A stretch of 64,000 bases of DNA from Pseudomonadota bacterium. GTDB lineage: Bacteria > Pseudomonadota > Gammaproteobacteria > Burkholderiales > Thiobacillaceae. The stretch lies in NCBI GenBank assembly GCA_021820845.1, contig JAKADC010000009.1:1-64000 (forward strand). Reading direction: 5' to 3'. Below the pieces are notes generated by a model. It had not been told where the DNA came from, searched no databases, and saw nothing but the letters and a program-made list of their open reading frames with translations. The position numbers and the translations under genes were made by a program. Of the stretch, positions 1 through 64,000 are shown one piece after another; the first letter of the stretch is position 1, and every line of letters starts with the position of its first letter.

Positions 1-247
1 ACGGCGCGAGCTCGCGCCGCTCGATGTGATGGAAGTCGGCCAGCCATTGCGCCACCGCCTCGGGAGACGGCGTGTTGACGTACAGCTCGGTGCGGTTGCA
101 GGTCGACAGGATGGCGACTTCGGAGGCACGCTGGCTCTGCGTCAGTTCGTGCAGCGCCTGCACCAGCTTTTCAGGGCCGAACGCCACCTGCTCGCGGATC
201 GCGAGCGGCGCAGTGTGATGATTGACCCCGAGAGCGAGAAGCTGCAT
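1..247 (-). CDS. hemA: Glutamyl-tRNA reductase, N-terminal part (runs off the left edge)
   Basis: HemA reduces glutamyl-tRNA(Glu) to glutamate-1-semialdehyde, the first committed step of C5 tetrapyrrole synthesis in the cytoplasm, which feeds haem and sirohaem. The minus strand reads [19 protein letters not shown] from an ATG at 247, and the signature STCNRTELY follows with the nucleophilic cysteine at residue 50, where the family has it. Only about 82 of some 420 residues lie in the window. It is the last gene of the minus-strand run and starts 50 bp beyond the TauD-like gene. The family assignment is secure. Confidence 0.93.
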
Positions 248-297
248 GGCGGCAGATGGCCGAAAAACGAAGACCGCTATTTTACTTTACCGGCGGC

Positions 298-1209
298 CTA
301 CGCTGCGCGCGCCGGCGCTTGGTCGAGGTCGAACCGCAGGCGATCGTAATACCGCCCGCGATAGAGCAGGCGGCGGCGGCCGGGGGCGTCGGAGAACGCG
401 CTTCGCGTATGCAGCACGTTGTTGCAGACGAGGCCTATGCCGGGACGCAGGCGCGCGGTGAGGATGTATTCGGATGTCGCGAGGATGTCCGCCAGTGCCT
501 TGACCGCCGCTTGCGTGAGGGCGTCGTCCTTCCACACGATCGAGCGGGTGCGCGCGGTGTAGCGCATGTAAAGAAATCCCTGCCCGGGATCGACCGCGAA
601 AACCGGCCCGCTCTGCTCGGGCCGGGCGACGTTGTCCTCGTCCATGCGCGCGGGAATCGTCATCGCGTCCGGCTGCATCAACGCCGCGACGTAAGCGGGA
701 TCGGCATCGCGCAGCTGGATGTAGGCGATCTCATGGTCGAGCAGCGCGTTCTCGCCGCCGGATTCGGCGTCCTGCGCGCAGTGCAGCGTCATGCCCAGGA
801 TGCGGCGGTCGAGCGCGTTGTAGTAACCGTCGGTGTGCCAGTTGATCGGCTTGTGGGTGTAGGGAATGTACTCGCCGCGCACGCTGGCCTCGTCGCCGGC
901 CGGCGTGATGCTCGACAGCCCGTCCTCGTCGGCGAGGTAGTTGCCTTCGAGGTGCGTGAGACCGAGCTGGCGTCCGAGTTCCCGGGGAATAGACTTGTCG
1001 GCGGCGGGCACCTGCGGCGCGCTGTAGATCGCCATGTTGGCGCGCGCGCAGGCCGACGCCAGGGCGGCGAGCTCGGCAGGCGAGAGGCGCCGCGGATCGG
1101 CCAGCGGCACGACCAGTTCGTCGACGCTGCGCGGATACGCCGCGAGCTTGGCTTCACGCCATGCGCGGTAGCCGGCCTCGTTGGCGAGATCGAAGGGCGA
1201 CGCGCTCAA
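298..1209 (-). CDS. TauD/TfdA-family Fe(II)/2-oxoglutarate dioxygenase
   Basis: This 303-residue protein has the facial-triad pattern of the TauD/TfdA family: H125-x-D127 in NWHTDGYY and a distal H267 in VLHTR, with an arginine-rich stretch near 279 that could bind 2-oxoglutarate. Such enzymes hydroxylate small molecules, releasing for example sulfite from sulfonates, or modify amino-acid derivatives; the substrate cannot be read here. The start is a TTG at 1209, five bases after the stop of the upstream gene, so the two are probably co-transcribed. Being in a sulfur-gene operon makes an organosulfur substrate attractive, but that is inference. Confidence 0.75.
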   Translation of the reverse strand: MSASPFDLANEAGYRAWREAKLAAYPRSVDELVVPLADPRRLSPAELAALASACARANMAIYSAPQVPAADKSIPRELGRQLGLTHLEGNYLADEDGLSSITPAGDEASVRGEYIPYTHKPINWHTDGYYNALDRRILGMTLHCAQDAESGGENALLDHEIAYIQLRDADPAYVAALMQPDAMTIPARMDEDNVARPEQSGPVFAVDPGQGFLYMRYTARTRSIVWKDDALTQAAVKALADILATSEYILTARLRPGIGLVCNNVLHTRSAFSDAPGRRRLLYRGRYYDRLRFDLDQAPARAA

Positions 1210-1213
1210 GGAT

Positions 1214-1834
1214 TTATTCCGGCGGCAGCATGTCGGGCGAACCGAAGCCGCGCTGGACCGGCGCGTCGGACAGCAGTCCCTTGAAGCTCTTCCTCACCGT
1301 GCCCATCATCTCGGGCATTTCGATGTCCATGATCTGGTCCATGATCCAGGTCTTGTCGTCGTCGGCCATTTCGTCGCGGATCTGCAGGCCGAGGAAACGC
1401 AGCGCCGGGAAGCTCGCCTTTTCGTCGTCCGGAAAGTCGAATTCGGCGTAGTCGTTGAAGCGGCGGTTGAGAAAGTCGATGAACTCGGCCTTGAAGTTGC
1501 GGTTCGGATCGGGGCCGACCATGCTGATGATGTTCTCTTCCATCACCTCGCCCAGCCGGCGGGCAATCGCCTGCAGCACGGCGGTCCGGCGCTCGGGCGC
1601 AAGCGACGCGTAGGCCATGCGATCGCAGTAATGGGCCAGGAAGGCGACGAATTCGGCGATCAGCTTGAAGCCGCGCGCCGGCGTGATGATGTCGTAGTTC
1701 TCGCGGCCGAGATTGTCGACCGCCTTGTCGGCGACGCGCCAGACGGTGGAGGCGACCGCGCCGGCGATTTCCTCGGCGCTGCGTTCGCCTTCCTTCTTGA
1801 ACCAGACGGTTTTGACGCGAATGGGCTTGGCCAT
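1214..1834 (-). CDS. Conserved protein of unknown function (206 aa)
   Basis: I do not recognise this family. It begins MAKPIRVKTVWFKKEGERS at an ATG at 1834, preceded by a good AGGAG ribosome binding site; the open frame extends upstream but only across the sulfurtransferase gene. The protein is soluble, rich in acidic and aromatic residues (for example NDYAEFDFPDD and DKTWIMDQIMD), has no obvious signal peptide or membrane segment, and a helical pattern in the first 120 residues. It overlaps the end zone of the sulfurtransferase gene and ends five bases before the dioxygenase gene, so it belongs to the same operon. A role linked to sulfur oxidation is inferred from position only. Confidence 0.7.
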   Translation of the reverse strand: MAKPIRVKTVWFKKEGERSAEEIAGAVASTVWRVADKAVDNLGRENYDIITPARGFKLIAEFVAFLAHYCDRMAYASLAPERRTAVLQAIARRLGEVMEENIISMVGPDPNRNFKAEFIDFLNRRFNDYAEFDFPDDEKASFPALRFLGLQIRDEMADDDKTWIMDQIMDIEMPEMMGTVRKSFKGLLSDAPVQRGFGSPDMLPPE

Positions 1835-1836
1835 GA

Positions 1837-2685
1837 TTATTCTCCTGTAGCGACAGGGCGGGCGGGATCGGTGATCCACTCGCTCCATGAACCGGGGTAA
1901 AGGCGTGAACCGGGGAGGCCGGCGATTTCCATCGCCAGGATGTTCTGGCAGGCGGTGACGCCGGAGCCGCACATGTGGATCACCTGCCACGCGGGCTTGC
2001 CCTTGAGCAGCGCCTGATAGTTTTCGCGCAGCGCCTCGGGCGGCAGGAAGGTGCCGTCGACGTCGAGGTTCTCGTCGAACGGGTAGTTGATGGCGCCGGG
2101 CACGTGGCCGGCGACGGGGTCGAACGGCTCGAATTCGCCGCTGAAGCGGCGGTCGGGGCGTGCATCGAGGATGAGCTGCTCGCCGGACTGCGACGCACGC
2201 ATAACCTCGTCCGTCGTCACGATCTGCGTCGGCTCGGGGAGGCAGGCGCAGTTGGCCTTGTGCGATGCCGGCCGCTCGGTGTCGACGGGGCGCTTCTCGC
2301 GCACCCACTTCGGGTAGCCGCCGTCCAGCAGGGCCACGCCCGGGTGGCCCAGCCAGCGCAACATCCACCACAGGCGGCCGGCCATCGCGCCGTAGCTGTC
2401 GTCGTACACGACGACCTGCTTGTTGACGCCGACCCCCCACTGACAGAGCTTGTCGGTCAGCACCCGCGGGTCCGGCAGCGGATGGCGCCCGGTGTCATTG
2501 CCGACGGGGCCGCAGAGGTCGTCTTCCAGATGCACGTAGCGCGCACCCGGGATGTGTGCTTTCTCGTAGGCCTGAGGACCTGCCGTGGCATCGGTCAGCG
2601 TGAAGCGGCAATCCAGGACGACCCAGTCGGGATCGTTCAGATGGGCGGCCAGGTCTTCAGTCGTAACGAGGGTATTGGAAAACAT
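1837..2685 (-). CDS. Two-domain sulfurtransferase, 3-mercaptopyruvate type
   Basis: This 282-residue protein has two rhodanese domains. The N-terminal domain is inactive (CRFTLTD, ARYVHLEDDL); the C-terminal domain has the active-site loop HMCGSGVTAC with the catalytic cysteine at residue 239. CGSGVT is the loop of 3-mercaptopyruvate sulfurtransferases, while thiosulfate sulfurtransferases usually have CRKGVT. It would move sulfane sulfur from a thiol donor to an acceptor such as cyanide, thioredoxin or a DsrC/TusE-like carrier. It lies directly downstream of the DsrC-like gene and immediately before the unknown 206-residue gene. Its physiological donor is not deducible. Confidence 0.85.
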   Translation of the reverse strand: MFSNTLVTTEDLAAHLNDPDWVVLDCRFTLTDATAGPQAYEKAHIPGARYVHLEDDLCGPVGNDTGRHPLPDPRVLTDKLCQWGVGVNKQVVVYDDSYGAMAGRLWWMLRWLGHPGVALLDGGYPKWVREKRPVDTERPASHKANCACLPEPTQIVTTDEVMRASQSGEQLILDARPDRRFSGEFEPFDPVAGHVPGAINYPFDENLDVDGTFLPPEALRENYQALLKGKPAWQVIHMCGSGVTACQNILAMEIAGLPGSRLYPGSWSEWITDPARPVATGE

Positions 2686-2720
2686 GAGTGGAACCGTAGG
2701 GAACGAACTGCAAAGTCGGA

Positions 2721-2750
2721 AACGGGCAGCGGTGGAGGCCGCTGCCCGTT
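2721..2750 (-). terminator. Perfect 12-bp stem hairpin between the DsrC-like and sulfurtransferase genes
   Basis: AACGGGCAGCGG at 2721-2732 pairs perfectly with CCGCTGCCCGTT at 2739-2750 around a six-base loop. On the transcribed minus strand it lies after the DsrC-like gene and 36 bp before the sulfurtransferase gene. No long T-run follows, so it is more likely a partial terminator, processing site or mRNA-stability element than a full terminator. Confidence 0.5.
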
Positions 2751-2783
2751 GGGTGTGAGCCGCTTCCGAGAGGTATCAGTAGC
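2749..2783. repeat. Direct repeat, copy 1 (35 bp)
   Basis: This 35-bp sequence is identical to 2815-2849. The copies are offset by 66 bp, and the flanking bases differ at both ends. Copy 1 lies in the spacer and overlaps the hairpin by two bases. It looks like a short tandem duplication of the end of the DsrC-like gene. Confidence 0.9.
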
Positions 2784-2814
2784 GCCTACATCGTGTTCGA
2801 GGATTTGCCGCTGA

Positions 2815-2849
2815 TTGGGTGTGAGCCGCTTCCGAGAGGTATCAGTAGC
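2815..2849. repeat. Direct repeat, copy 2 (35 bp)
   Basis: This copy is identical to 2749-2783. It contains the stop codon (2842-2844) and the last codons of the cysteine-free DsrC-like gene, so it is probably the parental copy. Confidence 0.9.
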
Positions 2850-3174
2850 CGCCCTTGCCGTACGGCTTGGTCAGGCCCGCGACCCGGGCTGCCTGGCGAG
2901 CCGGCTGGTTGGGGAAAAGCTCGTACAGCTTTTTCTTCCAGTCGATGCCGGGGTGGAGGTCTTCCATTTCGGAGAGCATGTTGCGGAAGTTGGGCGTATG
3001 GCCGTCTTCCTTGTACTTGTCGCGCATGAAATGGATGACCGTCCAGTGGTCGTCGGTCAGCGTGATTTTCTCCGCCGCGGCGATGACCGGGGGAACATCG
3101 TCGCTGAAATTGGCTTCCAGCAGAAACTCCTCTTCACCGGTTTCGAGTTCTTCGCCGTTTACTACATAAGACAT
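2842..3174 (-). CDS. DsrC/TusE-family protein lacking both cysteines
   Basis: This 110-residue protein aligns over its whole length with DsrC (encoded at 8120 here): TLTDDHWTVIHFMRDKY matches LTDAHWEVVNFLREYY, and KKLYELFPNQPARQAARVAG matches KYLYELFPYGPAKQACKIAG. The penultimate-helix cysteine (C99 in DsrC) is replaced by alanine, and the C-terminal arm ends KPYGKGGY in place of KPTGCI, so neither sulfur-carrying cysteine is present. Cysteine-less DsrC-like proteins are known as a separate branch of the family with a suspected regulatory role. The start is the ATG at 3174 with AAAGGAG upstream; an in-frame earlier start is less likely. It cannot act as a persulfide carrier. Confidence 0.88.
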   Translation of the reverse strand: MSYVVNGEELETGEEEFLLEANFSDDVPPVIAAAEKITLTDDHWTVIHFMRDKYKEDGHTPNFRNMLSEMEDLHPGIDWKKKLYELFPNQPARQAARVAGLTKPYGKGGY

Positions 3175-3234
3175 TGTTTTCTCCTTTCGGTTGGTCAATT
3201 TTCAAAAAATCGCCGGGATTGACCGGCACGGGCT

Positions 3235-3894
3235 TCAGGAAACCGCCGGAACGACCGGCGCGATGGATTTATGCGGGATGAAAATCCCGCATCCTAACAA
3301 ACGATGGCGTCCCATGCCCTCGTCCTGAATCTGCAGGGATTTGTGGGGCGGAACATCGTGGAGCATCAGGCTGTAGCCGTGGATGGGGCCGGACGCGCTT
3401 TGCAGGCTCTGCGGCTTGCCGCAGATGAAGCCGCAACGCAAGCCGAAATGACCGTCGAGCTCCCGCATGACGTCCTGCACGAATTGTTCTTCAGTGGCGC
3501 TCCCGGTGTCAACGAAGTGGGCGTAAATGTTGGCAAAGGGGGTGAATTCGCGCGTCTTGAAGGAACCGAGCTGCAGGGCGTGGCCTGCGAGGTCGATCGT
3601 GTGGCCGACCAGCCCCTGCATCTCGCCCACCCGTGCCTTGGGGACGCGAATGAACAGCTTGGTGCGCCGGTTGATGTTGAGCGTGACGTCGCCGCTGTTG
3701 GTTTCCGCGCCCTTGAGGTGCTGGACGCCGATCCGCTCATCCTCGCCCAGCCAGGGGAGCAGGCGCTGCAGCGCCTCCGCCAGCGCCTGGGCGCTGTCGG
3801 CCGGAATCGTCACGCCGTTGAGGTCGAACTGCAGATCGATCATCTGCGGCACGTACTCCTCGGGCTTGTCCTCGGGCCACCCCCCCCAGCTCAC
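3235..3894 (-). CDS. Cas6/Cmx6-like RNA-binding protein without a CRISPR locus
   Basis: The 219-residue product shows the layout of the Cas6/Cmx6 family (type I-MYXAN CRISPR RNA endonuclease): IDLQFDLNGVTIP at the N-terminus, then RLLPWLGEDERIGVQHLKG, RRTKLFIRVP, a second ferredoxin-like half, and the C-terminal glycine-rich loop LQIQDEGMGRHRLLGCGIF. Cas6 enzymes bind and cut repeat hairpins in pre-crRNA. No array, cas1 or Cascade gene is in the window. As I recall the family, a histidine normally follows the ValIlePro-type strand; here the position reads PADSAQ, so catalysis may be lost. The chosen start is GTG 3894, whose GTGA overlaps the stop of the upstream gene. Eight consecutive Gs follow the start. 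The assignment is by eye. Confidence 0.7.
   Translation of the reverse strand: MSWGGWPEDKPEEYVPQMIDLQFDLNGVTIPADSAQALAEALQRLLPWLGEDERIGVQHLKGAETNSGDVTLNINRRTKLFIRVPKARVGEMQGLVGHTIDLAGHALQLGSFKTREFTPFANIYAHFVDTGSATEEQFVQDVMRELDGHFGLRCGFICGKPQSLQSASGPIHGYSLMLHDVPPHKSLQIQDEGMGRHRLLGCGIFIPHKSIAPVVPAVS
3271..3292 (-). other. Perfect 9-bp hairpin inside the Cas6-like coding sequence
   Basis: ATGCGGGAT at 3271-3279 pairs perfectly with ATCCCGCAT at 3284-3292 around a four-base loop (UUUC in the mRNA). It lies in the codons for the glycine-rich loop GCGIFIPH near the 3' end of the gene. Cas6 proteins recognise short hairpins of this size, so self-binding is conceivable; the fold may also be a by-product of the coding sequence. 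Confidence 0.4.
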
Positions 3895-4112
3895 GGCGCG
3901 TCTCCCCCGTGTTCGCGGGCCCAGGCCTGCATCAGCTCGGCCCATTTTTGCGCGCTGACCGGGTCGACGTCGAAAATGGTGAAGCGCTTGTTTTCGCGGA
4001 TGCGGATACGCAGGAACGGCACGCCGCCCGATTCGTGGGTCAGGTGCTGGAATTCGATTTCCTGGCCGCCAAATGGCAACCGCATCTTGTCGAGTGGAAG
4101 AATCTCAGGCAT
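3891..4112 (-). CDS. Small unknown protein (73 aa), first gene of the accessory operon
   Basis: I do not recognise this protein. It reads MPEILPLDKMRLPFGGQEI and then a compact alpha/beta-looking stretch (GVPFLRIRIRENKRFTIFDVDPVSAQKWAELMQAW) with no cysteines, signal peptide or membrane segment. Its stop overlaps the GTG start of the Cas6-like gene (GTGA), suggesting translational coupling and perhaps a physical partnership. It is the promoter-proximal gene of the minus-strand operon divergent from dsrA. Confidence 0.7.
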   Translation of the reverse strand: MPEILPLDKMRLPFGGQEIEFQHLTHESGGVPFLRIRIRENKRFTIFDVDPVSAQKWAELMQAWAREHGGDAP

Positions 4113-4362
4113 TGGGTCTCAATCCGGCTTGGTTCGAATAGGGTCGAATACGGCGATCGCGTCCGCCAAACGCGATGTGAATAGGGTCTTGCCGTGATAT
4201 TTCAACCCTACCTCGCGTACGGGCTTGCGTCCGCAACAATATTTTAATACTCTTATCGATTCCTGTGGCGGGCGCCTAATGTCTCATCATTTTGCCTAAA
4301 CGGGGCACTACCGAGTTGGGGGTATCGATGTACTCCTTTTGGGTAGGTTCTCACCTGCCGCG

Positions 4363-4385
4363 ATGGGGTAATCGCGTTACCCCAT
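4363..4385. promoter_or_regulatory. Inverted repeat (9-bp arms) upstream of dsrA
   Basis: ATGGGGTAA (4363-4371) and TTACCCCAT (4377-4385) are perfectly complementary around TCGCG. The position, 100 bp before dsrA, suits an operator dyad or a leader hairpin. No T-run follows, so a terminator is unlikely. Confidence 0.5.
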
Positions 4386-4455
4386 GAGAATGATGGTGAT
4401 AGGCCCATCAACTCAATACGATGATGACATACCGTTGAGCCCTGGGCTGAACGGG

Positions 4456-4467
4456 CATTTCGAAATG
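4456..4467. promoter_or_regulatory. 12-bp perfect palindrome just upstream of the dsrA ribosome binding site
   Basis: CATTTCGAAATG is its own reverse complement and sits five bases before the AGGAG motif. It could be a repressor site or, as RNA, could mask the ribosome binding site. The function is unknown. Confidence 0.4.
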
Positions 4468-4484
4468 TTCTAGGAGAGAAAACT

Positions 4485-5786
4485 ATGGCAAAGAAGATGA
4501 TTGATACGCCCAATCTGGACGATCTCGAGAAAGGCCCGTGGCCGAGCTTCGTGACCGGTCTGAAGCGTCTGGCTAAGGATAACGACATGATGGTTGACCT
4601 GATGGGTCAGCTGGAAACGTCCTACCAGCACATGAAGGGTTACTGGAAGGGTGGTACGGTGGGCGTGTTCGGTTATGGCGGCGGCGTGATCCCCCGTTTC
4701 ACCGAACTGAAGGATGAAAATCATCAGCCGCTGTTCCCTGAAGCTGCCGAATTCCACACCCTGCGCATCCAGCCGCCTGCTGGCATGCACTACACCTCCG
4801 ATCTGCTCCGCAAGATGTGCGACGTCTGGTCCGCGACCGGCGGCTCGGGCCTGATCGCCTTCCATGGCCAGTCCGGCGACATCATGTTCCAGGGCATCAA
4901 GACTGGCGACGTCCAGAAGGCCTTCGACGAGCTGAACGAAATGGGCTTCGACCTCGGCGGCGCCGGCCCGGCTCTGCGTACCTCGATGTCCTGCGTGGGC
5001 GCCGCCCGCTGCGAGCATTCCTGCTTCGACGAAGCCAAGGCGCTGCGCACCGTCATCAACAACAACATCGACGACATGCACCGTCCGTCGCTGCCCTACA
5101 AGTTCAAGTTCAAGTTCTCCGGCTGCCCGAACGACTGCGTCAACGCCATCCAGCGTTCCGACATGGCCACCATCGGCACCTGGCGCGACAACATCCGCGT
5201 CAACGAAGAGCAGGTCCAGGCCTACTACAAGGCCCACGGCATGACCGACCTGGTCAATGACGTGATCGGCAAGTGCCCGACCAAGGCCATCACCCTCGTG
5301 GCGTCCGACAAGGTCCAGGCCGACGAGCATACCTCGGTCGCCAAGCTGGGCGACGGCAACAGCCTGTGCATCGACAACAAGAACTGCGTGCGCTGCATGC
5401 ACTGCCTGAACGTCATCCCCGGCGGCCTGCGTACCGGCGTCGACAAGGGTGTGACCATTCTGGTGGGCGGCAAGGGCGTGCTGAAGATCGGCGCCACCAT
5501 GGGCACCGTGGTGATTCCGTTCATGAAGCTCGAGAGCGAAGAGGATTTCGAGAAGCTGAACGAGCTCTCGCGCAACATCATCGACTTCTTTGCGGAGAAC
5601 GCGCTGGAGCACGAGCGCACCGGCGAAATGATTGATCGTATCGGTCTGGCCAACTTCCTGGAGGGCATGGACCTCCCGGTCGACCCCAACATGATCAATG
5701 CGCCGCGCTCCAATCCCTACTTCCGTTCCGACGACTGGGACGAGCAAGTCGAGAAGTGGAACGAGTACAAGCAGTCGGCCGCTTAA
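4485..5786 (+). CDS. dsrA: Reverse-type dissimilatory sulfite reductase, alpha subunit
   Basis: DsrA is the alpha subunit of the cytoplasmic sirohaem/[4Fe-4S] enzyme that, in sulfur oxidisers, produces sulfite from DsrC-bound sulfane sulfur. The 433-residue protein has the cofactor cysteines C170 and C176 (CVGAARC) and C214 and C218 (SGCPNDC), and an inserted ferredoxin domain with CVRCMHC near residues 302-308. The ATG at 4485 has the ribosome binding site AGGAGA at the right distance. It is the first gene of the plus-strand dsr operon. The reverse (oxidative) direction is inferred from dsrEFH, dsrL and dsrN in the same operon. Confidence 0.97.
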   Translation: MAKKMIDTPNLDDLEKGPWPSFVTGLKRLAKDNDMMVDLMGQLETSYQHMKGYWKGGTVGVFGYGGGVIPRFTELKDENHQPLFPEAAEFHTLRIQPPAGMHYTSDLLRKMCDVWSATGGSGLIAFHGQSGDIMFQGIKTGDVQKAFDELNEMGFDLGGAGPALRTSMSCVGAARCEHSCFDEAKALRTVINNNIDDMHRPSLPYKFKFKFSGCPNDCVNAIQRSDMATIGTWRDNIRVNEEQVQAYYKAHGMTDLVNDVIGKCPTKAITLVASDKVQADEHTSVAKLGDGNSLCIDNKNCVRCMHCLNVIPGGLRTGVDKGVTILVGGKGVLKIGATMGTVVIPFMKLESEEDFEKLNELSRNIIDFFAENALEHERTGEMIDRIGLANFLEGMDLPVDPNMINAPRSNPYFRSDDWDEQVEKWNEYKQSAA

Positions 5787-5851
5787 GTTTCGTTTACCGC
5801 GGGCCTCGGCGAGAGCTGGGGTCCGTGCATTAAATCAGTTGGAGATAAAAA

Positions 5852-6922
5852 ATGGCAGAACTACGTCCGCCTATCGAGTCCGGCGCACCGGATCCGATGC
5901 CCTACATGCACCCCGTGATGGTGAAGAACTATGGCAAGTGGGCTTTCCACAGCCATCCGAAGCCGGGTGTCCTGTATCACCGTGCCGAATCCGGCGACGA
6001 AATCTGGACCGTCAAGGCCGGCACGGCACGCCAGATGGATCACTACACCATCCGCGAGCTGGCGGACATCGCTGACCAGTACGCAGACGGCTTCGTGCGT
6101 TTCACCGCGCGTTCCAACATCGAATACATGGTGGCCGACGGTTCCAAGGTCGAGCCCCTGATCAAGGCGCTCTCCGACAAGGGTTATCCCATCGGCGGCA
6201 CCGCGAACTCGGTGTCGATGATCGCCCACACGCAGGGCTTCCTGCATTGCGACATCCCCGGCACCGACGCCTCCGGCGTGGTGAAGGCGCTGATGGACGA
6301 ACTGTACGACGACTTCGTCAAGTGCGAAATGCCGAACCGCGTCAAGCTGTCCACCTCGTGCTGCGAGATCAACTGCGGCGGCCAGGCGGACATCGCCATC
6401 ATCGTTCAGCACACCAAGCCGCCGAAGATCAACCACGATCTGGTCGCCAACGTGTGCGAGCGTCCTTCCGTCGTGGCGCGTTGCCCCGTCGCGGCGATCC
6501 GTCCCGCTCTGGTGAACGGCAAGCCCTCCCTGGAAGTCGACGAGAAGAAGTGTATTTGCTGCGGCGCCTGCTATCCTCCCTGCCCGCCGATGCAGATCAA
6601 CGACCCCGAGCACTCCAAGATCGCGATCTGGGTGGGCGGCAAGAACTCGAACGCGCGCTCCAAGCCGACCTTCCACAAGCTGGTTGCGAACGGCCTGCCG
6701 AACCGGGCTCCGCGCTGGCCGGAAGTCGCCGAGGTGGTCAAGAAGATCCTGGCGACCTACAAGGAAGACGGCAAGCCGTGGGAGCGCATGATCGACTGGA
6801 TCGACCGTATCGGTTGGCCCGCGTTCTTCGAGAAAACCGGTCTGCCCTTCACCAAGTACCACATCGATAACTGGCGTGGTGGCCGTTACAACCTGAACGC
6901 CTCGGCGCACATCCGCTTCTAA
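5852..6922 (+). CDS. dsrB: Reverse-type dissimilatory sulfite reductase, beta subunit
   Basis: DsrB is the partner of DsrA in the alpha2beta2 reductase. The 356-residue protein contains the cysteine segment LSTSCCEINCGG around residues 170-176 that lies near the sirohaem-[4Fe-4S] site, and a ferredoxin domain with CICCGACYPPCPP near residues 232-245. It starts at ATG 5852 after GGAGAT, 65 bp downstream of dsrA. The family match is unambiguous. Confidence 0.97.
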   Translation: MAELRPPIESGAPDPMPYMHPVMVKNYGKWAFHSHPKPGVLYHRAESGDEIWTVKAGTARQMDHYTIRELADIADQYADGFVRFTARSNIEYMVADGSKVEPLIKALSDKGYPIGGTANSVSMIAHTQGFLHCDIPGTDASGVVKALMDELYDDFVKCEMPNRVKLSTSCCEINCGGQADIAIIVQHTKPPKINHDLVANVCERPSVVARCPVAAIRPALVNGKPSLEVDEKKCICCGACYPPCPPMQINDPEHSKIAIWVGGKNSNARSKPTFHKLVANGLPNRAPRWPEVAEVVKKILATYKEDGKPWERMIDWIDRIGWPAFFEKTGLPFTKYHIDNWRGGRYNLNASAHIRF

Positions 6923-6944
6923 AGGCTGTTCGGGAGGCTGTCAA

Positions 6945-6975
6945 CTCCGCCGCCGGCAGGCTGTCCGCGGCGGAG
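6945..6975 (+). other. GC-rich hairpin between dsrB and dsrE
   Basis: CTCCGCCGC (6945-6953) pairs perfectly with GCGGCGGAG (6967-6975). The structure stands between the reductase genes and the sulfurtransferase genes and has no T-run, so it may protect the dsrAB transcript end or attenuate downstream expression. Confidence 0.5.
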
Positions 6976-7017
6976 GCTTGATAATAATGACTGGATTTTT
7001 CGGAGTTTGAGCTAGCC

Positions 7018-7377
7018 ATGCAATTCGGCATTCTTGTAAACGAAGGGCCTTACAACCATCAGGCCAGTGACTCCGCATACCTCTTCGCCCGGGCGGCGAT
7101 CGAAAAGGGTCACAAGATTCCGCGTATTTTTTTCTACCACGATGGCGTGAACAACTCGACGCGCATGGCCGAGCCGCCGCAGGATGACCGCAACGTCACC
7201 ACGCGTTGGTCGAAGCTGGCCCAGGATCATGGCATCGATCTCGTGGTCTGCGTGGCTGCTGCGCTGCGTCGCGGCATCAAGGACGAGCTTCTGGCTCCCG
7301 GCTTCCGTATTTCCGGGCTGGGGCAGCTGGTGGAAATGGGTATTCAGTACGATCGTCTCGTGACGTTCGGTGATTGA
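7018..7377 (+). CDS. dsrE: Sulfurtransferase DsrE, catalytic subunit of DsrEFH
   Basis: DsrE is the persulfide-carrying subunit of the DsrE2F2H2 hexamer, homologous to TusD, which passes sulfur to DsrC. The 119-residue protein has its catalytic cysteine at residue 78 in DLVVCVAAALRRG, the position known for Allochromatium DsrE. It begins at ATG 7018, and dsrF follows 12 bp after its stop. It works in the cytoplasm between TusA-type donors and DsrC. Confidence 0.95.
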   Translation: MQFGILVNEGPYNHQASDSAYLFARAAIEKGHKIPRIFFYHDGVNNSTRMAEPPQDDRNVTTRWSKLAQDHGIDLVVCVAAALRRGIKDELLAPGFRISGLGQLVEMGIQYDRLVTFGD

Positions 7378-7389
7378 GGAATTAACGAG

Positions 7390-7785
7390 ATGAGCGATAT
7401 GGACGATATGGATGACGGCTCCGGCATCATCAAGAAATTCATGTTCCTGAACCGCAAGGCGCCGCACGGAACCGTGTACGCGCTGGAAGGCCTGGAGGTG
7501 GTCCTGATCACCGCCGCCTTCGATCAGGACGTCAGCCTGGTGTTCACCGACGACGGCGTGTACCAGCTGATGAAGGGCATCGACACCAAGGGCATCGAAG
7601 TCAAGGATTTTTCCAAGACCTACCGTGCGCTGGAAGGCTACGACATCGAGAAGCTCTACGTTGACCGGACGTCGCTGGACGCGCGTGGTCTGACTGAAGA
7701 CGACCTGATTGTGGATGTGACGGTGCTTGCGGACGATGAGATGGCAAATCTCATGGCCGAGCAAGACGTCGTGATCAGCTTCTAA
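7390..7785 (+). CDS. dsrF: DsrF subunit of the DsrEFH sulfurtransferase
   Basis: DsrF (TusC homologue) is a structural subunit of DsrEFH. The 131-residue protein keeps the fold signature KKFMFLNRKAPHGTVYALEGLEVVLITAAFDQDVSLVF but has no cysteine anywhere, so it cannot carry sulfur and probably only shapes the hexamer. Its N-terminus is very acidic (MSDMDDMDDG). It lies 12 bp after dsrE and 11 bp before dsrH. Confidence 0.93.
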   Translation: MSDMDDMDDGSGIIKKFMFLNRKAPHGTVYALEGLEVVLITAAFDQDVSLVFTDDGVYQLMKGIDTKGIEVKDFSKTYRALEGYDIEKLYVDRTSLDARGLTEDDLIVDVTVLADDEMANLMAEQDVVISF

Positions 7786-7796
7786 GGGAACCGAAC

Positions 7797-8096
7797 ATGC
7801 TGCATATTGTGAATAAATCGGCCAGTGAGCGCAGTTCGCTCGAAAGCTGCCTGCGCCTGGCCACCCAAGGTTCTGCTGTATTGCTGATCGAAGACGCGGT
7901 GTATGCGGCGACGACCGGCAACGCAGCGGCGGCGAAAATCCAGGCGGCAGCGGCTGGCCTCAAGATTTACGCGCTCGGTCCCGATCTGGCAGCGCGCGGC
8001 ATGGCCGGGCGCGTGCTGGACGGAGTCAATGTCGTGGATTACGGCGGTTTTGTTGATCTGGTTGCAGAGCACAGCAACTGTCAGTCCTGGCTGTAA
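7797..8096 (+). CDS. dsrH: DsrH subunit of the DsrEFH sulfurtransferase
   Basis: DsrH (TusB homologue) completes the hexamer. The 99-residue protein starts MLHIVNKSASERSSLESCL with a cysteine at residue 18, close to the conserved cysteine of other DsrH proteins, and a second near the C-terminus (NCQSWL). It begins 11 bp after dsrF, and dsrC follows 23 bp after its stop. Confidence 0.94.
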   Translation: MLHIVNKSASERSSLESCLRLATQGSAVLLIEDAVYAATTGNAAAAKIQAAAAGLKIYALGPDLAARGMAGRVLDGVNVVDYGGFVDLVAEHSNCQSWL

Positions 8097-8119
8097 CTTT
8101 TAATTAAAGGAGTATTGCT

Positions 8120-8455
8120 ATGCCCATGGTGAATATCGCCGGTAAGGAAGTCGAAGTCGACGAGGAAGGCTATCTGGTCGATCTGTCGCAGTGGAACGAA
8201 GACATCGCCAAGTACATGGCCGTCGAAGAAAAGGTCGAACTGACCGACGCCCACTGGGAAGTCGTCAACTTCCTGCGCGAGTACTACGCCGAATATCAGA
8301 TCGCTCCGGCTGTGCGCGTTCTGACCAAGGCGATCGGCAAGAAGCTCGGCCCGGAAAAGGGCAACAACAAGTACCTGTACGAGTTGTTCCCGTACGGTCC
8401 CGCCAAGCAGGCCTGTAAGATCGCTGGCCTGCCCAAGCCGACCGGCTGTATCTAA
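8120..8455 (+). CDS. dsrC: DsrC, sulfur-carrier substrate of DsrAB
   Basis: DsrC accepts sulfur from DsrEFH and presents it to DsrAB as a trisulfide or persulfide. The 111-residue protein has both functional cysteines of true DsrC: C99 in PAKQACKIAG and the penultimate C110 in the flexible arm KPTGCI, eleven residues apart. A strong AAAGGAG site precedes ATG 8120. It is the active paralogue of the cysteine-free protein encoded at 2842-3174. Confidence 0.97.
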   Translation: MPMVNIAGKEVEVDEEGYLVDLSQWNEDIAKYMAVEEKVELTDAHWEVVNFLREYYAEYQIAPAVRVLTKAIGKKLGPEKGNNKYLYELFPYGPAKQACKIAGLPKPTGCI

Positions 8456-8472
8456 AGCTCAGGCGATCGGGG

Positions 8473-8496
8473 CGCCCCGCTGCTTCGGCCGGGGCG
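8473..8496 (+). other. Hairpin downstream of dsrC
   Basis: CGCCCCG (8473-8479) pairs with CGGGGCG (8490-8496) around a ten-base loop, 18 bp after the dsrC stop, in the 143-bp spacer before dsrM. There is no T-run. It would fit a stability or attenuation element that raises dsrC levels above those of the membrane-complex genes. Confidence 0.45.
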
Positions 8497-8598
8497 GCTT
8501 CGATTCCGCTTGTTGTTTCCAAATCGAATGCGCACGGGAAGCGGTGCCGTGCCAGCCGCGTTCGATTCGTAAACAAATACGTTGTTAGGGGATAGAGT

Positions 8599-9333
8599 TT
8601 GTCTACTGTGACGATCATTTACGCCGGGATGTTCTATATCGCCACGCTGCTGCTGGTGATCGGTCTGGCCTACAAGATTTTCGACTACAGCCGCACGCCC
8701 GCGCCGCTGAAAATTCCGACCACGCCTGCGCCGACCACGCAGACGGGCGTCGTGTACCGGATGGCCAAGGAAGTCGTGCTGTTCGAATCCCTGTTCAAGT
8801 CCAACAAGTGGATCTGGGTGTTCGGCTGGCTCTTCCATTTCGGACTGTTCCTCGTTCTCGCCCGCCACCTGCGCTACTTCACCCAGCCCGTCTGGTTCTG
8901 GGTCGATATCATCCAGCCGTTCGGCAAATACGCGAGCATCATGATGGTCGCCGGGCTCGCCGGCCTGCTGGCCCGCCGCTTCGTCGTCGATCGCGTGCGC
9001 TACATTTCGACGCCTTCGGACTACCTGATGCTGGTGCTGCTCATCGCGATCGGCGTGTCCGGAATGATGATGACCTTCGTCGCCCACACCGACATCATCT
9101 CGCTCAAGGAATTCTTCATGGGCCTGATGTATTTCGATCTGCAGCCGTTGCCGCAGGACCCGATTCTGCTGATCCACCTCGCGCTGGTCGCGACGCTGCT
9201 GGTGATCTTTCCGGTCAGCAAGCTGCTGCATGCGCCGGGCGTGTTCTTCAGCCCGACCCGCAACCAGGCCGACAACCCGCGTGAACATCGTCACGTGGCG
9301 GCGTGGGCTGCGCGGCTTGACCAGAACAACTGA
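8599..9333 (+). CDS. dsrM: DsrM, cytochrome b membrane subunit of DsrMKJOP
   Basis: DsrM is the haem b membrane anchor (NarI-like) that exchanges electrons between the quinone pool and DsrK. The 244-residue protein has about five hydrophobic segments, starting with MFYIATLLLVIGLAYKIF, and histidines in the membrane regions (FHFGLFLVLARHLRYF, LLIHLALVATLLVIF) that can bind haem. The start is a TTG at 8599; no ATG fits better. Confidence 0.92.
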   Translation: MSTVTIIYAGMFYIATLLLVIGLAYKIFDYSRTPAPLKIPTTPAPTTQTGVVYRMAKEVVLFESLFKSNKWIWVFGWLFHFGLFLVLARHLRYFTQPVWFWVDIIQPFGKYASIMMVAGLAGLLARRFVVDRVRYISTPSDYLMLVLLIAIGVSGMMMTFVAHTDIISLKEFFMGLMYFDLQPLPQDPILLIHLALVATLLVIFPVSKLLHAPGVFFSPTRNQADNPREHRHVAAWAARLDQNN

Positions 9334-9382
9334 TTCGTTGACAGCGATTAACGAGCGATAAGTAAGGACCGAGGATTTACAC

Positions 9383-10906
9383 GTGGCTGCTGCTGAATTT
9401 GACATTCCGGAAATCAAGAACGACATCGAAGTTCCCAAGCTGCGGGAAGACGTCATGTCGCATGTCAAGACGTTTCCTGCGGGCCAGCCGGTTCAGGATT
9501 TCATGGGTTATCCGCACGAGCTGGGCGAGGATTGGAAAGACCGCGCGATCGACAAGATGGGCGATCTGCTCGGCAAGTACCGTTCGCTGAAGGTTTTCCT
9601 GGATGCCTGCGTGCATTGCGGCGCCTGCACCGACAAGTGCCACTACTACCTGGGCACCTCCGACCCCAAGAACATGCCGGTGGCGCGCCAGGACCTGATG
9701 CGCCAGGTCTATCGCCGCTACTTCACCACCGCGGGCAAGCTCTTCCCGAAGCTGGTTGGCGCGAAGGACCTGACCAAGGAGGTGCTGGACGACTGGTACA
9801 GCTACTACTATCAGTGCTCCGAATGCCGGCGTTGCTCGGTCTTCTGCCCCTACGGCATCGACACCGCCGAGATCACCATGGCCGGCCGCGAGATTCTGAA
9901 CCATGTCGGCATGGGCCAGAAATACTCGAACGAGATTCTCGGCAAGGTCATGAAGATCGGCAACAACCTCGGCCTGCCGGGCCCGGCCCTCGAGGACACG
10001 CTCGAAGGCCTGGAGGAGGATATCGAGGCCGATACGGGCGTGCCGGTGAAAATGCCGCTCGACGTCAAGGGCGCCGAGGTGCTGCTGGTTACGCCATCGG
10101 CAGACTTTTTCTCCGAGCCGCATGTCGAATCGCTGATCGGTTACGCGAAGGTGTTTCACGCCGCAGGCATCAACTGGACGCTTTCGTCGCACGCTTCGGA
10201 AGCCGGCAACTTCGGCCTGTTCGACGCGAACTATGACGTCATGCGCAAGGTCGCCATGCGGATTCGCGATGCCGCGCTCGAGCTGGGCGTCAAACGCATC
10301 GTCGTCGGCGAGTGCGGCCATGCGTGGCGCGTCGCCTACAGCTTCTGGAACACGCTGACCGGCATCGGCTATGGCGGCAACGATCCGTTCTCGATCGAGC
10401 TGCAGCAGCAGCTCGACCACAACTACCCCCAGCCGCAGCACATTTGCGAACTGACCAACGATCTCATCAAGGCGGGGACGATCAAGGTCGATCCGTCGAA
10501 GAACGACGACCTCGTCGTCACCTATCACGATTCGTGCAACGTGGCGCGTGCCTCGCGCATGGGAACCGAGCCGGGCGGCCAGTTCACGATCCCGCGCGAG
10601 CTCATCAAGTCGGTGGCGAACAACTTCCACAACATGGCGGACGAGACCATCTACGAATCGACCTTCTGCTGCGGCGGCGGCGGCGGCCTGCTGACGGACG
10701 ACCTGATGGAGGTTCGCGTGAAGGGCGCATTGCCGCGCGCCACCGCACTGAACAACGTGGTCAAGGAACACCAGGTCAACTTCATGGCGATGATCTGTGC
10801 CATCTGCAAGGCGCAGTTCACCAAGGTTTTGCCCAAGTACGGCTTCGACATGAGCATGGTGGGCGGGGTGCATCAATTGGTTAGCAAGGCGATCAAGCTC
10901 GACTGA
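9383..10906 (+). CDS. dsrK: DsrK, Fe-S subunit of DsrMKJOP (HdrD-like)
   Basis: DsrK is the cytoplasmic subunit thought to act on the DsrC disulfide or trisulfide. The 507-residue protein has two [4Fe-4S] motifs near residues 73-160 (CVHCGACTDKCHYY and CSECRRCSVFCPYG) and the HdrD-type cysteine-rich domains: GECGHAWR near 312 and STFCCGGGGGLL near 430. The start is GTG 9383 with AAGGACCGAGGA upstream. It follows dsrM by 49 bp. Confidence 0.95.
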   Translation: MAAAEFDIPEIKNDIEVPKLREDVMSHVKTFPAGQPVQDFMGYPHELGEDWKDRAIDKMGDLLGKYRSLKVFLDACVHCGACTDKCHYYLGTSDPKNMPVARQDLMRQVYRRYFTTAGKLFPKLVGAKDLTKEVLDDWYSYYYQCSECRRCSVFCPYGIDTAEITMAGREILNHVGMGQKYSNEILGKVMKIGNNLGLPGPALEDTLEGLEEDIEADTGVPVKMPLDVKGAEVLLVTPSADFFSEPHVESLIGYAKVFHAAGINWTLSSHASEAGNFGLFDANYDVMRKVAMRIRDAALELGVKRIVVGECGHAWRVAYSFWNTLTGIGYGGNDPFSIELQQQLDHNYPQPQHICELTNDLIKAGTIKVDPSKNDDLVVTYHDSCNVARASRMGTEPGGQFTIPRELIKSVANNFHNMADETIYESTFCCGGGGGLLTDDLMEVRVKGALPRATALNNVVKEHQVNFMAMICAICKAQFTKVLPKYGFDMSMVGGVHQLVSKAIKLD

Positions 10907-10968
10907 ATCCGGCCGGATTGATTGCGATTTATCCATCTTTAAGTTACGTAGGCGTTAGGAGAACCAAC

Positions 10969-12927
10969 ATGGCTGTCACGACGAACAAAGCAAAAACCGA
11001 AGGCGTTTCATGGCGTCGTTACAAGGACGGCGAGTCAGACGCTGACATCCGCTCCAATCAGGACAGAATCTTCCAGTCGAGCTGGACGCACAAGTGTCCC
11101 GAGTACATGCTCTCCACGCCCCCTTGCCAAGGCTCCTGTCCCGCCGGTGAAGACATCCGCGGCTACCTCAACATCGCGCGCGGCATCGAGAAGCCGCCGG
11201 CAGGCATGTCGTGGCAGGAATACGCCTTCCGCCGCGTCACCGAAGCCAATCCCTTCCCCGGGGTGATGGGTCGCGTCTGCCCGGCGCCGTGCGAATCCGG
11301 CTGTAACCGCAACATGGTCGAAGACCACGTCGGCATCAACTCGGTCGAGCACTTCATCGGCGACTGGGGCATCGAAAACAACATGGCGTACACGTCGACC
11401 GCCGCCGAGACCGGCAAGAAGGTCGCCGTGATCGGCGCCGGCCCGGCCGGTCTCGCCGCCGCCTACCAGTTGCGCCTGCGCGGCCACGGCGTGACCATTT
11501 TCGACGAGCACGAAGAGCTCGGCGGCATGATGCGTTACGGCATTCCTGGCTTCCGCACGCCGCGCGAGATGCTCGACGCCGAAATCAACCGTATCATCGC
11601 GCTGGGCGTCGAAACGCGCCTCAAGACCCGCATCGGCTCCGACGTCAGCTTCGAGGAGCTGGAGAAGAACTACGACGCCATCTTCATGGCGATGGGCGCC
11701 CAGGCTGGCCGTCCGCTGCCCGTCCCCGGCGCAGAGGCCCCCAACTGCGTGACCGCCGTGGCGTTCCTGCGCGCCTTCAACGAAGGCCGCCTGCAGCACG
11801 TCGGCAACCGGGTCGTCGTCATCGGTGGCGGCGACACCTCGATCGACGTGGCGACCGTTGCCCGCCGCCTCGGCAACGTGACCAAGTCGGGCACGCATGA
11901 CGACCGCCCGGAAGCCGTCATCGCCGGCCACATGGCGTCCGACGTCGCGGCGATCTCCGCACGCGAAGGCGCGGAAGTGGTGCTGGTTTCGCGCGCCACC
12001 ATCGACAAGATGGCCGCCAACAAGCATGAAGTCGAGCACGCCCAGCAGGAAGGCATCGAGATCATCGGCGGCGTGACCCCCGTGGCCGTCGTCGTCGACG
12101 CCAATGGCCGTGCCACTGCCCTGCGCGTCGCCGACTTCGTGATGGAAGGCAAGGAAACGAAGATCGTCGAGGGCACCGAGCGCGACCTGCCGGCCGACCT
12201 GATCGTGTCCGCGATCGGCCAGGGCGTCGATTTCACCGGCCTCGAGAAGTTCAACAACAACAACGGTCTCATCAAGGCCGACAAGAACTATCGCTTCCCC
12301 GGCAGCGACAAGGTTTTCGTCGGCGGCGACGTGATCCGTCCGCACCTGCTGACGACCGCGATCGGCCACGCGTCCATCGCCGTCGACGGCATCGACGCCT
12401 TCCTCTCCGGCAAGGAACTCGACAAGCGCCCGAAGGTGGACGTCCATCACTTCGACGAAATCCGCAAATGGCTCGAATCCGGCCACGAGTATTCCGAAGT
12501 GCACGGCCAGATCTGGGGCACCTCGGCGCGCAAGGACATCCTGCACAACTTCGAAGACCGGTCGCAGCGTCACATCATTCCGCACAACGAACTGTTCCTC
12601 GGCCACTTCCCCAACGTGTCGCGCCACATTCGCGAGGTCACGGTGCTGGACAAGGAAGGCGCGCTGGGCAACTTCGAAGAGCGTCTCCATGCGCTGTCGG
12701 AGAAGGCCGTCGTCGATGAAGCCAAGCGCTGCATGTCCTGCGGCCAGTGCTTCGAATGCGACAACTGCGTGGTGTACTGCCCGCAGACCGCGGTGTTCAA
12801 GGTGAAGAAGAAGGACAACCCCACCGTGGGCCGCTATGTCGACACCGACTACGCCAAGTGCATCGGCTGCCACATCTGCGCCGACGTCTGCCCGACCGGC
12901 TACATCGTCATGGGGATGGGTGACTGA
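10969..12927 (+). CDS. dsrL: DsrL, NAD(P)H:acceptor oxidoreductase of the dsr pathway
   Basis: DsrL is a GltD-like flavoprotein that interacts with DsrAB and, in sulfur oxidisers, is believed to pass electrons from sulfite formation to NAD+. The 652-residue protein has an N-terminal Fe-S region (CPEYMLSTPPCQGSCPAG), an FAD site KKVAVIGAGPAGLAAAYQL near residue 145, a second nucleotide-binding loop RVVVIGGGDTSIDVA, and a C-terminal ferredoxin domain (CMSCGQCFECDNCVVYC, CIGCHICADVCPTG). ATG 10969 has the site TTAGGAGAA; an upstream in-frame TTG is less likely. Confidence 0.95.
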   Translation: MAVTTNKAKTEGVSWRRYKDGESDADIRSNQDRIFQSSWTHKCPEYMLSTPPCQGSCPAGEDIRGYLNIARGIEKPPAGMSWQEYAFRRVTEANPFPGVMGRVCPAPCESGCNRNMVEDHVGINSVEHFIGDWGIENNMAYTSTAAETGKKVAVIGAGPAGLAAAYQLRLRGHGVTIFDEHEELGGMMRYGIPGFRTPREMLDAEINRIIALGVETRLKTRIGSDVSFEELEKNYDAIFMAMGAQAGRPLPVPGAEAPNCVTAVAFLRAFNEGRLQHVGNRVVVIGGGDTSIDVATVARRLGNVTKSGTHDDRPEAVIAGHMASDVAAISAREGAEVVLVSRATIDKMAANKHEVEHAQQEGIEIIGGVTPVAVVVDANGRATALRVADFVMEGKETKIVEGTERDLPADLIVSAIGQGVDFTGLEKFNNNNGLIKADKNYRFPGSDKVFVGGDVIRPHLLTTAIGHASIAVDGIDAFLSGKELDKRPKVDVHHFDEIRKWLESGHEYSEVHGQIWGTSARKDILHNFEDRSQRHIIPHNELFLGHFPNVSRHIREVTVLDKEGALGNFEERLHALSEKAVVDEAKRCMSCGQCFECDNCVVYCPQTAVFKVKKKDNPTVGRYVDTDYAKCIGCHICADVCPTGYIVMGMGD

Positions 12928-12929
12928 AC

Positions 12930-13427
12930 GTGGCAGCAAAAATGAAACGCCTCCTGGCTCTGGGCGCGGTCGTGCTGACGACCGCGGCCCTGGCCTGGGC
13001 TGGGTCGGAGGAGCCGGCCCAGTCCGGCGGCGCGCCCAAGCCGGTGATCACGAAGGCCACCAAGGGTGAGCACTGCGTCGAGCCGAACGACTTCATGCGG
13101 CGCAACCACATGAAGGTGTTGCTGCATCACCGCGACGAGACCGTGATCGAGGGCATCCGCACCAAGAAATACAGCCTCAAGGAATGCATCAACTGCCATG
13201 CGAGCGAAAAGACGGGCAGCGTCGCGGCAAGCAAGGACGACTTCTGCGTGAGCTGTCACAGCTATGCAGCGGTGAAGATCGATTGCTTCGATTGCCATTC
13301 GACCAAGCCTCAGGGCTCGATGGCAATGCATCCGCTGAATGCTGAAACGGCGCATTACGCACACAAGCTCGCCGCGCAGGCTGGCCGCCCGGTCAGCACG
13401 GAAGAGATGGCTGGAATTGCACAATGA
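12930..13427 (+). CDS. dsrJ: DsrJ, periplasmic trihaem cytochrome c of DsrMKJOP
   Basis: This 165-residue protein starts at GTG 12930, two bases after the dsrL stop. Residues 5-25 (KRLLALGAVVLTTAALAWAG) form a signal peptide or anchor. There are three CxxCH haem sites: CINCH 86-90, CVSCH 106-110 and CFDCH 119-123. C49 (EHCVEP) corresponds to the unusual cysteine haem ligand of Allochromatium DsrJ. Its stop overlaps the start of dsrO (ATGA). Confidence 0.94.
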   Translation: MAAKMKRLLALGAVVLTTAALAWAGSEEPAQSGGAPKPVITKATKGEHCVEPNDFMRRNHMKVLLHHRDETVIEGIRTKKYSLKECINCHASEKTGSVAASKDDFCVSCHSYAAVKIDCFDCHSTKPQGSMAMHPLNAETAHYAHKLAAQAGRPVSTEEMAGIAQ

Positions 13428-14197
13428 GCGATACGAAGATGTCCGACAATACGCCCGATTCACCTGAGCGGCGCCGTTTCATCAGCACGGCGACGGTCGC
13501 CGCCGGGGTCACGCTGGTTCCCGGGGTCATGCTGGTCGAGGTGGCACAAGGCAGACCCGAAGATCAGCCCGCCAGCAGCGCCGTGCGCTGGGGCATGCTG
13601 ATCGACGCGACGAAATGTGCGAGCGGTTGCGACGACTGCGTGTCGGCATGCAGCACCGAAAATGGCTGGACACCGGTAGCCGAAAGCAAGCATCCGACGC
13701 AGGCGCCGCAATGGATCCGCAAGCTGGAACTGCAGGATCCGCTGACGCAGGGCCAAACCAACCTGCCGATGCTGTGCCAGCATTGCGCCGAGCCGCCGTG
13801 CGTCGACGTCTGTCCGACCGGCGCATCGTTCAAGCGTGACGACGGCATCGTGCTGGTCAACCGCCATATCTGCATCGGTTGCCGCTACTGCATGATGGCC
13901 TGCCCTTACAAGGCCCGGTCCCTGGTGCACGAGCCGCTGAACGACACGCAGAAACCGGACGTCCCGCGCGGCATCGGCTGCGTCGAAGCCTGCACTTTCT
14001 GCGTGCAGAAGGTGGATCGCGGGGACGGCACGACGGCGTGCGCCGAGGCCTGTGCGAAGTCCGGCAACAACGCGATCCTGTTCGGCGACATGAATGACCC
14101 CGAAAGCGAGATCTCCAAGCGGCTGCGCGAACTGCCCACCAAGCAGGTCCGCGCCGATCTGAATCTCAATCTCGGCGTTCGCTATCACGGAATCTAA
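13424..14197 (+). CDS. dsrO: DsrO, periplasmic ferredoxin-like subunit of DsrMKJOP
   Basis: DsrO carries electrons on the periplasmic side of the complex. The 257-residue protein has a Tat signal (ERRRFISTATVAAGVTLVPG, residues 15-34) and successive four-cysteine clusters: CASGCDDCVSAC, CQHCAEPPCVDVCP, CIGCRYCMMACPYK and CTFCVQKVDRG...CAEAC. It is translationally coupled to dsrJ by ATGA and followed by dsrP after six bases. Confidence 0.95.
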   Translation: MSDTKMSDNTPDSPERRRFISTATVAAGVTLVPGVMLVEVAQGRPEDQPASSAVRWGMLIDATKCASGCDDCVSACSTENGWTPVAESKHPTQAPQWIRKLELQDPLTQGQTNLPMLCQHCAEPPCVDVCPTGASFKRDDGIVLVNRHICIGCRYCMMACPYKARSLVHEPLNDTQKPDVPRGIGCVEACTFCVQKVDRGDGTTACAEACAKSGNNAILFGDMNDPESEISKRLRELPTKQVRADLNLNLGVRYHGI

Positions 14198-14203
14198 AAC
14201 AAC

Positions 14204-15406
14204 ATGGCAAGCATTACCTTCCGCGAAGTAGAAGGCGGCAGCCTGAAGTACTGGCTGCTGTTCGGGGGCATCGGCCTCTTCGTACTGTTCGGCTTTCTCT
14301 CCTATCTGTACATGCATCACCACGGCCACGTCGTGACAGGCATGGACAACCAGATCGTCTGGGGCCTTCCGCACGTGTTCGCCGTGTTCCTGATCGTGGC
14401 CGCGTCGGGCGCGCTCAACGTCGCCTCGATCGCGTCGGTGTTCAACAAGCCGATGTACAAGCCGCTGGCGCCCTTGTCGGCGATCCTCGCGCTGGCCCTG
14501 CTGGCCGGCGGCCTGCTGGTCCTCGTGCTCGATCTCGGACGCTCCGACCGCCTGATCGTGGCGATGACGCACTTCAACTTCAAGTCCATGTTCACCTGGA
14601 ACGTGTTCCTGTATTCCGGCTTCTTCGTGCTGGTGGGCATCTACCTGTGGACGATGCTGGATCGCAACGTCAAGGCCTACTCCAAGGCCGCGGGCACGGC
14701 GGCCTTCATCTGGCGCCTGACGCTGACGACGGGTACCGGCTCGCTGTTCGGCTTCCTGATCGCCCGCCAACTCTACGGCAGCTCGATGCTGGCGCCGATG
14801 TTCATCATCATGTCGTTCGCGTACGGCCTCGCCATCTACCTCATCGTGCTCGCAGCGGCCTACGCCTGGACCGGCCGTCCGCTCGGCAATGCCGTGATGA
14901 TGCGACTGAAGACGCTCCTCGCGGTGTTCGTCGCCGCGGTGCTCTATTTTGTCGTGGTCTATCACCTGACCAACCTGTACTTCGCCAAGATGGGGCCGGT
15001 CGAGGCGTTCATCCTGCGCGACGGCGGCATCTTCACGTCCCTGTTCTGGGTCGGCCAGATCCTCGTCGGCAACGTCATCCCGCTGGTGATCCTGCTGACC
15101 GGGCTGGGCAAGCAGCGCAGCTGGATCATGATCGCCTCGGCGCTCGTCATACTGGGCGGCATCGTGCAAATGTACGTCACCATCATCGGCGCCCAGGCCT
15201 ACCCGCTCGACATGTTCCCCGGGATGACGGTGAAAAGCAGCTTCTACGACGGCGTGATCCACAGCTACACGCCGAGCACGCCCGAGCTCTTCCTCGGATT
15301 GGGCGGTGTCGCAGTCGCGCTCCTGATGACGACCTTCGCGGTCAAGGTGCTGCGTCTCCTGCCGGCCAGCCTCGACGACACCACGGTCGCCGCGCTGGAA
15401 CATTGA
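14204..15406 (+). CDS. dsrP: DsrP, NrfD-like membrane subunit of DsrMKJOP
   Basis: This 400-residue polytopic membrane protein of the NrfD/PsrC family has about ten hydrophobic segments (for example YWLLFGGIGLFVLFGFLSYL and LAALLAGGLLVLVLDLGR-type stretches). It is thought to exchange electrons between the quinone pool and DsrO/DsrJ. ATG 14204 lies six bases after the dsrO stop. Confidence 0.94.
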   Translation: MASITFREVEGGSLKYWLLFGGIGLFVLFGFLSYLYMHHHGHVVTGMDNQIVWGLPHVFAVFLIVAASGALNVASIASVFNKPMYKPLAPLSAILALALLAGGLLVLVLDLGRSDRLIVAMTHFNFKSMFTWNVFLYSGFFVLVGIYLWTMLDRNVKAYSKAAGTAAFIWRLTLTTGTGSLFGFLIARQLYGSSMLAPMFIIMSFAYGLAIYLIVLAAAYAWTGRPLGNAVMMRLKTLLAVFVAAVLYFVVVYHLTNLYFAKMGPVEAFILRDGGIFTSLFWVGQILVGNVIPLVILLTGLGKQRSWIMIASALVILGGIVQMYVTIIGAQAYPLDMFPGMTVKSSFYDGVIHSYTPSTPELFLGLGGVAVALLMTTFAVKVLRLLPASLDDTTVAALEH

Positions 15407-15417
15407 TCGCATGACCC

Positions 15418-15509
15418 TGCCTGGCGCCATGCGGGCAGGGACCCGCCAGGCATGAACCAGCAAGCCATCCCGACCGACTCGGACAAGCGCGGGGCTCAAA
15501 TGCCCCGCG
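15418..15509 (+). other. Nested inverted repeats spanning the dsrP-dsrN junction
   Basis: GCCTGGCG near 15419 pairs with CGCCAGGC immediately before the ATG at 15452. CCCTGCC near 15415 can instead pair with GGCAGGG inside that loop, so two structures compete. A third hairpin, CGCGGGGC 15488-15495 with GCCCCGCG 15502-15509, encloses the alternative dsrN start at 15500. The arrangement could tune dsrN translation. Confidence 0.4.
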
Positions 15510-16870
15510 TCTTCATTTCAGCCGGCCACAAATCGTCGGGCAAGACCACGCTGACGCTCGGCCTCTGCGCCGCGCTGCATGCCCGCGGACATGTCGTCCA
15601 GTCGTTCAAGAAGGGACCCGACTACATCGATCCGCTGTGGCTGGGGATGGCCGCGCAGCGCCCCTGCTATAACCTCGACTTTCACATGATGCAGCGCGAC
15701 GAGATCGAGCGACAGTTCGCGCGTGCGGCGACCGGCGCGCGCATCAGCCTGATCGAGGGCAACAAGGGCCTGTACGACGGCCTCGACCTCGACGGGAGCA
15801 ACAGCAACGCGGCGCTCGCCAAACTGCTGGGCGCGCCGGTCGTGCTGGTGGTCGACGCGCGCGGCATGACGCGCGGGGTCGCGCCGCTGATCCTCGGCTA
15901 CCAGGCGTTCGACCGCGACATCCGCATTGCCGGCGTCATTCTCAACAACCTAGGCGGCAGCCGCCACGAATCGAAGCTCCGCGCGGTGATCGAGCACTAC
16001 ACCGACGTCGAGGTGATTGGGGCGGTTCAGCACGATCCGGGCATGCAGATCGCCGAGCGCCACCTCGGGCTCGTGCCGGCCAACGAACAGGAAGGGGCCC
16101 GCCGGCGGATCGCGCGCGTCGGTGAACGCGTGGCGGCGCAGGTCGACCTGGATCGTCTGCTCGCGATCGGCGACAGCGCCGCCGCGTTTTCCGCGCCGCC
16201 GCCGCCGGTGCCCGCGGCAGCGTCCGAGCGTCTGCGCATCGGCATCGCCCACGATCAGGCGTTCGGTTTTTACTACGCCGAGGACCTCGACAGCCTGCGC
16301 GCGGCGAACGTCGAGCTGGTCGACATCGACACCCTGCAAGCGCACGCGCTTCCCGAGATCGACGGCCTCATCATCGGCGGCGGTTTTCCCGAAATGTTCA
16401 TGGCCGAACTCGAAGGCAACGCGACGCTGCGTGCGCAGATCCGCAACGCCATCGAAGCCGGCCTGCCGACCTACGCGGAATGCGGCGGCCTGATGTACCT
16501 GTCCCGCAGCCTCACCTGGCAGGGCGCCACGAGGCAGATGGTCGGCGTCGTTCCAGGCGATACGGTGATGCACGAGCGTCCGGTCGGACGAGGCTACGCG
16601 CGGCTGCAGCCGACCGGCGACGACCGCTGGCAGGAAACCGACGCCATTTCCGCCCACGAATTTCACTATTCGAGCTTGGAAAACCTCCCGCCCGACTCCA
16701 TCTATGCGTACCAGGTGAAGCGCGGCCACGGCATCGACGGCGAGCATGACGGCTATCAGCAATACAATCTGCTCGCCGGCTACGTCCACCGCCGGGGCAG
16801 CGGAGCGCAGGGCTGGATCGCGCCATTTTTGAACCAGGTGCGCGCGCACAAGACGCACGCCGCCGATTAA
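15452..16870 (+). CDS. dsrN: DsrN, sirohaem amide-forming synthase (CbiA-like)
   Basis: DsrN resembles cobyrinic acid a,c-diamide synthase and is believed to amidate sirohaem to the form used by DsrAB. The protein has an N-terminal P-loop (AGHKSSGKTTLTLG) and a C-terminal class-I glutamine amidotransferase domain with the cysteine in TYAECGGLMYLS and a late histidine in HEFHYSSLE. From ATG 15452 it is 472 residues; a second ATG at 15500 (MPRVFISAGH) lies closer to the domain start and could be the true one. Confidence 0.92.
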   Translation: MNQQAIPTDSDKRGAQMPRVFISAGHKSSGKTTLTLGLCAALHARGHVVQSFKKGPDYIDPLWLGMAAQRPCYNLDFHMMQRDEIERQFARAATGARISLIEGNKGLYDGLDLDGSNSNAALAKLLGAPVVLVVDARGMTRGVAPLILGYQAFDRDIRIAGVILNNLGGSRHESKLRAVIEHYTDVEVIGAVQHDPGMQIAERHLGLVPANEQEGARRRIARVGERVAAQVDLDRLLAIGDSAAAFSAPPPPVPAAASERLRIGIAHDQAFGFYYAEDLDSLRAANVELVDIDTLQAHALPEIDGLIIGGGFPEMFMAELEGNATLRAQIRNAIEAGLPTYAECGGLMYLSRSLTWQGATRQMVGVVPGDTVMHERPVGRGYARLQPTGDDRWQETDAISAHEFHYSSLENLPPDSIYAYQVKRGHGIDGEHDGYQQYNLLAGYVHRRGSGAQGWIAPFLNQVRAHKTHAAD

Positions 16871-16887
16871 TTAGCGAAGGACGCACC

Positions 16888-17220
16888 ATGATCAAGATCA
16901 CCGATGCCGCCGCGGCGCAGATTCGCGCGGCCAACAACAACCCCGACGTATTCGACATGATCCTGCGGGTCGCCGCCTACCAGGAGGAGGACGGCTCGGT
17001 CAATTACGGCATGGGCTTCGACATCGAGCGCGAAGCGGACGAGCACCTCGTCGTGAACGGCATCGAGATCCTGATCGCCGCGTCGAGCACGCCGTACCTG
17101 CAGGGCGTGACGCTCGATTTCGTCGAACTGACCCCCGGCGACATGCGCTTCATCTTCATTCCGCCGTATTCCGCCGAGCCCGAATCCGAGTCCGACACCG
17201 ACGCGTCATCCGCCGAGTAA
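16888..17220 (+). CDS. dsrR: DsrR, IscA-like protein without the cluster cysteines
   Basis: This 110-residue protein has the A-type carrier (HesB/IscA) fold pattern MIKITDAAAAQIRAA...GMGFDIEREADEHLVVNGIEILI but contains no cysteine, as described for DsrR, which is needed for normal DsrAB levels after transcription. Its C-terminal tail is acidic and serine-rich. AAGGAC precedes ATG 16888, 17 bp after dsrN. Confidence 0.92.
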   Translation: MIKITDAAAAQIRAANNNPDVFDMILRVAAYQEEDGSVNYGMGFDIEREADEHLVVNGIEILIAASSTPYLQGVTLDFVELTPGDMRFIFIPPYSAEPESESDTDASSAE

Positions 17221-17223
17221 GCC

Positions 17224-18663
17224 ATGAACTACCTGCCGATTTTCCTCGATCTGCGCGACCGCCCCTGCCTCGTGGTGGGCGGCTCCGAAACCGCGGCGCG
17301 CAAGGCCGAACTGCTGCTGCGCGCCGGTGCGCAGGTCGCGGTTGCCGCCCCCGTCCTGCACGAAGGATTCGAGCGCCTGCCGCACGCGGAACGGCTGACG
17401 CGCGTGGCGGATGCCTTCACGCCCGAGCTGCTCGACGGCAAGGACGCCGTGATCGTGGTCGAGGATGACGCCGCTCTCGCCAAAAGCGTCGCCGACGCCG
17501 CACGGGCGCGTCACATCCCGGTCAACGTCGCGGACAAGCCGGCGCTGTGCAGCTTCATCCTGCCGTCGATCATCGACCGTTCGCCGATCATGGTCGCGGT
17601 TTCCAGCGGCGGCGAGTCGCCGGTCCTCGCGCGCATGCTGCGCGCGCGCCTGGAAACGCTGATCCCCGCCGCGTACGGCCGCCTGAGCGCGCTCGCTGCG
17701 CGCTACAAGGACCGCGTGCGCGCGGCGATCAAGCCCGAGCAGCGCCGCGCGTTCTGGGAGAAGGTGTTCCTGTCTCCGGTCGCCGAGATGGTCTTCTCGG
17801 GCCGCGACGCCGAAGCCGAGGCGCAGCTCGACGCCATGATCCGGGACGGCGCCGACAACGCCGCCGGCGGCGGCGAGGTCTATCTCGTCGGCGCCGGACC
17901 GGGCAATCCCGACCTGCTGACTTTCCGTGCCCTGCGCCTGATGCAGCAGGCCGACGTCATCGTCTACGACCGCCTCGTCTCGCAGCCCATCCTCGACATG
18001 TGCCGGCGCGACGCCGAGCGCATCTACGTCGGCAAGGAGCGCGACGACCATGCGGTGCCGCAGGAGGAGATCAATCTCATGCTCGTGCGCCTGGCCAAGG
18101 AGGGCAAGCGCACCCTGCGGCTGAAGGGCGGCGACCCCTTCATCTTCGGCCGCGGTGGCGAAGAGATCGAGACGCTGGTCGAACATGGCGTGCCGTTCCA
18201 GGTGGTGCCCGGTATCACCGCGGCCGCCGGCGTGGCGTCGTATGCGGGGATTCCGCTGACCCATCGCGACTATGCGCAGTCGGTCGCCTTCGTCACCGGG
18301 CATCTGAAGGAAAACACCTTCAACATGAACTGGGAAGGCATCGCCCGTCCCGACCAGACCATCGTCATCTACATGGGCCTGAAGGGGCTGCCGATGCTGT
18401 GCGAGACGCTGATCGCGCACGGGCTGAGCGCCGACACCCCGGCGGCGATCGTCCAGCACGGCACGCTGCCGACCCAGCGCGTCATCACCGGCACCCTCAC
18501 CACGCTGCCTGCGCTCGCCGAGCAGGCCGGGCTGCGGGCGCCCACGCTCATCATCGTCGGCAACGTCGTCAAGCTGCGCGAAAAACTCGGCTGGTACCAG
18601 CCTGAACCGCAGGGCGAGGCGGCGCGCCCCACGCCGCTCGAAAGCCCCGATACCCTGGGCTGA
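17224..18663 (+). CDS. cysG: Sirohaem synthase (trifunctional CysG)
   Basis: CysG methylates uroporphyrinogen III at C2 and C7, oxidises precorrin-2 with NAD+ and inserts iron, giving sirohaem. The 479-residue protein has the full two-part layout: an N-terminal dehydrogenase/ferrochelatase (MNYLPIFLDLRDRPCLVVGGSETAARKA) and, from about residue 215, the methyltransferase (VYLVGAGPGNPDLLTFRAL, LKGGDPFIFGRGGEE). It begins three bases after dsrR, placing cofactor supply under dsr operon control. Confidence 0.97.
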   Translation: MNYLPIFLDLRDRPCLVVGGSETAARKAELLLRAGAQVAVAAPVLHEGFERLPHAERLTRVADAFTPELLDGKDAVIVVEDDAALAKSVADAARARHIPVNVADKPALCSFILPSIIDRSPIMVAVSSGGESPVLARMLRARLETLIPAAYGRLSALAARYKDRVRAAIKPEQRRAFWEKVFLSPVAEMVFSGRDAEAEAQLDAMIRDGADNAAGGGEVYLVGAGPGNPDLLTFRALRLMQQADVIVYDRLVSQPILDMCRRDAERIYVGKERDDHAVPQEEINLMLVRLAKEGKRTLRLKGGDPFIFGRGGEEIETLVEHGVPFQVVPGITAAAGVASYAGIPLTHRDYAQSVAFVTGHLKENTFNMNWEGIARPDQTIVIYMGLKGLPMLCETLIAHGLSADTPAAIVQHGTLPTQRVITGTLTTLPALAEQAGLRAPTLIIVGNVVKLREKLGWYQPEPQGEAARPTPLESPDTLG

Positions 18664-18761
18664 CGATTCCCGTCCGCGCCGGCAATTTTGCCGACGCGGC
18701 GGTGCTCACCGCTCGCGGTGCGGGGCTAGAATAGGACCAAAGCGTCCTTAAAGAGCCTGTC

Positions 18762-22334
<3,573 letters not shown>

Positions 22335-22335
22335 C

Positions 22336-23349
22336 ATGATCGATCTCTCCACCGACTATCTTGGCCTCAGGCTGAAGAATCCGCTGGTGCCCTCGGCCTC
22401 GCCGCTGTCGCGCGACCTCGACACCGCGCTGCGGCTGGAAGACGCGGGCGCGGCCGCGCTGGTGATGTATTCGCTGTTCGAGGAGGAACTGCTGGCGGAG
22501 GACGCGATGCTCGACCGCTTTCTGCTGCACGCGGAACTGGGACACGCCGAAGCCGACAGCTTCCTGCCGTCCCACGGCAAATTCCAGAATGGGCTGGAGC
22601 GCTATTCGTCGCATCTTCACCAGCTCAAGCGACGGCTGGAGATTCCGGTGGTGGCAAGCCTTAATGGCGTGTCCCCGACCGGATGGGTGGAACTCGGGCG
22701 CGCGCTCGAACTCGCCGGCGCCGACGCGCTCGAGCTCAACGTCTACCACGTCGCCGCCGACATGCAGGCCACGGGCGAAGCCGTCGACGCGCGCTACATC
22801 GAACTGCTCACCGAACTGCGCCGCGTCGTGAGCCTGCCCATCGTGATGAAGCTGTCGCCTTTCTTTTCCTCGCTGCCGCACGTCGTGCGGCAGATCGAGC
22901 AGGCCGGGGCGCAGGGGGTGGCGCTCTTCAATCGCTTCTACCAGCCCGACATCGACCTCGACGAACTGTGCATGACGGACCGGCTGCATCTGTCCACGGC
23001 CGAGGAAGCGTTGCTGCGCATCCGCTGGATCGCGATCCTGCACGGACGCACGCGGCTGACGCTCGCGGCGACCGGCGGCGTCCACAGCGAGAGCGAGGCA
23101 CTGAAGCTGCTGCTGGCGGGGGCCGACGTGGTGCATCTCGCGTCCTGCCTGCTGCGGGAGGGGCCCGACAAGCTCACCGAAATCCTGGCCGGCATGCAGA
23201 ACTGGATGGAGGAAAGGGAATACGAATCGGTCGCCCAGATGAGAGGCAGCATGAGCCAGCAGAACCTGTCGGATCCCTCGGCCGCCGCCCGCGCGAGCTA
23301 CCGTCGGGTGCTCGACAGCTATTCGCCGCGGCCCGGCGTATGGTCGTGA
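22336..23349 (+). CDS. Dihydroorotate-dehydrogenase-like TIM-barrel oxidoreductase
   Basis: This 337-residue protein is of the FMN-binding DHOD/PreA type (DLSTDYLGLRLKNPLVPSASPLS, VVASLNGVSPTGW, IVMKLSPFFSSLPH, TGGVHSESEALKLLLAGADVV). It lacks the clear catalytic loop of PyrD, so it is probably not the pyrimidine enzyme. The start overlaps the end of nifJ by the pattern TGACATG (one base between stop and start), and the pairing with nifJ is frequent in other genomes, so it is likely an accessory electron-transfer partner of the PFOR. The substrate is unknown. Confidence 0.8.
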   Translation: MIDLSTDYLGLRLKNPLVPSASPLSRDLDTALRLEDAGAAALVMYSLFEEELLAEDAMLDRFLLHAELGHAEADSFLPSHGKFQNGLERYSSHLHQLKRRLEIPVVASLNGVSPTGWVELGRALELAGADALELNVYHVAADMQATGEAVDARYIELLTELRRVVSLPIVMKLSPFFSSLPHVVRQIEQAGAQGVALFNRFYQPDIDLDELCMTDRLHLSTAEEALLRIRWIAILHGRTRLTLAATGGVHSESEALKLLLAGADVVHLASCLLREGPDKLTEILAGMQNWMEEREYESVAQMRGSMSQQNLSDPSAAARASYRRVLDSYSPRPGVWS

Positions 23350-23376
23350 CAAGCGGCTCGCTCGGGCCGGCGCAGG

Positions 23377-23883
23377 CTAGCGCCTGAACATCGTGGCGCG
23401 GCGGTGCCTGCGCTGCCCCTTCGACGCGTAGGCGGAGGCCCGCATCTCCGCAAGGCCTTCCCCGTTGCTCCAGAAGTGTTCCATCGCGATATACGTGTAG
23501 GACGCCGACCAGCCGATCAGCAGCAGGCCGTTGAGCGCTTCCGCGCCCGCGAGCATGCGCAGGTCGCCGGTGGGAATGACGTCGCCGTAGCCGAGGGAGG
23601 TGAAGGTTTCCGCGGAAAAATACATGACCACGCTCATGCTGAAATGGCGGGCATCGCCGAGGGACCCCAGGCCGACGTAGCGGGCCAGCACGTAAACGGT
23701 CAGGCCGTAGAGGATGATCTCGGCGACGTGGGCGAAGAACGCGCCGAAGATCACCACGATGAGCTTGGTGCGCGGGGGAACGGCGATCGCCGGCAGGCTG
23801 ACGGTCAGCGCCCGCAGCACTTCGTAGTGGATGAGCGTGGTGAAGACAAGCAGTGCGATGCAGAACGCGGCAACTATGATCAT
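23377..23883 (-). CDS. Two-TM potassium channel family protein
   Basis: This 168-residue protein has an N-terminal hydrophobic segment (MIIVAAFCIALLVFTTLIHYEVL), a second segment (LIVVIFGAFFAHVAEIILYGLTVYVLA), a pore loop with the K+ selectivity filter FTSLGYGDV, and a final membrane helix (EALNGLLLIGWSASYTYIAM) followed by a basic tail. It has no RCK or cyclic-nucleotide domain. It is convergent with the gene before it; the 153 bp upstream (23884-24036) show no gene. Confidence 0.85.
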   Translation of the reverse strand: MIIVAAFCIALLVFTTLIHYEVLRALTVSLPAIAVPPRTKLIVVIFGAFFAHVAEIILYGLTVYVLARYVGLGSLGDARHFSMSVVMYFSAETFTSLGYGDVIPTGDLRMLAGAEALNGLLLIGWSASYTYIAMEHFWSNGEGLAEMRASAYASKGQRRHRRATMFRR

Positions 23884-24036
23884 CGTCTGGATTCCGGGCG
23901 CCGCGCGCAGGAGCGGCCCAACAGCGATCAGACAATCGCGCGTGGCGAAAATTCAGTTTCCGTCGGTGTCCGGCCGCGTCGTTCGATGCGTTTCCTGCGG
24001 ATATGCCGGTCAGCGGGGGCGGGTCGCGAGTCCCGA

Positions 24037-24702
24037 CTAGCGTCCTTCGCCGCGTCCGCCTGGCGCCACGCGGTGCTCGACCGCGAACACCGCGGCTTCC
24101 ACGCGCGACGAGAGATTGAGCTTCGCCAGAATGTGACGCACGTGCAGCTTGACGGTGTCGTGGCTGATGTCGAGCGTGCGGGCGATGGCCTTGTTGGATT
24201 CGCCGCGCGACAGATGGGAGAGGATTTCGCGTTCGCGCGGCGTCAGTGCGTCGAGCAGGGAACCCACGTCCTGGCTTTTCTGGTCGTACAGCTTGACGAG
24301 CTTGGCGGTCATGGCCGGGGCGACGACGGTTTCGCCGCGCTGGGCGCGCAGGATGGCGTCGACCACTTCATCCGGCTCCATGCTCTTCAAGAGGTAGCCA
24401 TTGGCGCCGGCGCGCAGCGCGCGCGCGAGGTCGTCTTCGGTTTCCGACAGCGTGAGGATGAGCACCGGCAGTTCGAAGCCGTCGGCGCGCAGTTGCTGCA
24501 TGAGCGTGATGCCGTCGGTGCCGGGCATGTTCAGGTCGACGATGAGGACGTCGGGCCGGTGGGCGCGCACCAGCATTTCCACGTCGTCGGCGTTGCCGGT
24601 GAAGGCGGTGACTTCGATCTCGCCGCTTTGTTCGAGCAGTTCGGCGAGACCCTTGCGGAACAGGGTGTGGTCGTCGACGAGGATGATGCGGGTGAGGCTC
24701 AT
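24037..24702 (-). CDS. NarL/FixJ-family response regulator
   Basis: This 221-residue protein has a receiver domain (RIILVDDHTLFRKGLAELLE, phospho-acceptor aspartate in VLIVDLNMPGTDG near residue 55, then LTLSETEDDLARALRAGANGYLLK) and a C-terminal LuxR-type helix-turn-helix (LTPREREILSHLSRGESNKAIARTLDISHDTVKLHVRHIL). Its start overlaps the stop of the sensor kinase gene, so the two form one operon. It resembles nitrate/nitrite regulators of the NarL type; the true signal is unknown. Confidence 0.92.
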   Translation of the reverse strand: MSLTRIILVDDHTLFRKGLAELLEQSGEIEVTAFTGNADDVEMLVRAHRPDVLIVDLNMPGTDGITLMQQLRADGFELPVLILTLSETEDDLARALRAGANGYLLKSMEPDEVVDAILRAQRGETVVAPAMTAKLVKLYDQKSQDVGSLLDALTPREREILSHLSRGESNKAIARTLDISHDTVKLHVRHILAKLNLSSRVEAAVFAVEHRVAPGGRGEGR

Positions 24703-25913
24703 GCGGAGGGCTCGCTCTGCTGGTAGGGCGCGGTGCGTTGCGGAAAGACGAGGCGGACGACGGTGCCGCCGGCGGGTCGCGATTCGACGGTGAGCTTGCC
24801 GTTCAGCCGCGCGGCCCGCTCGCGCATGATCGTCAGCCCGAAGCTCTTGCCCATGGCGGACGATTCGTCCTTCTTCTGCACGCCCACGCCGTCGTCGGCC
24901 ACGTTGACGATGTACTGGCCGTTCTCGAGATCGAGCGTGATGACGACATGGCGCGCGCGCGCGTGCTTGGCGATGTTGTAGAGCGATTCCTGGATGATGT
25001 GGAAGACCTGGATTTCCTCGTCGGGCGACAGCGTCACGTCCTGCACCAGGTTGAGGAAATCGACGTCCGCGCTGGCCTTCCGGCGGAAGCTCTTCGCCAT
25101 TTCCTGGATCGCGGGCACCAGACCGCGCGGGTTGATGCGGTCGCGGTACTGGGTGATGAGGTCGCGCAGGTCGGCGTAGGCGAGATCCACCGCTTCCTCG
25201 ACGTCGCTGACGTAGCGATTGGCCTTGGGATAGTCCTCATGGCGCATCGCGTCGGAGAGCACCGTCAGCCGCATCTTGGCGTACGCCAGCGTCTGCGCCA
25301 GCGAATCGTGGATCTGGTTGGCGAGCATCTGGCGTTCGTTCATGAGCGAGATGCGCATGTTCTCGCGCGTCAGCCGCGCATTCTCGAGCGCGATGCCGAG
25401 GTGTTCGCTGATCGAGCGGAACAGCAGGCGGACGTCTTCGGGAACGACGTGGCCTTCTTCCAGGAACAGGTTGTATACGCCCATGACCTGGTTCTTGTGC
25501 ATCAGCGGCACAGCCACGACCGTGCTGCAGGTGTCGCTGAAATAGGGGTCGTTGGCCTGGCGCTTGCAGAAGGCGACGTTGTTCCAGCTGCTCACCGAGA
25601 CCTCGCGCGCGGCCTTGCCGCAGACACCGCAGTCGACGCTCACGATGTGCTCGTGCTCGACCAGGTCGGGCGGCAGGCCGACCGACGCGATCAGGCGCAG
25701 GTGCGTGCGGTCGTCGGTGATGACGCGCACGGCGCCGCCCTGGGCGCCGGCCAGCCGGATCATGGTCGACAGGAAGCGCCCCAGCAGCTGTTCGACGTTG
25801 GAATCCGTGGACAGGCTGGTCGTGATCTCCGACAGCACCCGCAGCGCCGGAACGCTGACGTCGGCGGAATCGGTGAGGGGGCGCTGGATCAGCGGGTGAA
25901 TGTTGTCCTTCAT
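24699..25913 (-). CDS. NarX-like sensor histidine kinase with GAF domain
   Basis: This 404-residue soluble kinase has a GAF domain (about residues 25-185), a HisKA_3 dimerisation segment with the phospho-histidine in NQIHDSLAQTLAYAKMRL near residue 212, and an HATPase domain (GMGKSFGLTIMRERAARLNGKL). There is no transmembrane segment, unlike NarX. The GAF region contains a group of cysteines (DCGVCGKAAREV, VAFCKRQ, DTCSTV) that could bind an Fe-S cluster or haem, as in cytoplasmic redox sensors. It is co-transcribed with the response regulator. Confidence 0.88.
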   Translation of the reverse strand: MKDNIHPLIQRPLTDSADVSVPALRVLSEITTSLSTDSNVEQLLGRFLSTMIRLAGAQGGAVRVITDDRTHLRLIASVGLPPDLVEHEHIVSVDCGVCGKAAREVSVSSWNNVAFCKRQANDPYFSDTCSTVVAVPLMHKNQVMGVYNLFLEEGHVVPEDVRLLFRSISEHLGIALENARLTRENMRISLMNERQMLANQIHDSLAQTLAYAKMRLTVLSDAMRHEDYPKANRYVSDVEEAVDLAYADLRDLITQYRDRINPRGLVPAIQEMAKSFRRKASADVDFLNLVQDVTLSPDEEIQVFHIIQESLYNIAKHARARHVVITLDLENGQYIVNVADDGVGVQKKDESSAMGKSFGLTIMRERAARLNGKLTVESRPAGGTVVRLVFPQRTAPYQQSEPSA

Positions 25914-26107
25914 GCGGCGACCGGAAGACTTAGCGTTTCAGCATATCCCATTTCCGCTTGATTTCGCGGCCCGTTTCGCGCGTCGAAGCCGGCGGGGCGG
26001 GATGGGCGGGAGGAAGCTTTCGCGGCGCGGGCGAGCAGACGGCAGGCCGGGGCGACGCGAGCAAGCCGTCATTTTAACGCCAACCGGGAACGGCCAGCGC
26101 CTTCCTG

Positions 26108-26992
26108 TTACAGCAGATGTCCCTTTGCGACCGGAATGACCTGTCCGCCCACGCTGATTTCGGGCGCGCCGCCGGCCGCGCGGGCGCGCAGCAGGACCAG
26201 GGATGGCCGGTTCATCTCCTCGCCCTGTTCGATCCGCAGCGACAGGCTGGGCTCGGGAAAGAGCCGGTGCGCCAGCAGATAGGCGCCGAGGAAGGCCGCG
26301 CCGTTGCCGGTAGCGGGGTCCTCGCGCACGCCGTTCGCTTCGAAAAAGAACCGGGCGCGCAGGTCGTTCCAGGGGCGGCTCGCCTGCCGGCAAAAGACGT
26401 AGACCAGCGGCGGCAAGCCCTGCGCGGCCAGCGGCGCGAACGCGTCCAGATCCAGCCGGCAGCGCCGCAGGGCGTCGCGGCTGCGCAGCGGCACGATCAG
26501 CGCCGAAACGCCGGCGCTCACCTGCTGCACCGGGCTCGCGGCGTCGATATCGTCCGCCGACAGGCCGAGCGCGGCGGCGACCGGCTCGCGAGCGGCGATC
26601 GCCCCGAGCGCCGCCGGCGGCGCCTGGAACCACGCCGTTTCGGCGCCTTCGGCGGAAAGCTCGAACACGACGGGAACCGTGCCCACGGCGAGATTCAGTT
26701 GCAGCGGGTCGGGCGCGTCGCGCGCGAGGCGCTGGCGGATCACCCAGGCCGTGCCCAGGATCGGGTGTCCGGCAAAGGCGATTTCACGTGCCGGCGTGAA
26801 GATGCGCACGCGATAGCCGCCGTTCCTCTCGGGCGCGCCGCCGACGAAGGTCGTTTCCGAAAAATTCATCTCCGCCGCGATGCGCTGCATCGTTTCGCTG
26901 GCGAGCCCGTCGGCGCCGGTCACGACGGCGAGCTGATTTCCGCAATAGGGACGTTCGGCAAAAACGTCGACGATGTCGAAGGGATGGGTCAT
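26108..26992 (-). CDS. PhzF-family epimerase/isomerase
   Basis: This 294-residue protein is of the PhzF type (THPFDIVDVFAERPYCGNQLAVV at the start, EMNFSETTFV with the catalytic glutamate, and ATGNGAAFLGAYL near the end). Members isomerise or epimerise small metabolites; the substrate is unknown. ATG 26992 is preferred over an upstream TTG because the family begins at this point. It is third in the minus-strand series glcF-like, outer-membrane protein, phzF-like, after a 78-bp gap. The 194 bp between its stop and the sensor kinase start hold no gene. Confidence 0.88.
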   Translation of the reverse strand: MTHPFDIVDVFAERPYCGNQLAVVTGADGLASETMQRIAAEMNFSETTFVGGAPERNGGYRVRIFTPAREIAFAGHPILGTAWVIRQRLARDAPDPLQLNLAVGTVPVVFELSAEGAETAWFQAPPAALGAIAAREPVAAALGLSADDIDAASPVQQVSAGVSALIVPLRSRDALRRCRLDLDAFAPLAAQGLPPLVYVFCRQASRPWNDLRARFFFEANGVREDPATGNGAAFLGAYLLAHRLFPEPSLSLRIEQGEEMNRPSLVLLRARAAGGAPEISVGGQVIPVAKGHLL

Positions 26993-27070
26993 GGTCTCGC
27001 GTGTCCGTCGGCTGTCCGACAAAAAATGGAAGCGTATTTCGTTTTCACCGCGGGCGCCCGGGGCCGTGGA

Positions 27071-27874
27071 TCAGAAGCGAAGGGCGATGCCGGCGAGCCA
27101 GGCCTGGTCGGGCGCCGCCCGTGTCAGGCCCTTGCGGTAGCCGAAATCGACGTCGACGCCGGGCGTCACGGAATAGACGAGCCCGAACACCATCGAGCCG
27201 ACTCCGCGAGGGCCGTCGCGCGCGCCATTGCTTTCGAGGCTGGCATCGCCGACGAGGCGCAACGATTCGCCGAGCCGGTGTTCCGCCGCGACCGACGCAT
27301 GGAAAACGTGGCTGCGCTCATCCGGTGCGCGGTGGGGATTGCGGGTATCGCCGACGTGCAGGTGAAAGGTCCACGGATGGCGGGCGTAGCTCATCACGGC
27401 GAACACGCTCGGCGTGGCGTGTCCCGCCCCCAGCCCCTCGTCTTCGTTTCCGGTCGGCAGCCCCAGACCCGGACGCAGCGCGAAGCTCAATGCGCCGTCG
27501 TCGTAAAAGCGCCATTTGGCCGCAATCTCCATGTCCGAGACGCCGTTTTTCGTGGCGCCCGGCGCGCCGGGGCGTTCGGTCAGGCGTTCGTATGGCAGGC
27601 CGGCGATGAGGTCGAGGTTCTCGGCCAGGCCGACGGACAGCACCGCGTTGAAGCGATGAATTCTGACGTCGGACACGTCGTCCTTCGCGTGACTCAGGTC
27701 GTGCGTCAGTTCCAGTTGGGCGCGCCCCGTTCCTTGCGTACCCGTATCCTCCGTGAGCAGCGGATGCGCTGCAAAGGCGGTTCCCGTCCAGCATGCGAAA
27801 ACGAGGAAGCCATCGCGCGCCGACTGGATCGTGCACCGCGCTCCCGCCACGCGCGTCCGGGCCGGCCCATTCAC
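27071..27874 (-). CDS. Outer-membrane beta-barrel protein (transporter-like)
   Basis: The protein (267 residues from GTG 27874) has a hydrophobic leader ending TGTAFAAHPL and then alternating amphipathic strands (ELTHDLSHAKDD, FNAVLSVGLAENLDLIAGLPYE, WRFYDDGALSFALRPGLGLPTG, FGYRKGLTR), ending in IALRF with the C-terminal phenylalanine typical of outer-membrane barrels. It resembles the phenol-degradation MetA/transporter group. The GTGA start overlaps the stop of the GlcF-like gene, so it is co-translated with it. The cargo is unknown. Confidence 0.75.
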   Translation of the reverse strand: MNGPARTRVAGARCTIQSARDGFLVFACWTGTAFAAHPLLTEDTGTQGTGRAQLELTHDLSHAKDDVSDVRIHRFNAVLSVGLAENLDLIAGLPYERLTERPGAPGATKNGVSDMEIAAKWRFYDDGALSFALRPGLGLPTGNEDEGLGAGHATPSVFAVMSYARHPWTFHLHVGDTRNPHRAPDERSHVFHASVAAEHRLGESLRLVGDASLESNGARDGPRGVGSMVFGLVYSVTPGVDVDFGYRKGLTRAAPDQAWLAGIALRF

Positions 27875-29169
27875 GCGGGACCGCGCGAATCGCCCGCGGC
27901 CGCGAAGGCCTCGTCCAGCAATTCGATCCAATGGCTGACCGGCACCGGCGACACTTCGGACAGGTGGTTCAGGCAGCCGATGTTCGCCGTCGCGATCGCC
28001 TGCGGGCGGGCGGCCAGCAGGGTCTCCATCTTGCGCGCGCGCAGCGATTCCGAAAGCTGCCGCTGCAGCAGCGAATAGCTGCCCGCCGACCCGCAGCACA
28101 TGAAGGGATAGCTGACGGGAACCAGTTTGAAGCCGGCGCGCTTCAGCAGGCTTTCGACCACGCCGTTCAGCTTTTCGCCGTGCTGCAGGCTGCACGACGA
28201 CTGGAAGGCGATGCGGCGCGGGCGTTCCGGCGCTGGCAGCGCCTCCTTCCATTCCTCAGCGACGATTTCGGCGATGTCGCGTGCCAGTTCCGCGACGCGT
28301 TTCGCCTTGTCGCGGTAGCGGGGATCGTCGTCGAGAAGCTCGCCGTAGTCGCGGAAGTGCATGCCGCAGCCGCTCGCGGTGAGAACGATGGCTTCGGCGC
28401 CGGCCTCGACGTGCGGCCACAGGGCGTCGATGTTCCTGCGCATGAAGGCGCGCGCCTCGTCGGTCTCGCCCATGTGATGGCTCAGCGCGCCGCAGCAGCC
28501 GTCGCTGGCCGGCGTCAGGCGGATCCCGAAGCGATCCAGCACGCGCGCGGCCGCGGCGTTGATGTCAGGCGCCAGCCCCGGCTGCACGCATCCCTGCCAG
28601 ATCAGCATCGTCCGGGCATGCGCCCGATCGGGCCACGCGCCCGCCTCGCGCCGTTGCGGAATCCTCGCGCGCAGCGTGGCCGGCAGGACCCGGCGCAGCG
28701 TTTGGCCGGTCCGCAGCAAGGTGGTGAACCGGCGGCGGTGCGGCACGACGGCGCGCACCGCGCGGCGTGCCAGTTTCTCCCTGAGCGGGCGGGGTGCGGC
28801 CTTCTCGGCGAGTTCCCGCCCGATGTCGAGCAGGCGCCCGTAGCGCACCCCCTGCGGGCAGCTGGTTTCGCACGACCGGCAGCCGAGGCAGCGATCGAGA
28901 TGGTGCTGTACGTTGGCGCCGAGCGCCCTGCCTGCAAGCGTGTCGAGGGAATAGGCCGGAAGCAGGAACGAGGCGTCGGGCGGCTTGCCCTCGAGCATCT
29001 GCTTGATCAGGTAGATGCGTCCGCGCGGCCCGTCCCATTCGTCGTCGAGCAGGCGGAAGGTGGGGCAGGTGAACGTGCACTGGCCGCACTGCACGCAGGG
29101 CCGCAGGAGCGCCTCGGCTTCCCGCCCGACATCGGTGTCGCGATAGGTCTCGGCCAACTCGATTTTCAT
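27871..29169 (-). CDS. GlcF-like (Fe-S)-binding oxidoreductase subunit
   Basis: This 432-residue protein has two ferredoxin-type clusters (CVQCGQCTFTCP near residue 25, CLGCRSCETSCPQG near 93) and two cysteine-rich CCG domains (GCCGALSHHMGE near 227, MCCGSAGSYSLLQ near 361), the layout of glycolate oxidase subunit GlcF. No glcD or glcE lies nearby. The ATG at 29169 has GAGGGG upstream. A conserved LysR-type promoter element shared with the thiocyanate genes points towards it from 29218-29283, suggesting a role in that regulon rather than in glycolate use. Confidence 0.82.
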   Translation of the reverse strand: MKIELAETYRDTDVGREAEALLRPCVQCGQCTFTCPTFRLLDDEWDGPRGRIYLIKQMLEGKPPDASFLLPAYSLDTLAGRALGANVQHHLDRCLGCRSCETSCPQGVRYGRLLDIGRELAEKAAPRPLREKLARRAVRAVVPHRRRFTTLLRTGQTLRRVLPATLRARIPQRREAGAWPDRAHARTMLIWQGCVQPGLAPDINAAAARVLDRFGIRLTPASDGCCGALSHHMGETDEARAFMRRNIDALWPHVEAGAEAIVLTASGCGMHFRDYGELLDDDPRYRDKAKRVAELARDIAEIVAEEWKEALPAPERPRRIAFQSSCSLQHGEKLNGVVESLLKRAGFKLVPVSYPFMCCGSAGSYSLLQRQLSESLRARKMETLLAARPQAIATANIGCLNHLSEVSPVPVSHWIELLDEAFAAAGDSRGPA

Positions 29170-29217
29170 TTCGACCCCCCCTCATCGAGGCGCGTGAAAG
29201 TCCGCTGCTCGTGTCGA

Positions 29218-29283
29218 ACTATGGCGTGCGTGCCTGCGCTTGTCCAAGACCGAATTCCGATTGCAGCCATAGAAACGGGCTAT
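29218..29283 (-). promoter_or_regulatory. Predicted CynR-like operator/promoter, copy 3 (drives the glcF-like operon)
   Basis: Reading the minus strand, ATAGCC is followed after 15 bp by a block beginning AATCGGAATT and containing the -35 box TTGGAC; after an 18-bp spacer comes the -10 CATAGT. The dyad TAG-N7-CTA (a T-N11-A site) is intact. Spacing is identical to copies 1 and 2. The predicted transcript would start near 29211, about 40 bases before the glcF-like gene. Confidence 0.65.
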
Positions 29284-29315
29284 GAGCGCTTTTCCGTCGT
29301 GCGCTCGCGGCATCG

Positions 29316-29344
29316 TTGAAATCCGGCCTGCCGCTTGCTAGGGT
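29316..29344 (+). promoter_or_regulatory. Possible sigma70 promoter of the NTF2-like gene
   Basis: TTGAAA at 29316-29321 and TAGGGT at 29339-29344 are separated by 17 bp, 28 bp before the first ATG of the gene. The -10 is weak, so this is a tentative call. Confidence 0.3.
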
Positions 29345-29371
29345 GCGAAGCAGTCGCCATCCGATAGGGAG

Positions 29372-29845
29372 ATGATCATGAACGCGCGCCCGCCGTTGCC
29401 GCCCTTTACGGCGGAAACCGCCGCCCAGAAGGTCCGTCTTGCCGAGAACGCCTGGAATTCGCGCGATCCGGAGAAGGTGGCCCTCGCCTATACCGAGGAC
29501 AGCGTCTGGCGCAACCGCGCCGAATTCCTGCAGGGTCGCGACGCCATCGTGGCGTTTCTCAGGCGCAAGTGGGCGCGCGAACTCGATTACCGGCTCGTCA
29601 AGGAACTGTGGGGATTCCGCGAAAACCGGATGGCGGTCAGGTTCAAGTACGAATGGCATGACGATTCCGGAAACTGGTTCCGTTCGCACGGCAACGAGTT
29701 GTGGGAATTCGACGAGCACGGCCTGATGCGTCGGCGCGAGGCCAGCATCAACGACGCGCCGATCCTCGCGTCCGAGCGGAAATTCCTGTGGGGCGAGGGG
29801 CCGCGGCCCGAGAACCATCCGGGTCTCACCGAGATGGCGTTCTAG
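29372..29845 (+). CDS. NTF2-like protein, DUF1348 family
   Basis: This 157-residue protein is of the SnoaL/NTF2-like fold with the DUF1348 pattern [40 protein letters not shown] and [41 protein letters not shown]. Such proteins are small soluble cone-shaped binders or enzymes of unknown substrate. Two ATGs are possible (29372 and 29378); AGGGAG at 29366-29371 suits the second better. It converges with the LysR gene, whose stop lies 13 bp away. Confidence 0.8.
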
Positions 29846-29857
29846 GTCGGGCCGGGA

Positions 29858-30904
29858 TCAGCGCGCGACGCTTGATGCTTGCGGGCTCTCGGCGTCCGCG
29901 TCGACGTCGGTGCCGGGCAGGGGGATCACGGTGGACTCGCCGTACGCGATTCGGGGCAGCGCCGCGGGCTCCGGCTCGGGTTCGCCCCCGCTTTGCCTGC
30001 TGTGGCACCACAGCGCCGCCAGCACGCCGAACGCCGAGCACGCCGGGCTCTTGTAGCCGCCCTTGCGGCAGATCAGCGTGATTGTGTGGTGCGGCATTTC
30101 CGGTTTCAGCATGACGGGATAGAGCCCGTACTGCGGACTGGCGATCGTATGGGGGAGGATGGTCGCGAGCCGGCCGAGGCGGGCGACTTCCACGATCACG
30201 CTCAGCGAGTTGGTCTCCATCACGATGTGCGGCGTGATCGCGTGCTCGAGGCAATACAGGTCGAAATGCCGCCGCAGCGCGAAATCCGTGTTCAGCAATA
30301 TCAGCGATTCCTGTTCCAGCGCGCGCACGCTCAGCGGCTCGCTTTGCCCCGCGCGGGGATGCGTCTTGCCGACGGCGAGATTGAGCGTTTCGGTGAACAG
30401 GATGTTGGTGTCGATCTCGTGCGAACGCGCCTCGGTGGAGAGCACGTTCGAAAACGAGATGCCCATGTCCAGACGCCCCTCGGCCACCCCGGTCTCGACC
30501 GAGTCCTGCGGCATTTCCTGCGTGCTGACGGTGATGCCCGGATAGTGCGCGTTGAAATGCTCGAGCAAGGGGCTGACGAGGTGGTCAGTGATCGGCGTCA
30601 TCCCCAGGCGCAGCGAGCCGCGGCTCAGGTCCTGCAATTCGTGGATCGCCCGCGTGCCTTCCTCGAGTTCGCGCAGCGCGCGCCGCGCGTAATGCAGATA
30701 GACCTCACCCGCGGCGGTGAGGCGCACCGCCCGTCCCGAGCGATCCAGCAATTGCACTTCGAGCAGGTCTTCGAGCTGTTTGATCTGTTGCGACAGCGTC
30801 GGCTGCGAGACGAACAGCGCCTCCGCCGCGCGCGTGAAACTCTGCTCGTCGGCGACCGCAATGAGGTATCGGATCGAACGCGGAAAGACGATGTTTCGTG
30901 CCAT
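29858..30904 (-). CDS. LysR-family regulator, CynR-like
   Basis: This 348-residue LysR-type regulator has an N-terminal winged helix (IRYLIAVADEQSFTRAAEALFVSQPTLSQQIKQLEDLLEVQLLDRSG) and a substrate-binding domain. Its similarity by eye is highest to CynR, the cyanate-responsive activator (RAIHEL.DL.RGSLRLGMTPI, VMETNSLSVIVEVARLGRLATILP). An extra acidic, proline-rich tail of about 50 residues follows. The ATG at 30904 is chosen over an upstream TTG. The half-site of promoter copy 1 overlaps this start, so autoregulation is likely. It is the best candidate to read thiocyanate or cyanate and control the island. Confidence 0.85.
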   Translation of the reverse strand: MARNIVFPRSIRYLIAVADEQSFTRAAEALFVSQPTLSQQIKQLEDLLEVQLLDRSGRAVRLTAAGEVYLHYARRALRELEEGTRAIHELQDLSRGSLRLGMTPITDHLVSPLLEHFNAHYPGITVSTQEMPQDSVETGVAEGRLDMGISFSNVLSTEARSHEIDTNILFTETLNLAVGKTHPRAGQSEPLSVRALEQESLILLNTDFALRRHFDLYCLEHAITPHIVMETNSLSVIVEVARLGRLATILPHTIASPQYGLYPVMLKPEMPHHTITLICRKGGYKSPACSAFGVLAALWCHSRQSGGEPEPEPAALPRIAYGESTVIPLPGTDVDADAESPQASSVAR

Positions 30905-30968
30905 AGCCAATCCTTATAACACTCATCGGAATTAAGTCTTGGAAAACTATAGCCGTGTGATCCATTCT
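30903..30968 (+). promoter_or_regulatory. Predicted CynR-like operator/promoter, copy 1 (drives cbiM-like/cynS)
   Basis: ATAGCC (30903-30908), 15 bp, then a 23-bp block (30924-30946) identical to 33594-33616, ending in the -35 box TTGGAA (30939-30944). A weaker -10, CATTCT, follows 18 bp later. The T-N11-A dyad (TAG-N7-TTA) overlaps the start codon of the divergent LysR gene. The leader to the CbiM-like gene would be about 240 bases. Confidence 0.65.
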
Positions 30969-31213
30969 TGTGAACAAGGATTTACGGCGGCGACAGGCCA
31001 CTGGTACTGATGTTCCAGATCGCCTTCGCCGAGCCGCTCGGGCCCGGTTTTCCGCGGACGCCGAACGGCGCGATCCGCAGTTCCGCAGCGGATCGGACCG
31101 CGAACCGCAAGACGTGGGAAGACAGCAGCGTGTTCGGCGGTCTGCCCGGGTTTTTAGCCGTTGTCCCTGCCGGACAACCCGATCGATTCGAGTCAACACG
31201 AGGAAGAAACATC
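30969..31213 (+). other. Long leader between copy 1 promoter and the CbiM-like gene
   Basis: Together with the promoter element this makes a 309-bp intergenic region. An open frame runs through it in phase with the CbiM-like gene, but the good ribosome binding site (AGGAAG) lies only before ATG 31214. I saw no riboswitch that I can name; a cobalt- or cobalamin-responsive leader would be the natural thing to look for. Confidence 0.3.
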
Positions 31214-31906
31214 ATGCATATTGAACCAGGCATTGTCGACGGCACCAAGATCGTGCTGAGTTACGCCACCGCGGCGGGGGTGTTCGGATACGCGGCCAGG
31301 CTGGCCGTGAATGCGGTGAGGCAGGACGGCGCCGCCGCGCTCACGGTCCGCAGCCTGATCGCGGCGTTTTCCGTGTTCTGCTTCTTCCAGGTGTTCCCAC
31401 ACTATCCGGTCGGGGTCTCCGAGGTCCACCTGATACTGGGGTCGACGCTCTTCCTCATGTTCGGCGCGGCGCCCGCGGCCATCGGCCTGGCGCTCGGCCT
31501 GCTGACGCAGGGGCTCTTCTTCGCCCCGTGGGACCTGCCGCAGTACGGAATGAACGTGACGACGCTTCTGGTGCCGCTGTTTGCGCTCAGCGCGATGGCC
31601 CGCCGCTACATCCCCGCGAACACCGCGTACAAGGACGTGAAATACAGCCAGTGCCTGGCGCTCTCCACCGCCTACCAGGGCGGCGTGGTGGCCTGGGTCG
31701 CGTTCTGGGCGATCTACGGCCAGGGCGTCGGCGCGGCCAACCTGGCGCAGGTCGGCACGTTCGGCGTCGCCTACATGGCGGTCGTCCTGGTCGAGCCGCT
31801 GCTGGACCTCGGCATTCTCGCGGCGGTGAAGGGCATGCACCGGTTCCGGGACAGCGCGGTGTTCCAGCAGCGCTTCCGCCAGGTCGCCGTGCGCGCGGAA
31901 GGCTGA
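31214..31906 (+). CDS. CbiM-like energy-coupling-factor transporter permease
   Basis: This 230-residue membrane protein is of the CbiM type: it starts MHIEPGIVDGTKIVLSYATAAG, with the N-terminal Met-His that in CbiM forms the Ni/Co site, followed by six or seven hydrophobic segments (LILGSTLFLMFGAAPAAIGLALGLLTQGLFF, GMNVTTLLVPLFALSAMA). CbiN, CbiQ and CbiO genes are not adjacent. Because thiocyanate hydrolase needs cobalt and this gene shares its promoter type, cobalt uptake is the likely job. It is followed by cynS after 102 bp. Confidence 0.8.
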   Translation: MHIEPGIVDGTKIVLSYATAAGVFGYAARLAVNAVRQDGAAALTVRSLIAAFSVFCFFQVFPHYPVGVSEVHLILGSTLFLMFGAAPAAIGLALGLLTQGLFFAPWDLPQYGMNVTTLLVPLFALSAMARRYIPANTAYKDVKYSQCLALSTAYQGGVVAWVAFWAIYGQGVGAANLAQVGTFGVAYMAVVLVEPLLDLGILAAVKGMHRFRDSAVFQQRFRQVAVRAEG

Positions 31907-32008
31907 TCGCGCCGCGCCGCTGCCGGGCCGCCTTTCCCTGAAAGGTCTGTCCGGCAGGGCGTACCGCGCAAGCCCAACCCGACTCTCGACCAGCAAGGAG
32001 CCGTGCTG

Positions 32009-32449
32009 ATGAACAAGGCAGACATGAAACAGGCCATCCTCGAGGCCAAATCCGAGAAAGGCCTGACGTGGGCCGAAATCGCCGCAGCCGCCGGCCTGTC
32101 CGCGGAATACACCTGCTCGGCTTGCCTCGGAATGAACCATCTGGAGACGCCGCAGGCCGACGCGGTCGCCGAAGCGCTGGGGCTCGGCGCCCAGGTTTCG
32201 GCCGCGCTGCAGCGCTTCCCGCACAAGACGTGGGAGCGCCCCGTGCCGACCGATCCGGTGATCTACCGCTGGTACGAAATGCTCAACGTGTACGGCGAAA
32301 CGATCAAGGAAATGATTCACGAGAAATTCGGCGACGGGATCATGAGCGCGATCGACTTCACGATGAACATCGACCGCAAGCCGGACCCCAACGGCGACCG
32401 CGTGCTGGTGACGATCAGCGGCAAATTCCTGCCGTACAAGTCATGGTGA
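32009..32449 (+). CDS. cynS: Cyanate hydratase (cyanase)
   Basis: Cyanase converts cyanate and bicarbonate to ammonia and CO2 (through carbamate). The 146-residue protein has an N-terminal helix-turn-helix-like domain and the C-terminal catalytic domain with R87 and E90 (YRWYEMLNVYGETIK) and S113 (DGIMSAIDF), matching R96, E99 and S122 of the E. coli enzyme. ATG 32009 is preferred (AAGGAG upstream). It is probably co-transcribed with the CbiM-like gene and ended by the terminator at 32596. Confidence 0.96.
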   Translation: MNKADMKQAILEAKSEKGLTWAEIAAAAGLSAEYTCSACLGMNHLETPQADAVAEALGLGAQVSAALQRFPHKTWERPVPTDPVIYRWYEMLNVYGETIKEMIHEKFGDGIMSAIDFTMNIDRKPDPNGDRVLVTISGKFLPYKSW

Positions 32450-32595
32450 CGCGAACCGTCCGCGACGGGACTGACGAACACTCCCAATTGAACCGATGGT
32501 CACGCCCCACGTTGCACCTGCGGCCAGGATCGTCGGACACGAACTAGGGCTCCTCAATCCGGCACCTCTCCTCCCGGGCCGGATGCACTAGGGCT

Positions 32596-32623
32596 GCCGC
32601 CCCTTCCGGGGCGGCTTTTTTTT
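32596..32623 (+). terminator. Rho-independent terminator after cynS
   Basis: GCCGCCCC (32596-32603), loop TTCC, GGGGCGGC (32608-32615) and eight Ts form a textbook terminator on the plus strand, 147 bp after cynS. It separates cbiM-like/cynS from the methyltransferase gene. Just before it lies a weaker inverted repeat, ATCCGGC...GCCGGAT, within a repeated ACTAGGGCT. Confidence 0.92.
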
Positions 32624-32652
32624 GTATGCCGCAGCGCGGCAGAGAGGTGAAT

Positions 32653-33474
32653 ATGGCGCCACGCGATCCCCACCGTTTCATCAACGAACTCGATGACGCG
32701 GCGCTCGAGCGTCTCATCGTCCGGCTCGAAAGCCGCGCCCGGGACGACGCGTTCGCGAGGCTGCTCGACAAGTACCTGGCCCGTCTCGCCATGCCGCCGG
32801 GCGCGCGCGTGCTGGAGGTGGGCTGCGGCACCGGCGCGGTGCTGCGGGCGCTCGCGCGGCGCGACGGATTCGACGGCGAGGCGGTCGGCGTCGATCACTG
32901 CCAGATCTTCGTCGACACGGCGAACCGGTTCGCGCAGGCGGAAGGCGTCGCCGACAAGGTCGCGTTCAAGCTTGGCGACGCGCATCGCCTCGATTTCCCC
33001 ATGGCCGCGTTCGACGTCGTCATCGCCCACACCGTGATCAGCCACCTCGCGGCGCCCCTTGCCGCACTGGGCGAAATGGCGCGTGTCGTGCGCCCGGGCG
33101 GATCGGTGGTCATCTTCGACGGGGATTACGCCTCGCTGACCTATGCGTTCGCCGACCACGACTTCGGGAACCGCATGGACGCGGCGCTCGCGAATGCCAC
33201 GTTCAACAACCCGCGGGTGATGCGCGATCTGCCGCGGCTGCTGCCCGAATTCGGGTTGAAGCTGGACACCGGATGGGGCGACGCGGTGGTCGAGATCGGG
33301 CGCGGCAGCTACTTCAAGTCGTTCGCCGAAACCTATGTGCCTTACGTCAAGCAAGCGGGCGGATTGCCCGAGCATTCGGTCGAAATCTGGCTCGACGCGC
33401 AACGTCAGGCGATGGCCAACGGGACGTTCTTCGCGGCATGCAACTACTACACGTATCTCGCGCGGCGAGTCTGA
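32653..33474 (+). CDS. SAM-dependent methyltransferase
   Basis: This 273-residue class-I methyltransferase has motif I ARVLEVGCGTGAVLRAL near residues 50-66, the acidic residue in AVGVDHCQIFVD, and motif post-I LGDAHRLDFPMAAFDVVIAHTVISHL. ATG 32653 has GAGAGGTGA upstream. It sits between the cyanase and thiocyanate hydrolase genes, so a thiol or thiocyanate acceptor is imaginable, but nothing in the sequence fixes the substrate. It lies after a strong terminator; its own promoter was not located. Confidence 0.8.
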   Translation: MAPRDPHRFINELDDAALERLIVRLESRARDDAFARLLDKYLARLAMPPGARVLEVGCGTGAVLRALARRDGFDGEAVGVDHCQIFVDTANRFAQAEGVADKVAFKLGDAHRLDFPMAAFDVVIAHTVISHLAAPLAALGEMARVVRPGGSVVIFDGDYASLTYAFADHDFGNRMDAALANATFNNPRVMRDLPRLLPEFGLKLDTGWGDAVVEIGRGSYFKSFAETYVPYVKQAGGLPEHSVEIWLDAQRQAMANGTFFAACNYYTYLARRV

Positions 33475-33525
33475 CTTCGCACCCAGCGAAAGCCCCGCAC
33501 GGCGCCCTTCCGCGGGCGTCGCGCG

Positions 33526-33576
33526 CTATAGGCAGACGCTGGAATCGCCTGAAAAAAGGCCTGTTCCAGCCTATAG
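33526..33576 (+). other. Interrupted long hairpin after the methyltransferase gene
   Basis: CTATAGG (33526-33532) pairs with CCTATAG (33570-33576), and CTGGAA (33539-33544) with TTCCAG (33564-33569). The right arm contains the ATAG half of the operator in copy 2. It may terminate the methyltransferase transcript, or supply a second regulator contact as DNA. Confidence 0.45.
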
Positions 33577-33638
33577 CCCCCGCCTATGGGAGCCATCGGA
33601 ATTAAGTCTTGGAAAAGAAAAAAGCGATCGGTCATATT
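33573..33638 (+). promoter_or_regulatory. Predicted CynR-like operator/promoter, copy 2 (drives scnBAC)
   Basis: ATAG-N7-CTAT at 33573-33587 is a perfect T-N11-A dyad centred about 65 bp before the predicted start. The 23-bp block 33594-33616, identical to copy 1, ends with the -35 TTGGAA (33609-33614), and the -10 CATATT (33633-33638) follows after 18 bp. The leader to scnB is about 170 bases. With the hairpin this accounts for the 338-bp non-coding stretch 33475-33812; an in-frame extension of scnB through it is not expected from the 157-residue length of the known ScnB. Confidence 0.7.
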
Positions 33639-33812
33639 GAAGCCCATCAAGACGCACGGCCATCCCGGCGCACGAGCAGCAGGCGGCAGGGAAGGCGCAA
33701 GGTCGTTGATGTTTGCAAGGCAGCAGGAACGGCCGGCGCGAACCCGAAGCAGGACGCGCGCGGCATTGCGACGAACCGGACTTGTCCGTCAATCCAGATA
33801 GGAGTCAACACG

Positions 33813-34286
33813 ATGTCATCGCCCACCCGAGAAGAGGTTCTCCGCCACATCAACACGGTCGGGCTCTTGCAGCCGGCGCTGCACAAGCAGACCCACGCGC
33901 CCTCGCCGACCGAGATCGACCACACGCTCTTCCGGGCCTACACGCGGACGTCGCACGACGTCGGCGGCGAGCCCGACGTGCCCATCGTGTACCACGAGAA
34001 GGAAGAGGAAATCTGGGAGCTCAACACCTTCGCGACCTGCGAATGCCTCGCGTGGCGTGGCGTCTGGACGGCCGAAGAGCGCCGCCGCAAGCAGAACGTC
34101 GACGTCGGCCAGACGGCATACCTCGGCCTGCCGTACTACGGCCGCTGGCTGATGACCGCCGCCCGCATCCTGGTCGACAAGCAGTTCTGCACGCTCACCG
34201 AGCTGCACAACAAGATCGACGAGCTGAAGGCACGCGCGAAGTCCGGACAGGGCCTGGGCGAGTACCTCCCCGCGAAGACCAAGTAA
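33813..34286 (+). CDS. scnB: Thiocyanate hydrolase beta subunit
   Basis: ScnABC hydrolyses thiocyanate to ammonia and carbonyl sulfide. ScnB corresponds to the N-terminal half of the nitrile hydratase beta subunit. The product is 157 residues, exactly the length of T. thioparus ScnB, and reads MSSPTREEVLRHINTVGLLQPALHKQTHAPSP in the expected way. ATG 33813 has ATAGGAG upstream. It is first in the operon, as in T. thioparus. Confidence 0.95.
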   Translation: MSSPTREEVLRHINTVGLLQPALHKQTHAPSPTEIDHTLFRAYTRTSHDVGGEPDVPIVYHEKEEEIWELNTFATCECLAWRGVWTAEERRRKQNVDVGQTAYLGLPYYGRWLMTAARILVDKQFCTLTELHNKIDELKARAKSGQGLGEYLPAKTK

Positions 34287-34308
34287 CGTTCACGAGGACA
34301 CCACCACC

Positions 34309-34680
34309 ATGAGCAACAAGCCGCATTACGACAGGACCCACCACGCCAAGATGGCCACCGGCATCGGCGACCCGCAGTGCTTCAGGGGCATGGCCGGCAA
34401 GGCCAAGTTCAAGGAAGGCGATCGCGTCCGCATCAAGGACCTCCCCGATCTGTTCTACACCCGCACCATGACCTACACGCGCGGCGCGGTCGGCACGATC
34501 GTGAAGCTCGTGTACGAGAGCCCGGCGGCGGAAGACGAAGCATTCGGCAACGAGGATCGTTCCGAGTGGTTCTACAGCATCGTGTTTCCGCAGAAGGAGT
34601 TGTGGCCCGAATACAGCGACGCCTTCTCCAACGATACCGTCGAGACCGAAATCCCGGAACGCTATCTCGAGTCGGCGTGA
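34309..34680 (+). CDS. scnA: Thiocyanate hydrolase alpha subunit
   Basis: ScnA corresponds to the C-terminal SH3-like half of the nitrile hydratase beta subunit. The 123-residue protein contains the expected block FKEGDRVRIKDLPDLFYTRT and YTRGAVGTIVKL, then EWFYSIVFPQKELWPEYSD. The family length is about 126 residues. It lies 22 bp after scnB; the gene order scnB-scnA-scnC is that of T. thioparus. Confidence 0.94.
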   Translation: MSNKPHYDRTHHAKMATGIGDPQCFRGMAGKAKFKEGDRVRIKDLPDLFYTRTMTYTRGAVGTIVKLVYESPAAEDEAFGNEDRSEWFYSIVFPQKELWPEYSDAFSNDTVETEIPERYLESA

Positions 34681-34717
34681 GCCGTCTCGCGGACCTTATT
34701 GAAAAGAGGAACCTCAC

Positions 34718-35461
34718 ATGTCCGATCATCACCACGCCCACGATCACGATGACGCTCACGGCCACGGCCACGGCCACAAGCCCGCGCCGATGGTCGACGA
34801 AGTCAGCGATTTCGAGATTCTCGAGATGGCCGTCCGCGAACTCGCCATCGAAAAAGGGCTGTTCTCGGCCGAAGACCATCGCGTCTGGAAGGAGTATGTG
34901 CACACGCTCGGTCCGCTGCCCGCGGCGCGCCTGGTCGCCAAGGCCTGGCTCGACCCCGAGTACAAGAAGCTTTGCATCGAAGACGGCGTCGAGGCCAGCA
35001 AGGCAGTCGGCGTGAACTGGGTGACGAGCCCGCCGACGCAGTTCGGCACGCCGAGCGACTACTGCAACCTGCGCGTCCTGGCCGACACCCCGACGCTGAA
35101 GCACGTCGTCGTGTGCACGCTCTGCTCGTGCTACCCGCGTCCGATCCTCGGTCAGTCGCCCGAGTGGTATCGCACGCCCAACTACCGTCGCCGGCTGGTG
35201 CGCTGGCCGCGCCAGGTGCTCGCCGAATTCGGCCTGCAGCTGCCACCCGAGGTGCAGGTTCGCGTCGCCGATTCCAACCAGAAGACACGTTACATCGTGA
35301 TGCCGGTGCGCCCCGAGGGCACGGAAGGCTGGACCGAGGACCAGCTGGCCGAGATCGTGACGCGCGACTGCCTGATCGGCGTCGCCGTGCCGAAGCCGGG
35401 CATCACCGCGAACGCGAAGCGCCCCGTCATCAAGGCGAACCGTCCCGTGCACCGCCACTGA
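34718..35461 (+). CDS. scnC: Thiocyanate hydrolase gamma subunit (cobalt site)
   Basis: ScnC is the catalytic subunit, homologous to nitrile hydratase alpha. The 247-residue protein carries the metal-binding claw VCTLCSC with C133, C136 and C138; the threonine variant is the cobalt type, and the last two cysteines are oxidised in the mature enzyme. The N-terminus is strikingly histidine-rich (ten of the first 20 residues are His), which may hold metal ions. A GAAAAGAGGA site precedes ATG 34718. Confidence 0.96.
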   Translation: MSDHHHAHDHDDAHGHGHGHKPAPMVDEVSDFEILEMAVRELAIEKGLFSAEDHRVWKEYVHTLGPLPAARLVAKAWLDPEYKKLCIEDGVEASKAVGVNWVTSPPTQFGTPSDYCNLRVLADTPTLKHVVVCTLCSCYPRPILGQSPEWYRTPNYRRRLVRWPRQVLAEFGLQLPPEVQVRVADSNQKTRYIVMPVRPEGTEGWTEDQLAEIVTRDCLIGVAVPKPGITANAKRPVIKANRPVHRH

Positions 35462-35492
35462 TCCCGACGCATCGAGAGGCAAGGAGCGAACC

Positions 35493-35915
35493 ATGGCTAC
35501 AGTTGGAAACGGCAATCAGGCCTTCAAGACCTGGCAAGGCACCGATACGACACCGATCGGCATCCTCGAGGAAGTCCGCGGACGCGGGCGCGTGTGGGAA
35601 GACCTGGCGGCGCAGTATGGCGTCACCAATCCCGACCCCCCCTGGAAGATCGACCTGGAAGCGACCTGCGACATGCTCGCCGCCGATTCCTGCGTCAAGC
35701 CCTACGACCAGGTCGAGCCCGGCTCGTGCGCGCTGCCTTCGCTCGAGCGCCGCGCCGAAGAGGACGACCTGTCGGAGACGCTGTACGAGGACGTGCCGTT
35801 CCCGGAACGGCAGCTCCTGGCGCTCGCGCACTCGATGATCAAGCGCGGCCTGATCGACGAGGCGGAGCTCGCGCGGCGCCTGGAAGAAGTCGGAAAGCGC
35901 CTCAACAGCGCCTGA
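35493..35915 (+). CDS. P15K-type activator of thiocyanate hydrolase
   Basis: This 140-residue protein lies 31 bp after scnC, where T. thioparus has P15K, the activator that promotes cobalt insertion into ScnC. It shares the fold pattern of nitrile hydratase accessory proteins (PWKIDLEATCDMLAADSC and CALPSLERRAEEDD, then FPERQLLALAHSMIKRGLIDEAELARRLEEV). Three cysteines could assist metal delivery. The 138 bp after it, before the ABC ATPase gene, hold no gene. Confidence 0.88.
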   Translation: MATVGNGNQAFKTWQGTDTTPIGILEEVRGRGRVWEDLAAQYGVTNPDPPWKIDLEATCDMLAADSCVKPYDQVEPGSCALPSLERRAEEDDLSETLYEDVPFPERQLLALAHSMIKRGLIDEAELARRLEEVGKRLNSA

Positions 35916-36053
35916 GGGCATGCCCGGCGCGCGTCGCGGCGAAATGCCCGCGCAGCGCCGGCAGCCATTTCCGGGCGAGGTCCTTTCGGATCGAAACGAA
36001 ATCATGCCGAGCGCCTTCACGGCTCCACACGGCGACAGACGAAGGGAGATGCA

Positions 36054-36851
36054 ATGGCAATACGCGGAACAGAAATCAAGATTCAGGGGCTGACGCACCG
36101 CTACGGCTCGCGCAACGGCGTCACCTTCAATCGCGTCGACCTGATATCGCCGCCCGGCGAGTCGCTGGCGATCATCGGCCGTTCCGGATGCGGAAAGTCG
36201 ACGCTTCTCCACATCCTCGCCGGCATATTGAAGCCCACTGAAGGCAAGGTCCTGCTCAACGGAACGGCGATTGCCCAGCCGTCTCCCCGCTGGGTCATGA
36301 TGTTCCAGGCGCCGCATCTGTTTCCCTGGATGACGGTCTCGCAGAACGTCGGGGTCGGCCTCAGCTTCGGGCGCTGGTCGAAGGCGGAAACCGAAGAGCG
36401 AGTGACGGAGGCGATCAGGCTCGTCGAGCTGCAGGACTTCGCCGAAGCCAACGTGCAGGATCTTTCGGGTGGCCAGCAGCAGCGCGTCGCGCTGGCCCGC
36501 TCGCTGGTGATGGAGCCGGAACTCCTGCTGCTCGACGAGCCGTTCTCGGCGCTCGACGCGTTCACGCGCGCCTCGCTGCAAAAGGACGTGCGCTCGATCG
36601 CCAAGCGCAAGGGATTCAACATCGTCTTCGTGACGCACGACATCGACGAGGCGGTCATCATGGGCGACCGCGCGGTCATCATGGCGGGCTCCCCCGGAAA
36701 CATCGTTCACGAACTCGACATCGACCTCCCGGATCCGCGCGACCGCCACGACGCGTCCGTGCAGGCGCTCCGCACGCGCCTGATGTCGACGTTCCAGGAA
36801 GCGGCGAATTACCAGAAGCCAGCGTCCGCCGCCCTCGCGGCGATCGCCTGA
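36054..36851 (+). CDS. ABC transporter ATPase, nitrate/sulfonate/bicarbonate type
   Basis: This 265-residue ATPase of the SsuB/TauB/NrtD group has Walker A GRSGCGKST (near residues 43-51), a Q-loop at MMFQAPHLFPW, the signature LSGGQQQR and Walker B LLLLDEPFSALD followed by the H-loop FVTHDIDEA. It would power uptake with the two permeases and the binding protein encoded downstream. GAAGGGAG precedes ATG 36054. Confidence 0.93.
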   Translation: MAIRGTEIKIQGLTHRYGSRNGVTFNRVDLISPPGESLAIIGRSGCGKSTLLHILAGILKPTEGKVLLNGTAIAQPSPRWVMMFQAPHLFPWMTVSQNVGVGLSFGRWSKAETEERVTEAIRLVELQDFAEANVQDLSGGQQQRVALARSLVMEPELLLLDEPFSALDAFTRASLQKDVRSIAKRKGFNIVFVTHDIDEAVIMGDRAVIMAGSPGNIVHELDIDLPDPRDRHDASVQALRTRLMSTFQEAANYQKPASAALAAIA

Positions 36852-36939
36852 GCGGGCGGACACAGGAATCGCTCGACAACAAAAACCAGAGACGAGCCCA
36901 TACCGGCCGACACGACCGGCCCATTTAGGAGAACCGAGC

Positions 36940-38346
36940 ATGAAGAAATATCTATACGAAGCGCATCGCCAGCCGCGTCCGCTGGTGCACGTCGACGGGT
37001 GTTCATGCGGCACGTGCGCCAAGGCCAGGCCGGTCGACCCGCGCATGCAGATGATGCCGGACGATCCGGACATCAGCGACGGCATGGAAGATCCCAGCCT
37101 CGCGATCGACTACGATCCGCTCTTCGGCTCGGTGCTCGGCACCGGCGTCAGCCGGCGCGACATGCTCAAGATGGCCGGCCTCGCGGCGCTCGGCGGCATG
37201 CTGCCGTCGGCGGCCCACGCCGCGGCCGGAAAGAAGTTCTCCAAGCCCTTCGATCCGGTGGTGCGGATCGGCTACATCCCGATTACCGACGCGTCCGCGC
37301 TGCTGGTCGCCCACGAAATGGGCTTCTTCAAGAAGCAGGGCATCCAGTCGGCCCCGCCGACGCTCATCCGCGGCTGGTCGCCGCTGGTGGAAGCCTTCTC
37401 GTCGCAGCGCTTCAACCTCACCCACATGCTCATCCCGGTTCCGATCTGGATGCGCTACAACAACCGGTTTCCCGTGAAGATCACGGCCTGGAACCACACC
37501 AACGGCTCCGGCATCATCGTCCGCAAGAGCAGCGGCATCTCGTCGCCCAAGGACTTCGGCGGCAAGCAGTTCGCCGTGCCGTACTGGTATTCGATCCACA
37601 ACATCATTTCGCAGAAGATCCTGCGCGAGGCGGGCATCACGCCGGTGGTCCGGCCGCAGAACGCGCGGCTCGCCCCGAACGAGTGCAACTTCCTCGTCCT
37701 CAATCCGCCAGACATGCCGCCCGCGCTCGCGGCGAAGCAGATCGATGGCTACTGCGTCGCCGAGCCCTTCAACGCGCTGGGCGAACTCAAGGCCGGCGGC
37801 CAGATGCTGCGCTTCACCGGCGACGTCTGGAAGGGCCATCCCTGCTGCGTGGTCATCATGCATGAGGACGACGCGATGGATCCCGCCCGCGCGACTTGGG
37901 CGCAAGGCGTGCACAACGCGATCGTCGAGGCCCAGGTCTACCTCTCGCAGAACAAGAAGGCGATGGCCCGGATGCTGTCCAAGGACGGCAAGCGCTACCT
38001 GCCGTTCCCCGCCGAAGTCGTCGAGCGCGCCATGCTGTTCTACAACCCGGCCGACTATTCGACGCCGCCCGCGATCAAGCACCCCGAATGGGGCCAGAGC
38101 CGGATCAACTTCCAGGGCTGGCCGTATCCGAGCGCGACCGAATACGTGACGAACGAGTTGAAGCACACGCTGGTCGGCGGCGACCTCGGATTCCTGAACA
38201 AGCTGACGCCCGAATTCGTCGCCAAGGATCTCGTCAACTACACGTACGTCAAGAACGCGCTCAACGCCAACCCGGCATGGAAACGCGACCTGAGCGTGCC
38301 GCAGACCGGCGATCCCTTCGTGCGCAAAGAGGTGATCGCGCTATGA
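36940..38346 (+). CDS. ABC transporter substrate-binding protein, NrtA/SsuA type, Tat-exported
   Basis: This 468-residue binding protein contains a Tat signal (SRRDMLKMAGLAALGGMLPS, starting near residue 70) and a NrtA/CmpA-like binding domain (VRIGYIPITDASALLVAHEMGFFKKQGI; GKQFAVPYWYSIHNIISQKIL). An unusual 68-residue segment precedes the twin arginines and contains DGCSCGTCAK. The ligand is probably thiocyanate, cyanate or a similar small anion, judged from the gene cluster. AGGAG precedes ATG 36940; the stop overlaps the next start. Confidence 0.88.
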   Translation: MKKYLYEAHRQPRPLVHVDGCSCGTCAKARPVDPRMQMMPDDPDISDGMEDPSLAIDYDPLFGSVLGTGVSRRDMLKMAGLAALGGMLPSAAHAAAGKKFSKPFDPVVRIGYIPITDASALLVAHEMGFFKKQGIQSAPPTLIRGWSPLVEAFSSQRFNLTHMLIPVPIWMRYNNRFPVKITAWNHTNGSGIIVRKSSGISSPKDFGGKQFAVPYWYSIHNIISQKILREAGITPVVRPQNARLAPNECNFLVLNPPDMPPALAAKQIDGYCVAEPFNALGELKAGGQMLRFTGDVWKGHPCCVVIMHEDDAMDPARATWAQGVHNAIVEAQVYLSQNKKAMARMLSKDGKRYLPFPAEVVERAMLFYNPADYSTPPAIKHPEWGQSRINFQGWPYPSATEYVTNELKHTLVGGDLGFLNKLTPEFVAKDLVNYTYVKNALNANPAWKRDLSVPQTGDPFVRKEVIAL

Positions 38347-39161
38347 GTTATGCAGCGACGCCCGGAGAGAGCGGGTTCTGCCGCCTGATGAAGCATCAGG
38401 GCATGCAGACCCTGGGATGGGCCGTCGGCGGCGTCGCCATCCTGGCCGCGCTCTGGCTGATCGGAGGCTATCTCATCTCCATCAATCCGACGACGAAGAC
38501 CTTCGCCAAGTTCGGCCTCGTCCCCACGCTCCAGGCGTTCCCGGAGCTGTGGGGCGCGGGCAAGATCCAGAACGCGCTCGCCGCCAGCGGATTTCGTCTG
38601 GGCGCCGGACTGCTGATCGCCGTCGTCATCGGCGTGCCGATCGGCATCCTGATGGGGCGGGTCAAGTGGTTCCGCGATTTCACCAACTCGCCGTTCCAGT
38701 TCGTGCGCATGATCAGCCCGCTGTCCTGGATGCCGCTCGCGGTGCTCGTGTTCGCGACGTGGAACGGGTCGATCATCTTCCTGATCGCGATCGCCGCGGT
38801 CTGGCCGGTGATGTTCGCGACCGCGGCGGGCCTCGCCAAGGTCGATCCGAACTGGTTCAAGGTGGCGCGCAATCTGGGCGCCCGGCCGCTGCACATCCTG
38901 ACCCGGGTGATCATGCCGGCGATCACGTTTGACGTTCTGTCGGGCATCCGCCTGGCGCTCGGCGTCGCGTGGATCGTGCTCGTGCCGGCGGAGTACCTCG
39001 GCGTGACGTCGGGCCTGGGCTACGCGATCGAGGACGCGCGCGAGACGCTCTCGTACAACCACCTCACGGCGATGGTGGTCACGATCGGCATCATCGGCTA
39101 TTTCCTCGACGGCATCCTCGTGGCGCTCATCAAGCGCTACAGCTGGCACCGGGGGGCGTGA
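38343..39161 (+). CDS. ABC transporter permease 1, SsuC/NrtB type
   Basis: This 272-residue permease has five or six membrane segments and the cytoplasmic coupling loop AAGLAKVDPNWFKVARNLGARP, the EAA-like motif of this group. ATG 38343 overlaps the stop of the binding-protein gene (ATGA). It is a close paralogue of the permease at 39316 (for example both have PFQF-RMISPLSW and WFKVARNLGA), so the transporter could be a heterodimer. Confidence 0.9.
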   Translation: MSYAATPGESGFCRLMKHQGMQTLGWAVGGVAILAALWLIGGYLISINPTTKTFAKFGLVPTLQAFPELWGAGKIQNALAASGFRLGAGLLIAVVIGVPIGILMGRVKWFRDFTNSPFQFVRMISPLSWMPLAVLVFATWNGSIIFLIAIAAVWPVMFATAAGLAKVDPNWFKVARNLGARPLHILTRVIMPAITFDVLSGIRLALGVAWIVLVPAEYLGVTSGLGYAIEDARETLSYNHLTAMVVTIGIIGYFLDGILVALIKRYSWHRGA

Positions 39162-39319
39162 TGGGAACGGCATCGCAATCACCGGCCGCGGGTATCAAGC
39201 GACAGGCTTGCGCCGACCAGGCGCCGCACGGCAGGCATCGCACGCATTCAATCGACCGGACGCCAGGACGGCAGGCGTTCTTCATGCCCGGTGACCGGGT
39301 GGGGGTACAAGTACGATGA
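39161..39319 (+). CDS. Possible 52-residue small ORF bridging the two permease genes
   Basis: The ATG at 39161 shares its A with the upstream stop (TGATG), and its TGA overlaps the downstream start (ATGA at 39316). The product is basic and polar (MGTASQSPAAGIKRQA... ending DRVGVQVR), with no membrane segment or known motif. Coupling at both ends suggests it is at least translated, perhaps to carry ribosomes to the second permease, whose own ribosome binding site is poor. It may encode no functional peptide. Confidence 0.35.
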   Translation: MGTASQSPAAGIKRQACADQAPHGRHRTHSIDRTPGRQAFFMPGDRVGVQVR

Positions 39320-40158
39320 GCAGCAACACCGCAACGGTAGCCAGCGGCGTGATCAGTGCCGGCGTCAGTGGAAACTGCCTTTCACGCGCGCTTCGCAACA
39401 CGGCCGACCGGTCACTGCATTTCTTCGTGGGGCTTGGCGTCCTCTTCGCGCTGTGGGGGATCGGCATCTACATCGTCTCGCTCAACCCGGCGACGTCGCA
39501 GTTCGCCGACTTCGGCCCGATGCCTGCGCTCAAGGCACTGCCCGAGATGTGGGACAGCGGGACGATTCCCAAGGCGCTCGCGAGCACCGGCTACCGGCTG
39601 GGGGCGGGGCTGTTCCTCGCCATCGCCATCGGCCTCCCGCTCGGCATCCTCATGGGGCGAATCCGGTGGTTCCAGCGCCTGACCAACGTGCCGTTCCAGT
39701 TCCTGCGGATGATCAGCCCGCTCTCGTGGGAGCCGATCGCGGTCGTCGTGTTCGCCGGCTGGGAGCAGGCGATCGTCTTCCTCGTCTCGATCGCGTCGGT
39801 GTGGCCGGTCGCGTTCGCGACCGCATCGGGCCTGGCCAAGGTCGATCCCGCGTGGTTCAAGGTGGCGCGCAATCTCGGCGCGAAGCCCTGGCAGATGGTG
39901 ACGCGGATCATCATGCCCGCGATCACCTTCGACGTTCTCACGGGCGTCCGTCTCGCGCTCGGCGTCGCGTGGATCGTGATCATCCCGGCCGAATTCCTCG
40001 GCGTGACGTCCGGCTTCGGCTACGCCATCGAGGATGCGCGCGAAGGCCTGGAATACGCCCATCTGATGGGCCTGGTGCTGGTCATCGGCGTCGTCGGCTT
40101 CACCCTCGACAGCATCTGCGTGATGCTCATCCGGCGCTTCAGCTGGCATCGCGGATGA
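39316..40158 (+). CDS. ABC transporter permease 2, SsuC/NrtB type
   Basis: This 280-residue paralogue of the preceding permease has the same membrane layout and coupling loop (SGLAKVDPAWFKVARNLGAKPWQM). It has a longer polar N-terminus (about 40 residues) before the first membrane helix HFFVGLGVLFALWGIGIYIVSL. No strong ribosome binding site precedes ATG 39316, consistent with coupling to the small ORF. It likely pairs with permease 1. Confidence 0.9.
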   Translation: MSSNTATVASGVISAGVSGNCLSRALRNTADRSLHFFVGLGVLFALWGIGIYIVSLNPATSQFADFGPMPALKALPEMWDSGTIPKALASTGYRLGAGLFLAIAIGLPLGILMGRIRWFQRLTNVPFQFLRMISPLSWEPIAVVVFAGWEQAIVFLVSIASVWPVAFATASGLAKVDPAWFKVARNLGAKPWQMVTRIIMPAITFDVLTGVRLALGVAWIVIIPAEFLGVTSGFGYAIEDAREGLEYAHLMGLVLVIGVVGFTLDSICVMLIRRFSWHRG

Positions 40159-40197
40159 GCCGACACAAGAATTTTCACGGAGCAAGGTAGAAGCGAA

Positions 40198-40587
40198 ATG
40201 TCTCAAAAACTCAACATCATCTGCGTCACGGGGACGCGCGAAAAATTGCAGATGGCCGCGATGTTCGCGTCGGTCGCCGCGGCGACCGGCGAGGCGGTCT
40301 CGGTGTTTCTGTCCATGAACGCGCTGTCGTATTTCGTCAAGGGGCATGGCGGGGATGCGCCGGCCGAGGGCGAGATGGGAACGCTCATGGCGCAGAAGGG
40401 CGTGCCGCCCTTCAAGCAGCTGTTCCAGCAGGCGGTCGAGCTGGGCGACGCGCAGCTGCTGCCGTGTTCGATGGCGCTGGACCTCATGAAGATCACGCAC
40501 GAGGACCTCGACCCCGAGCTCGGCCCGCCGACCGGTTTGACGCGCTTCCTGAGCGACGCCGAAGGCGGGCAGATGCTGACGTTCTGA
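40198..40587 (+). CDS. DsrE/DsrE2-like sulfur-carrier protein
   Basis: This 129-residue DsrE-family protein ([39 protein letters not shown]) has a conserved cysteine in [11 protein letters not shown] near residue 89, the position typical of DsrE2-like carriers. Next to a TusA and an SQR-like gene, it probably accepts sulfane sulfur from one and hands it to the other. It is separate from dsrE of the dsr operon and has no dsrF or dsrH partners here. Confidence 0.85.
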
Positions 40588-40627
40588 ACGGCGGCGAAGC
40601 GAACCCCTGTTTTTCTGGAGAACTGCA

Positions 40628-40858
40628 ATGAGCGATACCAAGATTGTCGATGCGCGCGATACCTTCTGCCCGGGGCCGCTGATGGAACTCATCACCCACA
40701 TGAAGCAGAGCAACGTCGGGGACACGCTCGAACTGCTGTCGACCGACGAGGGCTCCGGCGCCGACGTGCCGGAGTGGGTCAACAAGGTCGGACACGAAAT
40801 CATCAGCAACGAAAAGGTCGACGGCGTCTGGCACATCAAGATCCGCAAGGCCAAGTAA
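40628..40858 (+). CDS. TusA-family sulfurtransferase
   Basis: This 76-residue TusA-like protein has the catalytic motif CPGP (residues 14-17 in DARDTFCPGPLMELI). TusA shuttles sulfane sulfur in the cytoplasm and, in sulfur oxidisers, feeds DsrEFH. GGAGAA precedes ATG 40628. It is flanked by the DsrE-like and SQR-like genes. Confidence 0.92.
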   Translation: MSDTKIVDARDTFCPGPLMELITHMKQSNVGDTLELLSTDEGSGADVPEWVNKVGHEIISNEKVDGVWHIKIRKAK

Positions 40859-40914
40859 GCCCGCCCGACCGGGCCGAGAGATGCCCGGGCAACCATTCTG
40901 GATAGGAGAACGCA

Positions 40915-42048
40915 ATGAGAATCTTAGTCGTCGGTGGCGGCACGGGCGGGACGATCGTGGCCAACAACCTGGCGCGGCGGCTGGCTGCCGAGATCCGCGC
41001 CCGCAGGGTTCGGATCACGATGCTGTCGGCGTCCGACCGGCACATGTACCAGCCCGGCCTGCTGTACGTGGCGTTCGGGCAGATGACGCCGGACCAGCTC
41101 TATCGCGACCAGGCGAGCCTGCTCGAAGAGAGCATCGATTTCCATGTCGATCCCGCCGAGCAGTTCCAGCTCGACCAGAATCGCGTCGTCACGAAAAGCG
41201 GCAAGGTCCACGAGTACGACATTCTGGTGATGGCCACCGGTTCGCGCATCGTGCCCGAGCAGATCCCGGGGCTCGCGGAGGGGGCCGAGACGTTCTACAC
41301 GGAAGCGACGGCGGTCAAGATGTTCAAGCGTCTGCGCGAGATGCAGGAAGGGACCGTCGCCGTCGTCGTCGGCGTTCCGCACAAGTGCCCGATCGCGCCG
41401 GTCGAGCTCATCTTCGGCCTGCACGACTATTTCAAGGCGCGCGGCATCCGCGACAAGATCAGGATCAAGTACCACTATCCGATCGGCCGCATCCACACCA
41501 TCAAGGAAGTCGCCGTCTGGGCCCAGCCCCAGTTCGACCGCATGGGCATCGAATACGAGACGCTCTTCAACGTCGGCGAGGTCGACGTCGAAAACAAGGT
41601 CGTGCGCAGCGAGGAAGGCACCGAGACGAAATACGACATGCTCATCGCGATCCCGCCCCACCGCGGCATGGAAACGATCGAGGCGAACCAGCTGGGCGAG
41701 GGCGGCTGGATCCCGACCGACCGCTTCAAGCTCACCATGAACGGCCACGACAACGTCTTCGTCCTCGGTGACACCACCAACCTTCCCGTCAGCAAGACCG
41801 GCTCGGCGGCGCACTTCCAGGCCGAGGTGGTCGCCGAGAACATCGCCTCGATGGTCAAGATCGGCACGCCGGTCCGCGACTACGACGGCAAGGTCTACTG
41901 CTTCATCGAAACAGGCCACGACAGCGCGACCTACGCGATGTTCAACTATCAGAATCCTCCCGACCTGAAGCCGCCGTCGAAGCCCATGCACTGGTTCAAG
42001 ATGTCGTACAACCAGATGTACTGGACGAGCGTGCGCGGACTGCTTTGA
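40915..42048 (+). CDS. Sulfide:quinone-oxidoreductase-like flavoprotein
   Basis: This 377-residue FAD-dependent disulfide oxidoreductase has the N-terminal dinucleotide site MRILVVGGGTGGTIVANNLA and the second FAD contact HDNVFVLGDTTN. A redox cysteine lies in VPHKCPIAPVEL near residue 160, where SQRs have one, and another in KVYCFIETG. The C-terminus (WFKMSYNQMYWTSVRGLL) is amphipathic, suiting monotopic membrane attachment. It would oxidise sulfide from carbonyl sulfide breakdown and pass electrons to quinone. It belongs to the non-type-I SQRs; flavocytochrome-type activity is possible. Confidence 0.85.
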   Translation: MRILVVGGGTGGTIVANNLARRLAAEIRARRVRITMLSASDRHMYQPGLLYVAFGQMTPDQLYRDQASLLEESIDFHVDPAEQFQLDQNRVVTKSGKVHEYDILVMATGSRIVPEQIPGLAEGAETFYTEATAVKMFKRLREMQEGTVAVVVGVPHKCPIAPVELIFGLHDYFKARGIRDKIRIKYHYPIGRIHTIKEVAVWAQPQFDRMGIEYETLFNVGEVDVENKVVRSEEGTETKYDMLIAIPPHRGMETIEANQLGEGGWIPTDRFKLTMNGHDNVFVLGDTTNLPVSKTGSAAHFQAEVVAENIASMVKIGTPVRDYDGKVYCFIETGHDSATYAMFNYQNPPDLKPPSKPMHWFKMSYNQMYWTSVRGLL

Positions 42049-42060
42049 GAAAGCCAAACC

Positions 42061-42483
42061 ATGACGACACAAACTGAAATGTCCATCGCCGCGATGACCA
42101 CGGAAGACCTGGACCGGCTCGTCGAAGTCGCGCAGCTCGTCACGGCCGCGCGGGACGCCATGTCGGACGAAATCGTCACGCGGCTGTCGTGGGCGATGAG
42201 CGAGGGCCTGACGCTGCTCGACCGGCTGACGCGCAACGAGGGATTGATGCACCTGCTCAAGGTGCTCGACCGCCAGGACACGCAGTCCCTGCTCATCGCG
42301 CTGTCCGACGCGATTCATGCCGCGAGCCAGGAAGTCCCGGCGACCGCGCCGGCGACGGGCGGCATCGGCTGCATGCTGCGCGTGATGCGCGATCCCGGCA
42401 CCCAGGAAGGCCTGCGACTTCTATCGGTGGTGGGCAAGCACCTCAGCCACAACATGCGCGAGCAGCACCGGCAGGGCGGCTAG
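42061..42483 (+). CDS. DUF1641 protein
   Basis: This 140-residue helical protein of the DUF1641 family (DRLTRNEGLMHLLKVLDRQDTQSLLIALSDAI, GGIGCMLRVMRDPGTQEGLRLLSVVGKHL) often lies beside SQR-like genes. Its function is not known; it may help the SQR. It is the last gene of the plus-strand thiocyanate block, 12 bp after the SQR-like gene, and converges with the penicillin-binding protein gene. Confidence 0.8.
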   Translation: MTTQTEMSIAAMTTEDLDRLVEVAQLVTAARDAMSDEIVTRLSWAMSEGLTLLDRLTRNEGLMHLLKVLDRQDTQSLLIALSDAIHAASQEVPATAPATGGIGCMLRVMRDPGTQEGLRLLSVVGKHLSHNMREQHRQGG

Positions 42484-42530
42484 CGTCACCGGCGAAAGCG
42501 CGCCGCAAGTCGGGCGCCGGACGATGGCGC

Positions 42531-45500
42531 CTACTGGGACGGGCCTGCGGGCGCCGGCTCGGTTGCGGGGGCGGGCGCCGGCGCCTCGGGCGCGGCCGGA
42601 ACCGGCAGCACGACATCGGGCTCGAGGTTTTCAGGAAAACCGCCGCCCCCGCTGGGCGGCTGTTTCACGTTGGGGTCCGCCTTGCTGGTCGTATCGTCGG
42701 GTTTCTCCTTCGCCGGCGCGCGCTGAATCGAAGGTGCCGGCTTGGGCGGCGCCACAGCCGCGGTGTCGGGCGCGCCCGCCGCAGGAGCGGCCGATCCCGC
42801 GTACAGGTATGGCTGCAACCGCGGCAGCAGGATCTTCAGCATTTGCGCCGTGAGCGAACTGGTGAACCCGAACCGTCCCGCCTGTTCGCCTTCGACCACG
42901 GCGGTGAGGGTGCCGAAGTAGCGGTCGCCCAGGTAGAACACCACGGTGGCGGAGCGGCTGACGACGCGCGAGCTGATCAGCTGGCCGCCCTTGCCGTAGG
43001 TTTCGAAGCGGTGGTCGCCGGTGCCGGTCTTGCCGCCCATGGTGATGGGATGACCGGCGGCGTCCTTCAGCGCGCCCGCCAGCCGCCCCGCGGTGCCGCC
43101 TTCCACCACCCGCGCGAGCGCGCGCCGCACCGTCTGCGCCACTTCGACGGGCAGCAGGCGCTCGCCCTTCGCGGGCTTCAGCGACAGGCGCGTGTCGTAG
43201 GGCGTGTCGGCCGCGAAGTGCATGCCGGTGAGGCTCGTCGTCGGCGCGCGCACGCCGTCGTTGACGAGGATGCCCATCAGTTCGGCCAGCGCGGCAGGGC
43301 GATCACCCGAGGCGCCGATGGCAGTGGCGTACGAGGGCGTGATGTTGTCGAATGGATAGCCCAGCCGTTTCCAGTCGCGCAGCAGGCCGTCGAAGGCCTC
43401 GACTTCGAGCAGCGACTGGATGCGGATGTCCTGCGCATTCTTGCGGCTGGTCTTGAACAGCCAGTTGTAGACCTCGCGGCGCACGCCGGTGCCCTCGTCG
43501 TCGAGCGCACGCAGCGTCGTCGGCGGCGAGTCGCGCAGGCTTTTCACCACCCACAGTTCGAGCGGGTGGATCTGCGTCACGTAGCCGCGGTCGGCGAGGT
43601 TGTAGGCATCGGGCGCGTGGGTCTTGTAGAGCGACTCGAGCACCTTGGGACTCAGGCCGGCGCTGGCAGGCACGTTGGCGTGCAACGCGGCGACATAGGC
43701 GTCGAAGCCCGCCTGCGGTTCCAGATAGCGGTAGACCGAGGTGAAGCGGCGCGGGTTGGACCGGACGCGCGCATAGAGGTCGTTCGCCATCTCGCCGGGC
43801 GTCTGGTGCCGGTGGTTCTGGTAGAAGCGGTGGATGAACAGGCGGCCCTCCTGGTCGACGAAGCGCATCAGGTAGGTCTGGCGCAGCGGGTTGCTGGCGT
43901 CTTCGAGGATGCGCGCCGCGGCCCCCGGCGTGGCCCTGACATAGTGCCGCACGATGTCGCGCATGATGCGGATGTAGACGAGGTTGACCGAGTTCTTGGT
44001 CGCCTCCCACACGTCCATGATGCGGGTGTTGTCGCTGGGGTCGAAGTTGACGAAGTCGTGCAGTCCGCCGCCGGTGAAGAACATCTCGCGCGCCGCCGAA
44101 TACTTGCGGCCCATCGCGGCGTCGAGCAGCGCATCGCGCTTGATGTCGGGCTGGGCGAGCAGGGTGGCGGCGACCCATTGCGCCAGCACGTCGCGCTGCG
44201 GCTGCGCCTTCTGCCTCAGAACGGCGGCGTCGAGCGTGCGGTATTCGTCGTACAGGTTCGAGACGATCTGCAGATAGGTGACGAGGGTGCGCAGCTTGGC
44301 GGTGGAGCCGAGATCGAGCCGCGCCTGGCTGTTGATGTCGAACGGCTGGTTGAGGTTGTCGGCCTGGACGCGCAGCACGTTGCCCTGCGGCGTTTTCTCA
44401 TACAGCGTGAAGCTGTAGATCACCTGGTCGAAGGCGTTGTCGGGCTGCAGCAGGCGAAAGCCGATGAGACCCGACGCGGCGGCGGCCTCGGGCCGGGCGA
44501 GGTTCTGCAGATAGTCGCTGACGATCTTCTGCGCCGGCTGGTTGATCGTCGTGTTGACCTGCAGATCCAGCCGGTCGAGGTCGTAGAGGCGCCGTTCACC
44601 GAGCAGTTGCGCGATGCGGATGCGCTGGGCGTTGACGGCTTTCCGGTCGACGAATCGCAGCTCGGCCGGCTCGGCGCGTTCGCCCATTCCGCGCAGCTTG
44701 ACGCGCTTGGCGCGATCGGCGAGTTCGCGCGAGATCACGTGCCCGCGGGCCAGCAGTTCGAGGTGATCGTCGGTCACGGCGTCGAGCGCCTTGCGGTTGG
44801 TGATGAGATAGTACGACGGCCGGCGCTCGGCGATGATCAGCGACAGCACGTGCTTGAGCGCGCTCGCATAGGCGGTTTCGCCGGCGCGCGGCGACTTCTC
44901 GAGCGTCTTGTTGATCTCGTCGAAATCGAGTCCGTACCATGCGCGAAGCCCGTCGGCGATGCCGTTGACCTCGCCGAAGCGCGGCGCCGCGGCAAGCGGC
45001 ACCGTGTTCAGGTACGCCATCACCGTCTTCTTCCGCATCGGCAGCGTATTGGGGCCGTCGAGATAGGCGCGCAGGCTCGCGGTCGCCATCTGGCGCAGCT
45101 TCTCGCTCATGCTGCTGGTGAGCCCCTCGGGCGAATGGCGGTATTTTTCGATCTGCGTCGGCAGCGTGCTGCCGCCGGGCACGTTGCGATGGACGTCGAC
45201 GAGGCTGATGCCTTTTTCCATCAGCGCCTCGGCGAGGCGGTCCCATTCGACCGCAGGATTACGCGTCGGGAATTGCTCGGTCAGCAGTTCGCGGTTTTCG
45301 ATGTAGAGCAGCGAATCGACCACGACCTTGGGAATCTCGCCGAAGCGGCGGTAGACCCGCGCCGGATGCAGCGTGCGGTAGAGCGGCTTGCCGTCGCTGT
45401 CGAGCAGGGTGAGGCCCGCCTGGTCTTTTTCGTGATACGGCAGGAACAGGCCGAGATCGCTCGCCCGCGCCATCTGGATGCTGATCTTGGCCTGCTGGTC

Positions 45501-45767
45501 GATCTGCCAGCCCGCCTTGTCGAGCCGGGTCAGGAAGCGCGGCAGCGTGCTGTAGCCGAGGCGCACGTCATAAGGCCCCTGGCCCGGGAAGCGGATGCGG
45601 TCGGACGGCCCCGGGCGGACCTGCCAGGTCATTTTTTGCGCGGCGCGGACGAGGTACTTTGCCTCGAGCGACGACGACAGCAGCTCGTAGGCGACGAGCC
45701 CGGTTACCGCCAGCAGCACGAGCAGAATGCCGAGCGCGATGAGGATGCGGCGCGGAATCTTGTGCAT
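42531..45767 (-). CDS. Bifunctional penicillin-binding protein (transglycosylase/transpeptidase)
   Basis: This 1078-residue class-A-type protein has an N-terminal anchor (RRILIALGILLVLLAVTGLVAYELL), a GT51 transglycosylase region with YIENRELL and GGSTLPTQIEKYRHSPEG, and a transpeptidase region with the active serine in GSTAKLRTL and KTGTGDHRFETYG. The C-terminal 120 residues are a low-complexity Pro/Ala-rich tail. It is larger and more divergent than PBP1a or PBP1b; it builds peptidoglycan on the periplasmic face. Confidence 0.88.
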   Translation of the reverse strand: MHKIPRRILIALGILLVLLAVTGLVAYELLSSSLEAKYLVRAAQKMTWQVRPGPSDRIRFPGQGPYDVRLGYSTLPRFLTRLDKAGWQIDQQAKISIQMARASDLGLFLPYHEKDQAGLTLLDSDGKPLYRTLHPARVYRRFGEIPKVVVDSLLYIENRELLTEQFPTRNPAVEWDRLAEALMEKGISLVDVHRNVPGGSTLPTQIEKYRHSPEGLTSSMSEKLRQMATASLRAYLDGPNTLPMRKKTVMAYLNTVPLAAAPRFGEVNGIADGLRAWYGLDFDEINKTLEKSPRAGETAYASALKHVLSLIIAERRPSYYLITNRKALDAVTDDHLELLARGHVISRELADRAKRVKLRGMGERAEPAELRFVDRKAVNAQRIRIAQLLGERRLYDLDRLDLQVNTTINQPAQKIVSDYLQNLARPEAAAASGLIGFRLLQPDNAFDQVIYSFTLYEKTPQGNVLRVQADNLNQPFDINSQARLDLGSTAKLRTLVTYLQIVSNLYDEYRTLDAAVLRQKAQPQRDVLAQWVAATLLAQPDIKRDALLDAAMGRKYSAAREMFFTGGGLHDFVNFDPSDNTRIMDVWEATKNSVNLVYIRIMRDIVRHYVRATPGAAARILEDASNPLRQTYLMRFVDQEGRLFIHRFYQNHRHQTPGEMANDLYARVRSNPRRFTSVYRYLEPQAGFDAYVAALHANVPASAGLSPKVLESLYKTHAPDAYNLADRGYVTQIHPLELWVVKSLRDSPPTTLRALDDEGTGVRREVYNWLFKTSRKNAQDIRIQSLLEVEAFDGLLRDWKRLGYPFDNITPSYATAIGASGDRPAALAELMGILVNDGVRAPTTSLTGMHFAADTPYDTRLSLKPAKGERLLPVEVAQTVRRALARVVEGGTAGRLAGALKDAAGHPITMGGKTGTGDHRFETYGKGGQLISSRVVSRSATVVFYLGDRYFGTLTAVVEGEQAGRFGFTSSLTAQMLKILLPRLQPYLYAGSAAPAAGAPDTAAVAPPKPAPSIQRAPAKEKPDDTTSKADPNVKQPPSGGGGFPENLEPDVVLPVPAAPEAPAPAPATEPAPAGPSQ

Positions 45768-45770
45768 GGT

Positions 45771-46772
45771 TCAGACCCAGTCGCGCGGCGTCAGGAAACG
45801 CGAATACAGCACCGCTTCCGGCGTGCCCGGTTCGGGATGCCAGTCATAGCGCCATTTCACCATCGGCGGCAGCGACATCAGGATCGACTCGGTGCGTCCG
45901 CCGGATTGCAGGCCGAACAGGGTGCCGCGGTCGTACACCAGGTTGAATTCGACGTAGCGGCCGCGCCGGTAGGCCTGGAAATCGCGTTCGCGCTCGCCGT
46001 ATCCAAGGTGCTTGCGGCGTTCGAGGATCGGCAGGTAGGCGTCGAGAAAAGCGTCGCCGACGCTTTTCGTCATCGCGGACGCGTGCTCGAACCCGCCTTC
46101 GGAGAAGTCGTCGAAGAAGATGCCGCCGATGCCGCGCTGTTCGTTGCGGTGCTTGAGGAAGAAATAGCGGTCGCACCATTCCTTGAAGCGCGGGTGGAGC
46201 GCGGGGCCGAACGGGTCGAGCGCCGCCTTGCAGGTGGCGTGGAAGTGGCGGGCGTCGTCGTCGAAGCCGTAATAGGGCGTGAGATCCATGCCGCCGCCGA
46301 ACCACCACACGGGCGCTTCGCCGTCCTTGAGCGCGACGAAGCCGCGGACGTTCATGTGCACCGTCGGCGCGTAAGGGTTGCGCGGATGCAGCACCAGCGA
46401 CACGCCCATCGCCTCCCAGCGGCGCCCGGCGAGCTCGGGACGGTGGGCGCTCGCCGACGGCGGCAGCCGGCTGCCGGTCACGTGCGAGAAATTCACGCCG
46501 CCGCGCTCGAAAACGTGGCCGTCCTCGATCAGGCGGGAAATGCCGCCGCCGCCATCGAAAGCCGGTCCATCCTTGTCACGCGCGCCTTCCCCGGGGGCGC
46601 CTTCGGCCTGCGGCGGGTTCGACGCGGCGGGGCCGCGCGTCCAGGCGTCGGTACGGAAGGGAAGACCGTCGGCGGCTTCGAGCGCGGCGACGATGCGGGC
46701 CTGCAATTCGAGCAGCCAGGTTTTGACTGCGCGGGGATCGAACGGGGTGGCGGCAGGTGGGTGGGCGGGCAT
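45771..46772 (-). CDS. hemF: Aerobic coproporphyrinogen III oxidase
   Basis: HemF converts coproporphyrinogen III to protoporphyrinogen IX with O2. The 333-residue protein contains the family blocks [41 protein letters not shown] and [19 protein letters not shown] 46772 is chosen, since an in-frame upstream TTG has no support. It lies three bases before the penicillin-binding protein gene. Confidence 0.96.
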
Positions 46773-46776
46773 CGGG

Positions 46777-47310
46777 TCAGGGGCGAAGTAGGGTTCCGGT
46801 TGCAAGGTCGATCAAAGTGGAGGGGCGCTTTCGCGTGCCGATGCGGCCGTCGATCACGCGCACCCGCGCACCGAATATTCTGCGGCATTCGATCGCTGTT
46901 TTGGCGGGTTTCTTGCCGCTTTTGTTGGCGCTGGTGGAAACCAGCGCCATGCGTAGGCTGCGGCACAGGCGCGCCGCGCCGCGATGGGCGGTGACGCGAA
47001 CGGCGATCGTGGGGCGCCCGCCGGTCAGTTCGGGCGGGCAGGCGGTCGAGGCGGGGACGACCCAGGTCACGGGGCCGGGCCAGGTTCGCCCGATGCGCGC
47101 CCGGTCGGCGGCGTTCAGCGGGCGCATGAAGGGTTCGAGCCGCCTGAAGCGGTCCGCGATCAGCAGCAGGCCCTTGGCGGCGCTGCGGCCCTTGAGCCGG
47201 ATGAGGCGCCGGATCGCGCGGCGGTTGCGCGGATCGCAGCCGAGGCCGTAGCAGGATTCGGTGGGGTAGGCGATGACGCCGCCGCGTTTGAGGTAGGCGG
47301 CGAGTTTCAC
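46777..47310 (-). CDS. Sua5/YrdC/YciO-family protein (threonylcarbamoyl-AMP synthase type)
   Basis: This protein of about 177 residues starts [29 protein letters not shown] with the K/R-S-T-N type motifs [16 protein letters not shown] and [13 protein letters not shown] of the YrdC fold. It would make threonylcarbamoyl-AMP for tRNA t6A. The start is a GTG at 47310 or 47313, just after the purD stop with GAGG inside the overlap; the longer open frame would run into purD. It is shorter than full Sua5 and matches TsaC length. Confidence 0.88.
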
Positions 47311-47317
47311 CACAGCC

Positions 47318-48595
<1,278 letters not shown>

Positions 48596-48630
48596 GTTTG
48601 TTCTAAGAGTGAAGGATTGAAAGGGCGGCG

Positions 48631-48730
48631 GTGAAGGGAGAAGGGAGAAGGGGGATGCCCACCCGGTGCTGCGCGCCACCCTCCCTGCCGGGAGGGGGCA
48701 GCCCTTCCCCCTTTACCCTTCTCCCTTCAC
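48631..48730. repeat. Long imperfect inverted repeat with inner hairpin between purH and purD
   Basis: The 15-bp arms 48631-48645 and 48716-48730 are perfect reverse complements, and pairing continues inward (AAGGGGG with CCCCCTT). An inner hairpin, CCCTCCC 48679-48685 with GGGAGGG 48690-48696, sits in the middle. Its purine/pyrimidine bias and structure resemble intergenic REP-like elements; it may attenuate purD. Confidence 0.6.
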
Positions 48731-48733
48731 GCA

Positions 48734-50302
48734 TTAATGCCGGAAGTGCCGCGTCCCGGTGAACACCATTGCGATGCCATGCTCGTCGGCCGCCGCGATG
48801 ACTTCGTCGTCGCGCATCGAGCCGCCGGGCTGGATCACGGCCTTGATGCCGGCCGTGGCCGCCTGGTCGATGCCGTCGCGGAAGGGAAAGAAGGCGTCTG
48901 ATGCCATCACCGAGCCCGGTACCGCGAGGCCGGCGTGCTCGGCCTTGATCGCGGCGATGCGGGCGGAGTTGACGCGGCTCATCTGTCCCGCGCCGACGCC
49001 GACGGTCATGCGGTCCTTCGCATAGACGATCGCGTTGGACTTGACGAACTTGGCGACGCGCCAGGCGAACAGCAGGTCGTCCATCTCCTTGTCGGTCGGC
49101 GCGCGCCGGGTGACGACCTTGAGTTCGGCGTTCAGCAGCACGTCGGCGTCCTGCACCAGCAGCCCGCCCGCGACGCGCTTCATGTCGAGCTGGGTCACCG
49201 GGCCACTCCACTTTCCGCATTCGAGCAGGCGCACGTTCTTCTTGGCGGCGACGGCGGCGGAGGCTTCGGGGCTGACCTCGGGCGCGATGATGACCTCGAC
49301 GAACTGGCGCTCGACGATCGCCTGGGCGGTCGCGCCGTCCAGGCGGCCGTTGAAGGCGATGATGCCGCCGAACGCCGATTCCGGATCGGTCTGGTAGGCG
49401 CGGTTGTAGGCGTCCAGCAGGTTCGCGCCGTACGCGACGCCGCACGGGTTGGCGTGCTTGACGATGACGCAGGCGGGTGCGGCGTCGAACAGCTTCACGC
49501 ACTCGAGCGCGGCGTCGGTGTCGGCGATGTTGTTGTACGAGAGTTCCTTGCCCTGGATCTGGCGCGCGGTGGCGATGGTGCCCGCGGGTGCGTTCGCCTC
49601 GACGTAGAACGCGCCGGCCTGGTGCGGGTTCTCCCCGTAGCGGCAGGTCTGCGCGCGGGTGAACTGCAGGGTCAGCTGCTCGCCGAAGGCCGAGCGTTCG
49701 CCCTTGTCGTCGAGCGCCGTCAGGTAGTTGCTGATGTGGCCGTCGTACTGAGCCGTGTGCGTGAACGCCTTCTTGGCCAGGTCGAAGCGGGTGGCGTCGG
49801 TCAGCGCACCGCCGTGGGTCTGCATCTCGGCGACCAGCGCCGGGTAGTCGGCGGGGTCGGTGACGATGGCGACGTGGCGGTAGTTCTTGGCCGACGAGCG
49901 CACCATCGCCGGGCCGCCGATGTCGATGTTCTCGATGGCGTCGTCCAGCGTGTGAGGCTTCGACACCGTGGCGACGAAGGGATAGAGGTTCACGCACACC
50001 AGATCGATGTAGCCCATGCCGTGCTGCGTCATGGTCGCGACGTGTGCCGGGAGGTCGCGCCGCGCCAGGATGCCGCCGTGGACTTTCGGATGCAGCGTCT
50101 TGACGCGGCCGTCGAGCATTTCCGGGAAGCCCGTGTATTCGCTGACGTCGATCACCGTGAGGCCGGCGTCGCGCAGCGCCTTGGCCGTGCCTCCGGTGGA
50201 CAGCAGTTCGACGCCGGCATCGGCGAGTGCGCGCGCGAAATCGACGAGGCCGGCCTTGTCCGAGACGGAAAGCAGGGCGCGCTGTATTTTCATTGTGGTC
50301 AT
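48734..50302 (-). CDS. purH: Bifunctional AICAR formyltransferase/IMP cyclohydrolase
   Basis: PurH carries out the last two steps of IMP synthesis. The 522-residue protein shows the cyclohydrolase start ([53 protein letters not shown]) and the transformylase part (KHANPCGVA near residue 266 with the Lys-His pair; [10 protein letters not shown] near the end). Two ATGs three codons apart are possible (50302 or 50293). It begins just after fis. Confidence 0.96.
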
Positions 50303-50309
50303 GATGGGT

Positions 50310-50549
50310 TCAGTCTGAAAGGCCGTGCTCGCGCATTTTCTTGCGCAGCGTGTTGCGGTTGATGCCGAGCATGTCGGCTGCGCGCGTCTGGTTGCCCTCG
50401 GCGCGATCGAGGATGTAGGCCAGCAGGGGTTTTTCCACCGCGCCGAGCACCATGCTGTAAACCTCGCGCGGCGTTTCGCCGTCGAGGTCCTTGAAATAGC
50501 GGTTCAGCGACCGCCGCATGCACGCAGCGATTTCGTTTTCTTCTATCAT
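50310..50549 (-). CDS. fis: Fis-family nucleoid-associated protein
   Basis: The 79-residue Fis protein ends in a helix-turn-helix ([26 protein letters not shown]). It binds DNA and helps control rRNA and other promoters. As in many proteobacteria it follows dusB closely (16 bp), and here it precedes purH, forming a dusB-fis-purH-purD run. Confidence 0.95.
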
Positions 50550-50565
50550 TTTTTGAGTTCCCCTT

Positions 50566-51618
50566 TTATGCCGCGAGCCGCGAGGCCGCCAGCACGTTCT
50601 GCGTGTTGTTGTCGTCGTCGCCGGCCTCGTAGCGCAGCCGGCTGCCCGCGTGCGCGGCCTGGGCGAAATAGTCGTTCACGACGGCGAGCTGTTCGGCCAC
50701 CGAGTCGAGCCGGTTCATCGCATGGCGGAAGGCGCTGCTGCCGACCAGCCCCTTCGTGTACCAGGATATGTGCTTGCGCGCGACGCGCACGCCGGTGACG
50801 TCGCCGTAGAAGGCGTACAGGTCGTGGATGTGATCGAGCAGAACGGCATGGATCTCCGCGACTTCGGGCTGCGGCAGATGCGCGCCGGTGGCCAGGAAAT
50901 GCGCGATCTCGCGGAAGATCCAGGGCCGGCCCTGTGCGGCGCGGCCGATCATCACGGCGTCGGCGCCGGTGTATTCGAGGACGTGCTTCGCCTTCTCCGG
51001 CGTGGTGATGTCGCCGTTGGCGATCACCGGAATGCGCGCTTCGGCCTTCACCGCCTTGATGGTGTCGTACTCGGCTTCGCCCGTGTAGCCGCAGGCGCGG
51101 GTGCGGCCGTGCATCGCCAGCGCCTGCACGCCGGCGTTCTCGGCGATCTTCAGGATGTTGAGTGCGTTCTTGTGCTCGCGGTCCCAGCCGGTGCGGATCT
51201 TCAGCGTCACCGGCACGTCGGGAACGGCCTGGACGACGGCGTCGAGGATACGCCCGACCAGCGCTTCGTCCTGCAGCAGCGCGGAGCCCGCCATCACGTT
51301 GCAGACCTTCTTGGCCGGGCACCCCATGTTGATGTCGATGATCTGCGCGCCGCGGTCGACGTTGTGACGGGCGGCGTCGGCCATCATCTGCGGGTCCGCC
51401 CCGGCGATCTGCACGCTGATCGGGTCGACCTCGCCCTCGTGGTTGGCGCGCCGGGCGGTCTTGGCCGAGCCGTACAGCAGCGAGTTCGACGTCACCATCT
51501 CGGACACCGCCATGCCGGCGCCCAGCTTCTTGCAAAGCTGGCGGAAAGGCCGGTCGGTCACCCCCGCCATGGGAGCGACGATCAGGCGATTCTTGAGAAG
51601 GTGGCGACCGATACGCAT
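50566..51618 (-). CDS. dusB: tRNA-dihydrouridine synthase B
   Basis: This 350-residue FMN enzyme reduces uridines in tRNA. It has the start RLIVAPMAGVTDRPFRQLCKKLGAG, the catalytic cysteine in INMGCPAKKVCN near residue 100, and the FMN-binding stretch VIANGDITTPEKA. It is first in the dusB-fis-purH-purD series and divergent from mscL. Confidence 0.95.
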   Translation of the reverse strand: MRIGRHLLKNRLIVAPMAGVTDRPFRQLCKKLGAGMAVSEMVTSNSLLYGSAKTARRANHEGEVDPISVQIAGADPQMMADAARHNVDRGAQIIDINMGCPAKKVCNVMAGSALLQDEALVGRILDAVVQAVPDVPVTLKIRTGWDREHKNALNILKIAENAGVQALAMHGRTRACGYTGEAEYDTIKAVKAEARIPVIANGDITTPEKAKHVLEYTGADAVMIGRAAQGRPWIFREIAHFLATGAHLPQPEVAEIHAVLLDHIHDLYAFYGDVTGVRVARKHISWYTKGLVGSSAFRHAMNRLDSVAEQLAVVNDYFAQAAHAGSRLRYEAGDDDNNTQNVLAASRLAA

Positions 51619-51746
51619 AAGGGGCGGATTTTACCCTCGTCGGGTGCCCCGACCAAGCCTCGAAAATTTGCATCGCGGTGGCCTCGATGCGGTTTGAGCG
51701 GCTACTATCAACAGATTGTCGTGCATCGATAACAGGAGGAGAAAAA

Positions 51747-52169
51747 ATGAGTTTTATGTCTGAATTCAAGGAGTTCGCGGTCAAGGGCAATGCGATGGAC
51801 CTGGCGGTCGGCGTCATCATCGGCGCGGCCTTCGGCAAGATCGTCGAGTCGATCGTCAACGACCTGATCATGCCGCTCATCGGCGCACTGTTCGGCGGCT
51901 TCGATTTTTCCAACCTGTTCCTGCCCTTGAGGGACGTGCCGCAAGGCGTCGCGATGACCCTGGCCGACGTGAGGAAGGCGGGCGTCCCGGTATTTGCCTA
52001 CGGCAATTTTCTGACCATACTGCTCAACTTCATCATCCTGGCGCTCATCGTTTTCGTCATCGTCCGGCAGATCAACCGCCTGAAGAAGCCGGCCGCGCCA
52101 GCCGCGCCAGCGGCGACGCCGGAAGATATCGTGTTGCTGCGTGAAATTCGCGACAGCCTGAAAAAGTAA
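51747..52169 (+). CDS. mscL: Large-conductance mechanosensitive channel
   Basis: This 140-residue MscL has the conserved first helix ([41 protein letters not shown]) and a second helix ([28 protein letters not shown]), with the cytoplasmic bundle [15 protein letters not shown] at the end. It opens under membrane tension on osmotic downshift. AGGAGGA precedes ATG 51747. Confidence 0.97.
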
Positions 52170-52278
52170 CGAGGCTGTCATCGTGTACGGGCACGCTCCG
52201 GGAGCGGAGGTGCTCATTGCTGCCCTGGCGGTGTGGGTAGGCAGAGTACGACTCTCGCCATTGGGACAGGGCCCCATC

Positions 52279-53523
52279 ATGAAAAGACATCAACACGCAG
52301 CCTGCCTGCTGGCAGGCTGGGCAGCGTTTTGCGTTGCGGCCGCCCATGCGGCGGACATAGCCGAGCGCGAAGTGGGCGTGCTGCTCGGCGGCGGGCAGGC
52401 CGACGCGGATCTGGTCGGCGGAAGGCACGATACGGGCACGTCGCTCCTCGGCGTGCGCTACGGCCAGCGCCTGAACGACCGCTTCAGCCTGTTCGGCGAC
52501 CTGGTCTACGGCGCCTACGACGGCAACCGCATCGGCGTGGGGGATGCCGACGTCACGACGCTGCGCGGCGGATTCGAATGGATGGCTTCGCGGCAGCCGC
52601 GCTACAACTGGTTCCTGTCGGGGGGGCTGGGCGTGATGGACGTCAACACCGCCGGCAGCAACGGCTTTACCCGTCCGATGGCCTCGCTGGGCGTCGGGCA
52701 GTCGTGGGAAGCGGGGGCGAACGACGCCTTTCGCTGGGAGGTGCGCGCCGATCGGTCGTTCGGCGACGGCGGCCTGCCCGGCGCGGGGCTGGTCAATTTT
52801 CAGGCGCTGGTGGGCTATGCATGGGGCCTCGGCGCGCCGCTCGATTCCGACGGCGATGGCGTGGCCAATCGCGTGGACCTCTGCCCCGGCACGCCGAAGG
52901 GCGCCAAGACCGGTCCGCGCGGCTGCCCGCTGGACACCGACGGCGACGGCGTATTCGACGGCCTCGACCGTTGTCCGGGAACCGGCGCCGGCGTGAAGGT
53001 CGACGCCGACGGTTGCCCGCTGGACGCCGACGGCGACGGGGTTCCCGATTCCCGCGACCGCTGTCCGTCTGTCGCCGCACCGGCTACGTCCGACGGCTGT
53101 CCTCCCAGGCCGGCCGGACCCAAGACACCCGGGTCCCAAGCGCCCGAGTCCCAGTCGGCGCGGCCGGCCGAAACGGGCGCGCCCGCAAAACTGACCCTCG
53201 ACGGCGTGATTTTCGACAAGGCAAGCGACCGGCTGCGTCCCGAGTCTCTTACGATTCTCGACAATGTCGCCGCCACCTTGAAGGAATGGGGCGAGGTCAA
53301 GGTGGAGGTGGCCGGGCATACCGACTCGGTGGGCCAGGCCGCATTCAATCGCAGGCTGTCGCAGCGCCGCGCCGAGGCGGTGCGCGCCTACCTTCTCGGG
53401 AAGGGCGTCGCGGCGAGCCGCCTGATCGCCAGGGGATACGGCGAATCCGAACCGGTGGCCGACAACAAGACCGCGGCAGGCCGCGCGAAGAACCGCCGCG
53501 TCGAGTTGATCCCCCGGCTGTAG
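52279..53523 (+). CDS. OmpA-family outer-membrane protein with calcium-binding repeats
   Basis: This 414-residue protein has a signal peptide (HQHAACLLAGWAAFCVAAAHAA), an N-terminal barrel of about 170 residues, three thrombospondin-type-3 repeats (DSDGDGVANRVDLCPGTPKG, DTDGDGVFDGLDRCPG, DADGDGVPDSRDRCPS), a Pro-rich linker, and a C-terminal OmpA domain that binds peptidoglycan (VAGHTDSVGQAAFNRRLSQRRAEAVRAYL). ATG 52279 is the only start with a signal peptide. It follows mscL by 109 bp. Confidence 0.92.
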   Translation: MKRHQHAACLLAGWAAFCVAAAHAADIAEREVGVLLGGGQADADLVGGRHDTGTSLLGVRYGQRLNDRFSLFGDLVYGAYDGNRIGVGDADVTTLRGGFEWMASRQPRYNWFLSGGLGVMDVNTAGSNGFTRPMASLGVGQSWEAGANDAFRWEVRADRSFGDGGLPGAGLVNFQALVGYAWGLGAPLDSDGDGVANRVDLCPGTPKGAKTGPRGCPLDTDGDGVFDGLDRCPGTGAGVKVDADGCPLDADGDGVPDSRDRCPSVAAPATSDGCPPRPAGPKTPGSQAPESQSARPAETGAPAKLTLDGVIFDKASDRLRPESLTILDNVAATLKEWGEVKVEVAGHTDSVGQAAFNRRLSQRRAEAVRAYLLGKGVAASRLIARGYGESEPVADNKTAAGRAKNRRVELIPRL

Positions 53524-53544
53524 CCAGGGCAGCCCGACGGACGG

Positions 53545-56274
53545 CTAGTGCGCGGCCTCCCAGTTGCGGCCCGCGCCGACGCCGACGCGCAGCGGCACCT
53601 TGAGCTGGGCGACGTTGCACATCTGTCCCGGCAGTTCGGCGCGCACGCGGTCGAGTTCGCGTTCGGGTACTTCGAGGATGAGCTCGTCGTGCACCTGCAG
53701 CAGCAGCCGGCTTTCCAGCTTTTCATCGTCGAGCCAGCGCTGCACGGCGATCATCGCCAGCTTGATGAGATCGGCGGCGGTGCCCTGCATCGGCGCATTG
53801 ATCGCGGCGCGCTCGGCGCCCTGGCGGCGCGCCGGGTTCTTCGCGTTGATCTCCGGCAGGTAGAGGCGGCGCCCGAACACGGTCTCGACGTAGCCCTGGC
53901 TCCGCGCGGCTTCGCGCGTGCGCTGCATGTAGCCGGCCACGCCGGGATAGCGCGCGAAATAGCGGTCGATGTAGGCCTGCGCGGCGGCGCGGTCGAGGTT
54001 GAGCTGGCTCGCCAGCCCGAACGCCGACATGCCGTAGATGAGCCCGAAATTGATGACCTTGGCCATGCGCCGCTGCTCGCTGCTGACGCCCTCGAGCGGC
54101 ACGCCGAACACCTCGGCGGCGGTGGCGGTGTGGATGTCGCGGTCCTCCGCGAAGGCATTCAGCAGCCCCGCGTCATCGGACAGGTGCGCCATGATGCGCA
54201 GTTCGATCTGCGAATAGTCGGCCGACACCAGCATGTGCCCGGGCGGTGCGATGAAGGCCTCGCGGATGCGGCGGCCTTCGAGCGTGCGCGCGGGAATGTT
54301 CTGCAGGTTGGGCTCGGCGCTCGCCAGCCGGCCGGTCACGGCGGTGGCCTGGGAATAGCTCGTATGCACGCGCCCGGTGGCCGGGTTGATCATCTGCGGC
54401 AGCTTGTCGGTGTAGGTCGACTTGAGCTTGGCCATCCCGCGGTAGTCGAGGATCGCGCGCGCGATCGGATGGTCGAGCGCCAGCTGCGCCAGCGTCTCCT
54501 CGTCGGTGGACGGCGCGCCGCTCGGCGTTTTTCTGATGACCGGCAGGCCTTTCTGCGTGAAAAGAATGTCGCCGATCTGCTTCGGCGAGCCGAGGTTGAA
54601 GGGCTGCCCCGCCTCCTGGTACGCGCGCTGCTCGAGCTCGAGCATCTTGCGCCCGAGTTCGCCGCTCTGCGCGGCGAGCAGGTCGCGGTCGAGCAGCACG
54701 CCGGTGCGCTCCATGCGGAACAGGATCTCCGCGACGGGCAGCTCGATGTGGCGGTAGACGAAGGCGAGCTTGTCGGACGCCTCGATCCGCGGCGCCAGCG
54801 CGTCGCGCACGCGCAGCGTGACGTCGGCATCTTCCGCGGCGTATTCGCCTGCGCGCTCGATCGCGACCTGTTCGAAGCCGATGCGCGCCGCGCCCTTGCC
54901 GGTGACGTCGTCGTAGCTGATCGTCGCGAGGCCGAGGTGGCGCGAAGCGAGGCTGCCGAGTTCGTGCGAGTGGTGCGCCTCCAGCACGTAGGATTGCAGC
55001 AGCGTGTCGTCCACGACGCCGCCGAGCCGGATGCCGCAGTTGGCGAACACGTGGCGGTCGTATTTGAGATGCTGGCCGACGATCCTGGGCTCGCTGCTTT
55101 CCAGCAGCGGCTTCAGTTTCGCCAGCACGGCGTCGCGGTCGAGCTGCGCGGGCGCACCGGCGTAATGGTGCGCCAGCGGCAGGTAGGCCGCCTCGCCGTG
55201 CGCGGTGGCGAACGAGATGCCGACCAGCTCGGCCTGCATCGGATCGAGGCTGGTCGTTTCGGTGTCGAGCGCGTACGACGGTGCCGTAGCGAGCTTCGCG
55301 ATCCAGGCGTCGAGCCGGGCCTCCGACAGGATCGTTTCGTAGTGCACGCGATGCGTGCCGCTTTCGTCCTGCTCGGGGGCGTCGGGCACGGCCGTCGCCG
55401 CCGCATCGAGTTCGCGCAGCCAGGTGCGGAACTCGTAGCGCTGGAACAGCGCGCGCAAGGTGTCCGTCTCGCGCGGCTTCAGGACGAGGTCGTCGAAATC
55501 GAAGGGCAGCGCGACGTCGGTCCTGATCGTGACCAGGGTGCGCGCCTGGGGCAGCCAGTCGAGCGTGGCGCGCAGGTTGTCGCCGACCACGCCCTTGATC
55601 TCGCCGGCGTGCGCCAGCAGGTTGTCGAGCGTGCCGTATTCGGCGAGCCATTTCACCGCCGTCTTCGGGCCGCACTTGGCCACGCCGGGCACGTTGTCGA
55701 CCGCATCGCCGACCAGGGTAAGGTAGTCGACGATGCGCTCGGGCGGCACGCCGAACTTCGCGGCGACGCCGGCCGGGTCGAGCGTCTCCAGGCTCATGGT
55801 GTTGACGAGCGTCACGTGGCCGTCGACCAGCTGCGCCATGTCCTTGTCGCCGGTGGAGACGATGCTGCAGATGCCTTTGTCCGTGGCATGCCGGACCAGC
55901 GTGCCGATCACGTCGTCGGCCTCGACGCCTTCCACGACGACGAGCGGCCATCCCTCGGCGCGGATCGCCGCGTGCAGCGGCTCGATCTGGCTGCGCAGGT
56001 CATCCGGCATCGGCGGGCGGTGTTCCTTGTACGCGGGATACAGCTCGTCGCGGAAGGTCTTGCCCTTCGCGTCGAACACGCAGGCGATATAATCGGCCGC
56101 ATGGTCCTTCCGCAGCTTGTGCAGCATGGAAAGCACGCCCTTGATCGCGTTGGTCGGCTCGCCGGCGGAATTGCGCAGGTCGGGCAGCGCGTGGAACGCG
56201 CGATACAGGTAGGACGAGCCGTCCACCAATAACAGGGTTTTCCTGGGCGGGCTTACATTAGAAGAATCGTTCAC
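53545..56274 (-). CDS. polA: DNA polymerase I
   Basis: This 909-residue PolA has the 5' nuclease (LLLVDGSSYLYRAFHALPDLR at the start), a 3'-5' exonuclease that looks active (YALDTETTSLDPMQAELVG), and the polymerase with motif A SADYSQIELRIMAHLS and motif C QVHDELILEVP. The start is GTG 56274 (VNDSSNVSPPRKTLLLV), since the longer frame upstream lacks support and crosses the start of the divergent LOG gene. It functions in replication and repair. Confidence 0.95.
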   Translation of the reverse strand: MNDSSNVSPPRKTLLLVDGSSYLYRAFHALPDLRNSAGEPTNAIKGVLSMLHKLRKDHAADYIACVFDAKGKTFRDELYPAYKEHRPPMPDDLRSQIEPLHAAIRAEGWPLVVVEGVEADDVIGTLVRHATDKGICSIVSTGDKDMAQLVDGHVTLVNTMSLETLDPAGVAAKFGVPPERIVDYLTLVGDAVDNVPGVAKCGPKTAVKWLAEYGTLDNLLAHAGEIKGVVGDNLRATLDWLPQARTLVTIRTDVALPFDFDDLVLKPRETDTLRALFQRYEFRTWLRELDAAATAVPDAPEQDESGTHRVHYETILSEARLDAWIAKLATAPSYALDTETTSLDPMQAELVGISFATAHGEAAYLPLAHHYAGAPAQLDRDAVLAKLKPLLESSEPRIVGQHLKYDRHVFANCGIRLGGVVDDTLLQSYVLEAHHSHELGSLASRHLGLATISYDDVTGKGAARIGFEQVAIERAGEYAAEDADVTLRVRDALAPRIEASDKLAFVYRHIELPVAEILFRMERTGVLLDRDLLAAQSGELGRKMLELEQRAYQEAGQPFNLGSPKQIGDILFTQKGLPVIRKTPSGAPSTDEETLAQLALDHPIARAILDYRGMAKLKSTYTDKLPQMINPATGRVHTSYSQATAVTGRLASAEPNLQNIPARTLEGRRIREAFIAPPGHMLVSADYSQIELRIMAHLSDDAGLLNAFAEDRDIHTATAAEVFGVPLEGVSSEQRRMAKVINFGLIYGMSAFGLASQLNLDRAAAQAYIDRYFARYPGVAGYMQRTREAARSQGYVETVFGRRLYLPEINAKNPARRQGAERAAINAPMQGTAADLIKLAMIAVQRWLDDEKLESRLLLQVHDELILEVPERELDRVRAELPGQMCNVAQLKVPLRVGVGAGRNWEAAH

Positions 56275-56287
56275 GAGGCGCTCGAAA

Positions 56288-57016
56288 ATGCATTTGGATA
56301 AACTGCCTGCCCCCGCCGACCCGGGGCGCACCGCCGAGATCAACTACTCGGCGCGCGAGTCGTGGCGGATGCTGGGGATTATGGCAGAGTTCGTGGAGGC
56401 GACCGAACGGCTGGCATCCATCCGTCCGGCGGTGTCGATCTTCGGCAGCGCGCGCACGCCGCCCGACCACGCCTACTACGTCTTGACCGAGGACATCGCG
56501 CGCAAGCTGTCGGACGCCGGCTTCTCGGTCGTGTCCGGCGGCGGCCCCGGCATCATGGAGGCGGCCAACAAGGGCGCGTATTTCGGCAAGTCGCCGAGCG
56601 TCGGCCTCAACATCCAGCTGCCGCACGAGCAGAGCGCCAACGCCTACCAGGACATCAGCCAGACCTTCCAGCATTTCTTCGCGCGCAAGGTCATGTTCGT
56701 CAAGTTCGCGGCCGCCTACGTCGTCATGCCGGGCGGCTTCGGCACGCTCGACGAATTGTTCGAGGCGCTGACGCTGGTGCAGACGGGAAAGATCGCCGGC
56801 ATCCCCATCATTCTGGTCGGGGCGAAATTCTGGACAGGACTCGCCGACTGGGTGAAGGACAGGCTGGTCGACGAGGGCATGATTTCGCCCGAAGACGTCG
56901 ACCTGCTGCGCATCATCGACAAGCCGGAAGACGTGGTCGAGGCCATCTTCGCGCATTACGAGAAGCGCGGCTTCACGCCGTCGCTGGCCGAACGCGAAAT
57001 CCAGCTCAATCTGTGA
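56288..57016 (+). CDS. LOG-family protein (TIGR00730 type)
   Basis: This 242-residue Rossmann-fold protein has SIFGSARTPPDHAYY and the signature MPGGFGTLDELFEALTLVQ of the LOG family, which hydrolyses nucleoside 5'-monophosphates such as cytokinin ribotides to base and ribose phosphate. It is divergent from polA with only 13 bp between starts. Confidence 0.9.
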   Translation: MHLDKLPAPADPGRTAEINYSARESWRMLGIMAEFVEATERLASIRPAVSIFGSARTPPDHAYYVLTEDIARKLSDAGFSVVSGGGPGIMEAANKGAYFGKSPSVGLNIQLPHEQSANAYQDISQTFQHFFARKVMFVKFAAAYVVMPGGFGTLDELFEALTLVQTGKIAGIPIILVGAKFWTGLADWVKDRLVDEGMISPEDVDLLRIIDKPEDVVEAIFAHYEKRGFTPSLAEREIQLNL

Positions 57017-57074
57017 GCGGCCCGCGCATCCCTCGTTTAAGCTAACGCCATTCCATCGTCCCCTGGAGCACGCC

Positions 57075-57389
57075 ATGCGCTACCCCGCCCTCTTGTTCAC
57101 CCTGCTGTTGAGCGGCCTCGCCGTCGCGGCCGAGCCGCCGTCCGGGCTCACCCCCGTCCCCCCCGGCCCGCCCGGGCCGGGCGATGCGCCGGCGGTGACG
57201 ATCAAGCCGAGCAGCCAGGGCGGGCGCGTCGTCGAATACCGCGCGAATGGCAAGCTCTACATGCTCAAGATCATCCCCAAGGTCGGCAAGCCGTATTACC
57301 TCGTCGACCCGCGAGGGGACGGGCATTTCGAGCGGCAGGAGACGCTCACCGGCCTGCAGCCGCCCATGTGGGTCATCAAGAAGTGGTGA
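57075..57389 (+). CDS. DUF2782 exported protein
   Basis: This 104-residue protein has a signal peptide (RYPALLFTLLLSGLAVAAEP), a Pro/Gly-rich spacer, and the DUF2782 core GGRVVEYRANGKLYMLKIIPKVGKPYYLVD. The function is unknown; it is probably periplasmic. GGAGCACGCC precedes ATG 57075. In related genomes it commonly lies near polA. Confidence 0.85.
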   Translation: MRYPALLFTLLLSGLAVAAEPPSGLTPVPPGPPGPGDAPAVTIKPSSQGGRVVEYRANGKLYMLKIIPKVGKPYYLVDPRGDGHFERQETLTGLQPPMWVIKKW

Positions 57390-57436
57390 CCGGAACGCGC
57401 TGAATCTTTGCGTGCGCGTCGGTTAGAATCGGCCGC

Positions 57437-58216
57437 ATGAATACCGCTTCCGATCAAGATGTCCCGCGCAAGGTCGCGGCCAGCCAGGGGTTCGCCTGGG
57501 TCGCCGCGGGCTTTCGCCTGTACCGCAAGAGTCCCCTGCTGTTGTCCGCCGCGTTCGGCCTGCTGTTCGGCGTGGTGATGGGCCTCGGCCTCGTCCCCCT
57601 GGTCGGTGGCGCGCTGTCGGATCTGGCCTCGCCCTTGATGGTGGCCGGCTTCATGGCGGCATACCGCGCCCTCGACGACGGCCGCGAACTCGAACTGCCG
57701 CATTTCCTGGCCGGCGTCCGCGGGCCGCTGATTCCGTTGATGACGATCGGTGCGGTGCAATTGCTCGGCGCGCTGGTGATCGGCCAGATCATGGTTGCCA
57801 TGGGCTTCGATCCGCAGGCGGTCATGGACGCTGCCACGGCGGGCAAGGCCAGCCCCGCCGAGATGCAGGCGCTGATGAACCAGACGCTGCCGCCGGTGCT
57901 CGTCGGGATGGCGCTCTTCACGCCGCTGATCATGGCCACCTGGTTCGCGCCCGCGCTGATCCTGTTCGGCGGCGTCCCTCCGCCCGCCGCGCTCGGCGTG
58001 AGCCTCAAGGCCGTCGCCAGGAACTGGGCGGCGATGCTGACGAACAGCCTCGCGCTCGCACTGCTGCTGTTCGTCTCCGCGCTGGTGCCGATGCTGCTGG
58101 GCCTGCTGGTGGCGATGCCGGTGCTGTTCGGCTCGCTGTACGCCTCGTACCAGGCGATCTTCGCGGTATGGGAGGATGACGCGGCGCCGGTTCAGGCGGG
58201 CGACAACTTCGCGTAG
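57437..58216 (+). CDS. BPSS1780-family membrane protein
   Basis: This 259-residue protein has six or so hydrophobic segments (SPLLLSAAFGLLFGVVMGLGLVPLVG, MTIGAVQLLGALVIGQIMVAM, LALALLLFVSALVPMLLGLLVAMPVLF). The pattern GFAWVAAGFRLYRKSPLLL is that of the BPSS1780 family, of unknown function. Its last 25 bp overlap the end of the convergent uvrD gene. Confidence 0.82.
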   Translation: MNTASDQDVPRKVAASQGFAWVAAGFRLYRKSPLLLSAAFGLLFGVVMGLGLVPLVGGALSDLASPLMVAGFMAAYRALDDGRELELPHFLAGVRGPLIPLMTIGAVQLLGALVIGQIMVAMGFDPQAVMDAATAGKASPAEMQALMNQTLPPVLVGMALFTPLIMATWFAPALILFGGVPPPAALGVSLKAVARNWAAMLTNSLALALLLFVSALVPMLLGLLVAMPVLFGSLYASYQAIFAVWEDDAAPVQAGDNFA

Positions 58217-60342
58217 GCCAGCGCCAGCCATTTGGTCCCGCCGTCGCGGAATTTCACCTGCACCCGCGCGTCGGGGCCGCGCCCCTCGAAGTCGATGATG
58301 ATCCCGGTGCCGAACTTGGCGTGGGCCACGCTCTGGCCGACCTTGTAGCCGGTGTCGTTGCCCTGGCTGCGTGGCGCCGCGACGCCGTAGTGGCCGGCGG
58401 CCTGCTGCACGCCCGACGGATAGGCCGGCTCCGCGCGCCGGTTGAGATGCAGCAGCACCTGCTCCGGCAGCTCGTTCAAAAAGCGTGACGGCAGGCCGTA
58501 GCGGACCTGGCCGTGCAGCATGCGCGACTGCGCGTGCGACAGGTACAGCCGCCGCCGTGCGCGGGTGATCGCCACGTACATCAGCCGCCGCTCCTCTTCC
58601 AGCCCGTTCTCCTCGTGGGCGCTCTGCTCGTGCGGAAACAGGCTTTCCTCGAGCCCGGTGATGAAGACCGTATGGAATTCCAGACCCTTCGCCGCGTGCA
58701 CGGTCATCAGTTGCAGGGCGTCGTGTCCCGCGCCGGCCTGGTGCTCGCCGGCTTCGAGCGCGGCGTGGGCGAGGAACGCGTCGAGCGTGTTGTCCTCGGA
58801 TTCGTCCGCGAACAGCGCCGCCGCGTTCACCAGTTCGTTGAGGTTCTCGAGGCGGTCGGCGCCCTCCTTGTCGGCGCGGTAGTAGTCCGCCAGCCCGCTG
58901 GCCTCGATCACGTGGTCGATCGCCTCGGCGAGCGGAAGATCGGCCGTGGCCTGCTTCATTTCCTCGACGAGCCGGGCGAAGCCTGCGACCTTGCCGCTGC
59001 CGGTACACGCTGCCTGCCACAGGCTGCCCCCCGCGCGCACGGCATGGTCGGCCAGTTGCTCCAGGGTGCGCGCGCCGATGCCGCGGGCGGGAAAGTTCAC
59101 CACGCGCAGGAACGCGCCGTCGTCCTCGGGATGGGTCAGCAGCCGCAGATAGGCGAGCGCGTGCTTGATTTCCTGCCGCTCGAAAAAGCGCAGGCCGCCG
59201 TATACGCGATACGGCACGTGGGCCGAGAAGAGCGCGTGCTCGAGCACCCGCGACTGCGCGTTGGAGCGATACAGGAGCGCCATGTCGGACAGCGCCACGC
59301 CTTCGCGGTTGAGCGTCTTCACCTCGTCGACCACGAAGCTCGCCTCGTCCTGGTCGGAATACGCCTCGAAGATGCGGATCGGCTCGCCTTCGCCCTCCGC
59401 GGTCCACAGGTTCTTGCCGAGCCGGTGCGCGTTCTGCGAGATGAGGGTATTCGCCGCGGTGAGAATGTGCCCGTGGCTGCGGTAGTTCTGCTCCAGCTTG
59501 ATGACGTTGCCGTGGGCGAATTCGCGCTCGAACGCCGCCATGTTGGCGGTGTCGGCGCCGCGGAAGGCGTAGATCGACTGGTCGTCGTCGCCGACCGCGA
59601 ACAGCGCCGTGTGCGGCCCCGCGAAGAGCTTCAGCCAGCGGTACTGCAGCGTGTTGGTGTCCTGGAATTCGTCGATCAGGATGTGCTTGAAGCGGTCGCG
59701 GTAATGCTGGCGCAGCGGCTCGTTGCGATAGAGGAGCTCGTACGAGCGCAGCAGCAGCTCGGGAAAATCGGCCACCCCCTCGCGCTGGCACTGCGCGTCG
59801 TAGGCCTCGTACAGTTCGGCCAGCCGCATCGAGTATTCGTCGAAGGCCTCGGCGTCGCGCGCGCGCCGCCCGGCTTCCTTGTTGCCGTTGATGAACCACT
59901 GCACCTTCTTCGGCTCGTATTTCTCGGTGTCGACGTTCATCGACTTCATCAGCCGCTTGATCGCCGAAAGCTGGTCGGCCGAATCGAGGATCTGGAACGA
60001 CTGCGGCAGGCCCGCCTCGCGCCAGTGCGTGCGCAGCAGGCGGTTGGACAATCCGTGGAAGGTGCCGACCCACATCCCGCGCGTGTTGATCGGCAGCATC
60101 GCCGAGATGCGGGTGAGCATCTCCTTCGCCGCCTTGTTGGTGAAGGTCACCGCGAGGATGCCGTGCGGCGACACCTGGCCGGTCTGGATCAGCCACACGA
60201 TGCGCGTCGTCAGCACGCGCGTCTTGCCCGAGCCGGCGCCCGCCAGGATCAGCGCCGATTCGTGCGGCAGCGTCACGGCGGCGCGCTGTTCGGGGTTGAG
60301 GTTTTCCAGCAGCGGGACGGGCCCTTCAGGGTAGGCGGACAT
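58192..60342 (-). CDS. uvrD: UvrD/Rep-type DNA helicase
   Basis: This 716-residue SF1 helicase has motif I LAGAGSGKTRVLTTRIVWL, motif II LIDEFQDTNTLQYRWL, motif III FAVGDDDQSIYAFRGAD and motif VI YVAITRARRRLYL. It unwinds DNA in mismatch and excision repair. ATG 60342 (MSAYPEGPVPLLENLNPEQ) is the family start. It overlaps the membrane-protein gene tail-to-tail. Confidence 0.95.
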   Translation of the reverse strand: MSAYPEGPVPLLENLNPEQRAAVTLPHESALILAGAGSGKTRVLTTRIVWLIQTGQVSPHGILAVTFTNKAAKEMLTRISAMLPINTRGMWVGTFHGLSNRLLRTHWREAGLPQSFQILDSADQLSAIKRLMKSMNVDTEKYEPKKVQWFINGNKEAGRRARDAEAFDEYSMRLAELYEAYDAQCQREGVADFPELLLRSYELLYRNEPLRQHYRDRFKHILIDEFQDTNTLQYRWLKLFAGPHTALFAVGDDDQSIYAFRGADTANMAAFEREFAHGNVIKLEQNYRSHGHILTAANTLISQNAHRLGKNLWTAEGEGEPIRIFEAYSDQDEASFVVDEVKTLNREGVALSDMALLYRSNAQSRVLEHALFSAHVPYRVYGGLRFFERQEIKHALAYLRLLTHPEDDGAFLRVVNFPARGIGARTLEQLADHAVRAGGSLWQAACTGSGKVAGFARLVEEMKQATADLPLAEAIDHVIEASGLADYYRADKEGADRLENLNELVNAAALFADESEDNTLDAFLAHAALEAGEHQAGAGHDALQLMTVHAAKGLEFHTVFITGLEESLFPHEQSAHEENGLEEERRLMYVAITRARRRLYLSHAQSRMLHGQVRYGLPSRFLNELPEQVLLHLNRRAEPAYPSGVQQAAGHYGVAAPRSQGNDTGYKVGQSVAHAKFGTGIIIDFEGRGPDARVQVKFRDGGTKWLALAYAKLSPA

Positions 60343-60389
60343 ACGGGGGTAAAATCGGGCGGTCAATCGCAGATTATAAAGGCCTACGA

Positions 60390-60641
60390 ATGGTGAAAAT
60401 CCTGTTTTTCGGCGACCTCGTCGACACCCTCGGCATGGCGTCCGACGAGATCGCGCTGCCGCCCGACGTCACCGACGTCGAGCGCCTGCTGTTCGTTCTG
60501 TCGAAGCGCGGCGACATGTGGAAAAAGATGCTGCTCGGCAATCCCAAGCTCAATATCACGATCAACAAACAGTTCGCCGAGAAGTCCGCGCCGGTCAGGG
60601 ACGGCGACGAGATCGCGCTGGTCGGGTTCTCCGTGGTTTGA
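60390..60641 (+). CDS. MoaD/ThiS-like ubiquitin-fold protein without a terminal Gly-Gly
   Basis: This 83-residue protein begins MVKILFFGDLVDTLGMASDEIALP like MoaD and ends PVRDGDEIALVGFSVV. Sulfur-carrier members of this family end in Gly-Gly; here the codons GGC GGG follow directly after the TGA stop, so the frame would read GG if the stop were passed. As it stands it cannot be thiocarboxylated. It may be a divergent or non-carrier member. Confidence 0.75.
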   Translation: MVKILFFGDLVDTLGMASDEIALPPDVTDVERLLFVLSKRGDMWKKMLLGNPKLNITINKQFAEKSAPVRDGDEIALVGFSVV

Positions 60642-60700
60642 GGCGGGAAGCGGGTCAGGTTTCACAAGGCCCCCTTTTCAGCCGGCCGCACGCGGCAAAT

Positions 60701-60729
60701 AAAAAACGGAGCCGATCGGCTCCGTTTTT
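60701..60729. terminator. Bidirectional Rho-independent terminator
   Basis: A 12-bp perfect stem (60702-60713 with 60718-60729) encloses GATC and is flanked by A-runs on one side and T-runs on the other, so it can stop the MoaD-like transcript (plus) and the prk transcript (minus). Confidence 0.92.
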
Positions 60730-60748
60730 CGATTCAGGCAAAACGCGC

Positions 60749-61636
60749 TTACTTGTTCTTGTTCGCGATCATGTCCTGGATGATCGGCGCCAGGATCAGT
60801 TCCATGGCGAAGCCCATCTTGCCGCCGGGGACCACGATGGTGTTCGGGCGCGACATGAACGAGTTGCAGATCATGTTCAGCAGATAGGGGAAGTCGACGC
60901 CCTTGGGATCGCGGAAGCGGATCACGATGAAGCTTTCGTCCGGCGTCGGGATGTCGCGCGAGATGAAGGGGTTGGAGGTGTCGACGGTCGACACGCGCTG
61001 GAAGTTGATGTCGGTGCGCGAGAACTGCGGCGTGATGTAGTTCACGTAATCCGGCATGCGGCGCAGGATGGTGTCGACGATGACGTCGGCCGAATAGCCG
61101 CGCTCGGCGCCGTCGCGGTGGATCTTCTGGATCCACTCGAGATTGACGATGGGCACCACGCCGATGCCGAGGTCGACGTGCTTGGCGACGTCGATGTCGT
61201 CGGTCTTGACGAGGCCGTGCAGGCCTTCATAGAACAGCACGTCGGAGCCGGCCGGCACGTCTTCCCACGGCGTGAACTCGCCGGGGTTGAGGCTGGTGTT
61301 CAGGCGCTTGTTGTGCTGATCGGCTTCTTCGTCGCTGTGGATGTAGTAGCGCTTCTTGCCGCCGCCGGTCTTGCCGTAGGTCTCGAACAGTTCGGCCAGC
61401 TTGTCGAAGCGGTTGGCCTGCGGGCCGAAATGGCTGAACGAGAAGTTGCCCTCGGCCTCGGCTTTTTTCACCGCTTCCTTGAATTCGACGCGGGACAGGC
61501 CATGGAAGCTGTCGCCCTCGATCACGGCGGCGTTGATCTTTTCACGGAAGAAAATGTGCTCGAACGCGCGCTTGACGGTGGTGGTGCCGGCACCGGACGA
61601 ACCCGTGACCGCGATGACGGGGTGCTTCTTGGACAT
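60749..61636 (-). CDS. prk: Phosphoribulokinase
   Basis: Phosphoribulokinase phosphorylates ribulose-5-phosphate to RuBP in the Calvin cycle. The 295-residue proteobacterial-type protein has Walker A GSSGAGTTTVKRAFEH and contains the conserved VIEGDSFHGLSRVEFK and LFYEGLHGLVKTDDIDVAKHVDL. ATG 61636 has AGGGAG upstream. It shows the host fixes CO2. Confidence 0.96.
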   Translation of the reverse strand: MSKKHPVIAVTGSSGAGTTTVKRAFEHIFFREKINAAVIEGDSFHGLSRVEFKEAVKKAEAEGNFSFSHFGPQANRFDKLAELFETYGKTGGGKKRYYIHSDEEADQHNKRLNTSLNPGEFTPWEDVPAGSDVLFYEGLHGLVKTDDIDVAKHVDLGIGVVPIVNLEWIQKIHRDGAERGYSADVIVDTILRRMPDYVNYITPQFSRTDINFQRVSTVDTSNPFISRDIPTPDESFIVIRFRDPKGVDFPYLLNMICNSFMSRPNTIVVPGGKMGFAMELILAPIIQDMIANKNK

Positions 61637-61738
61637 GCTGGGACTCCCTGAAGGACGATGGACGAATGCGAAAAACACGCCATTTTACCCGCGCCGGGGC
61701 GGCCTTGTCATCCGATCGGCCGGCACCCTCGGCGCACC

Positions 61739-62245
61739 TCAGGGCGCGAATTCGAGCCGTTCTTCCACCTTCCTGAGCGCAGCGGCGGCGCAGGCGGCGT
61801 CCTTGTCGCCGCCGGGCGCCCCCGAGACCCCCACGGCGCCGATCAGGCTGCCGGCGGCGCGGATCGGCAGGCCGCCTTCCATGACGATGAGGCCGTCGAT
61901 ATGGTTGAGCTCGGGGCGGATGTCGCCGCGGGCGGCCCGGAACGCCCCCGAATCGATGCCGGACATGATGCTCATGCCGGCCTTGCGCTCGGCGATCTCG
62001 AGCGTGTGGCGCGGCGCCAGCGAGTCGCGCAGGGCGGCCTGCACGTTGCCGGCGCGGTCGAGCACCACGGCGGAGACGGTATAGCCGCTGCCGCGGCAGG
62101 CTTCGATCGCGTCCATGGCGATGTCGCGCGCGAGTTCGAGCCCGATCTGCTTGACCGGAAGGACGTCGGGCTGGGCCGCCAGGGCCGGCGTGGCGGCGGG
62201 GGCCAGGGACAGGGCAAGCAGTGCAAGCGGGCGCAGCGCGGTCAT
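61739..62245 (-). CDS. GlcG/HbpS-family exported protein
   Basis: This 168-residue protein has a signal peptide (LRPLALLALSLAPAATPALAA) and the GlcG/HbpS core (GYTVSAVVLDRAGNVQAALRDSLAPRHTLEIAERKAG...GGLPIRAAGSLIGAVGVSGAPGG). Some members bind haem. Its role here is unknown; it is divergent from leuS. Confidence 0.85.
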   Translation of the reverse strand: MTALRPLALLALSLAPAATPALAAQPDVLPVKQIGLELARDIAMDAIEACRGSGYTVSAVVLDRAGNVQAALRDSLAPRHTLEIAERKAGMSIMSGIDSGAFRAARGDIRPELNHIDGLIVMEGGLPIRAAGSLIGAVGVSGAPGGDKDAACAAAALRKVEERLEFAP

Positions 62246-62340
62246 GGGTGTCTCCTCGGGCGGTCGGCGAATCCATGATAGACGAGGGCGCGAGCGGGTG
62301 CGAAACGCCGTTCCGCGGGCGCTGCGGCAGGGCGGGCGGG

Positions 62341-62346
62341 TATAAT
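62341..62346 (+). promoter_or_regulatory. Possible -10 box upstream of leuS
   Basis: A perfect TATAAT lies 31 bp before ATG 62377. No -35 matching the consensus lies at the proper distance, so the call is weak. Confidence 0.35.
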
Positions 62347-62358
62347 CGGCCGCCTTGA

Positions 62359-64000
<1,642 letters not shown>

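Follow-up and report, generated by a model that had tools for sequence, protein, structure and literature searches.

Among described systems, the closest are the E. coli cynR-cynTSX region, for which dyads have been published at -66, -44 and -34 (PMC5002191), the Thiobacillus scnABC genes, which PMC5458468, citing Kantor 2015, describes as a 'conserved operon', and the thiocyanate dehydrogenase cluster of Thioalkalivibrio thiocyanoxidans, which also serves thiocyanate degradation and for which a regulator has been proposed. In E. coli, SCN- treatment has been reported to increase cynT expression, and the authors stated that the presence of cyanate in their thiocyanate could not be excluded (PMC12096828). 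Thiocyanate hydrolase is a cobalt enzyme, and its product is carbonyl sulfide rather than cyanate (PMC5744179), so that no obvious metabolic link joins it to cyanase. In the open literature, no paper on a LysR or CynR regulator of thiocyanate hydrolase was found among the matches listed, and neither of the two papers found to name both CynR and thiocyanate was titled on the hydrolase.

The window analysed here, a stretch of 64,000 nucleotides, resembles the E. coli region in that a LysR-type regulator gene, whose product is 45% identical to E. coli CynR, is divergent from a cyanase operon, cbiM-cynS. The likeness extends to the operator, with a dyad centred at -65 here and at -66 in E. coli (PMC5002191) and with equal spacing of the 15-bp dyad, the 7 bp that follow and an ATC. 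In contrast to the E. coli region, the site is found on three operons, including those of thiocyanate hydrolase and glcF. The enzyme genes are the same as in the Thiobacillus scnABC operon; a regulator and an operator are proposed here, whereas the statement on that operon in PMC5458468 names neither. On the basis of sequence comparison, each element (Table 1) is very probably a complete CynR operator-promoter, and scnBAC, cynS/cbiM and the glcF operon would form one regulon. The locus is best read as a new, predicted multi-operon CynR regulon that includes thiocyanate hydrolase and is governed by a CynR clade with a one-residue loop loss.

Table 1. Features of the candidate CynR regulon (window positions)
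Feature	Position	Strand	Assignment and evidence
Outer-membrane barrel gene behind glcF, start uncertain	27071-27832	-	Pfam Phenol_MetA_deg; adjoins glcF in many fetched relatives
glcF-like iron-sulfur protein gene	27871-29169	-	Presumed copy 1 target; NCBIfam GlcF equivalog 547 bits, cut-off 333
Element copy 1	29218-29283	-	Candidate CynR-type operator-promoter, 5' of glcF; model E 9.1e-11 (no window sequence in model)
Copy 1 parts	dyad 29269-29283; block 29243-29261; -35 29242-29247; -10 29218-29223		-35 TTGGAC; -10 CATAGT
cynR-like LysR-type regulator gene, 348 aa	29858-30904	-	Pfam HTH_1 and LysR_substrate
Element copy 2	30903-30968	+	Candidate operator-promoter, cbiM-cynS; model E 6.8e-16
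Copy 2 parts	dyad 30903-30917; block 30925-30943; -35 30939-30944; -10 30963-30968		-10 CATTCT
CbiM-like cobalt-uptake membrane protein gene	31214-31906	+	Presumed copy 2 target; Pfam CbiM, found on longer ORF 31010-31906
cynS, cyanase	32009-32449	+	Presumed copy 2 target; Pfam Cyanate_lyase
Terminator-like hairpin and T-run behind cynS	32596-32615	+	Pattern scan only
Element copy 3	33573-33638	+	Candidate operator-promoter, scnBAC; model E 1.6e-12
Copy 3 parts	dyad 33573-33587; block 33595-33613; -35 33609-33614; -10 33633-33638		-10 CATATT
scnB, thiocyanate hydrolase beta	33813-34286	+	Presumed copy 3 target; best PDB 2dd4_B, E 5.8e-89; Pfam NHase_beta_N
scnA, thiocyanate hydrolase subunit	34309-34680	+	Presumed copy 3 target; Pfam NHase_beta_C; name from position and domain
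scnC, thiocyanate hydrolase gamma	34718-35461	+	Presumed copy 3 target; NCBIfam TIGR03887 402 bits, cut-off 291

The three elements lie where the preliminary description had placed them. All share ATAGCC, a TAT at constant spacing and ATCGGAATT-NN-GTCTTGGA, and all continue with a TTGGAA/C -35 box, an 18-bp spacer and a CAT-type -10, as had been described; the T-N11-A dyad is likewise present in 3/3 copies, centred at -65 relative to transcription starts predicted 7 bp behind the -10, near 29211 on the minus strand and near 30975 and 33645 on the plus strand. Two gap lengths had to be corrected, since 16 rather than 15 bp separate ATAGCC from ATCGGAATT and 5 rather than 8 bp separate ATCGGAATT from TTGGA, and the search pattern originally proposed (N15, N8) consequently gives zero matches. 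The corrected pattern, ATAGCC-N16-ATCGGAATT-N5-TTGGA, matches the window three times with no mismatches and is absent from 100 shuffled windows even when up to three mismatches are allowed; the elements are therefore real and not a product of chance. The perfect TAG-N7-CTA form, earlier ascribed to copies 2 and 3, holds for copy 3 and also for copy 1, whereas copy 2 reads TAG-N7-TTA. Moreover, it is copy 2, not copy 1 as first stated, that abuts the CynR-like gene: its dyad overlaps the ATG of that gene (30904-30902), while a DUF1348 gene separates copy 1, itself 5' of glcF, from the regulator. Genome-wide (2.85 Mb), three perfect occurrences of the 19-base block were counted, all at this locus, and two more with three mismatches, and a model built from other genomes only returns copies 1-3 as its three whole-genome matches at E<=10; within their own genome, the elements are unique to the locus.

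The identity of the thiocyanate hydrolase is given by the gamma subunit, which scores above a curated cut-off, together with the structural-database match of the beta subunit. The cynS gene has copies of 72-87% identity in the other 20 hydrolase genomes, and the position of the cbiM-like gene is kept in many relatives. The terminator-like site parts cynS from the next gene, which encodes a methyltransferase. An ORF at 38417 seemingly lies in the wrong frame.

The CynR-like assignment of the regulator, made in the preliminary description, is supported by a score of 373 bits against the NCBIfam equivalog model NF008416 (CynR, cut-off 277), by the E. coli operator register and by a co-occurring orthologue of at least 63% identity in relatives; the best sequence match in the PDB is also CynR (2hxr/3hfu). 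A near-leaderless cynR was dropped in favour of a better promoter-like site, TTCACA-N17-TATAGT at 30974-30946. The TPTFT loop of the effector domain, a marker of the analysis itself with no curated criterion, lacks one residue in 26/26 hydrolase-linked CynR proteins (TP-IT or TP-IS, and NP-IT in G080) and is intact in 6/6 others. The window regulator does not carry this marker of the cyanate-type sub-clade and differs in the missing residue from E. coli CynR. The hydrolase-linked proteins all fall on one side of a single branch and, as judged from their sequences, the loop loss sets a sub-clade apart within CynR. It is a realistic, if tentative, possibility that the CynR linked to the hydrolase serves specifically as a thiocyanate sensor, which would have arisen from the cyanate sensor with the one-residue loss and would command a multi-operon thiocyanate regulon of enzyme, cofactor metal uptake, cyanase and electron-transfer protein. 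That cyanate is instead the sole inducer, as in E. coli, with the thiocyanate genes responding only because cyanate accompanies thiocyanate, is somewhat doubtful: the family membership of the regulator, the presence of cynS in the regulon and the possible cyanate content of the thiocyanate applied to E. coli (PMC12096828) are in its favour, whereas the single-branch placement with its uniform loop loss, as well as the fact that the substrate of the hydrolase is SCN-, argue against it.

Operators of the same type were also found at CynR loci elsewhere. With a 44-column matrix derived from relatives, the best site fell in the cynR gap in E. coli, in two Paraburkholderia and in G061, at scores that 0/200 simulated sequences reached in each case; with a 72-column matrix the E. 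coli gap again came out on top, although its score was exceeded by at least one of 300 simulated sequences. For the CynR-cynS genome G171, the top-ranking site was in the right gap but scored only -4.0. The cyanate-type cynR loci of Paraburkholderia and G061 display the same operator pattern, and in the stretches fetched from them no scn gene was found with a query set in which scnB was out of frame. Similar operators (24.6 and 25.7) at the loci L127 and L128 adjoin LysR proteins that are only 29% identical, and the motif therefore extends beyond CynR. At the Azospirillum and Roseomonas plasmid scnC loci, no annotated cynR was present among the listed genes and no element was found, the best matrix scores of -2.7 and 2.1 being reached by 89 and 11 of 200 simulated sequences, respectively.

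The LysR/CynR-type activator element proposed earlier as common to glcF, cbiM/cynS and scnBAC is supported by its retention alongside these genes in relatives. Among 117 genomes of the family, thiocyanate hydrolase, a LysR/CynR protein of at least 63% identity and the element all occur in the same 21, while the other 96 yielded two weak model matches (G012, E 0.035; G022, E 0.064), which were rejected as true sites, both lying inside an open coding frame. A site precedes the scn genes in 21/21 hydrolase genomes (in G097 and G116 these genes are in pieces across several contigs) and, by tally, glcF in 19/21, none being seen 5' of glcF in G015 and G062; it is also kept 5' of cynS/cbiM. In G108, G111, G115 and G116, glcF is found at a distance from the scn cluster or on a different contig, and there too a separate site accompanies it. 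In a sample of the order (399 genomes), scnC of at least 87% identity is present in seven genomes, including three that belong to two other families, and model matches were obtained in 7/7; G374, with a 57%-identical scnC-like gene, had no element at E 0.01. In the phylum sample, scnC was found in 1/398 genomes, namely the genome under study. This co-occurrence is partly due to shared descent. It is improbable that the elements are bound by a different regulator or by an alternative sigma factor, with the CynR-like gene a mere neighbour controlling cynS. The most conserved block (GTCTTGGA) does lie at the -35, also a place of polymerase contact, but the dyad geometry and register agree with the known CynR region, the pattern recurs at the cyanate-type cynR loci described above, and the regulator orthologue is confined to exactly the element-bearing genomes of the family.

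In hand-listed elements from relatives, T-N11-A is kept in 63/64, TTGGA in 56/64 and, at the constant -10 position, CAT in 59/64. The mean information per column is 1.35, 1.19 and 1.18 bits inside the cynS-, scn- and glcF-type elements and 0.13, 0.18 and 0.22 bits downstream of them, and sequence similarity stops at the element edges, except where lysR coding starts. That the elements are recent duplicates of one promoter without a common regulator is very improbable, for although copies are alike within a genome, with ATCGGAATTAAGTCTTGGA identical in copies 2 and 3, they occupy the same places in many genomes whose flanks are no longer similar and retain class-specific differences, such as TTGGAC 5' of glcF in 12/13 listed rows. 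The exact 19-mer was found in 25 contig stretches, 13 in hydrolase/cynR loci (tblastn) and 12 chance-like. Pattern matches in G011, G086, G095 and G101 (two mismatches) and in G098 (one mismatch), together with extra matches in G102 (L079) and G116 (L074), were dropped since tblastn revealed no adjoining regulon gene; all are absent from the model list at E 0.1. Separately, five genomes contain, between TPR/SEC-C-like and small HTH genes (named by eye), sites that are weaker (E 5e-8 to 2e-7) and lack CATANT, and in G106 one site lies 5' of a TonB receptor gene.

For the CynR regulon, we infer a mechanism in which a CynR dimer would bind the T-N11-A dyad, which is of the ATAG-N7-CTAT type and has its centre about 65 bp before the start. 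In the presence of the inducer, presumably a linear pseudohalide anion (thiocyanate and/or cyanate), a second dimer would be expected on the conserved ATCGGAATTNNGTCTTGGA block adjoining the -35, where it may help to recruit RNA polymerase to the weak TTGGAA/C-N18-CATANT promoter. This block occupies the place of the E. coli -44/-34 repeats and by eye is neither a clear ATAN-N7-NTAT dyad nor palindromic, which leaves room for part of it to serve the polymerase instead of CynR. CynR would also be expected to repress its own gene, because copy 2 overlaps the regulator's start codon. One regulon would thereby unite scnBAC, the cyanase gene with that of a CbiM-like cobalt importer, and the glcF-like operon.

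With a defined operator, the response of these bacteria to thiocyanate can be tested directly, and the operator could be of use in the treatment of mine and coke waste and in biosensors. The existence of two sister CynR clades furthermore raises the question of how a LysR protein might shift from OCN- to SCN-.

The three copies of the 66-bp element, each a predicted CynR operator-promoter, occupy the positions and carry their parts in the order given in the preliminary description. The pattern is corrected here to ATAGCC-N16-ATCGGAATT-N5-TTGGA-N19-CAT, replacing gaps of 15 and 8 bases; TAG-N7-CTA belongs to copies 1 and 3, rather than 2 and 3, and it is copy 2, not copy 1, that touches the LysR-type gene (cynR). 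A pattern search of the window for the core through TTGGA returned three matches without mismatch, and none in 100 shuffles of the window with up to three mismatches permitted. A genome-wide search allowing at most three mismatches placed the 19-base block at five positions, namely the three elements (perfect) and two others with three mismatches, while a sequence-only model built from 55 elements of other genomes matched the three elements alone (E 6.8e-16, 1.6e-12 and 9.1e-11; limit E 10). The inverted repeat CTATAGGC/GCCTATAG, which is interrupted and contains an inner GCTGGAA/TTCCAGC, extends into the copy 3 dyad and duplicates an operator half-site, and is possibly an additional regulator site.

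Positions of the features discussed, in the window or in fetched loci (L numbers)
Feature	Sequence	Position	Strand
Element copy 1, before glcF-like operon	window	29218-29283	-
DUF1348 gene	window	29372-29845	
cynR	window	29858-30904	-
Element copy 2, before cbiM-like/cynS	window	30903-30968	+
Inverted repeat	window	33526-33576	
Element copy 3, before scnBAC	window	33573-33638	+
Open reading frame	window	38417-38929	
Permease	window	39316-40155	
Related frame	window	39441-39929	
DUF1348 relative	L101	2051-2533	
DUF1348 relative	L102	2133-2588	
Second scnA/scnB-like pair	L054	7764-9130	
Second scnA/scnB-like pair	L073	3988-4756	
Second scnA/scnB-like pair	L122	14004-16006	
Second scnA/scnB-like pair	L123	16192-18170	
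Weaker element relative	L087, L088, L089, L090, L091	around 4000	

NCBIfam models identify GlcF (equivalog, 547 bits), CynR (equivalog, 373 bits against a cut-off of 277) and the thiocyanate hydrolase gamma subunit (402 bits); scnB was identified by a PDB match to thiocyanate hydrolase beta, and the locus encodes the Pfam domains CbiM, cyanase, DUF1348 and an scnA-type domain. The DUF1348 gene sits between copy 1 and cynR, and two Paraburkholderia cyn loci have a 64%-identical relative next to cynS, a hint that this family may act in cyanate or thiocyanate metabolism. Further downstream lie an ABC ATPase, an NMT1-type protein and a permease. An open reading frame is about 50% identical to a frame overlapping the permease out of phase; rather than extra genes, the two are probably related permease genes read in the wrong frame.

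Among 117 Thiobacillaceae genomes searched, the gamma subunit (scnC) is present in 21, including G097 and G116, where it is found only in pieces across several contigs. The identical set of 21 encodes a hydrolase-type cyanase (at least 72% identity) and a CynR of 63% identity or more; CynR also occurs, at 51% identity, in a 22nd genome (G061), next to cyanate-type cynT-cynS. Conservation of the elements in relatives with the same genes had been put forward as a test of the proposed regulon, and the element model matched 21/21 hydrolase genomes versus 2/96 others, the latter being weak matches within an open coding frame (Fisher's test, 3e-21, in which independence is overstated because the genomes are related). 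Across 399 genomes sampled from the Burkholderiales, scnC at least 87% identical occurred in seven, all with element matches, and five of the other 392 also matched (E 1.6e-4 to 7e-3), two beside LysR genes 29% identical, one beside CynR and two not assigned. Three of these seven belong to other families (G149 and G193; G165) and carry sites next to cynR or divergent from it as well as ahead of glcF; G149 and G193 also have one immediately before scnB, where none was listed for G165. CynR exceeded the cut-off in 7 of 200 order-sampled genomes, five with the hydrolase and two without (G171, G233), and in none of 14 control genomes at E 1e-90.

Pattern matches yielded 64 hand-listed elements, 22 before cbiM/cynS, 23 before scn, 13 before glcF and 6 elsewhere; sites found later by the model, such as distant glcF sites and the site of G080, fall outside these counts. 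Mean information over the 66 element columns was 1.35, 1.19 and 1.18 bits (cynS, scn and glcF types), and 0.13, 0.18 and 0.22 bits downstream; upstream it was 0.15 (scn) and 0.16 (glcF), and 0.99 in the cynS type, where the lysR coding sequence lies. With model-found sites included, the element precedes glcF in 19 of the 21 family hydrolase genomes (426 bp upstream in G097), neither pattern nor model placing one there in G015 and G062. In G097 the cynR-adjacent element points not to cbiM but to a TonB receptor and a periplasmic-binding/FecCD transporter. Second, diverged scnA/scnB-like pairs (approximately 49-58% identical) lie near the hydrolase genes of G064, G116, G193 and G149; all but the L073 pair have an element 0.6-1.3 kb upstream. 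In five genomes, a TPR/SEC-C-like gene and a small HTH gene flank a weaker element relative that lacks the CATANT -10.

The window regulator and E. coli CynR share 45% identity, and their helix-turn-helix stretches are nearly the same. A 44-column matrix, derived from relatives without the window sequence, was tested on loci from elsewhere against 200 simulated sequences, and its best site was the cynR-cynT gap in the 4-kb E. coli cyn locus (19.4; simulated maximum 7.8), in two Paraburkholderia loci (19.6 and 23.0; 11.7 and 8.1) and in G061 (16.4; 11.0). However, the best site in G171, in the cynR-cynS gap, scored just -4.0, and a 72-column matrix, although ranking the E. coli gap first, is a weak test because that gap scored -25.1 against a simulated maximum of -17.4 (n=300). 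PMC5002191 gives E. coli CynR repeats of ATAA-n7-TTAT centred at -66, -44 and -34; the dyad centre at -66 compares with -65 in the window elements, measured from predicted starts. In the model set out there, CynR-like regulators without inducer occupy an upstream and a promoter-overlapping dyad, and inducer leads to cooperative binding by two dimers and to activation. CynR would act likewise at the window elements, and at copy 2 may also repress its own gene, which fits with the cynR start codon overlapping the copy 2 dyad and a promoter-like site for cynR within that element. The matches listed from the open literature yielded no paper describing regulation of thiocyanate hydrolase by a LysR/CynR protein, an earlier mention being possible.

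In a tree of 31 proteins (G080 left out), a single branch parts 25 hydrolase-linked from four cyanate-type proteins (support 91/82). All 25 lack one residue of TPTFT, reading TP-IT or TP-IS, and the G080 protein, NPIT, likewise lacks one; the full TPTFT is present in E. coli, two Paraburkholderia, G061, G171 and G233. In LysR proteins, the loop holding this motif borders the ligand pocket. E. coli cynT was induced by SCN- treatment (PMC12096828), although the authors were unable to exclude cyanate in the thiocyanate. The missing residue, the tree split and this induction therefore make thiocyanate sensing by hydrolase-linked CynR plausible but unproven.
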